A stretch of DNA of 64,000 nt, from NCBI GenBank assembly GCA_019749945.1, contig JAIEPF010000003.1, forward strand, positions 186,001-250,000, read 5' to 3'. Made by a program: the position numbers and the translations under genes. Of this stretch, positions 1 to 64,000 are shown in pieces. The notes under the pieces were generated by a model. It made no database searches. It was not told the origin of the DNA and worked only from the letters and a program-made list of their open reading frames with translations. Each line of letters begins with the position of its first letter. The first letter of the stretch is position 1. The DNA is from Burkholderiales bacterium. GTDB taxonomy: Bacteria > Pseudomonadota > Gammaproteobacteria > Burkholderiales > SG8-41.

Positions 1-1
1 C

Positions 2-292
2 CTCGACATCACGGTGTGGCGCAAGTTTGTCGACGAGAAAAAGGTCGATACCTCCAAAGTGAATGTGTTTTACACCACGCCGCCGTACTACAACTACAAC
101 TGGTCGGTCCATGCCGACATGCCGGCCGCGCTGCGCGAACGCATCACCAGGGCATTGCTCGACCTGTCGATGGCAACGCCGGAGGGCAAGGAAATCCTGA
201 CCCTCAACCGCGCGACAAAATACATCCCGACCAAACCGGAAAATTACAAAGACCTGGAGACCGCCGGTCGCAGTGCCGGCCTGATCAAATAA
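2..292 (+). CDS. phnD: Phosphonate-type ABC transporter substrate-binding protein, C-terminal fragment (PhnD-like)
   Basis: The reading frame is already open at the left edge and ends at TAA 290-292, so only about the last 96 residues are present. The residues include a tyrosine-rich stretch (TTPPYYNYNW) and a helical tail typical of periplasmic PhnD/PtxB-type binding proteins. In that family the C-terminal lobe closes over the phosphonate or phosphite ligand. It stands directly upstream of an ATPase and two permeases on the same strand, which supports the transporter assignment. The N-terminus, signal peptide and most of the ligand pocket lie outside the window, so the substrate cannot be judged. 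Confidence 0.7.
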   Translation, partial: LDITVWRKFVDEKKVDTSKVNVFYTTPPYYNYNWSVHADMPAALRERITRALLDLSMATPEGKEILTLNRATKYIPTKPENYKDLETAGRSAGLIK

Positions 293-307
293 CCGTCAGG
301 CAGCCGC

Positions 308-1135
308 GTGCAAATCTCCATCGAGGGTCTTGCGGCCCGCCATCCGGCGGCCGCAGCCGGCAGCACGCCGGCGCTGAAGCCTTTGACCCTGGCCATACAA
401 GCCGGCGAGCAGATCGCCGTCATCGGACCTTCAGGCGCCGGCAAGACCACGCTGCTCCACGCGCTGGCCTGTGCGCTGAAGCCTGCCGCAGGCCGCCTGC
501 AACTGGACGGCATTGATCCATGGTCCCTGTCCGTGGCGCGGCTGCAAAAGCTGCGCGGCCGGCTGTTTCTGGCGCCGCAGACGCCGCCGCTGCCGCCCCG
601 GCAGCGGGTCATCACCTCGGTGCTGGCGGCGCGGCTGCCGCAGCAGTCCCTGCTGGCCAGCCTGCGCTCGCTGTTTTATCCCACGCATATTGCCGAAGCC
701 GAAGCGGCCCTGGCCCGCTTCGACCTCGCCGGCAAACTGTGGGATCGCGTCGACCGCCTCTCGGGCGGCGAGCGCCAGCGCGTCGGCCTCGCCCGCGCAC
801 TGGTGTCCAGCGCAAGGCTGTGGCTGGTGGATGAACCGCTGTCGTCGCTCGATCCTTCACGGGTCGAACTCGCCATCGACGCGCTGACCCAATCCGCGCG
901 GGATTGCGGCGCCACCCTGATCACAACGCTGCACCAGGTCGACGTGGCGACGCGTTTCCCCCGCGTCATCGGACTGCGCGACGGCGAACTGCAATTCGAC
1001 CTGCCCTCGCATGAAGTGTCGCGCGAACGGCTGGGCGCACTCTACGCCCAGCACGAACACGAACTGCTGGGTGCGCCGCCGCCCGGTGAAGACGAGCCCG
1101 GCGGGAAACAGCCGGCGGCCATGTACTGCCGGTAA
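308..1135 (+). CDS. phnC: Phosphonate-type ABC transporter ATP-binding protein
   Basis: 275 aa from a GTG start 15 nt after the substrate-binding gene. Visible ATPase motifs are Walker A GPSGAGKT (residues 40-47), the ABC signature LSGGERQR (about 152-159) and Walker B LWLVDEP followed by the D-loop SSLD (about 171-181). The H-loop follows in TTLHQVD. The protein would power uptake through the two downstream permeases. Size and arrangement fit PhnC. The C-terminal 20 residues are Gly/Pro-rich and look unconserved. A related small-anion importer (phosphite, for example) cannot be excluded from sequence alone. Confidence 0.85.
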   Translation: MQISIEGLAARHPAAAAGSTPALKPLTLAIQAGEQIAVIGPSGAGKTTLLHALACALKPAAGRLQLDGIDPWSLSVARLQKLRGRLFLAPQTPPLPPRQRVITSVLAARLPQQSLLASLRSLFYPTHIAEAEAALARFDLAGKLWDRVDRLSGGERQRVGLARALVSSARLWLVDEPLSSLDPSRVELAIDALTQSARDCGATLITTLHQVDVATRFPRVIGLRDGELQFDLPSHEVSRERLGALYAQHEHELLGAPPPGEDEPGGKQPAAMYCR

Positions 1136-1144
1136 CAGTCCGCC

Positions 1145-1990
1145 TTGAACTCACCCGCCTCCACCACGTTTACGCCACCGCAACTGCGCGACCCGGCCTG
1201 GATATCACGCCTGTTCTGGATATGCGCTGCGCTGGTGCTGCTGGCTCCCGCGTTGTTCCTGACGGAATTCAGACCCTGGACCCTGTTTGAGCCGGCGGCC
1301 CTGAAATCGACACAGCGTTTTCTCGGCGATTTTTTCCCGCCGAAGATCGAAGCTGAATTCCTGCTGCTGGTTGCGCGCGAATGCTGGCGCACCGTCGCCA
1401 TCGCCACCGCCGGCATGGCGCTCGCATTGCTGCTGGCGATTCCGCTGACGCTGATATCCACCAGCGCGCTTTCGGTTTCAGCCTTGCCGGGACGCATGCA
1501 TGCGCTGCCGTTCATCGTGCGCCAGGGAGTGCGCTGGCTGCTCATTCTGCTGCGCAGCGTGCCCGAGCTGGTGTGGGCGCTGGTTTTTGTGCGCGTCGTC
1601 GGCCTCGGCCCCACCGCCGGCGTACTGGCCATCGCCCTCACCTACGGCGGCATGCTCGGCAAGGTTTACGGCGAGATCCTCGAAAGCGACGAATCCCATG
1701 CCACCAACACGCTGCTGCGCAACGGCGCGGGCCGTCTGCAGGCCTTTTTTTACGGCCTGCTGCCGCAGAGCGCCGCGGAACTGACCAGTTATACGGTGTA
1801 TCGCTGGGAATGCGCGATCCGCTCCTCCGCGGTACTCGGCTTCGTCGGCGCCGGCGGACTCGGCCAGCAGATGGACAACTCGATGAAAATGTTCCAGGGC
1901 GGCGAAGTCGCCACCATGCTGATCGTGTTCATGCTGCTGGTCGGACTCGCCGACTATGCCAGTGCATGGTTGCGAAAGGTGCTGGCATGA
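1145..1990 (+). CDS. phnE: Phosphonate-type ABC transporter permease, first copy
   Basis: 281 aa, TTG start 9 nt after the ATPase gene. Several hydrophobic membrane segments are visible (about residues 22-42, 80-105, 130-155, 160-180, 250-275). The conserved cytoplasmic coupling region of binding-protein-dependent permeases (GLLPQSAAELTSYTVYRWE, then VGAGGLGQQ) lies near residues 205-245. It overlaps the second permease gene by ATGA, which implies translational coupling. Two dissimilar PhnE-like permeases in tandem suggest a heterodimeric channel. Confidence 0.83.
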   Translation: MNSPASTTFTPPQLRDPAWISRLFWICAALVLLAPALFLTEFRPWTLFEPAALKSTQRFLGDFFPPKIEAEFLLLVARECWRTVAIATAGMALALLLAIPLTLISTSALSVSALPGRMHALPFIVRQGVRWLLILLRSVPELVWALVFVRVVGLGPTAGVLAIALTYGGMLGKVYGEILESDESHATNTLLRNGAGRLQAFFYGLLPQSAAELTSYTVYRWECAIRSSAVLGFVGAGGLGQQMDNSMKMFQGGEVATMLIVFMLLVGLADYASAWLRKVLA

Positions 1991-2829
1991 GCAGTCCGAA
2001 CAAAGCGCCGGCGCTGGCAGCCAACGAAACCTACCGGCTGCCGCCAAAAATTTTTGATGCGCGTTGCGCCGCATGCTGGTTCATGCTCGGCCTTGCCCTG
2101 CTGACTGCCGCGAGTTTCCTGACCCTGGACCTGCAGTGGACAAAATTCCTGTCGCTCGATGCGGCGCAGAAAATGGGCAAATTCCTGGGTGAGCTGCTGT
2201 CCCCCGCAACAAACCCCGCATTTCTGCAGAAACTGGCGCGGGCCAGCCTGGAAACCATCGCCATGTCGGCCCTGGGCACCCTGCTCGCCGCGATGGCGGG
2301 ACTGGCGCTGGCGCTGCCGGCAAGCCGGACGCATGCCGGCGACCCCGCCCGCTGGCGCGCAGTGACGCGGCTGGTCCTGAACGGCCTGCGCTCGATTCCG
2401 GAACTGGTGTGGGCGGCGCTGCTGATCATCTCCGCCGGACTCGGCCCATTTGCCGGCACGCTGGCGCTGGCCTTCCACACCACCGGCGTGCTCGGCCGGC
2501 TGTTTGCCGAGGCGATCGAGAATGCACCGCCCGGACCTGCATTCGCGCTCCGCGTGCAGGGCACGCCCGCGGGCCGGGTATTCCTCTATTCGACATTCGT
2601 GCAGGTTTTGCCGCAATTGCTGTCGTACACGCTGTATCGCTGGGAAAACAACATCCGCGCAGCCGCGGTGCTGGGCGTGGTCGGCGGCGGCGGGCTCGGA
2701 CAGATGCTGGCCTTCCACATGGGCTTGTTCCACATGAACGAGACCAGTTCGATCCTGATCGCGATGATCCTGCTGGTCGCACTGGTCGACTTCGCCTCCT
2801 ACATCTCGCGGCGCATCCTGCAGAAATGA
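1987..2829 (+). CDS. phnE: Phosphonate-type ABC transporter permease, second copy
   Basis: 280 aa. The ATG overlaps the stop of the preceding permease (ATGA at 1987-1990). It has the same architecture as its neighbour: an N-terminal membrane span near residues 28-45, further spans, and the coupling region (YSTFVQVLPQLLSYTLYRWE, then VGGGGLGQM) around residues 198-240. It is last in the four-gene transport operon; the next gene downstream is on the opposite strand. The two permeases share motifs but differ enough to be paralogues rather than a recent duplication. Confidence 0.83.
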   Translation: MSSPNKAPALAANETYRLPPKIFDARCAACWFMLGLALLTAASFLTLDLQWTKFLSLDAAQKMGKFLGELLSPATNPAFLQKLARASLETIAMSALGTLLAAMAGLALALPASRTHAGDPARWRAVTRLVLNGLRSIPELVWAALLIISAGLGPFAGTLALAFHTTGVLGRLFAEAIENAPPGPAFALRVQGTPAGRVFLYSTFVQVLPQLLSYTLYRWENNIRAAAVLGVVGGGGLGQMLAFHMGLFHMNETSSILIAMILLVALVDFASYISRRILQK

Positions 2830-2853
2830 GGCCCGGCTCCGCTTGAAGAGCGC

Positions 2854-4392
2854 TCAGTCAGAGCCGCGCCGGCTGAAATGCCGCAGCCGGAAACCGAGCA
2901 AACACAGGGTGGCGAAATAAACACCGCCGCCGGCAAACACCAACAGCGCCAGGCGCCAGAGACGTTCGTACGCGGACGCCGCCAGCCAACTCGTCGTAGT
3001 CCCCGACAACATCCACAACACGACAGCCATCACATACACCGCCAGCGCCAGCTTGAGCAAAAAAACACCCCAGCCCGGTTGCGGCCTGTAAATCCCGCGG
3101 CTGCGCAGGCCGCGTAGCAGCAGCACCGCGTTGAGACAGGCGCCGAGACTGATCGACAACGCCAGCCCGGCATGGCGCAGATCCCAGATCAGCACCAGGT
3201 TCAGCAACTGCGTAAACAGCAGCGTGACCACCGCAATTTTCACCGGCGTGCGGATGTCCTGGCGCGCATAAAAACCCGGCGCCAGGACTTTCACCGCAAT
3301 CAATCCGACCAGGCCGACGGAGTATGCGATCACGGCATGGCGGGTGTTGATGACATCGGTCGCGGTGAATGCGCCATAGTGAAACAGCGTGGCCACCAGC
3401 GGCACCGCCAGCAGCGCCAGCGCCGCGGCCGCGGGCACCGCCAGCAGCAGCGTCAGGCGCAGGCCCCAGTCGAGAAGCTCCGAATAGGCCTGCGGCGTTT
3501 TTTCCGCATGGCTGCGCGCCAGGCTGGGCAGCAGGATGGTACCCAGCGCAACACCGAGCATGCCGGCGGGAAATTCCATCAGGCGATCGGCAAAGTAGAG
3601 CCAGGTCACGCTGCCGGTCACCAGGAACGAGGCAAATACGGTGTTGATCAGCAGGCTGATCTGTCCGACCGACACGCCGAACACCGCGGGCGCCATTTGT
3701 TTCAGCACCCGCCGCACACCTTCATCGCGAAAATTCAGGCGCAGCCGCGGCAACATGCCGATGCGCGCCAGGAACGGCAACTGGAACGCCAGTTGCAATA
3801 CACCGCCGAAAAACACCGCCCACGCCAGCGCCATCACCGGCGGGTCGAACCACGGCGCCGCAAACAGCGCAAACCCGATGAACGACAGGTTGAGCAGCAC
3901 CGGCGTGAACGCCGGCACCGCGAAACGGCTCCAGGTATTGAGGATGCCGCCGGCGCAGGCCGTCAGCGCGATGAACAGGATGTACGGAAACACAATGCGC
4001 AGCAGGTCGACGGTCAGCGCAAATTTTTCCGGGGTCGCGGTGAAACCCGGCGCGCTGATGGTAACGATCAAGGGGGCCGCCACCACGCCCACCGCCGTGA
4101 CCAGTATCAGCGCCACCGTCAGCACCGCCGCCACATGGTCAACCAGCAGACGTGCATCCGCCGCACCGCGGCGGTTCTTGTATTCGGCAAGGATGGGCAC
4201 GAAGGCCTGCGAAAACGCGCCTTCGGCAAACAGGCGCCGCAGCAGGTTGGGGATCTTGAATGCGACAAAGAAGGCGTCGGTCACCAGCCCGGCGCCGAAA
4301 ACCCGGGCAATCACCGCATCGCGCACGAAACCCAGCACGCGGGACAACAGCGTCATGCTGCTGACCGTGGCTAACGCCTTGAGTAGATTCAT
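2854..4392 (-). CDS. murJ: Lipid II flippase MurJ
   Basis: 512 aa integral membrane protein of the MOP exporter superfamily, the expected length for MurJ. It begins [25 protein letters not shown], and the segment [14 protein letters not shown] with the later [20 protein letters not shown] is the family hallmark. About 14 hydrophobic segments are visible. In this family the protein moves lipid-linked peptidoglycan precursor across the inner membrane. It is divergently oriented from rpsT with about 130 nt between them, the usual neighbourhood in betaproteobacteria. Confidence 0.95.
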
Positions 4393-4434
4393 TTTTTCAG
4401 GATTTCGACGGTAGCGGGGCCGTCATCGCCGGAC

Positions 4435-4463
4435 TTGCGGAAGGAGCAGGATTTCTTTATCAT
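4435..4463 (+). promoter_or_regulatory. Predicted sigma-70 promoter of rpsT
   Basis: TTGCGG at 4435-4440 and TATCAT at 4458-4463 are separated by 17 bp, about 60 nt before the rpsT start codon. The fit to the housekeeping promoter is good by spacing and fair by sequence. It lies between divergent murJ and rpsT. Confidence 0.55.
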
Positions 4464-4522
4464 TGCGCCCTTTTCCGAATCACCCAGAACTGTTCTTTTT
4501 CCGAACGAAATCCGGAGTTTAC

Positions 4523-4786
4523 ATGGCCAATACCGCTTCAGCCAAAAAAGCCGCCCGTCAGGCCGTCAAACGCCGCGCCAGCAACATGGCACAACGCTCC
4601 GCGCTGCGCACCGCGATGAAAGATGTGCGCAAGGCCATTGCCGCAGGCGACAAAGCCGCCGCCCGCGCCATGTTCCAGAAATCGGTGAGCAAGATCGATT
4701 CGATCGCCGACAAGGACATCATGCACAAGAACACGGCTGCCCGTCACAAGAGCCGCCTGAACGCCGCCATCAAGGCGATGGCCTAA
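4523..4786 (+). CDS. rpsT: 30S ribosomal protein S20
   Basis: 87 aa, starting [18 protein letters not shown], the conserved S20 N-terminus. It is rich in Lys, Arg and Ala and ends [12 protein letters not shown] as expected. An ATG 60 nt upstream in frame would add 20 residues unlike the family. The start at 4523 has a purine-rich site (CCGGAG) just upstream and gives the standard length. S20 binds 16S rRNA early in small-subunit assembly. It sits next to murJ, a common arrangement. Confidence 0.97.
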
Positions 4787-4795
4787 GCAAAACCG

Positions 4796-4813
4796 CCGGC
4801 CGGCTTCGGCCGG
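4796..4813. terminator. Strong GC hairpin after rpsT
   Basis: A 7-bp perfect stem (CCGGCCG, 4796-4802; CGGCCGG, 4807-4813) follows the rpsT stop by 10 nt. There is no U-tract, so it may be a weak or factor-assisted terminator between convergent rpsT and the DUF3579 gene. Confidence 0.4.
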
Positions 4814-4830
4814 AGCAAGGATGCTCCGGT

Positions 4831-5184
4831 TCAGGCGCCGCGGGCACCCGGCGGATCCATCGCATCACGCAGCGCCGCCTCCGCCGCCAGATCCTCCGGT
4901 CGTTTCGCCTTGCGCCCCGGCCGCAGTTTCAACCGATTGTCCCGCGCAAACTGCAGCAGAAATGCAAACGCCGGCGGATCGCGATTTTCCAGCACGCGGT
5001 CAACCGCCACACAGCGCACGCCGCCGGCCATGATCGGCTTCAGAAACGGCGAATAGGCGAGATAACCCTCGGCGCTGAACACGGACAACATGCCGCTCAG
5101 GCGCTCGGCCCAGTCGCTGGGGCGGAAGGTTTCGCCGGTTTCGGTAATGCCCTGGATGACGATTTCTGGCGCGTCGTCGAACAT
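4831..5184 (-). CDS. DUF3579 domain protein
   Basis: 117 aa from the ATG at 5184. A longer in-frame start at 5271 exists, but its extra 29 residues do not look like the family and have no ribosome site. The core EIVIQGITETGETFRPSDWAERL followed by a short conserved stretch containing CVAVDR matches the small cytoplasmic DUF3579 family, found mainly in betaproteobacteria and often beside arginine genes. No function is known for this family. The C-terminal 25 residues are charged and probably disordered. Confidence 0.72.
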   Translation of the reverse strand: MFDDAPEIVIQGITETGETFRPSDWAERLSGMLSVFSAEGYLAYSPFLKPIMAGGVRCVAVDRVLENRDPPAFAFLLQFARDNRLKLRPGRKAKRPEDLAAEAALRDAMDPPGARGA

Positions 5185-5347
5185 GATCCGGTCCCAAGTT
5201 TTGTGCCGGTAAAAGTCTAGCAGAAGCACCCTGATTTCGCTCTGTACAGCGGTGGAAATTTCACTTGCCAAGCAAAACCGGCTTGGATAAGAATAGCCGC
5301 ACCGGCGGCGTCAGGCCGCCGTCTGTTTTTGTGGAGGTCGATACACC

Positions 5348-6547
5348 ATGTCGCATGTGATGAACACCTATGGCCGGTTGCCGGTCAGCTTTGAGCGCGG
5401 CGAAGGCGTCTGGCTCTGGGACACCGCGGGCAAGCGCTACCTCGACGCGCTCGCCGGTGTCGCCGTTTGCGGACTGGGTCACTGCCATCCGCGCTACACC
5501 GCCGCGCTGCAGGCGCAGGCCGGCAAGCTGGTGCACACCTCCAACATCTACGGCATCACGCTGCAGGAACAGCTGGCCGACCGCCTCGCTGCGCTGTCCG
5601 GCATGGACAACGCCTTTTTCTGCAATTCCGGCTGCGAGGCCAACGAGGCCGCGATCAAGCTGGCGCGGCTCTACGGCCACCAGAAGGGCATCGAAGCGCC
5701 CGCGATCGTTGTCCTCGAGCATGCCTTCCACGGCCGCACCATCGCCACACTGTCGGCCACCGGCAGCCGCAAGGTGCAGGCCGGATTTGAGCCGCTGGTC
5801 GCGGGTTTTGTGCGCGTGCCCTTTGACGACCTCGAAGCCGTGCGCCGGGTCGCCGAGAACAACCGCAACGTCGTCGCCGTACTGGTGGAGCTGATCCAGG
5901 GCGAAGGCGGCGTCAATGTCTGCCACGACGATTACCTGCACGGCCTGCGCGAAATCTGCGACGCCAATGGCTGGCTGCTGATGCTCGATGAAGTACAGAG
6001 CGGCATCGGTCGCACCGGAAAATGGTTTGCATTCCAGCATTCCGGCGTGAAGCCCGACGTGATGTCGCTGGCCAAGGGCCTCGGCAACGGCGTGCCCATC
6101 GGCGCCTGCCTTGCCGCCGGCCCGGCGGCAAAACTGTTCAGGCCCGGCCATCACGGCTCGACCTTCGGCGGCAACCCGCTGGTCTGCGCCGCGGCGCTGG
6201 CCACACTCGCCATCATCGAGGAAGACGGCCTGATGAAAAACGCCGAGGCCATCGGCGACTTCATCCGCGCGCAGTTCCGCGAGCGCCTGTCCGGCCTGCC
6301 CGGTGTGCGCGACATCCGCGGCAAGGGCATGATGATCGGCATCGAACTCGACAAACCGTGCAAGAACATCGTCGAACGCGCACTGCACGCCGGCCTGCTG
6401 ATCAATGTCACGGCAGACAATGTGATCCGGCTGCTGCCGCCGCTGACCTATACGCGTGAAAACGCGCTGCACCTGGTCGACCACCTCACCCCGCTGATCA
6501 AGGACGAGCTCGCGAAGCAGGCTGCGCCGCAATCGGCCGCCGCCTGA
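5348..6547 (+). CDS. argD: Acetylornithine aminotransferase
   Basis: 399 aa, class III PLP aminotransferase. The glycine-rich FCNSGCEANEAAIKLAR, the metal-free PLP aspartate region LMLDEVQSGIGRTG and the Schiff-base lysine in SLAKGLGNGVP (Lys243) are all present. It carries a strong ribosome site (GGAGGT) before ATG 5348. It converts N-acetylglutamate semialdehyde to N-acetylornithine in arginine synthesis. The enzyme may also serve lysine synthesis as succinyl-DAP aminotransferase. argF follows 36 nt downstream and argG after that, forming an arginine block. Confidence 0.93.
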   Translation: MSHVMNTYGRLPVSFERGEGVWLWDTAGKRYLDALAGVAVCGLGHCHPRYTAALQAQAGKLVHTSNIYGITLQEQLADRLAALSGMDNAFFCNSGCEANEAAIKLARLYGHQKGIEAPAIVVLEHAFHGRTIATLSATGSRKVQAGFEPLVAGFVRVPFDDLEAVRRVAENNRNVVAVLVELIQGEGGVNVCHDDYLHGLREICDANGWLLMLDEVQSGIGRTGKWFAFQHSGVKPDVMSLAKGLGNGVPIGACLAAGPAAKLFRPGHHGSTFGGNPLVCAAALATLAIIEEDGLMKNAEAIGDFIRAQFRERLSGLPGVRDIRGKGMMIGIELDKPCKNIVERALHAGLLINVTADNVIRLLPPLTYTRENALHLVDHLTPLIKDELAKQAAPQSAAA

Positions 6548-6583
6548 TCGCAGCGGCCGGTCTGGCCGCGCTCCCGGAACACC

Positions 6584-7504
6584 ATGCAACTCCGCCATTA
6601 CCTCCAGTTCAGGGATTTCAGCGCCGCCGAATACGAGCTCCTGTTTTCACGCGCGCTGTGGATCAAGGAACGGTTCAAGCGTTATGAGCCGTACCTGCCG
6701 CTGCACGACCGCACGCTGGCGATGATCTTCGAAAAAAACTCGACGCGCACCCGCGTCTCCTTCGAGGCCGGCATGCTGCAGATGGGTGGCTCGGTGATCA
6801 ACCTCACCTCGAGCCAGACCCAGCTCTCCCGCGGCGAACCGATCGAGGATGTTGCACGCGTAATCACGCGCATGGTCGACGTGGTGATGATCCGCACCTT
6901 TGAGCAGGAGATCATCAACCGTTTCGCCTCGCATTCGCGGGTGCCGGTGATCAACGGCCTGACCAACGAATATCATCCCTGCCAGATCCTCGCCGATATT
7001 TTCACCTTCATCGAACACCGCGGCTCGATCCGCGGCAAAACCGTGGCCTGGATCGGCGACTCGAACAACGTCTGCAACACCTGGCTGCAGGCGGCGGAAG
7101 TGCTCGACTTCAATGTGCATGTCTCGACGCCGCCCGGTTATGAAGTCGAACCGGAACGCGCCGGGCTCTATGGCACCGACCATTACGAGGAATTCAGGGA
7201 TCCGCTGGACGCGACGCGTGACGCCGACCTGGTCACCACCGACGTCTGGACCAGCATGGGCTTCGAGGCCGAGAACGAGGAACGCAAGCGCGACTTCGAG
7301 GACTGGTGCGTCGATGCCGACATGATGCGCATCGCAAAAAAAGACGCGCTGTTCATGCACTGCCTGCCCGCGCATCGCGGCGAAGAAGTCACCGCCGAAG
7401 TCATCGACGGCCCGCAAAGCGTGGTGTGGGACGAGGCGGAGAACCGTCTTCATGCGCAAAAAGCGCTGATGGAATTCCTCTTGCTCGGCAAGATCGAAAC
7501 ATGA
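6584..7504 (+). CDS. argF: Ornithine carbamoyltransferase
   Basis: 306 aa. The carbamoyl-phosphate motif STRTR is at residues 53-57 and the ornithine-site motif HCLPAHRGEEV begins near 259. It makes citrulline from ornithine and carbamoyl phosphate, acting between ArgD and ArgG. The protein ends AQKALMEFLLLGKIET. The same peptide, AQKALMEFLLLG, is encoded again 146 nt downstream after a palindromic insert, so the 3' end of the gene has been partly duplicated. The copy kept on the enzyme looks complete, so activity is probably intact. Confidence 0.95.
   Translation: MQLRHYLQFRDFSAAEYELLFSRALWIKERFKRYEPYLPLHDRTLAMIFEKNSTRTRVSFEAGMLQMGGSVINLTSSQTQLSRGEPIEDVARVITRMVDVVMIRTFEQEIINRFASHSRVPVINGLTNEYHPCQILADIFTFIEHRGSIRGKTVAWIGDSNNVCNTWLQAAEVLDFNVHVSTPPGYEVEPERAGLYGTDHYEEFRDPLDATRDADLVTTDVWTSMGFEAENEERKRDFEDWCVDADMMRIAKKDALFMHCLPAHRGEEVTAEVIDGPQSVVWDEAENRLHAQKALMEFLLLGKIET
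7452..7491 (+). repeat. Direct repeat copy 1, inside the argF 3' end
   Basis: A 40-nt segment matching 7598-7637 at 36 of 40 positions. Both copies encode AQKALMEFLLLG in frame. The four mismatches show the duplication is not recent. Confidence 0.85.
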
Positions 7505-7516
7505 ATCAGCGCGCGC

Positions 7517-7598
7517 TTTGGGTTCTGGAGGAGGCTAACTTGCCTTGGCAAGTTAAGGCATCGGGTTCTCCCGATGCCGGCCGACACCAAAACCCAAA
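7517..7598 (+). repeat. Palindromic insert between the two argF-end repeats
   Basis: An 82-nt element with nested symmetry. The outer arms TTTGGGTTCTGG (7517-7528) and CCAAAACCCAAA (7587-7598) are inverted repeats with one mismatch. Inside are two perfect hairpins, 7537-7544 with 7547-7554 (AACTTGCC) and 7557-7565 with 7570-7578 (GGCATCGGG). This resembles a miniature palindromic mobile element. No transposase is nearby. Confidence 0.7.
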
Positions 7599-7637
7599 TG
7601 CGCAAAAAGCGCTGATGGAGTTCCTGCTGCTGGGCAA
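7598..7637 (+). repeat. Direct repeat copy 2, downstream of argF
   Basis: Second copy of the 40-nt argF 3'-end segment (see 7452-7491), 146 nt further on. It keeps the coding sense of the ArgF tail. Confidence 0.85.
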
Positions 7638-7679
7638 TGTCACGCCGTAAACCAATCCGACTCACCCTGATCTGAAAAT

Positions 7680-8912
<1,233 letters not shown>

Positions 8913-8942
8913 GAAACGCAAGAAATAAAGGAAAAAGGACTC

Positions 8943-9248
8943 ATGCAGTTCGATAATGTCTCGGTCGTCAAAAAAGCCAACGTCTATTTCGACGGCAAAT
9001 GCGTCAGCCATACCGTGATCCTCGCCGGCGGCGTGCGCAAATCGGTGGGCGTGATCCTGCCCTCGAAATTAACCTTCAATACCGACGCGCCCGAGCGCAT
9101 GGAAATCATCGCCGGCAGCGGCCGCTACAAACTCGCCGGCGCCGACTGGAAAAAAGTCGCCGCTGGCGAAAGCTTCGATGTCCCGGGTAAATCCAGTTTC
9201 GACATCGAGCCCGCCGAAGCACTGCATTACGTCTGCCATTTTGGTTAA
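8943..9248 (+). CDS. ppnP: Pyrimidine/purine nucleoside phosphorylase
   Basis: 101 aa small cupin-like protein. The start [20 protein letters not shown] and the block [18 protein letters not shown] are characteristic of the PpnP (YaiE, DUF1255) family, which phosphorolyses several nucleosides to free base and ribose-1-phosphate. An AAAGGA ribosome site precedes the ATG. It lies between argG and the proteasome-like gene on the same strand. No catalytic acid or base is assignable by eye. Confidence 0.87.
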
Positions 9249-9263
9249 AGCGCGACCGAACCA

Positions 9264-9857
9264 ATGACCACCATAGTTGTGGTGCGCAAGGACCGCGGCG
9301 TCGCCATCGCCGCCGACACCATGACCAAATGGGGCTCGGGCAAGGAAACCGCGGAATACATCGCCAACCACGGCAAGCTGCTGCAGATCGGTGACAGCTG
9401 GCTGGGCCTCACCGGCAACGCGACCTTCAAGACCATACTCGCCGATTATTTTGCGCGGCCCAAGGTGAAGCCCCGCTTCGACACGCCGATGGCCATCTTC
9501 CGCACCTGGCAGACGCTGCATGCCGTGCTGAAAAGCGACTATCACCTGCTGCCCGGCGGCCATGACGAGGAAGCACTGGAATCGACGCGGTTTGATGCGC
9601 TGATCGCCAACAAACACGGCATCTTCGGCGTGGTCGCGCACCGCACGGTACAGGAATTCACCCGTTATTACGCCTTCGGCAGCGGCAGCAGTTACGCCAT
9701 GGGCGCGCTGCATGCGCTGCACGGCCAGCGTGGCCTCGACGCCGAAACCCTGGCGCGCCGTGCGGTGGAGGCGGCGGCGGAATTTGACGATGCCACCGGC
9801 CTGCCGATCGACGCCCACCACATTGCACTGCAGGCAAGCCGCAAACGCGCCCGCTGA
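9264..9857 (+). CDS. Betaproteobacterial proteasome homologue (BPH), self-compartmentalising peptidase
   Basis: 197 aa. After removal of Met1 the chain begins TTIVVVRKDRGVAIAADT, placing a nucleophilic Thr1 and Asp17 exactly as in HslV. A lysine in NHGKLLQIGD (about residue 37) fits the catalytic Lys33 position. The GSGSSYAMGAL block is the conserved proteasome-fold segment. Length and details fit BPH rather than HslV, and no hslU ATPase adjoins it. In the family the protein forms ring-stacked particles without a known dedicated ATPase. It is 15 nt downstream of ppnP and may be co-transcribed with it. Confidence 0.8.
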   Translation: MTTIVVVRKDRGVAIAADTMTKWGSGKETAEYIANHGKLLQIGDSWLGLTGNATFKTILADYFARPKVKPRFDTPMAIFRTWQTLHAVLKSDYHLLPGGHDEEALESTRFDALIANKHGIFGVVAHRTVQEFTRYYAFGSGSSYAMGALHALHGQRGLDAETLARRAVEAAAEFDDATGLPIDAHHIALQASRKRAR

Positions 9858-9866
9858 GCCCCCTCC

Positions 9867-9962
9867 GGAGACTCTCGGCAAGGGGCGTACAGTCGCTAAG
9901 CCCCGAGAGACACGGAGCGTATAGTCGCTCAACCCCGACAGACACGGGGCGTATAATCCCGG
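9867..9962 (+). repeat. Three imperfect 32-bp tandem repeats ahead of yajQ
   Basis: Units at 9867-9898, 9899-9930 and 9931-9962. Units 2 and 3 match at 25 of 32 positions; unit 1 is conserved mainly in its second half. Each carries a -10-like hexamer at the same phase: TACAGT (9888), TATAGT (9920) and the consensus TATAAT (9952). Only the last is a perfect -10 box, so the repeat probably spread from or into the yajQ promoter. Confidence 0.75.
9952..9957 (+). promoter_or_regulatory. Predicted -10 box of the yajQ promoter
   Basis: A perfect TATAAT 33 nt before the yajQ start codon, inside the last 32-bp tandem unit. No convincing -35 hexamer is visible at 17 bp, so an activator may help. Confidence 0.5.
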
Positions 9963-9990
9963 GCTGACCCCACAAGAAAGGGAGCAAGCC

Positions 9991-10482
9991 ATGCCCTCAT
10001 TCGATATCGTTTCCGAGGTCAATCAGGTCGAAGTGCGCAACGCCGTCGACCAGACCAACAAGGAAGTTTCCACGCGTTTTGATTTCAAGGGCTCCGACGC
10101 CCGCGTTGAAATCAACGAAAAAGAAAAAACGCTGACCATTTTTGCCGACGACGATTTCAAACTCGGCCAGGTCCGCGACGTGCTGACCGCCAAACTCGCC
10201 AAACGCGGCGTCGATACCCGCTGCCTGAAACTTGAAGATGGCGAAGCGATCAGCGGCAACAAAATGAAACAGCCGGTGAAGGTGCGTGAAGGCATCGAGC
10301 AGGATCTGGCAAAAAAAATCGTCAAACTGCTGAAGGACAGCAAAATGAAAGTCCAGGGCAGCATCCAGGGCGACGTGGTGCGCGTCTCCGGCGCCAAAAA
10401 GGATCTGTTGCAGGACGCCATCGCACTGATCCGAAAATCGATCAACGAATTTCCGCTGCAGTTCAAGAACTTCCGGGATTGA
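9991..10482 (+). CDS. yajQ: YajQ family nucleotide-binding protein
   Basis: 163 aa. The start [21 protein letters not shown] and the blocks [12 protein letters not shown] and IKDSKMKVQ-like ([21 protein letters not shown]) are classic for UPF0234/YajQ. Family members bind nucleotides; some bind cyclic di-GMP and act with a transcription factor. It is soluble and cytoplasmic. A strong ribosome site (AAAGGGAG) precedes the ATG. It is preceded by three tandem 32-bp repeats carrying its likely promoter. Confidence 0.93.
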
Positions 10483-10540
10483 ATCCCGGCTTTCATGGGA
10501 TAATCCGGTAATCGCTTTTGCGTATTCGACAGGTCTTTTC

Positions 10541-11503
10541 ATGCGCACACCAGTCTGGATTGCAGCCCTGCTGCTGGCACTGGCCGCCGCAACGGCGATG
10601 GCCGCGTCTTATCCGGACAAGCCGATCCGGCTGATCGTGCCGTATGCGCCGGGCGGGAGTTCCGACATCCTGGCACGGCTGCTCGGCCAGCGACTCAGCG
10701 AAACCATGGGGCAACCGTTCGTCGTCGACAACCGCGCCGGTGCCGGCAGCATGATCGGCACCGCACTGACCGCCAAATCTCCCGCCGACGGTTACACCCT
10801 GATCCTGTCGGACATGCCGCACACCATCAATCCGGCGGTGTACAGCAAAGTGCCCTACGATCCGGTCGGTGACTTCACGCCGGTTACGCTGGTCGCGCGC
10901 GCGCCCACCTGGCTGTTTCTGAATCCAACAGTGCCGGCAAAAACAGTCAGCGAGTTTGTCGCTCTGGCAAAAAACCAGCCGGGGAAGCTCGCCATCGGCT
11001 CCGCCGGCAACGGCTCGGGTACACATCTGGTGGCGGAACTCCTGCAGCGCGGCGCCGGCATCCAGTTGACGCACGTGCCGTTCAAGGGGGCCGGCCCCTC
11101 AATCGCTGCCGTGGTCGCCGGCGAAATCCAGGCCTCGTTCACTTCCATGCCGGCGGCGTTGCCGTTTGTGCAAAGCGGACGGCTGCGTCCTGTCGGGGTA
11201 TCTTCTGCCAAGCGCAATCCCGCCCAACCTGACGTGCCGACATTCCAGGAATCCGGCATCCCGGGTCTGACGCTGTTCCACTGGTTCGGCGTGCTGGCGC
11301 CCGCGGGCTTGTCCAAACCGGTACTGGCAAAACTCAACCAGCAAATCGCTGCGGCTGTGAACTTTCCCGCCACCCAGGAACGCTACAAAACGATGCTGAT
11401 CGAGCCCGCAACCTCGAGTCCGGCAGAATTTCGCGCGCTGATCGTGTCCGACCTGCAGCGCTGGGGCAAAGTGGTCAAAGAGGCCGGAATCAAGGCCCTG
11501 TAA
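10541..11503 (+). CDS. Bug-family tripartite tricarboxylate transporter substrate-binding protein
   Basis: 320 aa. A signal peptide is evident (residues 1-22, ending AMAAS), then YPDKPIRLIVPYAPGGSSD, the Bug family signature. VVDNRAGAGSMIG and ADGYTLILSD blocks follow. Such periplasmic receptors bind organic acids, often carboxylates, for TctAB-type carriers. No tctA or tctB lies nearby, so this is an orphan receptor, common in Burkholderiales. The ligand cannot be predicted. Confidence 0.87.
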   Translation: MRTPVWIAALLLALAAATAMAASYPDKPIRLIVPYAPGGSSDILARLLGQRLSETMGQPFVVDNRAGAGSMIGTALTAKSPADGYTLILSDMPHTINPAVYSKVPYDPVGDFTPVTLVARAPTWLFLNPTVPAKTVSEFVALAKNQPGKLAIGSAGNGSGTHLVAELLQRGAGIQLTHVPFKGAGPSIAAVVAGEIQASFTSMPAALPFVQSGRLRPVGVSSAKRNPAQPDVPTFQESGIPGLTLFHWFGVLAPAGLSKPVLAKLNQQIAAAVNFPATQERYKTMLIEPATSSPAEFRALIVSDLQRWGKVVKEAGIKAL

Positions 11504-11515
11504 AGGGGCCGGCCT

Positions 11516-12697
11516 TCAGGCCTGCTTGCCGCCGACTGTCCGCCCCACTTCCGCTTCGGTCACCCGGCGGATATCCTCGCGCCGTTTCAGCCACCACGCG
11601 TACGACAACGGCAACAGATCGAGGTAATCCGGCACCTGCAGTTCACGCGCGGCATGCGCCGGCCAGTGTGGATTCCACAGCATTTCGCGGGCCAGCGCGA
11701 TCATGTCAGCCTGCCCTTTCTGCAGGATTTCTTCGGCATGTCGCGGCTCGGTAATCAGGCCCACCGCAATGGTCATCACCTCGACCTCTTTGCGCACCCG
11801 TTCCGCATACGTCACATGGTAGCCAGGCACCCGTGGTACGGGTGCAGCCGTGCCGGGACCGGTGATGCCGCCGGATGAGGTGGTGACCACTTCGACACCG
11901 CGCGCTTTTGCAGCGCGCGCCAACACCACAGTGTCGTCCATGGTCCAGAGACCGTTGCTGCCGTCCACCGCCGACATGCGCATGAACACCGGCTTGCCGG
12001 CCGGCCATGCCCCGCGCACCACCTCGACGATTTCCAGTACCAGCCGCATCCGCCCTTCCAGATCACCGCCGTAGGCATCGTCGCGGCGATTGGTCAGCGG
12101 CGACAGGAACTGGTGTAGCAGATAGCCGTGCGCCGCATGCACTTCGATGATGTCGTAACCGGCCTCGGCGGCACGCAGCGCGGCCTCACGCCACGAAGCA
12201 ACGACTTCGCGAATCTCGTCCAGAGTCAATGCGTGCGGCGTCGGCGCCTTGTCGCCCGCAGGAATGGCGCTGGCCGATACCGTCTGCCAGGGCGGATGCC
12301 CCTCCCGCGCGTCTTCTGCAGTCAGCGCACGATAACCTTCCCACGGCGAACAACCGGAGCCCTTGCGTCCGCCGTGTCCGATCTGGATGGCCGGAATGGC
12401 GCCGTGGCTGCGCAGAAAATCATTGATGCGCCGGTAACCCGGGACATGCGCATCCTTGTAAATGCCGGCGCAGTGATACGACTTGCGGCCACGTGCCTCG
12501 ACTGCGGTTTCTTCGCAGAACACAATGCCCGCGCCGCCCATCGCAAACTGGCCAAGATGCACCAGATGCCAGTCCGTGGGACCGCCGTCATTCGAGGAAT
12601 ACTGGCACATTGGCGATACCACCACTCGATTGCGCGCCGTGAGACTGCCCAGTTGAATCGGCGTAAACAGCAGAGATACGGGTGTATTCGATGACAT
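11516..12697 (-). CDS. NADH:flavin oxidoreductase of the old yellow enzyme family (YqjM/NamA-like)
   Basis: 393 aa TIM-barrel flavoenzyme. RNRVVVSPMCQYS near the N-terminus, IQIGHGGRKG, EVHAAHGYLLHQFLSP and the C-terminal phosphate-binding segment ALAREMLWNP match thermophilic-like old yellow enzymes. Cys in PMCQYS is the redox-tuning cysteine of the YqjM class. The enzyme reduces activated C=C bonds with NAD(P)H; the physiological substrate is unknown. It is convergent with the upstream Bug receptor and divergent from the chromate genes. Confidence 0.87.
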   Translation of the reverse strand: MSSNTPVSLLFTPIQLGSLTARNRVVVSPMCQYSSNDGGPTDWHLVHLGQFAMGGAGIVFCEETAVEARGRKSYHCAGIYKDAHVPGYRRINDFLRSHGAIPAIQIGHGGRKGSGCSPWEGYRALTAEDAREGHPPWQTVSASAIPAGDKAPTPHALTLDEIREVVASWREAALRAAEAGYDIIEVHAAHGYLLHQFLSPLTNRRDDAYGGDLEGRMRLVLEIVEVVRGAWPAGKPVFMRMSAVDGSNGLWTMDDTVVLARAAKARGVEVVTTSSGGITGPGTAAPVPRVPGYHVTYAERVRKEVEVMTIAVGLITEPRHAEEILQKGQADMIALAREMLWNPHWPAHAARELQVPDYLDLLPLSYAWWLKRREDIRRVTEAEVGRTVGGKQA

Positions 12698-12903
12698 GAT
12701 TCATTCCGTGATCAGCAAGACCCTGATATTAAACGAGCAGGGTTTCATGCGGTGCCGGCAAATCGAACAGACGATTGACAAGAGACGCTGCCGCTCTGAC
12801 AATGCGCCAGCAGCGGGGGTTTCGGCAGGCTCCCCGCCCTTTCAAGACGCCATGCGTCCAAGCACTGCCTTCGTGTGCACTCGCAGACCGCGAAGGAGTC
12901 ATC

Positions 12904-13701
12904 ATGGACGAAAGCATTTCCCCTGAAAAACTGATTGCTGCGCGCAACGCTGTTGCCGCACCGCTGCTGATCGATGTGCGTCGGGAGGCGGCCTTCCTCG
13001 CCGCCCCCGACATGGCTGCCGGCGCCCTGCGCCGCGATCCGGCCACCGTGGACAGCTGGGCCGCCGAGCTTCCCCCAGCCGCGCGCATCGCCGTGTATTG
13101 CGTGCACGGCCACGAAGTCAGCCAGAACGTCGCCAGGACACTGCGCAGCCGGGGACTCGACGCGCAGTTTGTCGAACACGGCATTGAAGAAGGGCTGCGC
13201 GCGGCCGGCGGCGAACTGATGGCCAAACCCGCTGCGGCGGCGACGCGCTGGGTCACCCGCGAGCGGCCCAAAGTCGACCGCATCGCCTGCCCGTGGCTGA
13301 TCAAGCGCTTCATCGACCGCAATGCCGAATTTTTATACGTGCCGTCGGCCGACGTAAAAACCGTCGCCGCCGAGAAAAATGCCATCCCCTACGACGTGCC
13401 TGACGTGACTTTCTCCCATGACGGTCCGCGCTGCAGCTTTGATGCCTTTATCCGCATCTACCGGCTGACCGATCCGGCGCTGCTGCAACTCGCCGACATC
13501 GTGCGCGGGGCAGACACCGGGCACCCGGAAATCGCGCCGCAATCCGCCGGGCTGGTCGCGCTGTCGCTAGGGCTGTCGCGCCTGATCTCCGATGACCACG
13601 AGCAGCTGCGGCAGGGCATGGTGATGTACGATGCGCTCTACCTGTGGTGCAGGGAAGGGCGGGACGCACAGCACAGCTGGAACCCCGAAGCCTGGCGCTG
13701 A
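12904..13701 (+). CDS. chrB: Rhodanese-ChrB fusion, chromate resistance regulator/accessory protein
   Basis: 265 aa. The ATG at 12904 has a good ribosome site (GAAGGAG), whereas longer in-frame starts lack one. Residues 1-105 form a rhodanese-like domain with YCVHGHEVS (Cys66). From about residue 115 the CHRB domain begins with KVDRIACPWLIKRFID and runs to the end. It is 18 nt upstream of chrA. Members of this family accompany chromate efflux. The N-terminal domain differs from the canonical regulatory ChrB, so transcriptional control is uncertain and a sulfur-transfer role is possible. Confidence 0.8.
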   Translation: MDESISPEKLIAARNAVAAPLLIDVRREAAFLAAPDMAAGALRRDPATVDSWAAELPPAARIAVYCVHGHEVSQNVARTLRSRGLDAQFVEHGIEEGLRAAGGELMAKPAAAATRWVTRERPKVDRIACPWLIKRFIDRNAEFLYVPSADVKTVAAEKNAIPYDVPDVTFSHDGPRCSFDAFIRIYRLTDPALLQLADIVRGADTGHPEIAPQSAGLVALSLGLSRLISDDHEQLRQGMVMYDALYLWCREGRDAQHSWNPEAWR

Positions 13702-13719
13702 CCGGCAAGGAAAGATCAT

Positions 13720-15072
13720 ATGAATGACACAGCCTCCGTCGCTCCGGCTGAACCGCCGGCGGCGATTTCCTTCAGTGACGCTTTCCGCTTCTGGCTGAAA
13801 CTCGGCTTCATCAGTTTCGGCGGCCCGGCTGGACAGATTGCGATCATGCATCAGGAGCTGGTCGAACGGCGGCGCTGGATTTCCGAACGCCGTTTCCTGC
13901 ATGCGCTGAACTACTGCATGGTGCTGCCCGGCCCCGAGGCGCAGCAGCTCGCCACCTACATCGGCTGGCTGATGCACCGGACCTGGGGTGGCATCGTCGC
14001 CGGCGGGCTGTTCGTGCTGCCCTCGCTGTTCATCCTGATTGCGCTGACGTGGATCTACCTCGTCTGGGGCGATGTGCCGGCCATTGCAGGCATGTTGTAC
14101 GGCATCAAACCCGCGGTCACCGCCATCGTCGTGGTCGCCGCCCTGCGCATCGGCTCCCGCGCGCTGAAAAACGGCGTGTTGTGGGCCATCGCCGCGGCGG
14201 CATTCATCGCGCTGTTTGCACTGAAGCTGCCGTTTCCGCTGATCGTCATCGGTGCCGGCATCATCGGTTATGTCGGCGGTCAGGTGGCGCCGAAACTGTT
14301 CGCCACCGGCGGCGGCCACGGCGCAGGCGACAAAAATTATGGCGCTGCGGTGATCGATGACGCAACACCGACGCCTCGACATGCGCTGTTCACCTGGAAA
14401 CGTTTTGCCGCAGTGCTCGCCGTCGGCCTGCTGCTGTGGGGCGTCGTCATGGCATTGCTGATGACCGTTTACGGCTGGCAGGGTCCGCTGACGCAGATGG
14501 GCTGGTTTTTCACCAAGGCGGCGCTGCTGACCTTCGGCGGCGCCTATGCCGTGCTGCCCTATGTCTACCAGGCCGCCGTCGAACAGTACCAGTGGGTCAC
14601 GCCGCTGCAGATGATCGACGGCCTGGCCCTGGGTGAAACCACGCCGGGCCCGCTGATCATGGTCGTCGCTTTTGTCGGCTTCGTCGGCGGCTGGACCACG
14701 CAGTTTCTCGGCCCGGACAACCTGTTCCTCGCCGGCGCGCTGGCCGCGACCGTGGTGACCTACTTTACTTTCCTGCCCAGTTTCCTATTCATCCTGCTCG
14801 GCGGGCCGCTGGTCGAAACCACCCATGGCGACCTCAAATTCACCGCGCCACTGACCGGCATCACTGCGGCCGTGGTCGGTGTGATCCTCAATCTCGCGGT
14901 GTTTTTTGCCTACCACGTGTTGTGGCCGGAGGGATTGCAGGGACGCTTCGACTGGCCGTCGGCCGTCATCGGCATCGCCGCCTTCCTCGCGCTGTGGCGC
15001 TGGAAAATCGGCGTGATGCCGGTAATCGGGGCCTGTGCTGTGGTCGGGATTGGCTGGACCTTGCTGACCTAA
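13720..15072 (+). CDS. chrA: Chromate efflux transporter ChrA
   Basis: 450 aa, many hydrophobic segments. Two homologous halves are visible: KLGFISFGGPAGQIAIM near residue 24, and KAALLTFGGAYAVLPYVYQ near residue 267. This is the long-chain two-domain CHR architecture. In the family it exports chromate across the inner membrane. It is co-directional with the rhodanese-ChrB gene directly upstream, giving a compact chromate module. A REP-like palindrome follows the stop codon. Confidence 0.9.
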   Translation: MNDTASVAPAEPPAAISFSDAFRFWLKLGFISFGGPAGQIAIMHQELVERRRWISERRFLHALNYCMVLPGPEAQQLATYIGWLMHRTWGGIVAGGLFVLPSLFILIALTWIYLVWGDVPAIAGMLYGIKPAVTAIVVVAALRIGSRALKNGVLWAIAAAAFIALFALKLPFPLIVIGAGIIGYVGGQVAPKLFATGGGHGAGDKNYGAAVIDDATPTPRHALFTWKRFAAVLAVGLLLWGVVMALLMTVYGWQGPLTQMGWFFTKAALLTFGGAYAVLPYVYQAAVEQYQWVTPLQMIDGLALGETTPGPLIMVVAFVGFVGGWTTQFLGPDNLFLAGALAATVVTYFTFLPSFLFILLGGPLVETTHGDLKFTAPLTGITAAVVGVILNLAVFFAYHVLWPEGLQGRFDWPSAVIGIAAFLALWRWKIGVMPVIGACAVVGIGWTLLT

Positions 15073-15090
15073 GCCCCACACAGATTCCCT

Positions 15091-15137
15091 AGGGCCTGTC
15101 GAAGCCCTGCCCTTCGACAGGCTCAGGGCGAACGGTG
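15091..15137. repeat. REP-like interspersed palindrome
   Basis: CCTGTCGAAG (15095-15104) and CTTCGACAGG (15112-15121) are inverted repeats, followed by CTCAGGGCGAACGG. This word is a familiar dispersed intergenic sequence of many proteobacteria. It lies between convergent chrA and the amidotransferase gene and may act as a bidirectional terminator. Confidence 0.6.
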
Positions 15138-15144
15138 GAAAAAT

Positions 15145-15861
15145 TTAATCCTTGGCCAGCCCGGTAATCCAGCGGTCATAAATCCGCGCCGCCACCGCAT
15201 TCAGCGCACGCACTTTTTCGCTGATGCCCTGCTCCATTTCCGCCGGCGTCTGCACCGAGGCCATGCGCCCCGCCAGCGCCTCGACCTCCTTCGCCCAATC
15301 CTTGCACCAGGTACGAATCAGTTCCTCGGTCATTTCGACATGGCACTGCATACCGAAATGTTTGCCCAGCGCAAAACCCTGATTCGGACACCAGGCGCTG
15401 GCCATCACGCGCGTGGCGCCCTCCGGCAGCGCGAAGGTTTCGCCGTGCCAGTGAAAAGACAGGAATGAGGACAGATCGCTGCCCAGCCACTGCTTTGCCG
15501 CAGGCTCATTGAGCACCTCGATCTGGCCCCAGCCGATTTCCTTGACCGGATTGCGCGTCACCGGCGCCCCCAGCGCCTTGGCCATCAGCTGCCCGCCGAG
15601 GCAATGGCCCAACACCGGCACGTCGCGCTGCACCGCGTCGCGAATCAGCGCCAGCGCCGGCGGGATCCATGGCAGGTCGTCGTTGACGCTCATCGGCCCG
15701 CCCATGAACACCAACCCGGCATAACCCGTCGCATCAGCCGGCACCGGCTCGCCGGCATCGAGTTTGATCACGCGGTACGGCAGCTTCCGCTGCTCCAGGT
15801 ACGTGGCAAAATAAGCCGGCCCTTCGGTCGGCGAGTGGCGAAATACGGCGATAGGCTTCAT
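15145..15861 (-). CDS. Class I glutamine amidotransferase-like protein (GuaA N-terminal type)
   Basis: 238 aa. The nucleophile elbow VLGHCLGGQLMAKALG places the catalytic Cys at residue 87. The oxyanion region FMGGPMSVND precedes it and MQCHVEMTEE holds the likely catalytic His and Glu. Only the amidotransferase domain exists, so it is not GMP synthase. Related stand-alone proteins include gamma-glutamyl hydrolases and amidotransferases of unknown acceptor. It is divergent from the retropepsin-like gene, with start codons about 13 nt apart. Confidence 0.8.
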   Translation of the reverse strand: MKPIAVFRHSPTEGPAYFATYLEQRKLPYRVIKLDAGEPVPADATGYAGLVFMGGPMSVNDDLPWIPPALALIRDAVQRDVPVLGHCLGGQLMAKALGAPVTRNPVKEIGWGQIEVLNEPAAKQWLGSDLSSFLSFHWHGETFALPEGATRVMASAWCPNQGFALGKHFGMQCHVEMTEELIRTWCKDWAKEVEALAGRMASVQTPAEMEQGISEKVRALNAVAARIYDRWITGLAKD

Positions 15862-15873
15862 AGGGAACCCGCT

Positions 15874-16536
15874 ATGCGATGCACGTATCTTAAAACAATC
15901 GCTGTTGCGCTACTGTGCTCCGCGACACATGTGCTGGCCGCAGACATCAGTGTCACCGCGCTGTTCGGCGGCAAGGCGCAACTCGTCATCGACGGCGGCA
16001 AGCCGCGCATGCTCTCCGCCGGCCAGACCTCGCCCGAAGGCGTCAAACTGATCAGTGCCGACAGCAGCGCCGCCGTCATCGAATTCCAGGGCAAACGCCG
16101 CAGCCTGGCACTCGGTTCGGGCATGCGGATCGGCGGCGCAGACCTGTCCGCCGGCAGCAGCAGCGGATCGTCGGTCACGCTGACCGCCGACGCACGCGGC
16201 CACTATCAAACCCTGGGCCAGATCAACGGCGGCACGGTGACCTTCTTGGTCGACACCGGCGCCACGTCCATCGCACTGCCCAGCAGCGAAGCACGACGGC
16301 TGGGCATCAACTACCTCAACGGCCAGCGCGGCTTTACCCAAACCGCCAATGGCCGCGCCGTGGCCTATCGGGTGACGCTGGACACCGTCAAAGTCGGCGA
16401 CATCACGCTGCACGCCGTTGAAGCCGTGGTACTGGAAGGCGACGGGCTGAAGATTGCGCTGCTGGGGATGAGTTTTCTGAACCGTACCGAGATGAAGCGG
16501 GATGGGCAGGCGTTGACCTTGATACGGCGGTATTAA
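15874..16536 (+). CDS. Secreted retropepsin-like aspartic protease
   Basis: 220 aa. Residues 1-22 form a signal peptide ending VLAAD. A linker rich in Ser/Gly (about 93-100) leads to a retropepsin-like domain with the single active-site motif FLVDTGATSIALP (Asp near 126). LGMSFLNR near the C-terminus is the conserved partner strand. Such single-domain bacterial proteases (TIGR02281 family) are expected to dimerise in the periplasm, like retroviral protease. Substrate unknown. The ATG at 15874 yields the signal peptide; longer frames do not. Confidence 0.8.
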   Translation: MRCTYLKTIAVALLCSATHVLAADISVTALFGGKAQLVIDGGKPRMLSAGQTSPEGVKLISADSSAAVIEFQGKRRSLALGSGMRIGGADLSAGSSSGSSVTLTADARGHYQTLGQINGGTVTFLVDTGATSIALPSSEARRLGINYLNGQRGFTQTANGRAVAYRVTLDTVKVGDITLHAVEAVVLEGDGLKIALLGMSFLNRTEMKRDGQALTLIRRY

Positions 16537-16646
16537 GCCATCCCTGCCATCACAAAATATATCAATAAAAACAAATAATTACAGATCATTTTCCTGTGGC
16601 CAGCAGATACGGCGCCCTTTCTTCCTGTTGACGATGACCGGCCTAA

Positions 16647-16674
16647 TAGATATCTTATAGATATCCAATATTGG
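16647..16674 (+). promoter_or_regulatory. Operator-like repeats upstream of the toxin-antitoxin pair
   Basis: Two direct copies of TAGATATC (16647-16654 and 16658-16665), each containing the palindrome GATATC, run into a perfect 10-bp palindrome CCAATATTGG (16665-16674). They end 9 nt before the antitoxin start. This fits autoregulatory binding by antitoxin or complex. The surrounding 147-nt spacer is AT-rich compared with the genome. Confidence 0.55.
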
Positions 16675-16683
16675 AGTAGCCCC

Positions 16684-16977
16684 ATGGCCACCCGTTTAAC
16701 CGCCGAACAGATTGCATTCCGCTATCGGGCCACAGACAGCACGAGCGGCGTCACCCGCGAAACCGCAAAACGCATCGCCGAACGTCTGGGCGTCGATGAA
16801 ACCCAGGCCATACACCGGGCCTTGCACGAACTGGCCGTGAAAATTCTGCCGCAGTACGAAGCCGACGACGGCCCGCTGAGCGCGGCACAAATACGACAGA
16901 TCAAAAAGCTCGCGCCGCAAGGCAAGATGCGCTCAGTGCGCTCCAGCTTGTTCGACACCAAACCGGCAAAAAAATGA
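16684..16977 (+). CDS. Probable antitoxin of a PemK/MazF-type module
   Basis: 97 aa. The N-terminal part (MATRLTAEQIAFRYRAT) leads to a helical segment ETAKRIAERLGVDETQAIHRALHELA that could be a ribbon-helix-helix or helix-turn-helix core. The charged tail, residues 75-97, could wrap the toxin. It overlaps the downstream toxin-like gene by ATGA (16974-16977), typical of such pairs. Palindromic operator-like sites precede it. The family was not recognised with certainty; the call rests mainly on context. Confidence 0.6.
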   Translation: MATRLTAEQIAFRYRATDSTSGVTRETAKRIAERLGVDETQAIHRALHELAVKILPQYEADDGPLSAAQIRQIKKLAPQGKMRSVRSSLFDTKPAKK

Positions 16978-17378
16978 AGCCCTGGGGAGAACCCACCGCC
17001 GGAGAGATCGTGTGGTGCCACTTCCCCGACAAGGTCAACTCCCGCCCCAAACCACGGCCCGCGCTGATCGTGGTGGTGTTCGATGATGCCGCGCCACAGT
17101 TCGTGGTGCGCGTCGCCTACGGTACCAGCCAGCGCACCACGCAGCTGTATCGCGGTGAATTCGCCATCCTGCGCGAACGCAATCCGGCGGCTTATGCAGC
17201 AGCCGGGCTCAGCCATGACACCAAGTTTGACTTAAGACAGGTCATTGATCTGCCGTACACCACGGAATGGTTTTCCGTACCGCCGGCCGCGCCGCATGGG
17301 GAAAAGCCTTTACTGGGTACGCTGCATCCTTCACTGGTGCGCGCGGTGGAGGCGGCGTATCGGGCGGCCGGTCATTGA
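16974..17378 (+). CDS. PemK/MazF-like toxin
   Basis: 134 aa. GEIVWCHFPDKVNSRPKPRPALIVVV resembles the opening strand pair of PemK/MazF-type ribonucleases, where the Arg-Pro-(A/V)-Leu-Ile/Val block is conserved. The rest, with VRVAYGTSQ and the loop FDLRQVIDLPYT, is compatible but diverged. It overlaps the antitoxin gene by four bases. If correct it would cleave RNA when released. Its length is a little above the usual 105-120 aa. Confidence 0.6.
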   Translation: MKPWGEPTAGEIVWCHFPDKVNSRPKPRPALIVVVFDDAAPQFVVRVAYGTSQRTTQLYRGEFAILRERNPAAYAAAGLSHDTKFDLRQVIDLPYTTEWFSVPPAAPHGEKPLLGTLHPSLVRAVEAAYRAAGH

Positions 17379-17455
17379 CTCCGGCCCCGGGCTGGTGGAA
17401 AAATCAGCTTGGCCCCTTTAATTGCTAACCATACGGCGCAATTGGGATTGCGCCC

Positions 17456-17563
17456 TGCTTGATCCTCCTCCAACGCCTTCATCTGCGAGATCATCGAGGC
17501 GTCCATGCCGCTGCATTTAGTTCGCCATTTATAGAACGTGGCCGACTGCTTCCAGACCACGGG
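17456..17563 (-). pseudogene. IS3-family transposase OrfA remnant
   Basis: The minus strand encodes KQSATFYKWRTKCSGMDASM followed by a few residues to MKALEED. This matches the well-known OrfA segment (ATFYKW-K-GGM-S, then LEEENRRL) where the helix-turn-helix ends and the leucine zipper begins. The rest of orfA and all of orfB are absent, and no terminal repeats were seen. It is a decayed fragment lying between two toxin-antitoxin loci, indicating past mobile DNA in this patch. Confidence 0.65.
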
Positions 17564-17579
17564 CACCTCGGTTCCTGAA

Positions 17580-17957
17580 TCACCGCAGTGCCACCACAAC
17601 CTCAGGATTGCTCGCCACAATCCGCAGCAGCGCTGAAGCAGGACCGGAGGGCTTTTTGCGGCCTTGTTCCCACTCCTGCAGCGTGCGCAGCGATACGCCG
17701 ATCAGGCGCGCGAACTGGGCCTGGGACAGACCAGTACCGGCACGAGCGACCTGGGCGGATGCACCGGCCGGAATGACCTCGTCTTTTTCCACGGTGCCGT
17801 CGGCGCGCACCACCCGGCGGCGCCAGCCGCCATCGCCGCGTTTGGTGAACTCCGTCTTGCGCGCCCATGCTCCAGCCTTTGCGTCTGCCATAAGGAATTG
17901 CAATTCAGCGTTGAGGTCGCACTTCGGTGCGTGCTTAATCTTTGCGGTTTTTTTCAT
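17580..17957 (-). CDS. HTH antitoxin of a RelE/HigB-type module
   Basis: 125 aa. A Lys-rich N-terminus precedes a linker and a C-terminal XRE/HigA-like helix-turn-helix, GLSQAQFARLIGVSLRTLQEWEQGRKKPSG (about residues 76-105). This architecture is usual for antitoxins encoded after a RelE-like toxin. Its ATG at 17957 overlaps the 3' end of the toxin frame by 23 nt. The antitoxin looks intact even though the toxin is frameshifted. It would also repress the shared promoter, which has a clear dyad upstream. Confidence 0.77.
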   Translation of the reverse strand: MKKTAKIKHAPKCDLNAELQFLMADAKAGAWARKTEFTKRGDGGWRRRVVRADGTVEKDEVIPAGASAQVARAGTGLSQAQFARLIGVSLRTLQEWEQGRKKPSGPASALLRIVASNPEVVVALR

Positions 17958-18253
17958 ACCATTGCCTCAGTTCCCGTAACACCCTGGGGTTGATGTTGTC
18001 CTGCACGTTTTTGGCATACATCGTCACCAGCACGATTTCGCCCGAATTGAGCCTCAGAAAATAAATCACCCGTGCCCCGCCGCGTTTGCCGCGGCCGCTC
18101 GCAGCCCAGCGCAGCTTGCGGCAGCCGCCCGATCCCGGGATGACCCGCTTCGGGCTCCGCCATCAGATGAAACTGCAGGCGCGTGAATTCGGCGTCATCG
18201 AGCAGGTTTTCGCGCGCCCGCGCAAAGGGTTCCAGCTCGACAAAGGTGAACAT
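17935..18253 (-). pseudogene. Frameshifted RelE/HigB-like toxin
   Basis: Reading from ATG 18253 gives MFTFVELEPFARARENLLDD to EAGH (about residue 38). The family sequence then continues in another frame as IPGSGGCRKLRWA and further to YEKNRKD and TAA at 17937-17935. Joining the frames restores the normal RelE-like order PEAG-(x)-IPG-GG-RK-R, then GGARVIYFLR and MYAKN. The break is near 18137-18145 and is best explained by loss of two bases. The toxin is therefore probably inactive, unless recoding occurs. Confidence 0.75.
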
Positions 18254-18260
18254 TGGGAAA

Positions 18261-18281
18261 ATATACGCCAGAAGCGTATAT
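18261..18281. promoter_or_regulatory. Dyad operator upstream of the RelE/HigB-like module
   Basis: ATATACGC (18261-18268) and GCGTATAT (18274-18281) form a perfect inverted repeat with a 5-nt centre, 8 nt upstream of the toxin start. This is a likely binding site for the HTH antitoxin. Confidence 0.55.
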
Positions 18282-18325
18282 CAGGCAACCACCGGGACAA
18301 CTACCCCCTCGGCACGGTGAAAACG

Positions 18326-19576
18326 CTACTTTTTCGGGACTTCAGAACCGCCACCCACCATAGCCAGCAAATGCCCAAACTTGCTGCGCTTGGTATCCAG
18401 GTAGCGACGATTGGCCTCACGCGGCTGCACTTCAACAGCAACCCGCTCCACCACTTTCAGGCCGTAATCCTCCAGCGCCGCGACCTTGTCCGGGTTGTTG
18501 GTCATCAGCCGCACTTCGCGGGCGCCGAGGTCGAACAGGATATGCGCGCCGGCCCGGTAATCGCGCATGTCGGCGGCAAAACCCAGGGCGTGGTTGGCTT
18601 CGACCGTATCGTGGCCCTGGTCCTGCAGCGCGTAGGCGCGGATCTTGTTGAGCAATCCGATGCCGCGGCCTTCGTCGAACATGTAAACCAGCACGCCGCT
18701 GCCGGCTTTTTCGATCATGCCCATCGCCGCGTCGAGCTGTTCACCGCAGTCGCAGCGCTCGGAACCGAAGACGTCGCCCGTCAGGCACTGCGAATGCAGG
18801 CGCACCAGCACCGGCTTCCCCGTCTTGATCTCACCCTTGACCAGCGCGACGTACAAATTGGTTTCGAGGTTGTCGGCGTAGACAATCATCTTGAACTCGC
18901 CGGCCTTGCTGGTCGGCAGCACGGTCTCGGCCTTGCGGCGGATTTCGCGTTCGTTGTCGCGGTAGGCGACGAGGTCGCTGATTTTGAGAATTTGGATGCC
19001 GTGCTGCTGAGCGAACCGTTCGAGATCAGGCATGCGCGCCATGCTGCCGTCGGGATTCATGATCTCGCAGATCACGCCGGCGGGTTTGAGTCCGGCGAGC
19101 CGCGCGAGATCCACCGCCGCCTCGGTGTGGCCATGCCGCACCAGCACGCCGCCGTCCAGTGCACGCAGGGTTTGCAGACGGCCGGGGCGGATCAGGTCCG
19201 CGGGTTTGGCGTTGTCGGCGATGGCGACCGCGATGGTGCGCGCGCGGTCCTGCGCCGACATGCCGGAGCTCACGCCTTCACGTGCATCGATCGGTGTGGC
19301 GAAGGCGGTGCCGAATTTGGACTGGTTGCCGGTGTCGTCGGTGATCAGCGACAGGCCCAGCGTACGCAGACGATCCTCGGTCAGCGCCAGTGAAATCAGG
19401 CCGCGGCCCTGGCTCGCCATGAAGTTGATCGCTTCGGGTGTCGCGCGTTCCGCCGCGACAAACAGGTCGCCTTCGTTCTCGCGGTCCTCGCTGTCGACGA
19501 GGATCACCATCTGCCCGCGGCGCACATCGGGCAGGATCCGTTCAATATTCTGTGTGCTGGTTTTGCGGTCGGTCAT
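18326..19576 (-). CDS. ribBA: RibBA: 3,4-dihydroxy-2-butanone-4-phosphate synthase / GTP cyclohydrolase II
   Basis: 416 aa bifunctional riboflavin enzyme. The N-terminal RibB half contains DSEDRENEGDLFVAAE and VRHGHTEAAVDL. The C-terminal RibA half contains the zinc cysteines in HSQCLTGDVFGSERCDCG and the catalytic segment DEGRGIGL. The RibA half is slightly modified relative to stand-alone enzymes but key residues remain. The first activity uses ribulose-5-phosphate, the second opens GTP, both feeding riboflavin. It follows folE on the minus strand with about 65 nt of AT-rich spacer. Confidence 0.9.
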   Translation of the reverse strand: MTDRKTSTQNIERILPDVRRGQMVILVDSEDRENEGDLFVAAERATPEAINFMASQGRGLISLALTEDRLRTLGLSLITDDTGNQSKFGTAFATPIDAREGVSSGMSAQDRARTIAVAIADNAKPADLIRPGRLQTLRALDGGVLVRHGHTEAAVDLARLAGLKPAGVICEIMNPDGSMARMPDLERFAQQHGIQILKISDLVAYRDNEREIRRKAETVLPTSKAGEFKMIVYADNLETNLYVALVKGEIKTGKPVLVRLHSQCLTGDVFGSERCDCGEQLDAAMGMIEKAGSGVLVYMFDEGRGIGLLNKIRAYALQDQGHDTVEANHALGFAADMRDYRAGAHILFDLGAREVRLMTNNPDKVAALEDYGLKVVERVAVEVQPREANRRYLDTKRSKFGHLLAMVGGGSEVPKK

Positions 19577-19642
19577 GGCGCGGTCAATGACCGCAATCTT
19601 GCGGATTATCGTAACTTATTGATTTTATTATATTTTTTAACA

Positions 19643-20275
19643 TTATTTGGTCGCGATCAGGCGCAGGAACTCGGCGCGGGTCACGTCCTTGTTGAATTCG
19701 CCGGTGAAGGCCGAGGTCGACGCGATCGAATGCTGTTTCTGGATGCCGCGCATGATCATGCACATGTGCTGCGCCTCGATCACCACCGCGACACCGGCAG
19801 GCTCCAGCGTATCCTGGATGCAATCGCGGATCTGCACCGTCAGCCGTTCCTGCACCTGAAGGCGGCGCGCATAGGCATCAACCACGCGCGGCACTTTCGA
19901 CAGGCCGACGATGCGGCCTTTCGGGATGTAGGCGACGTGGGCCTTGCCGAAAAAGGGCAGCATGTGGTGCTCGCACAGCGAATACACCTCGATGTCGCGC
20001 ACGATCACCATCTGCTGGTATTTCTCGGTGAACATCGCCGAGCGCAGGATTTCGGCGGGATCGAGGTCGTAGCCGTGGGTCAGATACTGCAGCGCCTTGG
20101 CGACACGTTCCGGGGTCTTGAGCAGGCCTTCGCGGTCCGGGTCTTCGCCGACGTCTTTCAGGATGTCGCGGTACTTGTCGGCAATGCTTTTGATGGTTGC
20201 CGGGTTGTACTGCTCGATCCTGGAATAACCGTCCATGACGTTTTCTTCCCGCATGTTCGGTTCATGCGGCTTCAT
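19643..20275 (-). CDS. folE: GTP cyclohydrolase I
   Basis: 210 aa. Zinc-binding and catalytic residues are in [10 protein letters not shown] and the later [31 protein letters not shown] is the family signature. It makes dihydroneopterin triphosphate for folate synthesis. Its ATG overlaps the dxs stop (ATGA at 20275-20272), indicating translational coupling within the xseB-ispA-dxs-folE operon. Internal Met codons at residues 8 and 14 are possible alternative starts. Confidence 0.93.
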
Positions 20276-22113
20276 TTTGATTTCCCGGCGAGTCGGGCAC
20301 GGATGGATGCCGCGATGCCCGCGGCGTCAAGGCCGATGCTGGCGAGTTGCACCGCCGGATCGCCCTGCTCGATGAAGCGGTCGGGCAATCCGAGCTGCAG
20401 CACCGGCACCAGGCAGCCCTGCTGCTGCAGGGATTCCAGCACCGCGCTGCCGGCGCCGCCCATGATCACGTTTTCCTCGATGGTCACCAGCAGCACATGG
20501 TTCGCCGCCAGTTCGCGCACCAGATCGGTATCCAGCGGTTTGACAAAGCGCATGTTGGCGACCGTGGCGTCGAATTCCTCGGCGGCCGCCAGCGCCGGCG
20601 CCACCATCGAACCAAAAGCGAGGATCGCGATGCCGCCCTTGCCCCGCCGCCGCACTTCACCACGCCCCACCGGCAACGCGGTCATTTCCTTCTGCACCGC
20701 CACGCCGGGACCGGTGCCGCGCGGATAACGCACGGCCACGGGGGTGTTCATCTGAAATGCGGTGTAGAGCATCTGCCGGCATTCGTTTTCATCGGACGGC
20801 GTCATCACCGTCATGTTGGGCAGGCAGCGCAGGTACGACAGGTCAAAGCTGCCGTTGTGCGTGGCGCCGTCGGCGCCGACCAGACCGCCGCGATCCAGCG
20901 CGAATAGTACCGGCAGGTTCTGGATCTGCACGTCGTGGATCAGCTGGTCGTAACCGCGCTGCAGGAAGGTTGAATAAATCGCCACCACCGGTTTATGGCC
21001 TTCGCAGGCAATGCCCGCGGCAAAGGTCACCGCATGTTGCTCGGCGATGCCGACATCAAAATAACGGTCGGGATATTGCTCGGCATATTTGACCATGCCC
21101 GAACCTTCGCGCATCGCCGGCGTGATCGCGACCAGCCGCGGGTCTTGCGCCGCCATGTCACACAGCCATTCACCGAACACCTGGGTGTACGAGGGTTTGC
21201 CGCCGCCCTTGCCGCTGGCGATGCCGCTGGTGTGGTCGAACTTCGACACGCCGTGATAGAGGATCGGATCGACTTCGGCCAGCTTGTAACCCTGCCCCTT
21301 GCGCGTGACCACGTGCAGGAACTGCGGCCCCTTCAGGCGCTTGATGTTGTGCAGCGTCGGAATCAGCGCATCGAGGTCGTGGCCGTCGATGGGACCGATG
21401 TAGTTGAAACCGAATTCCTCGAACATCGTGCCCGGTGTGACCATGCCCTTGACGTGTTCCTCGGCGCGGCGCGCCAGGTCGCCCAGCACTTTTTCACCGA
21501 GGCCCTTGGCCGCAGCATAAAAACGGCCCGACATCAGCTTGGCCAGGTACTTGTTCAGCGCGCCCATCGGCGGCGAGATCGACATGTCGTTGTCGTTCAG
21601 GATCACCAGCAGGTCGACATCCATGTCGCCGGCGTTGTTCAGCGCCTCGAAAGCCATGCCCGCGGTCATCGCGCCGTCGCCGATGATCGCCACCGCGCGC
21701 CGCGGCTCTCCTTTCAGCTTGGCTGCGACCGCCATGCCGAGTGCGGCGCTGATCGAGGTGCTGGAATGCGCGGTGCCGAAGCTGTCGTATTCGGATTCCG
21801 CGCGCTGCGGAAATCCCGATATGCCCTGCCACATGCGCAGGCTTTTCATCGCTTCGCGGCGGCCGGTGAGTATCTTGTGGCCGTAGGTCTGGTGGCCGAC
21901 GTCCCACACCAGCCGGTCCTGCGGCGTGTCATAGACATAATGCAGCGCGATGGTCAGTTCAACCGTGCCGAGGTTTGATGACAGATGGCCGCCGGTCTGG
22001 CTGACCGAGTCGATCAGATAGGCGCGCAGTTCCGCAGCCAGCCGCGGCAGCTGGCTGCGCTCCAAAAGCCGCAGGTCCTGCGGCGTCGCCACCGATTTCA
22101 GCAATTCATACAT
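20272..22113 (-). CDS. dxs: 1-Deoxy-D-xylulose-5-phosphate synthase
   Basis: 613 aa from ATG 22113, which has an AGGACAGG ribosome site and gives the usual N-terminus [16 protein letters not shown] start at 22173 would add 20 residues without a ribosome site. The thiamine diphosphate motif [18 protein letters not shown] and the transketolase central block [14 protein letters not shown] are clear. It condenses pyruvate and glyceraldehyde-3-phosphate, the first step of the MEP isoprenoid route, and supplies the isoprene units used by the adjacent ispA product. Confidence 0.95.
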
Positions 22114-22185
22114 CGGCCTGTCCTGCGACCCCGCCCCGCCCATGGTCAATATTCCGCTCATGTCTGCACTCATGTCGACATTGTC

Positions 22186-23082
22186 TCAGAACTTGCGCAA
22201 CACGATGAAATCCGCCAATTGCGCAAGCCGCGCCCCGCGGGCGCCGAAGGGCGCGATCGCCTTCAGGGCCTCCTCGCGCAATTCGCCGGCCAGTGCCCTC
22301 GCCTGTGCAATACCCATGGCGCTGACATAGGTCGGTTTGCCCCGCTCGGCATCCTTGCCGGCGGTTTTGCCCAGCGTCGCCGTCGGCGCCTCGGCATCCA
22401 GCACATCGTCGACCACCTGGAACGCCAGGCCGACGGCCTTGGCGAAGCTGTCGATGCGCGCGAATTCGGCCTCGCTCAATCCGTTGCCGCAACGCGCGCC
22501 GAGCACCGCCGCGGCGCGGATCAGCGCGCCGGTCTTGTGGATATGCATGAATTCGAGTTCGGGCACGCTGAGTGTTTTGCTGACCGCGGCAAGGTCGATG
22601 GCCTGGCCGCCGGCCATGCCGCGCGAACCAGCCGCGATCGCGAGCAGTTTGACCATTTCCAGCTGTATCCTGGCGTCGTCGGCGAGGCGGTATTCACCGA
22701 GCAACTGGAACGACAGGCTTTGCAGCGCGTCGCCAACCAGCAAGGCGGTGGCTTCATCGAACTCGACATGGCAGGTCGGCTTGCCCCGGCGCAATACATC
22801 ATCATCCATGCACGGCAGGTCGTCGTGCACCAGCGAATAGGCGTGGATGATTTCCACCGCGGCGCCCGCCACCGTCACCCGCTCGGCATCGGCCTGCGAC
22901 AGTTCACCCGCGGCATAGGCCAGCAGCGGCCGCACACGTTTGCCGGCGCCGAGCACGGCGTAACGCATCGCCGCATGCAGGCGCTGCGGCGCGATGTCCG
23001 GCTGCGGCAGCGCGCGCTGCAGAAAAGCTTCGATGCGCTGTTGCCCGGCTGCGGCCCAGGCCTGGAAATCGGGGGCGATCAC
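22186..23082 (-). CDS. ispA: Farnesyl diphosphate synthase (polyprenyl synthetase)
   Basis: 298 aa. The first aspartate-rich motif HDDLPCMDDDVLRRGKPTCH is near residues 84-103 and the second, QVVDDVLD, near 225. Length and motif spacing match bacterial IspA. It builds C15 farnesyl diphosphate from the five-carbon units made by the MEP pathway. It lies 27 nt after xseB and 70 nt before dxs, the classic xseB-ispA-dxs order. Confidence 0.93.
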   Translation of the reverse strand: MIAPDFQAWAAAGQQRIEAFLQRALPQPDIAPQRLHAAMRYAVLGAGKRVRPLLAYAAGELSQADAERVTVAGAAVEIIHAYSLVHDDLPCMDDDVLRRGKPTCHVEFDEATALLVGDALQSLSFQLLGEYRLADDARIQLEMVKLLAIAAGSRGMAGGQAIDLAAVSKTLSVPELEFMHIHKTGALIRAAAVLGARCGNGLSEAEFARIDSFAKAVGLAFQVVDDVLDAEAPTATLGKTAGKDAERGKPTYVSAMGIAQARALAGELREEALKAIAPFGARGARLAQLADFIVLRKF

Positions 23083-23109
23083 GTTTGAAAAGAAAAATAA
23101 AAAGAGGCG

Positions 23110-23346
23110 CTACTCGGCGGTGCCGAAATTCTTCAGCACGCCGCTTTCCAGAATCTTCACCTGCTGCTGCGCATCCTGCAGCTGGGTCTGGCACAGCTTC
23201 AAGAGTTCCGCGCCGCGCTTGTAGGCGGCCAGAGACTGTTCCAGCGGCATCTGGCCTTCTTCCATGGCTGCGACGATCTTCTCAAGCTCCGCAAGGGCGG
23301 ACTCGAAAGTGGGTGCAGCCGATGAGGATTTTGGAGTTTTGGTCAT
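23110..23346 (-). CDS. xseB: Exodeoxyribonuclease VII small subunit
   Basis: 78 aa. FESALAELEKIVAAMEEGQMPLEQSLAAYKRG is the defining XseB sequence, forming a two-helix hairpin. The ATG at 23346 gives the correct family length; a longer open frame upstream is not conserved. Several copies bind the large subunit XseA to form a single-strand DNA exonuclease. It is first in the minus-strand operon with ispA, dxs, folE and ribBA. Confidence 0.92.
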   Translation of the reverse strand: MTKTPKSSSAAPTFESALAELEKIVAAMEEGQMPLEQSLAAYKRGAELLKLCQTQLQDAQQQVKILESGVLKNFGTAE

Positions 23347-23571
23347 GAGGCCTGCGACCCGCAGAAAGGACAGGAAATGTAACGCAATCATGGGCTTGCG
23401 GTCAACGCGCGGCACATGGACGGCATGCCGCAACATCCGGACTCGGCCGCAATGCGTAGAATGAACGCCGACGTAAGGAAATATGCGCTGGCGCGACCCA
23501 TCAGCACCATATTTCAGCGCACGAATTTTGCGCCCATGGAACAGCCCCCGGGTACCGGAAAGAGACCACTG

Positions 23572-24537
23572 ATGCACGCCACCTTGCCCTTGCTGGAAAC
23601 CACCGACTTCCCGGCCATCAACCGCCGCCCCACCGAAACCCTCCAAGTCAACCTCGGCTACAAGTGCAACCAGAGCTGCCTGCACTGCCATGTCAACGCC
23701 AGACCCACCCGCACCGAGCTGATGGCGCGGGACACGATCTTTGAGGTCATCGCCTACCTCCAATCCGCCGCCATCAAAACGCTGGACATCACCGGCGGTG
23801 CGCCGGAACTGAATCCGCATTTCCGTCTGCTGGTCGAGGCCGCGCGCAAGCTCGGTGTGCGCGTCATCGACCGCTGCAACCTGACCATCCTGTTCGAACC
23901 CGGCCACGAAGACCTCGCGCAATTCCTCGCCGACCGGCAGGTGGAGATCACCGCATCCCTGCCCTGTTATCTGGAGGACAACGTCGATCGCCAGCGCGGC
24001 AAGGGCGTGTTCGGCACCAGCATCCGCGCGCTGCAACTGCTGAACGGCCTCGGTTACGGGCAACCCGGCTCGGCACTCAAGCTGAACCTGGTGTACAACC
24101 CGCAGGGCCCCGTGCTGCCGCCGTCACAGCAGTCACTGCAGCGCGATTATCAGCAGCGCCTGGCCGAGGGTTACGGCATCGTGTTCAACGAACTTTTTGT
24201 CATCACCAACATGCCGATCCAGCGCTTCGGCAGCACGCTGGTGTCCAAAGGCCAGTTCGAACCGTACATGAATCTGCTGAAAAACGCCTATCAGCCGGCC
24301 AACCTCGATACCGTGATGTGCCGCTCGCTACTGTCGGTGGACTGGCAGGGTTATGTCTACGACTGCGACTTCAATCAGATGCTCGACCTGCCGCTCGCCT
24401 GGAACAACCGTCCGCGCACCCACCTGCGCGAACTGACCGGCGCCAAGCTCGAACACCATCCGATCGTCGTCAAGGATCATTGTTACGGCTGCACCGCCGG
24501 CCAGGGTTCAAGCTGCGGCGGCGCGCTCGGCGCCTGA
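23572..24537 (+). CDS. arsS: Arsenosugar biosynthesis radical SAM protein ArsS (cysteine form)
   Basis: 321 aa from ATG 23572, giving the typical start MHATLPLLETTDFP. The radical SAM cluster motif is CNQSCLHCH (Cys32, 36, 39). The C-terminal Cys-rich domain holds CRSLL, DCDFNQML and CYGCTAGQGSSCGGAL. ArsS family proteins act on methylated arsenic to attach a deoxyadenosyl-derived sugar. Some relatives have selenocysteine in the C-terminal GSSC position, whereas here it is TGC (Cys). It opens an eight-gene cluster whose glycosyltransferases are of the arsenosugar types. Confidence 0.87.
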   Translation: MHATLPLLETTDFPAINRRPTETLQVNLGYKCNQSCLHCHVNARPTRTELMARDTIFEVIAYLQSAAIKTLDITGGAPELNPHFRLLVEAARKLGVRVIDRCNLTILFEPGHEDLAQFLADRQVEITASLPCYLEDNVDRQRGKGVFGTSIRALQLLNGLGYGQPGSALKLNLVYNPQGPVLPPSQQSLQRDYQQRLAEGYGIVFNELFVITNMPIQRFGSTLVSKGQFEPYMNLLKNAYQPANLDTVMCRSLLSVDWQGYVYDCDFNQMLDLPLAWNNRPRTHLRELTGAKLEHHPIVVKDHCYGCTAGQGSSCGGALGA

Positions 24538-24563
24538 TCAAGCGGATTTTCGAAGAGCAACAC

Positions 24564-25949
24564 ATGATCGAACCGGCCTTCGCGATTTATTTCTGGGGCT
24601 TCCTGCTGCTCTACGGCGGCGCGATGTACGCCATCACGCCGCGCTCACGCACCGCCACGAGTTTTTTCACCGGCAGCGATGACGCCGGTCGTCCGGCCAC
24701 CGAATGGGCGCTGATGTGCAGTATTTTCATCAGCTGGATTTTCGCGAAGTCGGTCACCAATGCCGCCAACCTTGGCGCCGCCTACGGCGTCGTCGGCGGC
24801 CTCGCCTATGCCACGTACTGGCTGTCAATCCCGGTGGCGGGCATCGTCATCTACCGGCTGCGCACCCGCCACGGCGCAACCGGACTGGTGTCCTTCCTGA
24901 TCAGCCGTTATGGCCGGCTGGCGGCGCTGGCTTTCACGCTGGCCATCCTGATCCGTCTTTACAACGAGGTGTGGAGCAACACCGCGGTCGTCGGCGCGTA
25001 CTACGGGCCGCCGGGCAGCGGAACCTTCATCGGCGCCGCGCTGCTGTTCACCGCGGCCACGCTGGCCTACGCGCTGAAAGGCGGACTGCGCAGCTCCATC
25101 GTCACCGACGTGATCCAGACCGTGCTGTTCATCGTCGCGCTGTGCGCAGTGCTGTTCCTGGTGCTGCCGCAGCACGGCCTGGGCACATTGCTCACGGTGG
25201 GCGAATTCCGCATGAGCGGCGGCGTCGATCTGCTGCTGGTCGCGCTGCTGCAGGTGGTGTCCTATCCCTTCCATGACCCGGTGCTCACCGACCGCGGCTT
25301 CATCACCCGCGAAAAAACCATGCTGCGCGCGATGTTTGCCGCCGGCATACTCGGTTTCATCTGCATCTTCGCCTTCAGCCTGATCGGGGTGCATGCCAAG
25401 CTGGAGGGTTTGCCGCCCGGCGACAACATGCCGGGCGCGGTGGCGCTGGCCTTCGGCACGCTGCCCTACCTGCTGATGACGGTGGTGATGATCATGGCGG
25501 CGGGTTCGACGCTGGACTCCACCTTTGCCTCGGTGGCCAAATCCATCGGCCAGGAAGTGCCGATGCTGGCCGGTCGCAAACCCGGACCGCGCGCGATGGT
25601 CATCGGCATGTGGACCATGCTGGTATTCGCCATCCTCGGCAACCTGCCGATGATCGCCGGCACCGACATCCTCAAAGCCACCACCGTCAGCGGCACCATG
25701 GTGATGGGTCTCGCGCCGGTGTTCCTGCTGGCGCCGCTGGTCAGACATTCACCGTGGAGTTTCCACCTCGCGTTCTGGCCGGGCATCGTGCTCGGAGTGC
25801 TGCTCGCCGCCGGCCTGATCCCGCAGTCCTGGGCCATCGGCGACGGCAAATACGCGCTGCTGCTGGGCGTCAATCTCTACGGCCTGCTGATCTGCAGCGC
25901 AGGGTTCCTGTTGCCGCTCGCCTGGCAGCGGTTGCAGCCGCCGCGTTGA
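24564..25949 (+). CDS. Sodium:solute symporter family transporter
   Basis: 461 aa with about 12-13 hydrophobic segments, in the SSS (LeuT-fold) family. LKGGLRSSIVTDVIQ is a recognisable symporter block and AGSTLDSTFASVAKS includes the sodium-site serines. ATG 24564 lies 26 nt after arsS and leaves no room for another gene. Within the arsenosugar-type cluster it might move an arsenical, a sugar or a precursor; that is inference from position only. Confidence 0.8.
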   Translation: MIEPAFAIYFWGFLLLYGGAMYAITPRSRTATSFFTGSDDAGRPATEWALMCSIFISWIFAKSVTNAANLGAAYGVVGGLAYATYWLSIPVAGIVIYRLRTRHGATGLVSFLISRYGRLAALAFTLAILIRLYNEVWSNTAVVGAYYGPPGSGTFIGAALLFTAATLAYALKGGLRSSIVTDVIQTVLFIVALCAVLFLVLPQHGLGTLLTVGEFRMSGGVDLLLVALLQVVSYPFHDPVLTDRGFITREKTMLRAMFAAGILGFICIFAFSLIGVHAKLEGLPPGDNMPGAVALAFGTLPYLLMTVVMIMAAGSTLDSTFASVAKSIGQEVPMLAGRKPGPRAMVIGMWTMLVFAILGNLPMIAGTDILKATTVSGTMVMGLAPVFLLAPLVRHSPWSFHLAFWPGIVLGVLLAAGLIPQSWAIGDGKYALLLGVNLYGLLICSAGFLLPLAWQRLQPPR

Positions 25950-25957
25950 GCCCGCAC

Positions 25958-26950
25958 ATGCAACCCGGACGCAGTTGCCCGCTGCATTACCGCTACCCGC
26001 CGGCGTCGCTGAACCGGCCGCCGGAGATCGTCGCCGATACGCTGTATGTGATCGGCGGCCTGTACGGCAATCTACCCGCGCTGCAGGCTGTCACCGCCCT
26101 TGCTGCGGTCGAACCGGGTCCGCCATCGCTGGTGTTCAACGGTGACTTCAACTGGTTCAACACCGATGCCGCCGGCTTTGCTGCGATCAACGAAACGGTG
26201 CTGGCGCAGCATGCGCTGCGCGGTAATGTCGAAACCGAACTCGCCGGCGACGACGACGCCGCAGGCTGCGGCTGCGCTTACCCGGACAATGTCAGCGATG
26301 CCGAGGTCGGGCGCTCCAATGCCATGCTGACGCAATTGCGCGCGACCGCCCGCACCTTCCCGCCATTGCGCGCGCGGCTGGCGGCGCTGCCGATGAACCT
26401 TGTCGCGACCGTCGGCGGCCTGCGCGTCGCCATCGTGCACGGCGACTGCGCATCCCTCGCCGGCTGGTCTTATGATGAATCCGCGCTTTCCAATGCGGCG
26501 GGCCTCGCCGTCGTCGCGGCGCATTGCACCGCGGCGCGGGCGCGCATCATCGCCAGCAGCCATACCTGCCTGCCGGTCGCCGTGAAACTCGACACCGTGC
26601 AAGGCCCCTGTGCCCTGTTCAACAACGGCGCGGCCGGCATGCCCAATTTCGCCGGCACCACCTTCGGCGTGATCACCCGCATCGCGACCACGCCGGCACA
26701 ATCACCGGCCGCGCTCTACAGCACCGTGCTCGACGGCGTGCATATTGATGCGCTGGCGGTGCATTACGACCATGCACGATGGCGGCAGAATTTCGCGGCA
26801 AACTGGCCCGCGGGCAGCGCCGGCCATCTGTCCTATCACCAGCGCATCACCTCCGGGCCGCGTTACTGGCTCAACCGTGCGATGCGCAGCGGCATCCACA
26901 TCAACACCACATTGCTGCGCCAATTGCGCGCCGGCGGGAACCTGGAATGA
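25958..26950 (+). CDS. Metallophosphoesterase-like protein with an altered active site
   Basis: 330 aa. The order of motifs follows calcineurin-like phosphoesterases: YVIGGLYGNLPALQAV, FNGDFNWFN, GNVETELA, then HGDC and ASSHTCLP. The normal first motif D-x-H-G-N is here G-x-Y-G-N, so two usual metal ligands are replaced, and the last motif GHTH is SHTC. Catalysis may be altered or lost. The gene sits between the symporter and the oxidoreductase fusion with an 8-nt gap and an ATGA overlap, clearly co-transcribed with the arsenosugar-type cluster. Confidence 0.7.
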   Translation: MQPGRSCPLHYRYPPASLNRPPEIVADTLYVIGGLYGNLPALQAVTALAAVEPGPPSLVFNGDFNWFNTDAAGFAAINETVLAQHALRGNVETELAGDDDAAGCGCAYPDNVSDAEVGRSNAMLTQLRATARTFPPLRARLAALPMNLVATVGGLRVAIVHGDCASLAGWSYDESALSNAAGLAVVAAHCTAARARIIASSHTCLPVAVKLDTVQGPCALFNNGAAGMPNFAGTTFGVITRIATTPAQSPAALYSTVLDGVHIDALAVHYDHARWRQNFAANWPAGSAGHLSYHQRITSGPRYWLNRAMRSGIHINTTLLRQLRAGGNLE

Positions 26951-29079
26951 ATAAAAGCAAACTGCTGGTATTCGCCCTGATCGCGGCGGGCATCGCCGCG
27001 TTTTTCATATTTGATCTCAGGCAGTATTTCACGCTGGATTATTTCCAGGCACAGCGCGCCCTGATCGACGCCGAAGTCGAGGCCCGTCCGGTGCGTGCGG
27101 CATTGCTGTTTTTTGCCGCCTATGTCGCGGTGACCGGCCTGTCGTTGCCGGGTGCGGCGATCATGACGCTGGTCGCCGGTGCGGTATTTGGCCTGCTCTG
27201 GGGCACGGTGATCGTGTCTTTTGCCTCGACCCTGGGCGCCACGCTGGCCTTCCTCGCCTCGCGTTTCCTGCTGCGCGACTGGGTGCAGGGAAAATTCGGC
27301 GACAAACTCAAACCCATCAACGACGGTGTCGCCCGCGAAGGCGCTTTTTACCTGTTCGCGCTGCGCCTGGTGCCGGCGTTTCCCTTTTTTGTGATCAACC
27401 TCGTCATGGGTCTGACCCCCATCCGCACCTGGACCTATTACTGGGTCAGCCAGCTCGGCATGTTCGCCGGCACCGTGGTTTTCGTCTACGCCGGCACCCA
27501 GCTCGGCGCGTTCAAAATCTCCGCGGGCCTGCTCTTCGCCTTCGCGCTGCTCGGTATTTTCCCGCTGGTCGCCAAAAAAGCATTGGATGCGCTGAAAACC
27601 CGCAAGGTCTACGCCGGCTGGACGCGGCCGGCACGTTTCGAGCGCAACCTGGTGGTGATCGGTGGCGGCTCGGCGGGACTGGTGTCGGCCTACATCGCCG
27701 CCGCGGTCAAAGCCAAAGTGACGCTGGTCGAAAAACACAAAATGGGCGGCGACTGCCTGAACACCGGCTGCGTGCCGTCGAAGGCGCTGATCAAGTCGGC
27801 GAAACTGGTCGCGACGATGCAACACGCCGCCGATTACGGCCTGAAAAACACGCGGCTCGATTTCGATTTCGCCGACATCATGGAACGGGTGCAGCGTGTC
27901 GTGCGCGAAGTCGAGCCGCACGATTCCATCGCGCGTTACACCGCGCTGGGCGTGGAGTGCATCACCGGCGAGGCAAAAATCACCTCGCCATGGACCGTTG
28001 AAATCAAAACCGCGGCCGGAACACAGACCCTCAGCACCCGCAGCATCGTCATCGCCGCCGGCGCGCGCCCCTTCGTGCCGCCGATTCCGGGAATCAACGA
28101 TGTCGGCTGCCTGACTTCGGATACGGTGTGGGCGCTGCGCGAACTGCCAAAACGCCTGGTCGTGCTCGGCGGCGGTCCGATCGGCTCGGAACTGACGCAG
28201 TGCTTCGCACGGCTGGGCTCGCAGGTCACGCAGGTGGAAATGCTGCCGCGGATCATGATCCGCGAAGATCCGGAAATCTCCGACATGGTGCTGCAGCAGT
28301 TCCGCAGGGAGGGCGTCAACGTGCTGCTGAACCACAAGGCGCAGCGCTTCGCCATCGAGAACGGCGAGAAGGTTCTGTACTGTGAAACGGAGGGCCGTGA
28401 AGTGCGCATCGTCTTCGACGCCCTGCTCTGCGCCGTCGGCCGCGTCGCCAACACCACGGGTTACGGCCTCGAAGAACTCGGCATCCCCGTCACAAAATCA
28501 CGCACCGTCGAAGTCAACGAGTTCATGCAGACGAAATATCCCAATATCACCGCCTGCGGCGACGTCGCCGGACCGTACCAGTTCACGCACACGGCGGCGC
28601 ACACCGCCTGGTACGCGGCGGTCAACACCCTGTTCAGCGGCTTCAAAAAATTCCGCGCTGATTTCTCGGTGATCCCCTGGGCCACCTTCACCGATCCGGA
28701 AGTGGCGCGCGTCGGCTTCAACGAAACCGAGGCGAAAGAGAAAAACATCCCTTACGAAGTCACCACCTACGGCATCGACGACCTCGACCGCGCCATCGCC
28801 GACGGCAGCGCTTACGGCGTGGTCAAGGTGCTGACCGTTCCGGGCAAGGACAAGATCCTCGGCGCCACCATCGCCGGCGAACACGCCGGCGACCTGATCA
28901 CCGAATTCGTCAGCGCGATGAAACACGGCATCGGGCTCAACAAGATACTCGGCACCATCCACATCTATCCGACGCTGGCGGAAGCCAATAAGTATGTCGC
29001 GGGGAACTGGAAGCGCGCGCATGCACCCAAAAAAGCATTGGAATGGGTGGAGAAGTTTCATGCATGGCGACGGGGGTGA
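26947..29079 (+). CDS. Fusion of TVP38/TMEM64 membrane domain and pyridine nucleotide-disulfide oxidoreductase
   Basis: 710 aa. Residues 1-225 are a DedA-like TVP38/TMEM64 membrane domain with about five spans, and FALRLVPAFPFFVINLVMG is its hallmark. From residue about 235 a flavin oxidoreductase begins (VVIGGGSAGLVSAYIAA). The redox pair is MGGDCLNTGCVPSK (Cys near 270 and 275), as in mercuric and dihydrolipoamide reductases. HIYPTLAE near residue 671 is the dimer-interface block. It overlaps the preceding gene by ATGA. In the arsenosugar-type cluster it might use electrons for a thiol or arsenical. Confidence 0.88.
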   Translation: MNKSKLLVFALIAAGIAAFFIFDLRQYFTLDYFQAQRALIDAEVEARPVRAALLFFAAYVAVTGLSLPGAAIMTLVAGAVFGLLWGTVIVSFASTLGATLAFLASRFLLRDWVQGKFGDKLKPINDGVAREGAFYLFALRLVPAFPFFVINLVMGLTPIRTWTYYWVSQLGMFAGTVVFVYAGTQLGAFKISAGLLFAFALLGIFPLVAKKALDALKTRKVYAGWTRPARFERNLVVIGGGSAGLVSAYIAAAVKAKVTLVEKHKMGGDCLNTGCVPSKALIKSAKLVATMQHAADYGLKNTRLDFDFADIMERVQRVVREVEPHDSIARYTALGVECITGEAKITSPWTVEIKTAAGTQTLSTRSIVIAAGARPFVPPIPGINDVGCLTSDTVWALRELPKRLVVLGGGPIGSELTQCFARLGSQVTQVEMLPRIMIREDPEISDMVLQQFRREGVNVLLNHKAQRFAIENGEKVLYCETEGREVRIVFDALLCAVGRVANTTGYGLEELGIPVTKSRTVEVNEFMQTKYPNITACGDVAGPYQFTHTAAHTAWYAAVNTLFSGFKKFRADFSVIPWATFTDPEVARVGFNETEAKEKNIPYEVTTYGIDDLDRAIADGSAYGVVKVLTVPGKDKILGATIAGEHAGDLITEFVSAMKHGIGLNKILGTIHIYPTLAEANKYVAGNWKRAHAPKKALEWVEKFHAWRRG

Positions 29080-29196
29080 TGGGTGTATACGGCACTTGAA
29101 TGCAGTTCAACATCAAGGTCGCCGAGCGCAACCCGGCGACCTTGATTTATCCCGCAGCAACATTGGATACATAACATATTGTTTTTATTGAATTTT

Positions 29197-30027
29197 ATGA
29201 AAAAACTCCTGCTAACGCTATTCCTGACCATCCTCCCGCTGACCGCGACCGCCCAGCAATTCGACCACGACCACAAAGCCTGGGCCGCGCTGCTGAAAAA
29301 ACATGTCGTGCTGATCGATGGCGGCAAAGCCTCGCAAATGCGCTACGCCGGCCTCGCGCAGGACCGTGCCGCGCTGAAAGGCTATCTCGACAGCCTGTCG
29401 AAAGTCAGCGCCCAGGAATTCGCCGGCTGGAGCAAGGCGCAGCAGATGGCCTTTCTGATCAACGCCTACAACGCGTTCACGGCCGAAAAAATCCTGACGC
29501 GTTATCCCAACATCAAGTCGATCTGGGATTTCGGCAAAATTTTCGGCAATCCGTTCAAGGACAAATTCTTCACGCTGCTCGGCCGCGAATTCACGCTGGA
29601 CATGATCGAACACGAAACGCTGCGCAAGCCCGGCGCCTACAACGAGCCGCGGGTGCATTTCGCGGCCAACTGCGCCTCCGTCGGCTGCCCGATGCTGCGC
29701 GAAGAGCCTTATGTCGCCGAACGCCTGGATGCGCAGCTCGAGGAGCAGACCCGGCGTTTCCTGTCCGACCGCAGCCGCAACCGCTACAACGCGGCGGACA
29801 ACACGCTGGAGGTGTCCGAAATCTTCAAGTGGTTCAGCGAGGACTGGACCAGCGCTTATCGCGGTTTCGACGGCAAGGGACCGGCGATGCAGTCGCGGGA
29901 GCAGTTTTTCGCGAAATACGCCGTACTGCTCGCCGACCAGCCGGCGCAGCAGCAGCTGATTGCCGAGCGCAAGGCCGCGATCCGCCACCTCGATTATGAT
30001 TGGGCCCTGAATGACGTCCGCAGATAA
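29197..30027 (+). CDS. DUF547 domain protein, secreted
   Basis: 276 aa. A signal peptide (residues 1-20, ending TATAQ) precedes a DUF547 domain: QMAFLINAYNAFTAEKIL and VHFAANCASVGCPMLREEPY are its conserved blocks. The family's biochemistry is unknown; the fold resembles papain-like or transglutaminase-like proteins. The ATG at 29197 starts the signal peptide; an earlier ATG at 29179 adds six hydrophobic residues. It is typical of arsenosugar-type clusters. Confidence 0.8.
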   Translation: MKKLLLTLFLTILPLTATAQQFDHDHKAWAALLKKHVVLIDGGKASQMRYAGLAQDRAALKGYLDSLSKVSAQEFAGWSKAQQMAFLINAYNAFTAEKILTRYPNIKSIWDFGKIFGNPFKDKFFTLLGREFTLDMIEHETLRKPGAYNEPRVHFAANCASVGCPMLREEPYVAERLDAQLEEQTRRFLSDRSRNRYNAADNTLEVSEIFKWFSEDWTSAYRGFDGKGPAMQSREQFFAKYAVLLADQPAQQQLIAERKAAIRHLDYDWALNDVRR

Positions 30028-30044
30028 AAGACCGCCTTCCGCCC

Positions 30045-30711
<667 letters not shown>

Positions 30712-30731
<20 letters not shown>

Positions 30732-31359
30732 CTGGTCAGTGCTGGTCTTTGCCAAAGCCCCGGTGCCCGGCGCGGCGAAAACACGGCTGATTCCGCTGCT
30801 GGGCGCCGCCGGCGCCGCCATGCTGCACCGCCGCCTGATCACCCGCGCGCTCGCCACCGCGCGCGCTGCGGCAGCGGATGAACTGACGCTGTGGTGCGCG
30901 CCGGACGCCGGACATCCGTTCCTGCGATCGACCGCGCAACAGTACGGCGCGGATCTGCAGGTCCAGCACGGCGCGGACCTCGGCGCGCGCATGGCCCACG
31001 CCTTCGCGACGACACTGCAGCGCGCAAAACGCGCCATCTGCATCGGCGCCGATTGTCCGGCGCTGACCGCGCATCATCTGCAGCAAGCGGCCGCCGCGCT
31101 GCGCGATGGTGATGACGCGGTGTTTGTGCCGGCGGAAGACGGCGGTTATGCACTGGTCGGGCTGTCGCGCGCAGCACCGGCCCTGTTTGCCGGCATTCCC
31201 TGGGGCACCAGCACCGTGATGGCGGAAACCCGCGCCCGCCTGCGCGATTCAGGCTTGCGCTGGCATGAACTGGAAACACTGTGGGACATCGACCGCCCGC
31301 AGGACTACCATCGCCTTCAACAATCAGGATTGCTTGATGACGCGCCGTCGCCGGTTTGA
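30712..31359 (+). CDS. Arsenosugar-type glycosyltransferase (TIGR04282-like, DUF2064)
   Basis: 215 aa. FAKAPVPGAAKTRLIPLLG at the start, IGADCPALTAHHLQQA and VPAEDGGYALVGLSRAAP are the signature blocks of this nucleotidyltransferase-like family, commonly paired with TIGR04283 in arsenosugar-type clusters. It overlaps the previous gene by 20 nt and the DUF3047 gene by 23 nt, so expression is tightly coupled. The exact reaction is unknown. Confidence 0.83.
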
Positions 31360-32116
31360 ACAATGGTTGCTTGCGGCTGCGATCGCCGCCGCCGGCATTG
31401 CGTTCGGCGCGGAAGAACGCGTGGTGGCTGCGCTGTTTTCCGCTGCGCGATCCGGCGATGCACTGCCGGCGGGCTGGAAACCGCTTGTGGCATCAGACGC
31501 CGTGCCGCGCACCCGCTACACGCTGGTCGATGATGCCGGCATCACCGTGGTGCGCGCCGAATCAAAGGCCGCGGCATCGGGACTGTCAAAACCCCTGCGC
31601 GTGGATCCGGCGGAGTTTCCGTGGCTGCGCTGGCGCTGGAAAATCGACAATCTGATCAACAATGCCGATCTGCGCAGCAAGGAAGGCGATGATTTTCCGG
31701 CACGGCTGTACGTGATGTTCGATTATCCGCTGGAAAAACTGTCTCTGGCCGAACGCAGCAAACTGCGGCTGGCGCGCGCGCTGTTTGATCCCGATCTGCC
31801 CGCGGCGACACTTTGTTATGTATGGGACAACAAGTCGCCTCCGGAAACCATCGTGCCCAGCGCGTACAGCGACCGCGTGCGCCTGATCGTCGTCGCATCC
31901 GGCGCGGCGCGCGTCGGGCGCTGGACCGACTTCGAGCGCAATGTTGCCGCGGATTTCCGCGCGGCATTCGGCGACGAGGCACCGCCGGTCAAAGCCATCG
32001 CGATCGCCACCGATACCGACAATACCGGCGCATTTGCAACAAGCTATTTTGGAGATATTTACTTTTATAAACAAAGGTTTACAAATAAATCCCCGGGCGA
32101 AACCACAATCCCCTGA
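31337..32116 (+). CDS. DUF3047 domain protein, probably exported
   Basis: 259 aa. An Arg-rich start MTRRRRFEQW leads into a hydrophobic segment ending FGAEE, a plausible signal peptide. The block FPWLRWRWKIDNLINNADLRSKEGDDFPARLYVMFD and ATDTDNTG are DUF3047 features. It overlaps the upstream gene and is last in the arsenosugar-type cluster. Function unknown. Confidence 0.75.
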   Translation: MTRRRRFEQWLLAAAIAAAGIAFGAEERVVAALFSAARSGDALPAGWKPLVASDAVPRTRYTLVDDAGITVVRAESKAAASGLSKPLRVDPAEFPWLRWRWKIDNLINNADLRSKEGDDFPARLYVMFDYPLEKLSLAERSKLRLARALFDPDLPAATLCYVWDNKSPPETIVPSAYSDRVRLIVVASGAARVGRWTDFERNVAADFRAAFGDEAPPVKAIAIATDTDNTGAFATSYFGDIYFYKQRFTNKSPGETTIP

Positions 32117-32270
32117 CGAAATTTTGATTGCCTTTTGGGGGGGGCTGGGAAAGAATAGCCCCTCATTTTTGCAGCCGCATCCACGGACGCCCAACCGGCA
32201 CCAAAACCCTTAAGAATCATATTCTTGAAACGCCGCCCCGGCCGCTCAATCCGCCCCCGTCACCCGCTGC

Positions 32271-33374
32271 ATGTCAGATCTCTCCAGCGTCACCGCCTTT
32301 CGCAAAACCGCGCCACAACTCCCTGTGCAGTGGTACTTCGACGCCCGGATTTACGAAGCTGAGCAGCGTCTGCTGTTCGCCAACGGTCCCGGTTATGTCG
32401 GCCATGAACTGATGGTGCCGAACGTCGGCGACTACCAGACACTCGGCTGGCAGGGCAACGCGCAGGCGCTGGTGCGCAACAACAACGGCGTCGAGCTGCT
32501 GTCGAACATCTGCCGTCATCGCCAGGCGGTGATCCTCAAGGACCGCGGCAATGCCAAGAACATCATTTGCCCGCTGCACCGCTGGACGTACGGTCTGGAC
32601 GGCAAATTGCTGGGCGCGCCGCATTTCGCCGAAAACCCCTGTCTCGATCTGGCGCGCACGCCGCTGACACGCTGGAACGGTCTGCTGTTCTCCGGCAAAC
32701 GCGATGTGGCGCGCGACCTGGCAAAAATGGGCGTACTGCAGGATCTGGATTTCTCCGGTTACATGCTCGACCGCGTGGAAGTCGAGGAATACGCCTGCAA
32801 CTGGAAAACCTTTATCGAGGTTTATCTCGAGGATTACCACGTCGAGCCCTTCCATCCGGGACTCGGCCAGTTCGTCAATGTGTCCGACCTGCAGTGGGAA
32901 TTCGGCGATTGGTACAGCGTGCAGACCTGCGGCATCAAGAACCAGCTCGCCCGTCCCGGCAGCGCGGTGTATCAGCGCTGGCATGAACAGGTGCTGCGCC
33001 ACGGCGCCAACCAGCAGCCCGCGCACGGCGCGATCTGGCTCACGTATTTTCCGAACATCATGGTCGAGTGGTATCCGCATGTGCTGGTGATCAGTGCGAT
33101 CATTCCGCGCGGCCCCGAAGCCTGCAGCAATGTCGTCGAGTTTTATTATCCGGAAGACATTGCGCTGTTCGAACGCGAATTCGTCGAAGCCGAACAGGCG
33201 GCTTACCGCGAAACGGCGGTTGAGGACGCCGAGATCATTGCGCGCATGACCGAAGGCCGCCGCGCATTGTGGCAACAGGGCCGCAGTGAAACCGGCCCAT
33301 ACCAGTCGCCGCTGGAAGACGGCATGGTGCATTTCCATGAATTCCTGCGCCGCGAAGTGGCGCCGTATATATAA
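32271..33374 (+). CDS. Rieske non-haem iron oxygenase, alpha-subunit-like
   Basis: 367 aa. Rieske cluster ligands are Cys81, His83, Cys100 and His103 (CRHR, then CPLH). The mononuclear iron facial triad region reads EDYHVEPFHPG near residues 188-198, giving two His. Such oxygenases hydroxylate aromatic or quaternary-ammonium compounds. The required reductase is not nearby, and the substrate cannot be told. It follows the arsenosugar-type cluster after 154 nt and may be a separate unit. Confidence 0.87.
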   Translation: MSDLSSVTAFRKTAPQLPVQWYFDARIYEAEQRLLFANGPGYVGHELMVPNVGDYQTLGWQGNAQALVRNNNGVELLSNICRHRQAVILKDRGNAKNIICPLHRWTYGLDGKLLGAPHFAENPCLDLARTPLTRWNGLLFSGKRDVARDLAKMGVLQDLDFSGYMLDRVEVEEYACNWKTFIEVYLEDYHVEPFHPGLGQFVNVSDLQWEFGDWYSVQTCGIKNQLARPGSAVYQRWHEQVLRHGANQQPAHGAIWLTYFPNIMVEWYPHVLVISAIIPRGPEACSNVVEFYYPEDIALFEREFVEAEQAAYRETAVEDAEIIARMTEGRRALWQQGRSETGPYQSPLEDGMVHFHEFLRREVAPYI

Positions 33375-33506
33375 ATTTATCAATAAAATCAAATATTTAT
33401 ACTTATACCGCGGTGACCTTTGGTCGCCGTTGTTTTTTTCTGCGCTTGATTTTCAAGCGGCGTTTGTTACCTTTGCCCCCTCCATCCACCCGGCCGGCAC
33501 GACGTC

Positions 33507-34358
33507 ATGACCCACACCACACTCGTCAGCGCTGAACAAACCGCGGCTCACCTCGACGACCCGCAGTGGGTCATCTGCGACTGCCGGCACGATCTCGCCA
33601 ACCACAGCGCCGGTTACAAGGCCTATCGCGCCGGACACATACCCGGCGCGCGTTTTCTGCATCTCGACGTCGACCTGTCGGGACCAAAGACCGGACTCAC
33701 CGGCCGCCATCCGCTGCCGCATCCGGCGACGTTCTGCCTGCGCCTCGGTGCGCTGGGCATCAGCAACAGCACGCAGGTCGTCGCCTACGATGAAACCGGC
33801 GGAGTCTACGCGTCGCGATTGTGGTGGATGCTGCGCTGGGTGGGACACAGCAAGGTGGCGGTGCTCGACGGCGGCTGGCAGGCCTGGACCCGCGCCGGAT
33901 TGCCGGTGACGGTTGCGCAACCGGAGATCAAGCCGACGACGTTCAACGGCAAAGCGCAGACGCAGAGCGCCGTCGACAGCGCTCAGGTTCTGGCCAACCT
34001 GCAGGAACGCAAGGCGCTGGTGCTCGACGCGCGCAGCAGCGACCGTTATCGCGGCGAAAATGAAACCCTGGATCCGGTGGCCGGACACATCCCCGGCGCC
34101 GCCAACCGCTTTTTCAAACTCAATCTCGAAGCCGACGGCCGTTTCAAGGCGCCGGCCGCGCTGAAACAGGAATTCGGCAGCATGCTCGACGGCCATGCGC
34201 CGGAAACCATCGTTCACCAGTGCGGCTCCGGCGTCACCGCCTGTCACAACCTGCTGGCGATGGAGGTGGCAGGTCTTGCCGGATCCAAGCTGTATCCGGG
34301 TTCATGGAGCGAATGGGTCAGCGACCGCCGCCGCCCCGTTGCGCGCGGCGACGCCTGA
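33507..34358 (+). CDS. sseA: Sulfurtransferase with two rhodanese domains (3-mercaptopyruvate/thiosulfate type)
   Basis: 283 aa, tandem rhodanese domains. The N-terminal domain has the signature YRAGHIPGARFLHLDVDLSG but no active Cys. The C-terminal domain contains CGSGVTAC; the first Cys (near 238) is the persulfide-forming residue. CGSGVT is the SseA type, so 3-mercaptopyruvate is the likely donor, thiosulfate the alternative. A short AT-rich spacer precedes it; the DUF2784 gene follows 9 nt later. Confidence 0.87.
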   Translation: MTHTTLVSAEQTAAHLDDPQWVICDCRHDLANHSAGYKAYRAGHIPGARFLHLDVDLSGPKTGLTGRHPLPHPATFCLRLGALGISNSTQVVAYDETGGVYASRLWWMLRWVGHSKVAVLDGGWQAWTRAGLPVTVAQPEIKPTTFNGKAQTQSAVDSAQVLANLQERKALVLDARSSDRYRGENETLDPVAGHIPGAANRFFKLNLEADGRFKAPAALKQEFGSMLDGHAPETIVHQCGSGVTACHNLLAMEVAGLAGSKLYPGSWSEWVSDRRRPVARGDA

Positions 34359-34367
34359 ACGCAGCGC

Positions 34368-34751
34368 TTGAAGCCGCTGCTCGCCGACCTCATCCTTGTC
34401 GTCCATTTTGCGTTTGTGCTGTTTGTCGTACTCAGCCTGCCGCTGATCTGGGCCGGTGCTGCGGCCGGCTGGCGCTGGGTGCGCAACTTCCGTTACCGTG
34501 TCGCGCACCTCGCAGCGATCCTCTTCGTCAGCGCCGAGGCCGCCGCCGGCATCTGGTGCCCGCTGACCTTGTGGGAAGATGCATTGCGCGGCACAACTCC
34601 GGATAAAAGTTTTGTCGCACGCTGGATCCATGCCCTGCTGTTTTACGACCTGCCGCCCCGGGTATTCACCGCGGCTTATTTTTCTTTTGCCGTACTGGTT
34701 GCACTGACCTGGTGGCGCATCCCGCCAAAGCGGGAGCGAAAAACGCAATAA
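34368..34751 (+). CDS. DUF2784 integral membrane protein
   Basis: 127 aa from TTG 34368. Three membrane segments are visible (about residues 5-30, 42-62, 88-115). Features such as LADLILVVHFAFVLFVV, then CPLTLWEDALR and FARWIH-like (FVARWIHALLFYDLPP) are typical of DUF2784, a family of unknown function. It is 9 nt after the sulfurtransferase gene and ends at a bidirectional terminator. Confidence 0.78.
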   Translation: MKPLLADLILVVHFAFVLFVVLSLPLIWAGAAAGWRWVRNFRYRVAHLAAILFVSAEAAAGIWCPLTLWEDALRGTTPDKSFVARWIHALLFYDLPPRVFTAAYFSFAVLVALTWWRIPPKRERKTQ

Positions 34752-34778
34752 AAAAGGGGCGCATGGCGCCCCTTTTTA
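34751..34778. terminator. Bidirectional terminator between DUF2784 and fccB
   Basis: GGGGCGC (34756-34762) and GCGCCCC (34766-34772) form a stem with A-tract and T-tract on either side, serving both convergent genes. Confidence 0.9.
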
Positions 34779-34793
34779 ATGACTGAACGCTGA

Positions 34794-36062
34794 TCAGGCC
34801 AGTGCTTCAGCCCAGATGTTGCGCGCCCAGCCCCAGGCGTATGCCGCTTCGGCGCTGCTCGCCGCGGAAGAAACACCCCCGCTGCCTTTGACCGGCAGTA
34901 TGCTTTTCTGGGTTGCGTCGTAGCGATGCACCGACGCAACATGCATCGCGCTGTCGCCGCTGACAAAGCTGTAGCAGGTGTTCATCATCATGGTGTCGGC
35001 ATTCACCGGCTGACCCTTCAGCAGCGCAACAACTGCGGCGGCACAAACCTTGGCATGCTGGTTGGCCATGCTGCCGGATTTCGGCATCGCGGACGCCGAC
35101 AGCGTCGCATCTCCCAGCACGTGCACGCCCTTGACCGCAAGCGATTCGCAACTGGTCCAGTCGACACCACACCAGCGGTTGTTGGCGGTGATCAGGCCGC
35201 TTTTCACCGCGATGTCGGCTGCACGCTGCGCCGGCACCACGTTGATGACGTCACCCCTGACGTTGTCGAACTGCAGTTTGACCGTCATGCCCTTGATGTC
35301 GACATCGGCGATTTCGCTGTTCGGACGGTAATCGATCATGCCTTTGTACATCCCGTCCCAGGCCGCCATGAACAAACCCTTCTTCGAAACGAGGTCGGGA
35401 TTGGAATCAAGCACGATGATTTTTGATTTCGGCTTCGCTTTTTTGAAATAATCGGCGACCTGGCACACCCGTTCGTACGGTCCCGGCGGGCAGCGATAGG
35501 GCGCCATCGGGATTTGCAGCACATACACCCCACCGTCACGCATGGCGGTGAGCTGGTTGCGCAGGGCCACGGTCTGCGCGCCGGCCTTCCACGCGTGCAG
35601 GATGCGGCTTTGCCCTTCCGCGCTTTTCAGCGCCGGAATCTGGTCGAACAGGAAATCGACCCCGGGCGAGACGATGGCGCGATCGTAAGGCAGGCTGTCA
35701 CCACCGGCGAGCCGCACCTGGCGTTTTTCGGCGTCAATGGCCACCGCGGAATCACGGATGACGCGGATGCCGCGGCTGCGCAGTCCTTCGTAGCTGAAGG
35801 TGATGTCGGCCATCTGCGCATTGCCGCCGAGCACCAGATTGCTGATCGGGCAGGAAATGAAATGCTGGTTGGGCTCGACCAGCGTGACATCGATGTCGGG
35901 CGCCCACAGCTTGATGAATTTCGCCGCGGTCGCGCCGCCGTAACCGCCGCCGACCACCACCACGCGCCCCGCGCCGCCGCCCATGCTGGCGCAACCCGCC
36001 ACGGCCGTTGCACCGGCGCCTGCGGCGGTCCATTTGATGAATTCGCGTCTGGATAAAGTCAT
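34794..36062 (-). CDS. fccB: Sulfide dehydrogenase flavoprotein subunit (flavocytochrome c)
   Basis: 422 aa. A twin-arginine signal SRREFIKW begins at residue 4 and ends near AVAGC. The FAD motif is VVVVGGGYGGATAAKF (about 33-48). CPISNLVLGG and CGVDW hold the cysteines expected for the redox-active disulfide. It oxidises sulfide in the periplasm and passes electrons to its cytochrome partner. It follows the small cytochrome gene on the minus strand after 9 nt, so FccAB form one unit. Confidence 0.87.
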   Translation of the reverse strand: MTLSRREFIKWTAAGAGATAVAGCASMGGGAGRVVVVGGGYGGATAAKFIKLWAPDIDVTLVEPNQHFISCPISNLVLGGNAQMADITFSYEGLRSRGIRVIRDSAVAIDAEKRQVRLAGGDSLPYDRAIVSPGVDFLFDQIPALKSAEGQSRILHAWKAGAQTVALRNQLTAMRDGGVYVLQIPMAPYRCPPGPYERVCQVADYFKKAKPKSKIIVLDSNPDLVSKKGLFMAAWDGMYKGMIDYRPNSEIADVDIKGMTVKLQFDNVRGDVINVVPAQRAADIAVKSGLITANNRWCGVDWTSCESLAVKGVHVLGDATLSASAMPKSGSMANQHAKVCAAAVVALLKGQPVNADTMMMNTCYSFVSGDSAMHVASVHRYDATQKSILPVKGSGGVSSAASSAEAAYAWGWARNIWAEALA

Positions 36063-36071
36063 GGTGTTCTC

Positions 36072-36413
36072 CTAGCGCACGGCCGGCGCGGCAACTGCCG
36101 GACCGGGCTTGACCGCAGCGAAATAACCCGCGATCAGATTGAGCTGTTCATCGGTGTAACCCTTGGCGTGCTGGTGCATGATGGTCGCCGGGCGTTTGCC
36201 GTCGCGGAATTCCTGCAACTGCTTGAGCAGGTAATCCCTGTTCTGTCCGGCGAGGCTGGGCGGCACGCCGCCGACGCTGCGGCCGTCGGTGCCATGGCAG
36301 GCAAAACAGGTGGCGGCGAGGCTGCGGGCATATTGCGGATCGGCTGCAACTGCCGCCGTGATGCCTGTGCTGCCGGCCAGTATCAAGGCCAGCAGAGTCG
36401 TTGCTTTAATCAT
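36072..36413 (-). CDS. fccA: Cytochrome c, subunit of flavocytochrome c sulfide dehydrogenase
   Basis: 113 aa from ATG 36413, which has a GGAG site; a longer start at 36431 is unlikely. A signal peptide ends near AVAADPQ. CFACH binds one haem, and IMHQHAKGYTDEQL supplies the axial Met. The single haem fits the small FccA type. It is upstream of fccB in the same unit. Confidence 0.85.
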   Translation of the reverse strand: MIKATTLLALILAGSTGITAAVAADPQYARSLAATCFACHGTDGRSVGGVPPSLAGQNRDYLLKQLQEFRDGKRPATIMHQHAKGYTDEQLNLIAGYFAAVKPGPAVAAPAVR

Positions 36414-36550
36414 GGTCGCGCTCCATAACAATGCGGCGCCAAGGATGGAGCCGCAAAACTGACTGGCGTCAGTTTTTCTTATGAAATCAGTGTCTGCGTA
36501 AATGCCGGGGCTGTCAAGAAAGCGGCGGCCGGGGGATGCCGCCGCCCGGT

Positions 36551-38815
<2,265 letters not shown>

Positions 38816-38843
38816 GGTTGTCCGATCATGGGCATGTGAGACT

Positions 38844-39152
38844 TCAATTCTCTTCCATTACACACTGTAACGGATGGAGGTGCTGCTTGGCGTACGACTT
38901 TACCTGTTCCACTTTGGTTGCGGCAACATCTCTCGGAAATATACCGCAGACTCCCATGCCGTCGCGGTGCACCTTGAGCATGACCTGGGTCGCGCGTTCG
39001 CGACTGAGGGAAAAAAACCGCTGCAAGACCCCTACGACGAAATCCATCGGGGTGTAATCGTCGTTAAGCAGCAGCACCTTGAACATCGGTGGCGGCTTGG
39101 TTTTGGTACGCTTCGCCTCAAGGACGGTGTCTTCACGCTGCCTGGTTGCCAT
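38844..39152 (-). CDS. clpS: ATP-dependent Clp protease adaptor ClpS
   Basis: 102 aa. [20 protein letters not shown] is the binding face for N-degrons and the rest, [27 protein letters not shown], is the family core. It delivers N-end-rule substrates to ClpA. It directly precedes clpA, and the divergent neighbour is a cold-shock gene. Confidence 0.95.
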
Positions 39153-39465
39153 ACCGTTGAAAGATTCGCCTTACTTGCTGCCTTACATGCTTCAAATGGG
39201 GTCTGGGGTGCCGATCTGCAAGCGCCGCAGGCCCGCTGTCAATCTATTGTCTCTGGAATGCAGAATTTTTCAAGTGGCTGCAAACAATGGAAAAAACGGC
39301 CGGATCGGGGGTTTCCGGGGAATGCTTGACTTTCGCCGGCAAATACCCTAGAAAGCAGTCGGGTGTTGGGGTTCGGGCTTTATCGCAAGACCAGTTTGGC
39401 CGGTGCGATCCTTGGAACTCGAACAAATCGCGGAGCCCATCCGCTTTTTCTATCAAGGCAGGCAT
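39153..39465 (+). other. Intergenic region between clpS and the cold-shock gene, no gene seen
   Basis: 313 nt with no credible coding frame. It holds a predicted promoter for the cold-shock gene (39326-39354) and its leader of about 105 nt. Leaders of this length in cold-shock genes often fold as temperature-sensitive structures; I have not computed one here. Confidence 0.6.
39326..39354 (+). promoter_or_regulatory. Predicted promoter of the cold-shock gene
   Basis: TTGACT (39326-39331), 17 bp, TAGAAA (39349-39354). It would give a leader of about 105 nt before the ATG at 39466. Confidence 0.5.
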
Positions 39466-39669
39466 ATGGCAACTGGTACTGTGAAATGGTTCAATGACTC
39501 CAAGGGTTACGGGTTCATCACTCCGGACGACGGCAGCGAGGATCTTTTCGCGCACTTCTCCGCGATCCAGATGAATGGCTTCAAGACACTGAAAGAAGGC
39601 CAGAAAGTGTCATTTGAAGTCACCCAGGGCCCGAAGGGCAAGCAAGCCTCTAACATCCAAGCAGCCTGA
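39466..39669 (+). CDS. Cold-shock protein (CspA family)
   Basis: 67 aa. [20 protein letters not shown] and [10 protein letters not shown] carry the RNP1 and RNP2 nucleic-acid-binding motifs of the cold-shock domain. ATG 39466 is supported by the family N-terminus [10 protein letters not shown]. It binds single-stranded nucleic acid and acts as an RNA chaperone. Followed by a terminator. Confidence 0.95.
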
Positions 39670-39720
39670 AGCTGTGAATCTTGCCGCTGGCAGCGATGCC
39701 GGCGGCCCTGCGCCGGACTA

Positions 39721-39756
39721 AACCCGCAGACCTTCCAGGTCCTGCGGGTTTTTTTC
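39721..39756 (+). terminator. Terminator of the cold-shock gene
   Basis: AACCCGCAG (39721-39729) and CTGCGGGTT (39742-39750) flank a short loop and end in a run of T. Confidence 0.85.
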
Positions 39757-39788
39757 TGCGCCCCCGAACACCGCTTACGCGGTTGGCC

Positions 39789-39820
39789 GCATTTATGCCG
39801 GATGCAATAAATGCGATAAT
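39789..39820 (+). promoter_or_regulatory. Dyad next to a -10-like box upstream of the 458-aa gene
   Basis: GCATTTA (39789-39795) and TAAATGC (39808-39814) form an inverted repeat that runs directly into GATAAT (39815-39820). A regulator bound there could control the gene starting at 39956. No clear -35 hexamer was seen. Confidence 0.4.
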
Positions 39821-39955
39821 CCGTCGACGGACCAGCATGGAAAAGCGCGGATGCGCGGTTCCGATCCTGCTCGTGGAACGCCCCGGGACGCCCTTACAGA
39901 TCGCCGGAACCGGCCGATCACTTGACCGACAAAAAATCGAACGGAGAATTTAGCA

Positions 39956-41332
39956 ATGAGTGCAAAACTGGACCTGCTGAAAATCGCGCAGGAGGAAGCA
40001 AACGGCGACCTGTTCAAATACCTGGACGGCGTGTTCAAGCGCTCCAAGATCCAGCCGCGCGGCATCAGTGACGCCATCATCTGGGAAGGCGGCAACTTCG
40101 CCGGCGGCGTCAATCCGGTTGCCCACGCGTTCACCGACACCTTCGCGCTGAACGGCACGATCATGGCGCTCGACGTGCTTGGCCTGCCCTTCCTTGGTGT
40201 TCCGATGATGGCGCAGTTCCGCCACGACACGAAACTCAAATCACTCGAGTGGTTCGGCAAAATGGACTACACCTGCCTGAAGTGGTCCACCGCGGGCGAC
40301 TTCATGGTCAATGACGGCGGCAAAAAAGTCGTCGTCGCCGGCAAGTCGGCCAATGCCCCGCTGCGCACCGCCGCCGGCGTCTACTGCAACGTCCGCCCCT
40401 ACGGCTCGATCACCAATGTGCGTTTCATGCCCGGCCTGCCGTATTCGCAGGACAACAAAAAATTCAGGGTCGAGAAAGAGACCGGCAACATCCACTCCGA
40501 AATGAACACCCCGGGTGTGCGCATGGCCTATGCCGCGCGCCTGTTTCTGAAACTGGTCCATGAACGCGGCTGCATCGGCCGCGTCGCCACCAAACCGACC
40601 CAGGCGAAAGAAGACGCGGTAAACGCAGGTTTGTTCCGCTGGATGATCCAGGGCACCAAGTTCCGGCTGAAGCGCCAGTACGCGGTTGACGCCTACGAAG
40701 AGCACAAGGAAAACGTGCACGCCATCGTTGCGCTGCTGCCGAAGGACTTCAAGGCCGGCATGGAAAACTGGGGGGGCGACATCTACGAGCACATCTCCGA
40801 CACCAACTTCGGCCTGATGTTGCACGACATGATCGAACAGCGCGAATGCATCATCTACTCGACCGACCTCGACGGCGACCGCCTGACCGACCTGATGGCC
40901 GACGCGCCGGACGTGCTGCGCAAGTGGGGCCAGATGATCCTCGACTATGCCAAGACCGGCAAGAAAATGGGCGAGGTGTGGAAGGATATGGGCTTCACCA
41001 TGACCAACGGCAAGGACATGACCAGCGTCATGTACCGCATGGAAGGCGCGCCGATTTTCGAGCAAACCCTCGGCTCCGCCGATGCCATGCTGCAGCGCCT
41101 GCTCAACGGCGACGAAACCGTCGGCGGCACCAAGGATCCGTACGACCCGCGCATCCACTTCGTGCTGATCAACGAAGCCTACAAGGCCGCCAACCCCGGC
41201 AACAAGGAACTCGCGGGCTGGCTGGACGCGCAACTCGCCACCTTCGACAAGATCTACAGCGGCAAACGCCCCCGTTACATCGATGGTTACAACCAGCTCA
41301 AGGCTGCCATCAAGCCCTGGGGCAGCAACTAA
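39956..41332 (+). CDS. Unrecognised conserved-looking cytoplasmic protein, 458 aa
   Basis: I do not recognise this family. It starts MSAKLDLLKIAQEEANGDLF after a clear ribosome site (CGGAGA) and has no signal peptide or membrane segment. The sequence is well composed for a globular enzyme, with blocks such as IIWEGGNFAGGVNPVAHAF, HDMIEQRECIIYSTDLDGDR and IKPWGSN at the end. A perfect terminator follows, so it is a single-gene unit. The strong signals suggest abundant expression. The neighbour malate synthase hints at carbon metabolism, but its motifs are not those of isocitrate lyase or isocitrate dehydrogenase. Confidence 0.75.
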   Translation: MSAKLDLLKIAQEEANGDLFKYLDGVFKRSKIQPRGISDAIIWEGGNFAGGVNPVAHAFTDTFALNGTIMALDVLGLPFLGVPMMAQFRHDTKLKSLEWFGKMDYTCLKWSTAGDFMVNDGGKKVVVAGKSANAPLRTAAGVYCNVRPYGSITNVRFMPGLPYSQDNKKFRVEKETGNIHSEMNTPGVRMAYAARLFLKLVHERGCIGRVATKPTQAKEDAVNAGLFRWMIQGTKFRLKRQYAVDAYEEHKENVHAIVALLPKDFKAGMENWGGDIYEHISDTNFGLMLHDMIEQRECIIYSTDLDGDRLTDLMADAPDVLRKWGQMILDYAKTGKKMGEVWKDMGFTMTNGKDMTSVMYRMEGAPIFEQTLGSADAMLQRLLNGDETVGGTKDPYDPRIHFVLINEAYKAANPGNKELAGWLDAQLATFDKIYSGKRPRYIDGYNQLKAAIKPWGSN

Positions 41333-41382
41333 GGCGGTCCGTACTTTCCGCGGAACATCAGAACCCTGATAACTCCGCGCAG

Positions 41383-41420
41383 CCATAAAAAACGCCCGCA
41401 GCCGCGGGCGTTTTTTATGG
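41383..41420. terminator. Perfect bidirectional-type terminator
   Basis: The arms CCATAAAAAACGCCCGC and GCGGGCGTTTTTTATGG are exact inverted repeats around a 4-nt loop, with T-run on the plus strand. Confidence 0.92.
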
Positions 41421-41524
41421 CGCTGGCGACGCACAGCGGGCCGGAAATTTTGCATGGCGGAATTGCGCGAAATCCGGCGCCCGGCCCGGCATTTCACTGC
41501 CAAAACGAGTCTGCTATACAAATA

Positions 41525-41552
41525 TTGGCCATTGTGGAATCCTATGTATAAT
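41525..41552 (+). promoter_or_regulatory. Predicted promoter of malate synthase
   Basis: TATAAT at 41547-41552, with TTGGCC (41525-41530) 16 bp upstream as a weak -35. The start codon is about 105 nt downstream. Confidence 0.5.
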
Positions 41553-41657
41553 GCGTTGCAACAATCGCTATGGCAATCGTTTTTACATTATGAAATTCTG
41601 GTAAATCCCTGCTTCCCCCGAATGACCCTGATTCCCGACGCGTCCAGGAGCCCACCC

Positions 41658-43286
41658 ATGACCACCACCCGCTTCCCCGATGGCATTGAAATCATCGGCC
41701 CGATTCCCGCCGCTTACGGCGAAATCCTGACGCCGCAAGCCATCGCATTTTTTGCCAAACTGGCGCGCAAGTTTGAGGCCCGCCGCCGCGAGCTGATGGC
41801 CCAGCGCGCAGTGCGCCAGGCCGAGTTTGATGCCGGCAAGCTGCCCGACTTCCTGCCCGCGACCAAAAGCGTGCGCGACGGCAACTGGACCATCGGCACC
41901 GTGCCCGCCGACCTGCAGGATCGCCGGGTTGAAATCACCGGCCCCACCGACCGCAAGATGGTGATCAACGCGCTCAACTCCGGCGCCAATGTGTTCATGG
42001 CGGATTTCGAGGATTCGAACGCGCCGACCTGGAGCAACATGATCGAAGGCCAGATCAATCTGCGCGACGCCATCCGGCGTTCGATCACCTTCCACAGCCC
42101 CGAAGGCAAAAACTACAAACTCAACTCCAAAATCGCGACACTGCTGGTGCGTCCGCGCGGCTGGCACCTGATGGAAAACCATGTGCTGATCGACGGCGCC
42201 CCGGTCTCCGGCGCGATCTTCGACTTCGCGCTCTATTTTTTCCACAACGCCCGCGAAGCACTGGCCCGCGGCACCGGCCCGTATTTCTATCTGCCGAAAA
42301 TGGAAAGCCACCTCGAGGCGCGGCTGTGGAACGACATTTTTGTGATGGCGCAGCTGGAACTCGGCGTGCCGCAGGGCACGATCAAGGGTACGGTGCTGAT
42401 CGAGACCGTGCTCGCCGCCTTCGAGATGGACGAAATCCTCTACGAGCTGCGTGAACATTGCGTCGGACTCAACATCGGCCGCTGGGATTACATTTTCAGC
42501 TGTATCAAGAAATTCCGCTCCAACAAGGATTTCTGTCTGGCCGACCGCAGTCAGGTGACGATGACCGCGCCGTTCATGCGCGCCTATGCCCTGCTGCTGG
42601 TCCAGACCTGCCACAAGCGCAAGGCGTTTGCGATGGGCGGCATGGCGGCGCAGATCCCGATCAAGGGCGACCCTGCGGCCAACGAAGCCGCCATGGCCAA
42701 GGTGCGCGCCGACAAGGAACGCGAAGCCACCGACGGCTGCGACGGCACCTGGGTCGCGCATCCCGGCCTGGTCGGCATTGCAAAAGAGATCTTCGACAAA
42801 CACATGCCGGCAGCCAACCAGGTCAGCCGCCTGCGCCCCGACGTGAACGTCACCGCCAAAGACCTGCTCAATTTCCAGCCGGAGGCGCCGATCAGCGAAG
42901 CCGGACTGCGCAACAACATCAGCGTCGGCATCCAGTACATCGGCGCCTGGCTCGCCGGCAACGGCTGCGTGCCGGTGTACAACCTGATGGAAGACGCCGC
43001 CACCGCGGAGATTTCACGCTCGCAGATCTGGCAATGGATGCGCAGTCCCAAGGGCGTGCTCGACGACGGCCGCAAGGTCACCCGCGACATGTTCCGCAAA
43101 ATGCTGCCGGAAGAACTGGCGCGGGTGCGCCGCGAACTCGGCGAGGAAGCCTGGAATGCGGGCCGGTATGAAGAAGCGGCGCGGCTGTTCGACGAAATCA
43201 CCACCAGCGACGATTATGTGGAATTCCTGACGCTGCCCGGTTACGAACGCCTGACCAGGCACGTCGAAGCCGGCGTCGCGGCTTAA
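41658..43286 (+). CDS. aceB: Malate synthase A
   Basis: 542 aa from ATG 41658 with ribosome site CAGGAG; an earlier in-frame start lacks support. Family blocks are [55 protein letters not shown] and [13 protein letters not shown]. The catalytic Asp is expected in [19 protein letters not shown]. It condenses glyoxylate with acetyl-CoA, the second step of the glyoxylate shunt. Isocitrate lyase is not in the window. Confidence 0.95.
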
Positions 43287-43308
43287 CGGCAACAACGGTT
43301 CCGGGTGA

Positions 43309-43337
43309 AGGTCTCCGCATCCGCGGAGGCCTTTTTC
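43309..43337 (+). terminator. Terminator of aceB
   Basis: AAGGTCTCCGC and GCGGAGGCCTT pair around ATCC, ending in a T-run, 22 nt after the aceB stop and just before the next start codon. Confidence 0.8.
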
Positions 43338-43351
43338 CGTACAATCGACCG

Positions 43352-43990
43352 ATGGCCCCGGTCATCCTGTTCAACAAACCCCATGGCGTGATCTGCCAGT
43401 TCAGCCCTTCGGGCACACACCGGACGCTGAAGGATTTTGTGCCCGTCCCCGGCGTTTATCCGGCCGGACGGCTGGACACCGACAGCGAGGGGCTGGTCGT
43501 GCTGACCGGGGACGGCGAGTTGCAGCACTTGATCACCGATCCCCGGCACAAGCTGGCGAAAACCTATTTTGTCGAAGTCGAAGGCACCCCCGGCAAGGAC
43601 GTACTGGCCGCTTTGCGTGCCGGCATCCAGCTGAGCGACTACCGCGCCCGGCCGGCCGAGGTCGCGCGGGTCGAACCGCCGGACTGGTTATGGCCGCGGG
43701 TGCCCCCGGTCCGCGTGCGGCGGGCCATCCCCACGACCTGGCTGCAACTGACCATCCGCGAAGGCCGCAACCGCCAGGTCCGGCGGATGACCGCCGCCGC
43801 CGGCTTCCCAACCCTGCGCCTGATCCGCCACAGTGTGGGCCCGTGGACTTTGACGGGTATTGCCCCCGGCGCCTGGCAAAGCGGCGAATCATCCGTTTTG
43901 GGCACCACGGGGGCCAATCCGGGCGCCGCAGCGGGTCGTCAACCCCATAAACACCCCCCGGGCCGCACCTCCAGACCGGGGAAATACTGA
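43352..43990 (+). CDS. rluE: 23S rRNA pseudouridine synthase, RluE-like (RsuA family)
   Basis: 212 aa. ILFNKPHGVICQFS opens the domain, the catalytic Asp is in AGRLDTDSEGLVVLTGDG, and LTIREGRNRQVRRM is the RsuA-family RNA-binding block. It lacks the N-terminal S4 domain, as RluE does. It isomerises a uridine in 23S rRNA. The last 25 residues are Pro/Gly-rich and look unconserved. Confidence 0.85.
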   Translation: MAPVILFNKPHGVICQFSPSGTHRTLKDFVPVPGVYPAGRLDTDSEGLVVLTGDGELQHLITDPRHKLAKTYFVEVEGTPGKDVLAALRAGIQLSDYRARPAEVARVEPPDWLWPRVPPVRVRRAIPTTWLQLTIREGRNRQVRRMTAAAGFPTLRLIRHSVGPWTLTGIAPGAWQSGESSVLGTTGANPGAAAGRQPHKHPPGRTSRPGKY

Positions 43991-44134
43991 AAATCATTGT
44001 TTTCATTGCTGTTTTTTTCGATAAAACTTACATCAGCCTGTCAACCACTTGTAATCAGGCCCGTTATTGGCGCTTGACCGGCTTTTCGGTCAAAGGCCAT
44101 ATGGCCTGGTTGATCAACCATTAATGAGGAAATC

Positions 44135-44278
44135 ATGAACAAACTGTTTGCTGCCATCATCGCTGCCGTGTTCGCCACTGTTGCCGTTGCCCCGGCGTTC
44201 GCTGCCGAGAAAAAAGAAGAAAAGAAAGAAGAGAAAAAAGCTGAGAAAAAAGACGAGAAAAAAGCCGACAAGAAGTAA
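44135..44278 (+). CDS. Small exported Lys/Glu-rich peptide, copy 1
   Basis: 47 aa: a signal peptide (MNKLFAAIIAAVFATVAVAP, cut near AFAA) and a mature part made only of Ala, Asp, Glu and Lys, in KKEEKK-like repeats. A GAGGAAA site precedes ATG 44135. A terminator (44295-44326) follows. A similar peptide is encoded at 44442-44579. The function is unknown; highly charged small exported peptides are sometimes linked to acid stress or envelope binding, which I only infer. Confidence 0.72.
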   Translation: MNKLFAAIIAAVFATVAVAPAFAAEKKEEKKEEKKAEKKDEKKADKK

Positions 44279-44294
44279 TTCTTCGGTTTTTCCT

Positions 44295-44326
44295 AAAAAG
44301 GCAGGGCGTGAGCCCTGCCTTTTTTA
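44295..44326 (+). terminator. Terminator after small peptide copy 1
   Basis: GGCAGGGC and GCCCTGCC around GTGA, flanked by A-run and T-run. Confidence 0.9.
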
Positions 44327-44441
44327 TCGCCCTCGTTTACCCGGTTGTCATTTATGTGTGCTTGCGCTAATGTAATGCCGCTCGCATCGAGCCACGCGCC
44401 GGAGATCGGCCGCGATTCTGTCCAACCAGGGAGGAGAAACC

Positions 44442-44579
44442 ATGAAAAAGCTGCTCGCACTCGCAGTTGCCGCCATGTTCGCTTCAGTGGCTGTAGCACC
44501 GGCATATTCGGCCGACAAGAAGGACGAAAAGAAGACCGAGAAAAAAGAAAAGAAAAGCGATAAAAAAGACAAAAAATAA
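44442..44579 (+). CDS. Small exported Lys/Glu-rich peptide, copy 2
   Basis: 45 aa. Signal peptide MKKLLALAVAAMFASVAVAP cut near AYSA, then a lysine-dominated mature part (KKDEKKTEKKEKKSDKK). Strong ribosome site GGGAGGAG. It shares architecture and the MFASVAVAPA type of signal with copy 1, so the two are paralogues. A separate terminator follows, so each is its own transcription unit. Confidence 0.75.
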   Translation: MKKLLALAVAAMFASVAVAPAYSADKKDEKKTEKKEKKSDKKDKK

Positions 44580-44595
44580 GCATTCGCTGTTTCTG

Positions 44596-44623
44596 AAAAG
44601 CAGGGCTGCGGCCCTGCTTTTTT
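44596..44623 (+). terminator. Terminator after small peptide copy 2
   Basis: AAAAGCAGGGC and GCCCTGCTTTT pair around TGCG, ending in a T-run. Confidence 0.9.
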
Positions 44624-44687
44624 ACGTCCCTACACCTGCGACACGCGGCTGCGCGACGCATGGCCGGCCGGGCGATAAAATACACGG

Positions 44688-45149
44688 ATGGACCGCGGGG
44701 ATCAGCAATGGAAGCCGAATGTCACCGTCGCCGCAGTGCTTGAACGCGACGGCGGCTTCCTGCTGGTCGAGGAGCAGACGGACGAAGGCACCCGCTACAA
44801 CCAGCCCGCCGGCCACCTCGAAGCCGGTGAATCCCTGCTCGATGCCGTGATCCGCGAAACACTGGAAGAATCCGCCTGGCGCTTCACGCCGACCGCACTG
44901 GTCGGCGTCTACCAGTACCGTCAGGCGGCATCCGGCATCACTTATCTGCGTTTCGCCTTCACCGGGGAACTCGCCGACCATGATGCGGGTCGGAAGCTCG
45001 ACACCGGCATCGTGCGGGCACTGTGGATGCCCGTGGCCGAGATCCGTGCCAAACGCGCCAAACACCGCAGCCCGCTGCTGATGCAATGCGTGGACGATTA
45101 CCTCGCAGGCCGGCGCTACCCGTTGCAACTGCTCCATACCTACAACTGA
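44688..45149 (+). CDS. nudJ: Nudix hydrolase, NudJ-like
   Basis: 153 aa. The Nudix box reads [20 protein letters not shown] then SAW, conserved except that the final Gly is Ala. [19 protein letters not shown] precedes it. NudJ-type enzymes hydrolyse nucleotide di- and triphosphates and thiamine diphosphate precursors. The gene ends 4 nt before mnmA and is probably co-transcribed with it, a common arrangement. Confidence 0.83.
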
Positions 45150-45153
45150 ATTC

Positions 45154-46308
45154 ATGGCCCGCAAACAAAAAATCGTAGTCGGCATGTCAGGCGGCGTTGA
45201 TTCGTCGGTGGCCGCGCTGCTGCTCAAGCAGCAGGGCCATGAAGTGATCGGCCTGTTCATGAAAAACTGGGAAGACGACGATACCGACGAACACTGCACA
45301 TCACGCCAGGACCTGATTGACGCGGTTGCCGTCGCTGACCGCATCGGCATCGACATCGAGGCGGTCAATTTCAGCGCCGAATACAAGGATCGCGTATTCA
45401 GCGAATTCCTCAGCGAATACCAGGCCGGCCGCACGCCCAATCCGGACGTGCTGTGCAACGCCGAAATCAAGTTCAAGGCCTTCCTCGACCACGCGATGAA
45501 CCTCGGTGCGGACCGCATCGCCACCGGCCACTATGCCCAGGTGCGTGAAGTCGACGGACTGCACCAGCTGCTGAAAGCCGAGGACGGCAGCAAGGACCAG
45601 AGTTATTTCCTCTACCGCTTGAACCAGCAGCAGCTGGCAAAAACCGTGTTCCCGCTGGGCGCCCTCTACAAACGTGAAGTGCGCGACATCGCGCGCCGCG
45701 AAGGCATGCCCAACCATGACAAGAAGGATTCAACGGGCATCTGCTTCATCGGCGAACGCCCGTTCCGCGAGTTCCTCAACCGTTACCTGCCGGCGAATCC
45801 CGGCGACATCGTCACGCCCGAAGGTGTGAAGGTCGGCAAACACATGGGACTGACGTTCTACACGCTGGGACAACGCCAGGGCCTGGGCATCGGCGGCACG
45901 CGCAACGGCGACGGCGATGCCTGGTATGTCGCGCACAAGGACATGGCAAACAACCGCCTGGTGGTGGTGCAGGGTCACGATCACCCGTTGCTGTTCGCCG
46001 ACCAGCTGACCGCCGTCAACCTGAACTGGATCAGCGGCGAGGCGCCGCACACGCAATGGGTGTACAGCGCCAAGACGCGTTACCGGCAGAAAGATGCCGC
46101 CTGTTCGCTGTCGTCAACGACGCCGGAGCAATGCGTGGTGGAATTTGCCGAAAACCAGTGGGCGGTGACGCCCGGCCAGTCGGTGGTGATCTACGAAAGC
46201 CGCGTCTGCATCGGCGGCGGCATCATCCAGTCCGCGCGCCAGGCACAGACCGTGCCGCGTGATATGGGCTGCCCGCCGGATACAGAACCGTTCAACCGCG
46301 AAGAATGA
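45154..46308 (+). CDS. mnmA: tRNA-specific 2-thiouridylase MnmA
   Basis: 384 aa. The pyrophosphatase loop [15 protein letters not shown] is at residues 9-23. The catalytic cysteines are in [12 protein letters not shown] and [12 protein letters not shown]. It thiolates U34 of tRNAs for Lys, Glu and Gln using sulfur relayed from a cysteine desulfurase. It begins 5 nt after the nudJ-like gene. Length is normal. Confidence 0.95.
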
Positions 46309-46374
46309 ACTTGGTGCGCGGGGCATGAATTAACCGACTCCGCTTATCACTCCTCATTCCTCGCTCATCACTGG

Positions 46375-46983
46375 CTACACCGGCGCCGTATCCTTGAACG
46401 AAGGACGCAGCGCAAGCTTGTCAGCCAGCCGCGCCAGATTGGGATGGTTGCGCCGCCACGGCAAATCCGGCAGCCGCAATTCCAGCCAGCCCAGGCAGCA
46501 GCCGAGAGCAATGTCGGCCAGCGAAAAAAAGTCGCCGGTGCACCAGGCTTTCGCCGCCAGATCGTCGGCCATCATCTGCAGGGCACGATCCACCTTGCCC
46601 TGCTGGCGTGCGATCCACTCCGCTGACTGCTGCGCTGGCGGCCGGCGTTTTTCCATCACCAGCGCCACCGCGGCATCGGTGCATCCGTCGGCCAGCGCCT
46701 CCCAGCGCCGCGCCTGGATGCGCGGACGTTTTTCCTCCGGTATCAGCCGGTTGCCCGGACTGGCGCTGTCCAGGTATTCGGCGATCACTCGCGAATCGAA
46801 CAGGGTGCTCTCGTCATCCAGCACCAGCACCGGGATCTTGCCCAGCGGATTGTATCGGGTGACGGTGCTGGTGTCGGTGTTCGGCGCATCAACGACAAAT
46901 TCGCACTCCATGCGTTTCTCGGCGAGAACGACGCGCACCTTGCGGGTGTAGGGACTGGTGGTCGTCCCGATCAGCTTCATCAT
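46375..46983 (-). CDS. Glutathione S-transferase family protein (YibF-like)
   Basis: 202 aa. Thioredoxin-fold N-terminal domain: LIGTTTSPYTRKVRVVLAEK with Ser/Tyr near the start, then NPLGKIPVLVLDDESTLFDS, which includes the cis-Pro and the glutathione gamma-Glu site. The helical C-terminal half contains SLADIALGCCLGW. It has two possible Met starts, at 46983 and 46980. It is divergent from the selenoprotein gene. Confidence 0.85.
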   Translation of the reverse strand: MMKLIGTTTSPYTRKVRVVLAEKRMECEFVVDAPNTDTSTVTRYNPLGKIPVLVLDDESTLFDSRVIAEYLDSASPGNRLIPEEKRPRIQARRWEALADGCTDAAVALVMEKRRPPAQQSAEWIARQQGKVDRALQMMADDLAAKAWCTGDFFSLADIALGCCLGWLELRLPDLPWRRNHPNLARLADKLALRPSFKDTAPV

Positions 46984-47135
46984 ATGGATTTTGCAGGGTA
47001 TCTTGCGGGGTAATGTTGCGGAGTAAAAGTTACGCGGGAAAAAGCGCGCGGATTATAGCACCGCGAACCTTGACGCCCAACGCCACAGACCGTTAGTCTT
47101 GCCGCTCATATCAACCGCCTCGGGAAAGGTCACAT

Positions 47136-47906
47136 ATGGGCGCCAACGAACAGTTCATCCTCTTCACCCAGCCTGGGTGAAGCAGCTGTCTCCGGGCGAA
47201 AGAGTTTCTTTCGCGCAAAAAAATCGATTTCGTCGCCATCGACGTACTGAACGATCCGCAGGGCCGTGAGCGCCTGCTCAAGCTCGGCGTGCGCAACGTG
47301 CCGGTGGTCGCCAAGGGCGAGCAGTTCGTTTTCGGCCAGAACCTCGAGGACGTCGCCGAATTCGTCGGCCTGCAGGGCACCGGCCACAAACCGCTGCCGC
47401 CGGAGGAGTTGATCAAGCGCTGGGTCATGGTGCTGCGCACCGCCCAGCGGCTGATGCGCCAGCTGCCCGACGCCCAACTGACGGAACGCGTGATCCCCAA
47501 CCGCGACCGCTCGATCCGGCTGATGTGCCACCACATCTTCCGCATCGGCGAAGCATTCCTTGAATCCGTGGAAGGCGGCGTCGAATACGCGGTGCAGCTC
47601 GCCAACGTACCTCCCAAAGACGGCACCTTCATGACTGGTGACGAAATCGCGCGTTACGGCGACACCATCATCGCGCGGCTGGAAAACTGGTGGCAGAAGC
47701 TCGAGGACAAATCCTGTCAGCAGAAAATCAAGACCTTCTTCGGCATGCAACCCATCTACATGCTTTATGAGCGTTCGACCTGGCACAGCGCGCAGCACGG
47801 CCGGCAACTCGCCGCGGTTCTGGAGCGGCTGGGCATCACGCCCGACCGGCCGCTGACGCCGGAACAACTGGCGGGGCTGCCGCTGCCTGAAAGACTATGG
47901 GAATAA
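47136..47906 (+). CDS. Selenocysteine-containing glutaredoxin-like protein with a DinB-like C-terminal domain
   Basis: 256 aa if the in-frame TGA at 47178-47180 is read as selenocysteine. Residues 1-75 are a thioredoxin/glutaredoxin fold: FILFTQPG then Sec15-S-S-Cys18, LRAKEFLSRKKIDF, and the cis-Pro block RNVPVVAKGEQF. Sec sits where these proteins have the attacking Cys. A hairpin just after the TGA fits a bacterial SECIS. Residues 85-256 are helical with LMCHHIFRIGEAF and WHSAQHGRQL, resembling the DinB-like four-helix bundle. The frame is perfect on both sides of the TGA, the ribosome site GGAAAGG precedes ATG 47136, and selA, selB and tRNA-Sec are in the same window. Confidence 0.9.
47196..47214 (+). 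promoter_or_regulatory. Predicted bacterial SECIS hairpin
   Basis: GCGAAAG (47196-47202) and CTTTCGC (47208-47214) form a 7-bp stem closing the loop AGTTT, which presents a GU. The loop GU is about 24 nt after the UGA, as in known bacterial SECIS elements that SelB binds. Confidence 0.78.
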
Positions 47907-47981
47907 TCTTTTAAAATCAATAATTTATATAAAATGCCGGCGTCTTTCGATGCCGGTATTTTTAATTTCAGGTCACACTGC

Positions 47982-49268
47982 ATGAACGCCAGACTCCCGC
48001 ATCAACTCACTGCCAGCGAAATCGTCCAGGCCATCGCCGCCGGCAAAACCACCGCTGTCGCTGTGGCGGAATCCTGCCTCGGGCACATCACTGAGCGCGA
48101 GCCGCAGCTTGGTGCCTGGCATTACCTCGATCCGGAACTGGTGCTCGCACAGGCGCGCGCGCTCGACCAACGCGGCAGCATCGGGCCGCTGCAGGGTGTG
48201 CCGGTGGGCATCAAGGACATCATCGACACCGCCGACATGCCCACCGAATACGGCACGCCCATCCACCAGGGACGCCGGCCGGGCATCGACGCCGCCTGCG
48301 TCGCACTCACCCGCCGCGCCGGCGGATTGATCATGGGCAAGACCGTCACCACCGAGTTCGCCAATTTTTTCCCGGGCAAAACCCGCAATCCCTTCGATCC
48401 GCAACGCACCCCCGGCGGCTCCTCCAGTGGTTCAGCCGCTGCCGTCGGCGCCGGCATGGTGCCGCTGGGCGTGGGCACACAAACCACGGCATCCACCATC
48501 CGCCCGGCTGCATTCTGCGGCTGTGTCGGTTACCGGCCGACCTGGGGCGACCTGCGCTGCGCCGGGGTGATGGAAGCCTCGGGCTCGCTGGACACGCTGG
48601 GCCTGATCGCGCGATCGATCGAGGATGTCGCGTTGTACCGCGATGTGCTGCTCGGCGTGGCGCCCGAGGCGCTGCCCGCGGACAGCGCGGCGCCGCGCAT
48701 CGGCTTCTGCCGCAGCCACATCTGGGATCAGTGCGAAGCGGACACGCAAAGGCAGATCGAAGCCTGCGCGGCGAAACTCGCCGGGGCCGGCGCCAAAGTC
48801 AGCGACGTCACGCTGCCCGGCGAATTTACGCGCATCGAAGACGCCCATCGCTGGATCTCGAGTTTTGAGTTCGCGCGCAACCGCGCCTGGGAAATCGACC
48901 ATCACTGGGAGATGATCAGCGAGCGGCTGCGCAGCAACCGCATCCGCGACGGGCTCGACTGCCGCTACGAAACCTACCGGGATGCGCGTGATTTCCTCGA
49001 ACGGCAACGGCTGGTGCTCGACGACCTGATGGCGGATTACGACGTGCTGCTCACACCGTCCGTCGCGGGCGAAGCCCCGATCGGTCTCCATTCCACCGGC
49101 AACGCGTCATTCTGCGCGATCTGGACCAGCACGCATGTGCCGGCCGTGACCCTGCCGCTGTTCAAGGGACCCAACGGCCTGCCGGTCGGCGTGCAGCTGA
49201 TCGGCAAACGCAACAACGACCGCAGGTTATTTGCAGCCGCGCGCTGGGTGCAACGCGCCTGGGATTGA
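47982..49268 (+). CDS. Amidase of the amidase-signature family
   Basis: 428 aa from ATG 47982. The catalytic Lys is in GVPVGIKDIIDTADMPTEYG, and the Ser-cisSer-Lys core region is GGSSSGSAAAVGAGMVPLG. The block QTTASTIRPAAFCGCVGYRP follows. Amidase-signature enzymes hydrolyse amides; substrate cannot be told. A short AT-rich spacer separates it from the selenoprotein gene, and two Bug receptors follow on the opposite strand. Confidence 0.87.
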   Translation: MNARLPHQLTASEIVQAIAAGKTTAVAVAESCLGHITEREPQLGAWHYLDPELVLAQARALDQRGSIGPLQGVPVGIKDIIDTADMPTEYGTPIHQGRRPGIDAACVALTRRAGGLIMGKTVTTEFANFFPGKTRNPFDPQRTPGGSSSGSAAAVGAGMVPLGVGTQTTASTIRPAAFCGCVGYRPTWGDLRCAGVMEASGSLDTLGLIARSIEDVALYRDVLLGVAPEALPADSAAPRIGFCRSHIWDQCEADTQRQIEACAAKLAGAGAKVSDVTLPGEFTRIEDAHRWISSFEFARNRAWEIDHHWEMISERLRSNRIRDGLDCRYETYRDARDFLERQRLVLDDLMADYDVLLTPSVAGEAPIGLHSTGNASFCAIWTSTHVPAVTLPLFKGPNGLPVGVQLIGKRNNDRRLFAAARWVQRAWD

Positions 49269-49291
49269 TCGCCGCGTCAGCCGGCCTTGAT

Positions 49292-50263
49292 TCAGTCGCC
49301 CTTGACGTTCGCGTCCCTGATCACCTTGCCCCACTTCGCGGTTTCGGCGCGGATGTAGGTCGCGAACCCTTCCGGCGAACTGGACGTGGCGATGATGCCC
49401 GCATCCATCAGGCGTTTTTTTACATCGGGCTGGCTCAGCGCGCGGGCAGTCTCGGTGGAAACCCGCTCGATGATGTCCTTCGGCGTGCCCGCGGGCGCAA
49501 ACAGGCCGTACCAGTTGTTGACTTCAAAACCCTTCAACCCGGCTTCGGACATGGTCGGCAGATTCGGCAGGCCTTCGAAACGTTTGCTGCCCGCCACCGC
49601 CAGTGCCCGCACCCTGTTGCTTTCGATCGCGCCGGTCGCAGTCGACAGCGTGGAAAACACGATCTGCACATTGCCCGCCATCAGATCCAGCATCGCCGGT
49701 GCGCCGCCTTTGTACGGCACATGCGCCATCTTGACCTTGACCATCGCATTAAACAGCTCTCCGGCGAGGTGATCGGCCGCGCCCGAACCCGAAGAACCGT
49801 AATTGAGATCCGTGGGTCGCGCCTTGGCAATCGCGATCAGTTCCTTCACCGATTTCGCCGGCAGCGACGGATGCACCACCAGCACGTTGACCGCCACCGC
49901 GGCCTGCGAAATCGGCGCCAGGTCCTTCAGCGGGTCATAGGGCATTTTGCTCAACAGGGCGGGATTGATGGCGATGGGACCGATGGTGCCCATCACCAGG
50001 GTATAGCCGTCGGGCGGTGATTTCGCCGCCAGGTCCACACCCAGCATGCCGCCGGCACCGCCGCGGTTATCGACGATCACCTGCTGACCCAGCGATACCG
50101 TCAGTTTCTGCGCAACAGCCCGCGACGTGATGTCCGCACCGCCGCCGGGGGCGAACGGACTGATCAGCCGCACCGATCGGTTAGGCCAGGACTGCGCCAC
50201 GGCAACCCCGGTAATCAATGCCATCACCACGCCACCCAGCCATCGCATCGCTTGTTTGTTCAT
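49292..50263 (-). CDS. Bug-family substrate-binding protein
   Basis: 323 aa from ATG 50263, with AGGAGC site; longer frames upstream are not a signal peptide. A signal peptide ends near GVAVAQS, then WPNRSVRLISPFAPGGGAD. VIVDNRGGAGG and LVVHPSLPAKSVKELIA are Bug blocks. It is convergent with the amidase gene and one of two adjacent receptors on the minus strand. No TctAB genes are near. Confidence 0.87.
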   Translation of the reverse strand: MNKQAMRWLGGVVMALITGVAVAQSWPNRSVRLISPFAPGGGADITSRAVAQKLTVSLGQQVIVDNRGGAGGMLGVDLAAKSPPDGYTLVMGTIGPIAINPALLSKMPYDPLKDLAPISQAAVAVNVLVVHPSLPAKSVKELIAIAKARPTDLNYGSSGSGAADHLAGELFNAMVKVKMAHVPYKGGAPAMLDLMAGNVQIVFSTLSTATGAIESNRVRALAVAGSKRFEGLPNLPTMSEAGLKGFEVNNWYGLFAPAGTPKDIIERVSTETARALSQPDVKKRLMDAGIIATSSSPEGFATYIRAETAKWGKVIRDANVKGD

Positions 50264-50443
50264 TGCAGCTGCTCCTGTCCAGTCATCGTTCGCCATGAAA
50301 AACAGATCCATTAAACAGAGTCCGGGATCGCAAAAAGCATGCCATTGCCGCCACAGGCCGGACAGACGGGCTGGCAACAGCATGCATCACGCATTGCGCC
50401 TCGGAATGGCGCAAGACGCACCACAAACCGGCACGCGCCGGTG

Positions 50444-51430
50444 TCACTGCGGCTTGATTCCCGCCGCCTTGACGATTTTGCCGTAAAGCGCGAGATCATT
50501 CCGGATGACCTGCGCGAACTGCTCGGGCGTGTTGCCGACCAGCTCATTGCCGCCCTGCGTCGCCAGCCTCTCGATGACATCGGGCATTTTCAGCGCCTTG
50601 ACCACTTCGCGATGGAGCCGCTCGATGACCGGTTTCGGCGTACCCGCCGGCGCCACCACCGCCTGCCATTGCGTCAGCGCGAAATCCTTGAGCCCGAGTT
50701 CCTGCAGGGTCGGCACCTCCGGCAATGCCGACGCGCGTCTGGCCCCTGTCACGCCGATCGCGCGCAGCTTGCCGCCGCGCAACTGCGGCACCGCGGTGAT
50801 CACGGTGTCGAACATGTAGCTGATCTGTCCGCCAAGCAAGGCCGCCAGCGCCAGCGAGCTGCCGGTGTAAGGCACGTGTATCGATTTGGTACTGGTCATC
50901 AGGTTGAACAGTTCGCCCGACAGGTGGTTGCCGCCGCCGATGCCGGTCGAACCATAGGTCATCTGCCCCGGCTTTGACTGCAGCAGCTTGATGAAGTCCG
51001 GCAGGGTTTTCACCGGCGCCGCGGGCGGCACCACCAGCACATACATGTACGAAGTACCCTGCGTGATCGGCGCGAAATCGCGCAAGGTGTCGTACTGCAG
51101 TTTTTGGTACAGGTGAGGATTGACGGTCAACGGCCCGCTGTTGCCCATCAGCAGCGTGTAGCCGTCGGCGGGGGCTTTGGCCACCAGATCGGTACCGATG
51201 CCGCCGTTGGCGCCGCCGCGGTTGTCGACCACCACCGTCTGGCCCAGGGCTTCGGTCAGCTTCTGGCCGATGGTGCGCGTAAAAATGTCGCCGGCGCCGC
51301 CGGGGGCATAAGGGCAGATGAAACGAATCGGCCGGGTCGGGTAGGCGGTTTCGGCAGCATTGAGCGCGCCGGTCGTGCCCAGCGCCAGCAGCACCGTCAT
51401 GATGCCTAACAATCTTGCAGCCCCCTTCAT
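50444..51430 (-). CDS. Bug-family substrate-binding protein
   Basis: 328 aa. A signal peptide ends near ALNAAET, then YPTRPIRFICPYAPGGAGD. VVVDNRGGANGG and ADGYTLLMGNSG follow. It is upstream of the other receptor on the minus strand (180 nt apart), so the two probably share regulation. Divergent from selA. Ligand unknown. Confidence 0.87.
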   Translation of the reverse strand: MKGAARLLGIMTVLLALGTTGALNAAETAYPTRPIRFICPYAPGGAGDIFTRTIGQKLTEALGQTVVVDNRGGANGGIGTDLVAKAPADGYTLLMGNSGPLTVNPHLYQKLQYDTLRDFAPITQGTSYMYVLVVPPAAPVKTLPDFIKLLQSKPGQMTYGSTGIGGGNHLSGELFNLMTSTKSIHVPYTGSSLALAALLGGQISYMFDTVITAVPQLRGGKLRAIGVTGARRASALPEVPTLQELGLKDFALTQWQAVVAPAGTPKPVIERLHREVVKALKMPDVIERLATQGGNELVGNTPEQFAQVIRNDLALYGKIVKAAGIKPQ

Positions 51431-51600
51431 TGCGACCCCCTTGTGCGGTTGATTACATGCTGCAGCGCATGCATGGCCAGAATAGCACGCGCCTGTGCAG
51501 TTACGATAAACTGCGCCTTCGCCTTACTCCCTGAACGCCCGCTGGCCCCCGATGATCGTCTGCGCATGAACCCTGTCTGCCACCGCATGGCTCCGCCGCC

Positions 51601-52995
51601 ATGGTGAATCCTGCCGCAGCCGCGCGTCGCGCGTTGCCCTCGGTGGATCGCCTGCTCGGCAGCGCCACGGTCGCGGCACTCATCACCGCGTACGGCCGCA
51701 GCCGCGTAACCGAAATCCTGCGCCATGCGCTCGATGCCGAGCGCGAGCGGCTGGCACAACCCGACGCCGCCTGGAACGAACAGCAGTTCCTGCAGTCCTG
51801 CACCAGCGCACTGGAACAGGGCGCAGCACCTTCGCTGAAACCCGTGTTCAACCTGACCGGCACCGTGCTGCACACCAACCTCGGCCGCGCAGTGATGCCG
51901 CAAAAGGCCGCGGAGGCGGTGATGGCGGCGATGACGCGCCCGGTCAATCTTGAATTTGAACTGTCGACCGGCGGACGCGGCGAACGCGACAGCCATGTCG
52001 AGCGCTGGCTGAAACAACTCACCGGCGGCGAAAAAGCCGTCGCCGTCAACAACAATGCCGCAGCGGTCTACCTTGCGCTGAACACGCTGGCGCTGAAGCG
52101 CGAAGTGCTGGTATCTCGCGGCGAACTGATTGAAATCGGCGGCGCCTTCCGCATCCCCGACATCATGGCGCGCGCCGGCGTCAAACTGGTCGAAGTCGGC
52201 ACCACCAACCGCACCCACCTCAGAGACTTCGCTGAAGCCATCACGCCGCGCACTGCAGCGATCATGAAGGTGCACACCAGCAATTACGTGGTGCAGGGCT
52301 TCACCGCCACGGTGCCCGAACCCGATCTGGCGAAACTCGCGCATGAGCACGACCTGCCGTTCATCGTCGACCTTGGCAGCGGCACCCTGATCGACCTCGA
52401 ACAATACGGCTTGCCGCACGAACCGACGCCGCGGGAAACCCTGGCCCAGGGCGCCGACGTCGTCACCTTCAGCGGTGACAAGCTGCTCGGCGGGCCGCAG
52501 GCCGGACTGCTGGTGGGACGCCGCGATCTGATGGCGCGCATCGCGAAAAACCCGATGAAACGCGCATTGCGCCTCGACAAGCTGACACTGACCGCGCTCG
52601 ATGCCGTATTGCGCCTGTACCTGCATCCGGAGCGCCTGCATGAAGAACTGCCGGCGCTGCAACTGCTGACCCGCAAGGCGGATGACATTGCTGCACAGGC
52701 CGCACGCGTGCTGCCGCCGGTTGCCGCCGCATTGGGCGAAGCCTGGCGCGTCGAAATCACCGCCTGCAAAAGCCAGATCGGCAGCGGCGCGCTGCCGGTG
52801 GATGTCATGCCCAGCAGCGGCCTGGCCATGTCGCCGTCCGGCAAAAAGGGCAATGTCGGCAATCTCGCCACCGCGTTCCGCGCGCTGCCGGTGCCGGTGA
52901 TTGGCTACATCAAGGACGGCGCCTTTGTACTCGACCTGCGCTGCCTGGATCATGAAGACGAATTCGTCGCGCAGCTTGGGAAGCTTAAAATCTAA
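51601..52995 (+). CDS. selA: L-seryl-tRNA(Sec) selenium transferase
   Basis: 464 aa. FNLTGTVLHTNLGRAVMP and the PLP lysine in VVTFSGDKLLGGPQAGLLVG (Lys near 295) are the SelA signatures. It converts seryl-tRNA(Sec) to selenocysteinyl-tRNA with selenophosphate. It is followed by selB after 143 nt holding an inverted repeat. This provides half of the decoding machinery needed by the UGA-containing gene at 47136. selD was not seen in the window. Confidence 0.96.
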   Translation: MVNPAAAARRALPSVDRLLGSATVAALITAYGRSRVTEILRHALDAERERLAQPDAAWNEQQFLQSCTSALEQGAAPSLKPVFNLTGTVLHTNLGRAVMPQKAAEAVMAAMTRPVNLEFELSTGGRGERDSHVERWLKQLTGGEKAVAVNNNAAAVYLALNTLALKREVLVSRGELIEIGGAFRIPDIMARAGVKLVEVGTTNRTHLRDFAEAITPRTAAIMKVHTSNYVVQGFTATVPEPDLAKLAHEHDLPFIVDLGSGTLIDLEQYGLPHEPTPRETLAQGADVVTFSGDKLLGGPQAGLLVGRRDLMARIAKNPMKRALRLDKLTLTALDAVLRLYLHPERLHEELPALQLLTRKADDIAAQAARVLPPVAAALGEAWRVEITACKSQIGSGALPVDVMPSSGLAMSPSGKKGNVGNLATAFRALPVPVIGYIKDGAFVLDLRCLDHEDEFVAQLGKLKI

Positions 52996-53004
52996 ACCCC
53001 TTTT

Positions 53005-53122
53005 AGCCACAGAGGACACAGAGAGCACAGAGAAAACCCGGAAACAGCTATCAAGAGATGAACCGGCATCAGATAATTTTCTGATTTTGTTCTCCTCTGT
53101 GAACTCTGTGACCTCTGTGGCT
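53005..53122. repeat. Inverted repeat in the selA-selB spacer
   Basis: The left arm 53005-53036 (AGCCACAGAGGACACAGAG...) and the right arm 53088-53122 (...CTGTGACCTCTGTGGCT) are imperfect reverse complements, so the transcript could fold into a long hairpin. The words CAGAGGACACAGAG and CCTCTGTGGC are common dispersed repeats in bacterial intergenic DNA. Confidence 0.7.
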
Positions 53123-53138
53123 CAACGCTTTTGAATTT

Positions 53139-55148
53139 ATGATCGTCGCTACTGCAGGCCACATCGACCACGGCAAGACCTTGCTGGTCAAAACCCTGAC
53201 CGGCACCGACACCGACCGCCTGCCCGAAGAAAAAGCGCGCGGCATTTCGATCGACCTCGGTTTCGCCTACCTGCCGCTGGATGACGGCGGACTGATCGGC
53301 TTTGTCGATGTGCCCGGCCACGAACGTTTCATCCGCAACATGCTGGCCGGCGTGTCAGGCATCGATTTCGCGCTGCTGATTGTCGCCGCCGACGACGGCG
53401 TGATGCCGCAGACCATCGAACACCTGCAGATCCTCGACCTGCTGCACATCCGCCGCGGCGCCGCGATCATCACCAAGGCCGACCGTGTTGATGCCGCGCG
53501 TATCGCCGAAGTCAGCGAACAGGTGCGCGCGCTGCTGGCGAATACCAATCTGTCCGGCGCCACCATCCATCCGGTGTCCGCGGTCAGCGGCGCCGGCATG
53601 GCCGATTTGAAAGCGCTGCTGCTGCGTGAAGCCGCCGCGAAAAGCCTGCGCAGCGCCGAAGGCCAGCACCTGCGTTACGCCATCGACCGCGCCTTCAGCA
53701 TTGCCGGCAGCGGCACCGTGGTCACCGGCACGGTATTCAACGGCACGGTCAATACCGGGGACAAACTGGTCATTTCGCCCGCCGGCATCGAAGTGCGGGT
53801 GCGCAGCATCCAGATCCACGGCAAAACCGCGGAACGGGCACGTGCCGGCGAACGCTGCGCGCTGAACCTGACCGGGGCCGATGTCGACTCGGTACGCCGC
53901 GGCGACTGGGTCATGGCCGCGGCCATCCACCGCCCGACACGCAAACTCGATGTGCGCCTGAGCGTGCTGCCCGCTGAAACCCGTGCGCTGAAGCACTGGA
54001 CCCCCGTGCACCTGCACCTCGCCACGGCAGATGTCACTGCACGCGTATCGCTGCGCCGCGGTGAAGGACTGGCACCGGGCAGCGGCGGCATTGCGCAACT
54101 GGTGCTCGATGAACCGGTTTCAGCGCTGCATGGCGACCGTTTCATCCTGCGCGACCAGTCCTCAGCCCGCACCATCGGCGGCGGCAGCATCATCGACCCG
54201 CTGCCGCCGGCGGTACGGCGCAGCAAGACGCGTGACGCCACGCTGGCCGCGCTGGAATCCGCCGATCACGTCATGGCATTGGCCGCCCTGGCGGCGAACG
54301 ACAAACATCCGGTCGACCTTGCCCACTTCACGGCGATTTTCAATTTGCTGCCCGATATTGCGTCCGCCGCTTACGCCAAAGCCGGACTGGTACCGCTGGG
54401 CAAGGAACACCGCTTTGCCGTCACGCAACAGCGATTGGCTGCACTGCAGGAAGCCGCGGCAAAACAGGCGCTGGCCTTCCATCAAGCACAACCGCAGGCC
54501 CCCGGCATGGAAATCGAAACCCTGCACGCCGCACTGGCGCCGGAACTCGACGCCGATGCCTTCGGCCATGTGCTGCGCCTGCTCGCCGACCAGCGCCGGA
54601 TCGAAATCCACAGCTCGCTGGTGCGCAAGCCCGGTCACGACAGCACGGCCAACAGCGCCGACGTCAAACTGTGGGAAACCGTGCAGCCGGTGCTGACCGC
54701 AGCCGGATTCAATCCGCCGCCGCTGAAAGAACTCGCGCCACAACTGAAACTGAAGGACGCCATCCTCAAGGATTTCCTCTACCGCCAGATGAAAGCCGGC
54801 AATCTGTACAAGGTCGGCGCCGAGCGCTTTTACCTCAAGTCCACCATGGCCGTGCTGGCCGCGACGGCACAGGCCGTACACGCCAAACAGCCCAACGGCC
54901 TCTTTACCGCCGCACAGTATCGCGACGCCATCGGCATCGGCCGCACACTGGCGATCGAGATCCTCGAAGCACTGGATGGGCTGACCATTACCCAGCGTGT
55001 CGGTGATGCACGCAAGATGCGCAAGGATTTTGTACCCATCCTCGGCGCCGCTGATCCTGCGCCGCCGCCAGCGCCCGGTGCAGCACCGAAGCCTCAGCAA
55101 CAACAAAAACCACAACAACGCCCCCCTTTCCGCAACAAACGGTATTAA
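53139..55148 (+). CDS. selB: Selenocysteine-specific elongation factor SelB
   Basis: 669 aa. The GTPase motifs are GHIDHGKT (residues 7-14), [13 protein letters not shown], and a third motif in IITKADRVD. After the EF-Tu-like domains, the C-terminal winged-helix domains bind SECIS RNA. The last 20 residues are Pro/Gln-rich. SelB brings selenocysteinyl-tRNA to UGA codons marked by SECIS. It lies between selA and the flavoprotein gene. Confidence 0.95.
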
Positions 55149-55162
55149 AAGAGAGCACCCGC

Positions 55163-56071
55163 ATGTCCACCACCGCATTTGACGTCATCGTGATCGGCGA
55201 AGGCATCGCCGGACTCACGGCAGCACACACTCTGGCCAAACTCGGCCTCAGCACCGCCACTTTTGAACAGCAACTCTTTGGCGGCCTGGTCATCAACATC
55301 AATGAACTCGACCCCGCCCCGCCCGGTGGTGAAGCCGGCGGCGCTGCGTTTGCCGCTGAAATGACCCAGGCCAATGCCGATGCCGGCGTCAGCAGCATCC
55401 AGGAACCGGTGACCGCCATCGCCGCCGCTGACGGCGGCTTTAGCGTCACCACGGACGGCGGCAGCTATCGCGCGCGCCAGGTCATCGTCGCAAGCGGCGC
55501 CCATCTGAAATCGCTGGGCGTACCCGGCGAAGCCGAATTCGAAGGCCGCGGCGTATCCAAATGCGCCGACTGCGACGGTCCGATGTTCCAGAACGAAACC
55601 GTGGCCGTGGTCGGCGGCGGCGACTCCGCGCTGCAGGAAGCCCAGGTGCTGACGCATTACTGCGGCAAGGTCTGGCTGATCCATCGCGGCTCGGCGTTCA
55701 GCGCGCAACAGCGCTTCATCGACCGTATCCAGGGCAACGACAAGATCGAAACCCGTTTCGGCACCACGGTGGAGGCCGTCCTCGGCGGCCAGATGGTCGA
55801 GAAGCTGCGCATCAAAAGCAGCGCAGGCAGCGAAGAAATTCCCTGCGCCGGCATCTTTGCCTACATCGGCCTGGAACCCAACGCCAAATTCCTGCCGGCG
55901 AATGTGAAACGCGATGCAAAAGGGTTCATCACCACCAATGACGCGCTGGAAACTTCCGTCAGCGGCCTGTGGGCCGTCGGTGCGGTGCGCAGCGGCTGCG
56001 GTGGCAGCCTGGAAGATGCGATGGCGGATGCCAAACGCGCGGCGGAAGCCGTGGCTGCACGTCTGAAATAA
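55163..56071 (+). CDS. Thioredoxin-reductase-like FAD-dependent oxidoreductase
   Basis: 302 aa. The FAD motif is VIGEGIAGLTAAHTLA, the redox-active pair is SKCADCDGPMF (Cys134 and Cys137), and the NAD(P) motif is VVGGGDSALQEAQ. The last block (GLWAVGAVRSGCGGS) is the FAD end. Length matches thioredoxin reductase, but AVGAVRSG replaces the usual AGD, so it is divergent. It follows selB by 14 nt and so is linked to the selenocysteine genes. It could reduce a selenoprotein, but this is inferred from position. Confidence 0.82.
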   Translation: MSTTAFDVIVIGEGIAGLTAAHTLAKLGLSTATFEQQLFGGLVININELDPAPPGGEAGGAAFAAEMTQANADAGVSSIQEPVTAIAAADGGFSVTTDGGSYRARQVIVASGAHLKSLGVPGEAEFEGRGVSKCADCDGPMFQNETVAVVGGGDSALQEAQVLTHYCGKVWLIHRGSAFSAQQRFIDRIQGNDKIETRFGTTVEAVLGGQMVEKLRIKSSAGSEEIPCAGIFAYIGLEPNAKFLPANVKRDAKGFITTNDALETSVSGLWAVGAVRSGCGGSLEDAMADAKRAAEAVAARLK

Positions 56072-56077
56072 CCGCGG

Positions 56078-56632
56078 CTAGGACTCGCGCGGCTTCCCGA
56101 CATCCAGCTTCGCCCAGCCCTCACGGCCGAGCTGGCGCAGCGTCCTGATGTTGTCACGGTAAATCTGTTCGGTGTCCGGATGCGCGGCCACTGCGCGCTC
56201 GACGCTGGATTCGCGCAACAGGTGCAGTGTCGGATACGGCGAGCGGTTGGTACAGTTTTCGACATCATCGGGCTCGGTCTCGGCGAACTGGTACTGCGGA
56301 TGGAAACTCGCCACCTGCAGCACGCCATCGAGATCGAGTTCTTCAACCAGCTGATCCGCCATTTCCAGAAAATCGTTGTATTCAAGGAAATCGCCCAGTA
56401 CCTGCGGATGGATCAGCAGCGTGGTTTCGGTTTTGTTTTCATCCGTTTCCGCCAGCAATTCCAGCTCCTTCACCAGCACTTCCAGCAGCGCCTCGATGCT
56501 TGTCGCATTGCTGACCACATAACGGATGCGGTCAGCGGCGTATACTGCGCGCGCAAACGGACACAGGTTGAGGCCGATCACCGCTTTCTCCAGCCAGTTG
56601 CGGGTCGCAGCAATAATGTCTTCATCATTCAT
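56078..56632 (-). CDS. DUF1415 domain protein
   Basis: 184 aa. The start NWLEKAVIGLNLCPFARAV and the block VASFHPQYQFAETEPDDVENCTNRSPYPTLHLLRE are DUF1415 features. The function is unknown. The His, Cys and Asp in these blocks could bind metal. It is divergent from yaeQ and convergent with the flavoprotein gene. Confidence 0.87.
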   Translation of the reverse strand: MNDEDIIAATRNWLEKAVIGLNLCPFARAVYAADRIRYVVSNATSIEALLEVLVKELELLAETDENKTETTLLIHPQVLGDFLEYNDFLEMADQLVEELDLDGVLQVASFHPQYQFAETEPDDVENCTNRSPYPTLHLLRESSVERAVAAHPDTEQIYRDNIRTLRQLGREGWAKLDVGKPRES

Positions 56633-56652
56633 CGCAGTACCTTAACCAACTC

Positions 56653-57201
56653 ATGGCGCTCAACGCAACCATCTTCAAGATCGACCTGACCATCACCGAC
56701 ATGGATCGCGGCTATTACGCCACCCATGCGCTGGTGCTGGCCCGCCATCCCTCGGAAACCGATGAACGCATGATGGTGCGCTTGCTGGCGTTTGCGCTGA
56801 ACGCCAGCGAGGCCCTCGCCTTCGGCAAAGGCTTGAGCAGCGAAGACGAACCCGACGTCTGGGAAAAGGACCTCACCGGTGCGATCCAGCTGTGGATCGA
56901 AGTCGGCCTGCCGGAAGAAAAAGCCGTGCGCAAAGCCTGTGGCCGCGCAACACAGGTGCGCATTTATGCCTATGGCCGCGGCAGCGGGCGCTGGTGGCAG
57001 GACGTGCAGTCGGGACTTTCACGCCCGGACAATCTGACGGTGATCGAACTGCCGCCGGCCGCAACCCAGGCCATGGCGGCACTGGCGCAGCGCTCACTGC
57101 AGCTGCAATGCACGGTGCAGGACGGCACGGTGTGGCTGACCGACGGCAAAAATACGGTTGAGGTCGCACCGCTGCTGCTCAAGGCGGTGCGCAAGCCATA
57201 A
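56653..57201 (+). CDS. yaeQ: YaeQ family protein
   Basis: 182 aa. MALNATIFKIDLTITDMDRGYYATHALVLARHPSETDERMMVRLLAFAL has the conserved YaeQ N-terminus. Other blocks include DLTGAIQLWIEVGLPEEK. YaeQ resembles PD-(D/E)XK nucleases structurally, but its cellular role is unsettled. A terminator follows 1-2 nt after the stop. Confidence 0.9.
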   Translation: MALNATIFKIDLTITDMDRGYYATHALVLARHPSETDERMMVRLLAFALNASEALAFGKGLSSEDEPDVWEKDLTGAIQLWIEVGLPEEKAVRKACGRATQVRIYAYGRGSGRWWQDVQSGLSRPDNLTVIELPPAATQAMAALAQRSLQLQCTVQDGTVWLTDGKNTVEVAPLLLKAVRKP

Positions 57202-57231
57202 AAAACCGCCGGTTTAACCCGGCGGTTTTAC
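57200..57231 (+). terminator. Terminator of yaeQ
   Basis: AAAACCGCCGG and CCGGCGGTTTT pair around a short loop and end in a T-run; it could also act for the convergent Bug gene. Confidence 0.88.
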
Positions 57232-57263
57232 GATAAGCCCAGGCGGTTTATATTTTGGGGGGC

Positions 57264-58256
57264 TTATTTTTTCAGGCCCTTCGCCATGCCCAGATCGCTC
57301 AGGATCTCGGTGTAAATTTTTTCCTCGGCATCCAGATCCTTGCTGAACGTCGCCGAGTCGGCATAGGCATCAAACCAGCCGTGCTGCTCCAGCTGCTTTT
57401 TCCAGGCATCGGTTTTCACCAGCTGGGCCAGCGTCTTGTCCCAATAGGCGACAACGTCGCGCGAAATCCCCGGCGGCGCAAACACGCCGCGCCAGTGCAG
57501 GATCGAAACATCAATGCCCAGCGAACGCCAGGTCGGCACCCGGGCGAGATCTCCCGGCAGCGGCCTGGGCGCCGAGACGGCGATCACCCGCGCCTTGCCG
57601 GCCTTCACCTGCTCGATCGCTTCCGACAGCCCGGTCGAGATCACCGGCACATGCCCGCCCAGCAGCTGGATCATCAGGTCGCCGCCGCTTTTGAACGACA
57701 CCACCTTGATTTTTTTCGGGTCGATGCCGTAGGCCATCACCGGCCGCAGGATGTTCATCTGGTCATTGCTCGGCGTCGTGCCAACACCAAACACCACCGC
57801 TTCCGGATTCTGCCTGAGCCTGTCGAGCACCTCCTTCGGCGACTGGTACGGCGAATCGGCACGCACCACCCAGGCCACATATTCGGTGATCAGACGGCCG
57901 ATTGGCGTCACATCCTTGTGGCTGAGCTGGGTCGTGCCGACGATGCGGTTGACGTAAATGCGGTTGGATTCCAGGTACAGCACATGGCTGTCGCCCTTTT
58001 TCTGGTGCACCTGCGCCCGGGCAACATTGCCGCCGGCGCCGCCGACGTTCTTGATGACAAAGGTTTCGGGGAACAGCCTGGCTTCGCGCAAGGCCGTCTC
58101 CAGGGCACGTGCCGTCAGGTCGAGCCCGCCGCCGGCATTGCCTGCGGCGATCATTTCAATCGGTTTTTCCGGATAACCCGCCGCCTGCGACACCAGCGGC
58201 AGGGCAGCCAGCGCTCCCGCCAGAACCACGGCAAAACAACGCAACCTGTTCATCAT
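57264..58256 (-). CDS. Bug/TctC-like substrate-binding protein
   Basis: 330 aa. Signal peptide ends near VSQAAG, then YPEKPIEMIAAGNAGGGLD, a variant of the Bug opening. FVIKNVGGAGGNVA matches the VVDNRGGAGG region but is diverged. It likely binds a carboxylate or similar ligand. It is divergent from the tRNA-Sec gene and convergent with yaeQ. Confidence 0.8.
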   Translation of the reverse strand: MMNRLRCFAVVLAGALAALPLVSQAAGYPEKPIEMIAAGNAGGGLDLTARALETALREARLFPETFVIKNVGGAGGNVARAQVHQKKGDSHVLYLESNRIYVNRIVGTTQLSHKDVTPIGRLITEYVAWVVRADSPYQSPKEVLDRLRQNPEAVVFGVGTTPSNDQMNILRPVMAYGIDPKKIKVVSFKSGGDLMIQLLGGHVPVISTGLSEAIEQVKAGKARVIAVSAPRPLPGDLARVPTWRSLGIDVSILHWRGVFAPPGISRDVVAYWDKTLAQLVKTDAWKKQLEQHGWFDAYADSATFSKDLDAEEKIYTEILSDLGMAKGLKK

Positions 58257-58351
58257 CTCCTCCTGTTATTGAATTTGTGATTGCCGAAAAAAGTATAACG
58301 CTGTGCCGAGGCGTCACCAATGGACGCGCACACCACAGTCTGGAACACCGT

Positions 58352-58380
58352 TTCGCGCTTGCGCCGCGCCGCCTTACAAT
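58352..58380 (+). promoter_or_regulatory. Predicted tRNA-Sec promoter
   Basis: TACAAT at 58375-58380 is 22 nt before the tRNA 5' end. TTCGCG (58352-58357), 17 bp upstream, is a weak -35. Confidence 0.4.
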
Positions 58381-58402
58381 AGCGGCCCAACAGCAGTGCC
58401 AT

Positions 58403-58497
58403 GGAAGGGAATCGCTCCCGGTGGGGCGGCCGGACTTCAAACCCGGTAGGGGCCGCGAGCGGTCCTGTGTGGGTTCGACTCCCACTCTCTTCCGCCA
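58403..58497 (+). tRNA. selC: tRNA-Sec(UCA)
   Basis: 95 nt, same length as E. coli selC and closely similar throughout. The acceptor stem is 8 bp (GGAAGGGA with TCTCTTCC), the anticodon TCA is at 58437-58439 in the loop CTTCAAA, the variable arm is long (AGGGGCCGCGAGCGGTCCT region) and the 3' CCA is encoded (58495-58497). It decodes the UGA of the selenoprotein gene at 47136. Confidence 0.96.
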
Positions 58498-58547
58498 CCG
58501 ATTCAAGCGGACCCGATATCGGTCCGTTGCCGCAGAGGAGACTGCCG

Positions 58548-59933
58548 ATGACATTCGCCCTTGAATTATCAAATAAAATCAATGGTTTACAGTACAACAC
58601 CCTGCCGGCGGATGCGGTGCACTGGGCCAAGGTCGGCATTCTCGACACGGTCGGCGTCACCATCGCCGGCGCCGCCGAAGACGCGACGCGCATCGTGCTC
58701 GGCGTATCCGGCTCCAGCAGCGGACCGTCACTGGTGTTCGGCCACGCACGACGCGTCGGCGCACTCGACGCCGCGCTGATCAACGGCACCGCCTCACATG
58801 CACTTGATTTCGACGACTGCAACAACACGCTGGGCGGCCATCCTTCAGTGCCCGTGCTGCCCGCGCTGTTTGCGCTGGCCGATGAAATCGGCGCCAGCGG
58901 AAAAGATTTCATCGCCGCCTATGTCGCGGGCTTTGAGACCGAATGCAAATTGTCGATGGTGGTGAATTTCCATCAATACACCAAGGGCTGGCATCCGACG
59001 ACGACCATCGGCGTATTCGGCGGCGCCGCAGCCTGCGCACACCTGCTGAAACTCTCTGTCGAAAAAACAGCGACGGCACTGTCGATCGCCGCATCCCTCG
59101 CCGCAGGCGTCAAATCCAACTTCGGCACCATGACCAAACCCCTGCATGTCGGCCACTGCGCGCGCAGCGGCCTGTTTGCAGCGCTGCTGGCGCGCGACGG
59201 TTTCACCGCAGGTGACACCGCCTTTGAACACAAACAGGGTTATTTCGAGGTCTTCAACGGCGCCGGCAACTACGACGCCAGCAAGGCGATCCCGGCCTGG
59301 GCCAATCCGCTGGACATCACCCGCCCCGGCATCGCCATCAAGTCCTACCCCTGCTGCGGCAGCACACATCCGGCGATCGACTGCATGCTTCAGTTAGTGC
59401 ACCAACACAAACTGACGCCGGACAACGTTGCGCGCATCGATTCCTGGACCCACAGCCGGCGCCTGGAACACACCAACCGCCCGGATCCGCAGTCCTACCT
59501 CGACGCCAAGTTCAGCGTGCAATACACGCTGGCGCGCGCGCTGAAGGATCGTCTCGTCAAACTCGAACACTTCGAAGGCGACAACTGGAAGGATCCGGCG
59601 ACCCGCGCCATCCTGCCGAAAATCCACGTCGCGACCTACACCACCGAGCAGTTCCCCGCCGACAACCATTTCGGCGCCGAAGTCAAAGTCACCATGACCG
59701 ACGGTCGCGTGGTCAGCACCAAAACCGATCAGGCACTCGGCCGCAGCGTCGACAAACCGCTGCCGGCAGACCGGCTCAAGGAAAAATTCGACAACTGCGC
59801 GGCGCGTGCGCTGTCATCCGACAACGTCGCGCGGCTGTATGCGGCGATCCAGGATTTCGAGAACGCGAAGGATGTGCGGGAGATTGCGGCGCTGGCGGCT
59901 GGGCGCGGCGGGCCGAAGCGGGTTGCGGCGTAA
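58548..59933 (+). CDS. MmgE/PrpD family protein
   Basis: 461 aa from ATG 58548 with ribosome site GAGGAG; a longer in-frame start lies inside the tRNA gene and is spurious. Blocks TASHALDFDDCNN, HPSVPVLPALFALADEIGASG and YPCCGSTHPAIDCML are MmgE/PrpD features. Relatives dehydrate 2-methylcitrate or handle related tricarboxylates, and cis-aconitate decarboxylase is in the superfamily. The downstream genes look catabolic, so organic-acid breakdown is plausible. Confidence 0.87.
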   Translation: MTFALELSNKINGLQYNTLPADAVHWAKVGILDTVGVTIAGAAEDATRIVLGVSGSSSGPSLVFGHARRVGALDAALINGTASHALDFDDCNNTLGGHPSVPVLPALFALADEIGASGKDFIAAYVAGFETECKLSMVVNFHQYTKGWHPTTTIGVFGGAAACAHLLKLSVEKTATALSIAASLAAGVKSNFGTMTKPLHVGHCARSGLFAALLARDGFTAGDTAFEHKQGYFEVFNGAGNYDASKAIPAWANPLDITRPGIAIKSYPCCGSTHPAIDCMLQLVHQHKLTPDNVARIDSWTHSRRLEHTNRPDPQSYLDAKFSVQYTLARALKDRLVKLEHFEGDNWKDPATRAILPKIHVATYTTEQFPADNHFGAEVKVTMTDGRVVSTKTDQALGRSVDKPLPADRLKEKFDNCAARALSSDNVARLYAAIQDFENAKDVREIAALAAGRGGPKRVAA

Positions 59934-60013
59934 CGATGCAAACCGCGGCTGACCCCCTGTTGGTGGTTGGTTGATACAAGCAGTCAACAACAGAATCACC
60001 AAGGGAGAGAATT

Positions 60014-60805
60014 TTGGATCTGGAACTGCGCGGCAAAAAAGTATTGATCACCGGCGCATCAAAAGGGCTCGGTCTGGCCTGCGCCCACGGCTTCGCCTCG
60101 GAAGGCGCGATTGTGCACATCGCCGCGCGCAATGAGTCTGCTCTCAAGAATGCCGCCGCTGACATCGAAAAACAGTACGAGACCAAAGCCTTTTTCCATG
60201 CCGTCGATCTGAGCAAGACGGAAAACGCCGTGGCGCTGGGCAAGGCCTGTGCCGATGTCGACATCCTGGTCAACAACGCCGGAGCGATTCCCGGCGGCAG
60301 CCTGCTCGAAATCAGCGATGAACGCTGGCGCCAGGCCTGGGATCTGAAAGTCTTCGGTTTCATCAACCTGACGCGCGAGATCTACAAGCACATGCGCGAA
60401 CGCAAATCCGGCGTCATCGTCAACATCATCGGCGTCGCCGGCGAGCGCCACCGCGCCAACTACATCACGGGCACCACCGGCAACGCCGGACTGATGGCCT
60501 TCACCCGCGCGCTGGGCTCCGAAAGCGTCGACCACGGCATCCGCGTCGTCGGCATCAATCCGGGACGCATCGAAACCGAACGCCAGATCGGCCACTTCAA
60601 GGAACAGGCGCTGCAGCAATTCGGCGATGAATCACGCTGGCCCGAGCTGCAGGCCAAGGTCATCGCTTCACTGCCCTTCGGCCGCGCCGGCAAACCCTCC
60701 GAAGTGTCGGACCTGGCCACCTTCCTCGCGTCAGCCCGCGCCTCCTACATCAGCGGCACCATCGTCACCATCGACGCCGGCAGCTCGCTGCGCGCGCGGG
60801 TTTGA
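60014..60805 (+). CDS. Short-chain dehydrogenase/reductase-like protein lacking the usual Lys
   Basis: 263 aa from TTG 60014, after GGGAGAGA. The nucleotide motif TGASKGLG (residues 14-21) and NNAG are normal. The catalytic region reads NIIGVAGERHRANYITGTTGN: Tyr is present, but the YxxxK Lys is Thr and the catalytic Ser position is Gly. The C-terminal part PFGRAGKPSEVSDLATFLAS with YISGTIVTIDAG is typical SDR. It lies 80 nt after the MmgE/PrpD gene. Confidence 0.85.
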   Translation: MDLELRGKKVLITGASKGLGLACAHGFASEGAIVHIAARNESALKNAAADIEKQYETKAFFHAVDLSKTENAVALGKACADVDILVNNAGAIPGGSLLEISDERWRQAWDLKVFGFINLTREIYKHMRERKSGVIVNIIGVAGERHRANYITGTTGNAGLMAFTRALGSESVDHGIRVVGINPGRIETERQIGHFKEQALQQFGDESRWPELQAKVIASLPFGRAGKPSEVSDLATFLASARASYISGTIVTIDAGSSLRARV

Positions 60806-61630
60806 TCACGCAGGCCAGTCCAGCCACTCGCACAAGGCACGGCCCATGATCAACTCCAGATCAGCAGCCCTCAGCCAAGGCATTTCTTCGGTGAACAGGG
60901 TCACGCACTGGCGATAAGTGCATTTCAGCCGCGTCAGGTCGCTGCCCCAGAACATGCGCCCGGGCCCGAAGGCGTCATGGACGCGTTTCACGTGCTCATG
61001 CAGGTTACGGTAGGGATAAGGCGCGGTGCTGTATCCCGGCAGCGCGCTGACCTTCACCGCGACGTTCGGACGTTTTGCAATCGCCAGCAACAGGTCGAGA
61101 TTGCGGAAAGCCTCGTCGTCCTTGACGCCACCGGCGAGCGCCATATGGTCGAGGATGATGCGCAGCCGCGGGTGGCGCTCCGCCACCGCATCAACCAGCC
61201 GGACCGCTGGATGGTCCACGCCGATGTAGAGCGGAACACCCGCCGCCTCGGCCTCTGCCCACACCCAGCCCATGTGCTCCGGGTTCGACAGCTTCTCCAT
61301 GTTTTTCTTGAAATTGAAACGCAGCCCCAGCATTCCGGGCTGCTTGCGCCAGTCTGCGAGCGTGCCACGGGGATGCGTGGCCGGATTGATCTTGCCCATC
61401 ACCGCGAATTTGTCCGGGTGAGACTGCGCCGCATCCAGCGCGAGGTCATTGCGCGTGCGGTCCAGGCTCGGCGGCACGATCACCACGCGATCCACGCCCG
61501 CCGCCTGCATCTCCTGCAGCAATTCGTTTTTGCCGAAGGGTGCCGGGCGGTGCGGTTTGGCATTCTCCGCCCACGGCCGCTCCGCTGTATTGGCCGCCCA
61601 GATATGCACCTGCGAATCAACAATCAACAT
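60806..61630 (-). CDS. Amidohydrolase family 2 protein (TIM barrel)
   Basis: 274 aa. DSQVHIW holds the first metal ligand region (usual DxHxH is reduced to a single His), followed by RFNFKKNMEKL, IILDHMALAGG and MFWGSDLTR, which carries the catalytic Asp. Family members are decarboxylases or lactonases. It is convergent with the SDR-like gene and precedes a Bug gene; together they suggest uptake and degradation of an organic acid. Confidence 0.83.
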   Translation of the reverse strand: MLIVDSQVHIWAANTAERPWAENAKPHRPAPFGKNELLQEMQAAGVDRVVIVPPSLDRTRNDLALDAAQSHPDKFAVMGKINPATHPRGTLADWRKQPGMLGLRFNFKKNMEKLSNPEHMGWVWAEAEAAGVPLYIGVDHPAVRLVDAVAERHPRLRIILDHMALAGGVKDDEAFRNLDLLLAIAKRPNVAVKVSALPGYSTAPYPYRNLHEHVKRVHDAFGPGRMFWGSDLTRLKCTYRQCVTLFTEEMPWLRAADLELIMGRALCEWLDWPA

Positions 61631-61655
61631 GCTTGAATTCCGATCAGTTCGCGGC

Positions 61656-62642
61656 TCAATTCGCCGTGATGCCCTGCTCCCTGATCACACGACCCCACTT
61701 GTCATGTTCGGATTTGATGAAGGCGGCGAAAACTTCCGGGCTGGTGGTCCAGGCTTCGCCCTGGGTGAGCATCTGCTCGATGACCTCGGGCCGGCTCAGG
61801 ACCTGGCCGATTTCCTTGTTCAGCCGCAGCACAATCGGCTGCGGTGTTTTCGCCGCAACGACAAAACCGTACCAGCTTTTTGACTCATATCCCGGCACGC
61901 CGGCCTCGGAAATCGTCGGCACCTGCGGGAATTGCCTGGACCGGTTCGCGGTGCCTACCGCGAGCGCGCGCAAACGCCCGGCGCTGATATTGGCCGACAC
62001 GCTGGCCGGAGAAGCGAAGGCCAGCTGAACTTCCCCGGACATCAGATTGACGATCGCCGGACCGTTGCCCTTGTACGGCACATGCAGCAGCTTGATTTTG
62101 GCCATCGACTGCAACAGACCCGTCGCCAGATGCCCCGATCCGCCCACCCCCGAAGACCCGTAGGCCAACTCCCCCGGCCTGGCGCGCGCCAATGCCAGAA
62201 ACTCCTTCAGGGATTTTGCCGGCACCGAGGGATGCACCACCAGCACGTTGCCGCTGGTGACCGCCGGCGTCACCGGCGCAAGATCCTTCAGCGGATCGTA
62301 GGTCATGTTTTTGGTGAAAAACCCGTTCACCGCAAGATTACCCACGGCGCCGAGCATCATGGTGTAACCGTCGGGCGGCGATTTGGCGGTGAGTTCTCCG
62401 GCGACCGAGCCGTTGGCCCCGGCGCGATTGTCGACCATCACGTTCTGGCCCAGTGCATCGGTCAGCCTGGTGGCGACTATGCGCGCCACCGTATCGATAC
62501 CGCCGCCGGGCGACTGTGAGGCAATCAGGCGGATGGGTCTTGTCGGATACGCCGGCTGCTGTGCAACGGCATGCGACATGATTGCCAGCAAGGTTCCTGC
62601 GACTGCGACTTTCCAAACGGTATTATTAATTGCGCTTGTCAT
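61656..62642 (-). CDS. Bug-family substrate-binding protein
   Basis: 328 aa from ATG 62642. A start 15 nt upstream would place GGGAGGAGTC inside the coding sequence, but this is clearly its ribosome site. Signal peptide ends near AVAQQPA, then YPTRPIRLIASQSPGGGID. Its stop is 25 nt upstream of the amidohydrolase start, so it is probably co-transcribed with that gene. Confidence 0.88.
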   Translation of the reverse strand: MTSAINNTVWKVAVAGTLLAIMSHAVAQQPAYPTRPIRLIASQSPGGGIDTVARIVATRLTDALGQNVMVDNRAGANGSVAGELTAKSPPDGYTMMLGAVGNLAVNGFFTKNMTYDPLKDLAPVTPAVTSGNVLVVHPSVPAKSLKEFLALARARPGELAYGSSGVGGSGHLATGLLQSMAKIKLLHVPYKGNGPAIVNLMSGEVQLAFASPASVSANISAGRLRALAVGTANRSRQFPQVPTISEAGVPGYESKSWYGFVVAAKTPQPIVLRLNKEIGQVLSRPEVIEQMLTQGEAWTTSPEVFAAFIKSEHDKWGRVIREQGITAN

Positions 62643-62705
62643 GCTGACTCCTCCCAAACGGATACAAGAAAAATTGCCCTGAAACTTTACAACACTTGCA
62701 AATCT

Positions 62706-63629
62706 TCACCCGCGCACACGCCCTTCCCGCCGCGGATTGGCCCAGCGTTTTTTCAGCATGGTGAGGAATTCCTGCGCCGCCGGCGACAGCGTCACACCGC
62801 GGCGGCGGATCACCACCAGCGTGCGTGACAGTTTCGGCTCGACCAGCGGCCGGCTGACCAGCCTTGAATCGCGCCGCCCCGACAACGCGAGCATCGGCAC
62901 CGCGATGACGCCGATACCCGCCTCCACCATGCCGAGTCCCGTCCAGAACGAATGCTGCACTTCGTAAGTCCAGCGCTGCCGCGGCAGGGTGCCGGCGGGC
63001 AATCCGAAATCGAGCAAGGCACGGTTGCCGCTCAGCCGCCCGACGGTAATCACGCGATGCTGTTCGAGATCCGCCCATTTCACCGTGCGGCGTTTCGCCA
63101 GCGGATGATCCTTGCGGCAGGCGAGCACGAAGGGATCGTCGAACAGCGCTTCGGTTTCGATGTCGGCTTCATCGGCGCCGGACAGCGTCAGGCCGAATTC
63201 GGCTTCACCGCGCAACACCGCCTGCAATACTTCGTTGGCATGCACGTCGAGGATGCGGATGCGGTTGTCCGGATGTTTGGCGCTGTAATCCTTGATCACC
63301 GGCGGCAGGATGTAGAGCGCCGCGGTTGGCACGCAGCCCAACACCACCTGTCCCGAACCGTGTTTGGCCATGTCGCGCAGGCCGGTAATCGAGGTCTCCA
63401 GTTCCTCGATCAGCCGCCGCGCCTGCGGCAGGAAGTCGCGCCCGACGGCCGTCAGGCGCACCCGGCGCGTGGTGCGGTCGAGCAGGCGTACGCCGAGGTC
63501 GGCCTCGAGCTTGGTAATCCGCCGCGACAATGCGGACTGCGACAAAAACAGCGCCTGGGCCGCTTTTTGAAAGGTGCCGAGTTCCGCAATGCGGGCAAAG
63601 GCCTGGAGACCGTGGACGTCAAGATTCAT
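62706..63629 (-). CDS. LysR-family transcriptional regulator
   Basis: 307 aa from ATG 63629, giving the usual start MNLDVHGLQAFARIAELGTF. The helix-turn-helix AAQALFLSQSALSRRITKLE is at about residues 24-43. The effector domain follows, with GCVPTAALYILPPVI. It is divergent from the tricarballylate-dehydrogenase-like gene and near the Bug and amidohydrolase genes, so it probably regulates one or both. A dyad lies in the shared 146-nt spacer. Confidence 0.88.
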   Translation of the reverse strand: MNLDVHGLQAFARIAELGTFQKAAQALFLSQSALSRRITKLEADLGVRLLDRTTRRVRLTAVGRDFLPQARRLIEELETSITGLRDMAKHGSGQVVLGCVPTAALYILPPVIKDYSAKHPDNRIRILDVHANEVLQAVLRGEAEFGLTLSGADEADIETEALFDDPFVLACRKDHPLAKRRTVKWADLEQHRVITVGRLSGNRALLDFGLPAGTLPRQRWTYEVQHSFWTGLGMVEAGIGVIAVPMLALSGRRDSRLVSRPLVEPKLSRTLVVIRRRGVTLSPAAQEFLTMLKKRWANPRREGRVRG

Positions 63630-63682
63630 GGATGAGCGGGACTGTAACAAGGGGATTCTAGATTGATGCGCCATGGAGAACA

Positions 63683-63696
63683 ATTGTTGCAACAAT
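63683..63696. promoter_or_regulatory. Dyad site between the LysR gene and the flavoprotein gene
   Basis: ATTGTTGCAACAAT is a perfect 14-bp palindrome in the divergent spacer, the usual place for a LysR-type binding site. Confidence 0.5.
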
Positions 63697-63775
63697 CTCA
63701 TTTTACTCAAGAGTGTCCGGCGCGGATAATGCGGGCCTCGTCATACCCCCTCCGTTATCTGAAAGGCAATACCCG

Positions 63776-64000
63776 ATGTCCGCCAATTCATCAGCCAATT
63801 CCGAATTCGATGTCATCGTCGTCGGCAAGGGCAATGCCGCCATGTGCGCCGCCCTGTCGGCCCATGACCAGGGCGCCAAAGTCGCCATTCTCGAAGCCGC
63901 GTCTGAAGACGAAGGCGGCGGCAACAGCCGCTTCGCCGGCGGCGTGATGCGTTTTGCCTATGAAACCGTGGAAGACCTGCTGAAGATCACGGACATCACC
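63776..64000 (+). CDS. tcuA: Tricarballylate-dehydrogenase-like flavoprotein, N-terminal fragment
   Basis: 75 residues before the right edge, with no stop. FDVIVVGKGNAAMCAALSAHDQGAKVAILEAA is a Rossmann FAD site, and GGGNSRFAGGVMRFAYE matches the TcuA / FAD-dependent tricarballylate dehydrogenase opening. The dehydrogenase converts tricarballylate to cis-aconitate, consistent with the LysR and Bug genes beside it. Only the N-terminus is visible, so a related fumarate-reductase-type flavoprotein is possible. Confidence 0.7.
   Translation, partial: MSANSSANSEFDVIVVGKGNAAMCAALSAHDQGAKVAILEAASEDEGGGNSRFAGGVMRFAYETVEDLLKITDIT

Follow-up and report, generated by a model that had tools for sequence, protein, structure and literature searches.

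The gene at positions 47136..47906 (+ strand) of the window, i.e., the 64-kb (64,000-nucleotide) stretch of DNA from an uncultured betaproteobacterium that was analysed, raises the question of whether the in-frame TGA codon at 47178..47180 (+) terminates translation or encodes selenocysteine (Sec) in a redox-active motif. In the window sequence, the frame that starts with the ATG at 47136 contains no stop codon until 47906 except for this TGA, and the sequence GGAAAGG (47123..47129, +), located 6 nt ahead of the ATG, is the likely ribosome binding site; a first-pass annotation had described the frame, its lone TGA (47178-47180), and the GGAAAGG site, and all were found in the sequence. When the TGA is read as Sec (U), the N-terminus of the product becomes MGANEQFILFTQPGUSSCLRAKEFLSRKK..., and the gene, here called grx-dinB, is predicted to encode a 256-residue selenoprotein whose residue 15 is Sec. 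The UGA is located in a UxxC motif (PG-U-SSC), as judged from aligned homologues with either TGA or a Cys codon. The annotation had expected a gene finder to begin at 47289, and the table-11 list of open reading frames does exactly so, giving only 205 amino acids from a GTG start codon; the redox domain is lost by normal gene calling in the sequence lists that were checked.

Residue 15 in homologous genes

The survey of homologues comprised 109 loci, corresponding to 86 distinct stretches of 225 nt. No locus was dropped for a missing motif; a copy of the window gene (L027), short glutaredoxin matches (L029-L056), and selD matches (L092-L094) were excluded before counting. Residue 15 is encoded by TGA in 72 of the 86 distinct homologues and is Cys (TGC or TGT) in 14, with no third residue at this position; Cys or an aligned UGA was what the first-pass annotation had anticipated here. 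Seven Rhizobium plasmid matches, of 13 matches obtained, were left out of the survey. Loci L141-L175 were added later and stand outside the 86; these additions supplied one more Cys form (L165) and 10 more TGA forms. Protein-level conservation of residues 1-84 extends over the TGA in all 86 homologues, and the codons ahead of it vary synonymously with the residues unchanged. G14, S17, C18, P56, H133, R213, W216, H217, Q220, H221, and R223 are invariant in all 86.

A scan of contigs gave 26 loci, every one with TGA at residue 15, including L001, which is 97% identical to the window gene. Whole-genome searches matched 66 of the 74 genomes searched in the window's family and 36 of the 399 searched in the order; in the family search, the places spanning residue 15 contain one TGA, and eight stop-free places start past residue 89. 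When genomes were drawn evenly from the phylum, 2 of 398 matched, i.e., the window's own genome (G000) and G885. The class-wide search (E 1e-3) matched 79 of 369 genomes; outside G000 and G120, it gave short glutaredoxin matches only, which are uninformative on the fusion. Among the Cys forms are genes carried on plasmids of Caballeronia, Variovorax, Roseomonas, and Rhizobium leguminosarum (33-44% identity), which, where annotated, are named glutaredoxin domain-containing or DinB family proteins.

In the tree, one branch (97/95) holds 50 of 51 Sec rows. The remaining row, L095 from genome G885, is the sole Sec form from outside the order and sits separately on a long branch, so that one and two origins of Sec both fit the tree. 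L011, L012, and L019 come from metagenome bins titled Bordetella parapertussis; their genes group with uncultured betaproteobacteria in the tree, and the labels look doubtful.

That the TGA is a true stop, with the gene running from 47289 and encoding the DinB part only and the upstream region either decayed or a separate 14-residue peptide, is scarcely credible: the ordinary call from the GTG would fit such a truncated gene, whereas it is contradicted by the conservation of residues 1-84 over the TGA, the Cys at residue 15 in 14 homologues, the synonymous variation of the preceding codons, and the Pfam glutaredoxin match in 18 of 18 members scanned.

The hairpin downstream of UGA-15

SelB brings Sec-tRNA to a UGA codon that precedes its hairpin. 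A putative bacterial SECIS hairpin is located at 47196..47214 (+), in which the strands 47196-47203 and 47207-47214 form the stem and GUU (47204-47206) forms the apical loop. This hairpin, GCGAAAGA-GUU-UCUUUCGC, begins 15 nt past the UGA, with a UGA-to-loop spacing of 23 nt, and the computed fold has an 8-bp stem and an energy of -12.3 kcal/mol. The first-pass annotation had placed it correctly, with GU in the loop, whereas its 7-bp stem was replaced by one of 8 bp. In PMC13188914, the bSECIS model allows an apical loop of 3-9 nt and an upper stem of 4-16 bp (Fig 2 of that paper), with a G at loop position 1 or 2, a UGA-loop distance of 16-37 nt, and an energy of <= -7.5 kcal/mol. The window hairpin lies within all of these limits as given there (GUU, 8 bp, G first, 23 nt, and -12.3 kcal/mol), and the SECIS that had been proposed agrees with the rules of the model.

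Among 20,000 synonymous recodings of the window codons, within the loop and spacing limits, a stem of at least 8 bp arose by chance in 0.8% and one of at least 7 bp in 4%. Such a chance figure for the hairpin in one gene is modest; its counterweight is recurrence, as the hairpin is shared by 71 of the 72 distinct TGA-form homologues. The hairpin codons of the 72 TGA forms (A/T-K-E-F-L-S) are AAA in 68 and AAG in 4, GAG in 72, TTT in 72, CTT in 71, and TCG in 72; CTT is otherwise rare and accounts for 7% of the Leu codons in the rest of these genes. For 36 Sec forms with <85% protein identity, the synonymous-codon identities at codons 21-26 are 1.00, 0.89, 1.00, 1.00, 0.94, and 1.00, respectively, versus a gene mean of 0.51, and the top 8-codon window of synonymous conservation in the whole gene begins at codon 21. 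The corresponding values in the 14 Cys forms are 0.36-0.56 versus a gene mean of 0.47. The hairpin codons are thus frozen in TGA forms and not in Cys forms, which indicates that the RNA is selected only where the UGA is present. This restriction of synonymous freezing to UGA forms is the strongest evidence for a SECIS element, as far as the nucleotide sequences can indicate one.

No true covariation was found in the stem among 55 distinct sequences: six of the seven inner pairs are invariant, and the seventh changes only from A-U to G-U. Covariation is no proof of the stem here because the stem is nearly invariant. The set of 55 contains 8 of 10 late loci that were picked by a hairpin-containing pattern, and the fair figures for recurrence are 71/72 and 10/10. 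The codon 3' of the UGA has A as its first base in all 72 Sec forms; where a Cys form has Ser after residue 15 (10 forms), the codon is TCN in all 10.

Four divergent Sec paralogues (L166-L169; 25-30% identity), which stand outside the 86, retain the UxxC motif and the hairpin, with a GUA loop instead of GUU in two of the four; the A after the UGA is not kept in L166-L168. A near-invariant SECIS across such distant paralogues offers a good test of how narrowly SelB reads its hairpin. L095 is without the family hairpin. Its near hairpin (gagactc-AAG-gagtttc) has no G at loop position 1 or 2, and a second hairpin, with the loop GUG, is at the 37-nt limit of spacing; L095 possibly represents a separate gain of Sec.

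Selenocysteine genes and the sel locus

The window contains selA (51601..52995, +; TIGR00474, 577 bits) and selB (53139..55148, +; TIGR00475, 428 bits), both above the curated cut-offs, as well as selC for tRNA-Sec (UCA) (58403..58497, +), which was found by ARAGORN and by Rfam (RF01852, 75.9 bits). selD is absent from the 64-kb window and is located on a different contig of this genome (G000:C33:53021-53947, L092; 420 bits). The first-pass annotation had placed all Sec genes other than SelD in the window and had made a SelD in the genome a test of its proposal; both points are borne out. The selD of G000 itself contains an in-frame TGA (motif GGGUGCK), and its product is likely itself a selenoprotein. 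A search of this genome found no second copy of the window hairpin at <=2 mismatches; therefore, the SECIS of SelD differs, and by eye it is also readable with a GUU loop. A Sec-containing formate dehydrogenase was considered as the reason for the Sec machinery and was rejected, as no TGA is present in the 13 FDH-alpha match rows of the same genome. Elsewhere in the window, an Rfam chrB-b RNA was matched at 12814-12868 (51.2 bits).

SelB scores over the cut-off in 27 of 29 Sec-form genomes versus 3 of 9 Cys-form genomes (Fisher p 7e-4, ignoring kinship), and the two Sec-form genomes without it are 83-84% complete. Since an in-frame TGA alone does not specify the inserted residue, readthrough by a reassigned TGA, near-cognate suppression, or a frameshift could in principle replace Sec insertion; this is very improbable given that the TGA swaps with Cys only, that tRNA-Sec, SelA, SelB, and SelD are present, that the SECIS rules are satisfied, and that SelB accompanies the Sec forms in all but two genomes. 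Readthrough by another route is also countered by homologues that terminate with TGA, e.g., L023, whose own gene ends with a TGA terminator. The product of grx-dinB is almost certainly a selenoprotein, insofar as the compared genes can tell.

The gene order in the family of the window is mnmA, a YibF-type glutathione S-transferase (GST) gene on the reverse strand, grx-dinB, variable TTT-receptor/amidase genes, selA, selB, and a thioredoxin-reductase-like gene. In the window, mnmA (2-thiouridylase) is presumably the gene at 45154-46308, and the divergent GST neighbour (46375..46983, - strand) matches the PRK10357 model, which we take to be YibF, with 187 bits (cut-off 181). The thioredoxin-reductase-like flavoprotein encoded after selB (55163..56071, +), which matches TIGR01292 with 232 bits and is under the cut-off of 343, is a candidate electron donor. 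mnmA is upstream of the sel locus and the thioredoxin-reductase-like gene is 3' of selB in families f1 and f188; the latter gene was not seen after selB in the f195 loci L150, L151, and L153. In 23 of 29 TGA-form genomes, selB is preceded by a Sec copy of the same orientation at a distance of 1408 to 6569 bp. The linkage is absent in the other six, i.e., two without selB over the cut-off, three in which the genes are on different contigs, and G885, a complete genome in which they are far apart. The distance between grx-dinB and selB is ~1.4 kb in five genomes, and in family f195 this gap contains selA alone, beginning ~15 nt past grx-dinB.

Many genomes have extra Sec copies, up to four, distant from the sel genes. 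These unlinked Sec copies and the Cys forms neighbour TTT receptors, MmgE/PrpD, CoA-transferase, SDR, amidase, and similar catabolic genes (loci L121, L122, L123, L131, L134-L139, L160, L161, L057, and L058), and the neighbours point to catabolic clusters with no single pathway.

The selB-linked copy could, for its part, be a selenium-handling protein, acting for example in selenite reduction or in selenide delivery to SelD, rather than an enzyme that only makes use of Sec. Its tight linkage to selA, selB, the GST gene, and the thioredoxin-reductase-like gene speaks for such a role, as does the ~1.4-kb interval before selB in five genomes, which has room for selA alone. The glutathione and thioredoxin systems are named as possible selenium donors in the review PMC13188914, and this is counted for the same role. 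Nevertheless, Cys forms occur in genomes without SelB over the cut-off (six of nine), which makes a general selenium-supply function less likely, although the sel-linked copy could differ, and extra Sec copies are located apart from the sel genes, near TTT receptors, MmgE/PrpD, and CoA-transferase-type genes. We consider selenium handling distinctly unlikely.

Domain architecture and proposed chemistry

The glutaredoxin domain covers residues 8-65 (47157..47330, +; PF00462, E 3e-13, 50.2 bits versus a gathering cut-off of 22.9), and the DinB_2 domain covers residues 101-225 (47436..47810, +; PF12867, 28.9 bits versus a cut-off of 24.8). Among 18 members scanned with Pfam, Glutaredoxin was matched in all 18 (E 0.01) and DinB_2 in 17. 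Some of the residues for glutathione binding in the glutaredoxin domain look atypical by eye when set against classical glutaredoxin motifs. The AlphaFold2 model, calculated from 20 sequences, has a mean pLDDT of 92.6 and a pTM of 0.88. The best Foldseek match is the DinB/YfiT protein DR0053 (6iz2_B, E 2.2e-4), to which VIA-align superposes 144 residues (Z 15.6, rmsd 2.5), and the N-terminal domain superposes on the thioredoxin-like BC3987 over 77 residues (Z 13.1, rmsd 1.7). The Pfam matches, the model, and the fold matches uphold the glutaredoxin-like and DinB-like domains of the first-pass annotation, which had also suggested structure prediction of the DinB part; that part is modelled confidently and matches DinB/YfiT four-helix folds. 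The conserved His "pairs" of the annotation did not hold, and a triad was found instead, H133 (47532-47534), H217 (47784-47786), and H221 (47796-47798; all +), which is invariant in 86 of 86 homologues. According to PMC5815605, the eight Bacillus subtilis members of the superfamily are all bacillithiol transferases that depend on a metal, and H67, H160, and H164 are the only residues they have in common; the H...HxxxH arrangement of grx-dinB fits this BstA triad.

The same four-helix fold is found in YfiT (1rxq_D, Z 13.5), the Mycobacterium tuberculosis mycothiol S-transferase MST (8f5v_A, Z 13.2), and the mycothiol-dependent maleylpyruvate isomerase MDMPI (2nsg, Z 12.9), where Z values below ~13 are not distinctive for helix bundles. 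The bacillithiol transferases BstA-H, MST, and MDMPI, all of the DinB/YfiT S-transferase-like superfamily, share the metal-ligand-type His triad with grx-dinB; they use a free low-molecular-weight thiol, whereas grx-dinB has a UxxC redoxin fused N-terminally. OvsA and EgtB (DinB_2 + FGE-sulfatase), which act in selenium (OvsA) or sulfur chemistry, also contain a DinB-type domain, with Z values over the DinB part of 11.6 and 10.3, below the distinctive level of ~13 for helix bundles; unlike grx-dinB, they have neither a glutaredoxin domain nor Sec. The N-terminal domain also has a fold match to cGrx1 (7c10_A, Z 11.6). The Clostridium-type selenoprotein glutaredoxin (PF00462; PMC13188914, Table 1) likewise combines a glutaredoxin fold, UxxC, and a SECIS that lies within the reading frame, whereas grx-dinB differs from it in the DinB fusion (~170 residues), the betaproteobacterial sel locus, and the motif PGUSSC. 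Small Sec glutaredoxin-like domains are also known from the UXX-star families 1-3 and the HUGP/GUXX-star fusion (NF041114, NF041211, NF047338, NF041212, and NF045501). These five models score 24-43 bits, all below their curated cut-offs (Uxx_star is best, 43.3 versus 66), and none of them describes a DinB part, which grx-dinB has.

DinB is not listed in the portion covered of the 2026 table in PMC13188914, which comprises 119 prokaryotic selenoprotein families, and the term "DinB" was not found in the passages covered of PMC9312934 and PMC12013277. Full-text literature searches returned no selenoprotein or glutaredoxin-DinB fusion of this kind, which does not establish its absence from print. 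Sec glutaredoxins and UXX-star proteins are known already, and the DinB fusion is absent from the selenoprotein lists examined. The family adds a conserved, multi-copy selenoprotein family to betaproteobacteria and joins selenium to the DinB thiol-transferase superfamily, and its natural Cys/Sec pairs within one order allow the long-standing question of the benefit of Sec over Cys to be tested directly in a single enzyme.

The best explanation overall for the UGA/Cys exchange, the frozen hairpin, the SelA/SelB/SelC/SelD set, the two domains, the His triad, and the sel linkage, all of which are read from sequence, is a UxxC glutaredoxin + DinB/YfiT His-triad protein whose UGA-15 is predicted to be read by SelB and a SECIS; we give this explanation a probability of roughly 0.93. 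SelB and Sec-tRNA would decode UGA-15 with the aid of the hairpin 15 nt downstream to give the 256-residue protein. The selenolate of Sec15 would then attack a disulfide, a thiol adduct, or another electrophile, Cys18 would resolve the intermediate, and the centre would be reduced again by glutathione or by the thioredoxin-reductase-like product of the gene 3' of selB. The DinB site may hold a divalent metal and bind or activate a partner thiol or substrate in thiol-transfer-type chemistry. We propose only tentatively, and at somewhat less than even odds, that metal-dependent thiol chemistry is coupled to the Sec centre. A bolder proposal, which we regard as improbable, is that, in this betaproteobacterial family, the Sec trait is kept mainly for the grx-dinB class, with the sel operon built around it and the fused selenol replacing the free low-molecular-weight thiol of other DinB enzymes, which would make grx-dinB a new selenol-dependent, metal-assisted transferase/reductase.

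The DinB part could instead be a structural or dimerisation module, in which case the protein would simply be a Sec glutaredoxin or NrdH-like redoxin. This is rather unlikely, although the divergent Sec branch L166-L169 fits it, with the UxxC motif kept and the HxxxH pair lost: by eye, the first His is kept in four of four, H217 is lost in four of four, and H221 is lost in three of four, and DinB_2 is slightly under the cut-off or unlisted. In the 86 members of the main family, on the other hand, H133, H217, H221, W216, Q220, and R223 are invariant, and H...HxxxH matches the BstA triad as given in PMC5815605; both argue against a purely structural role. With HxxxH lost and UxxC retained in L166-L169, the Sec centre can occur apart from the metal site, which is not needed by every Sec member; this counts against the proposed metal mechanism.
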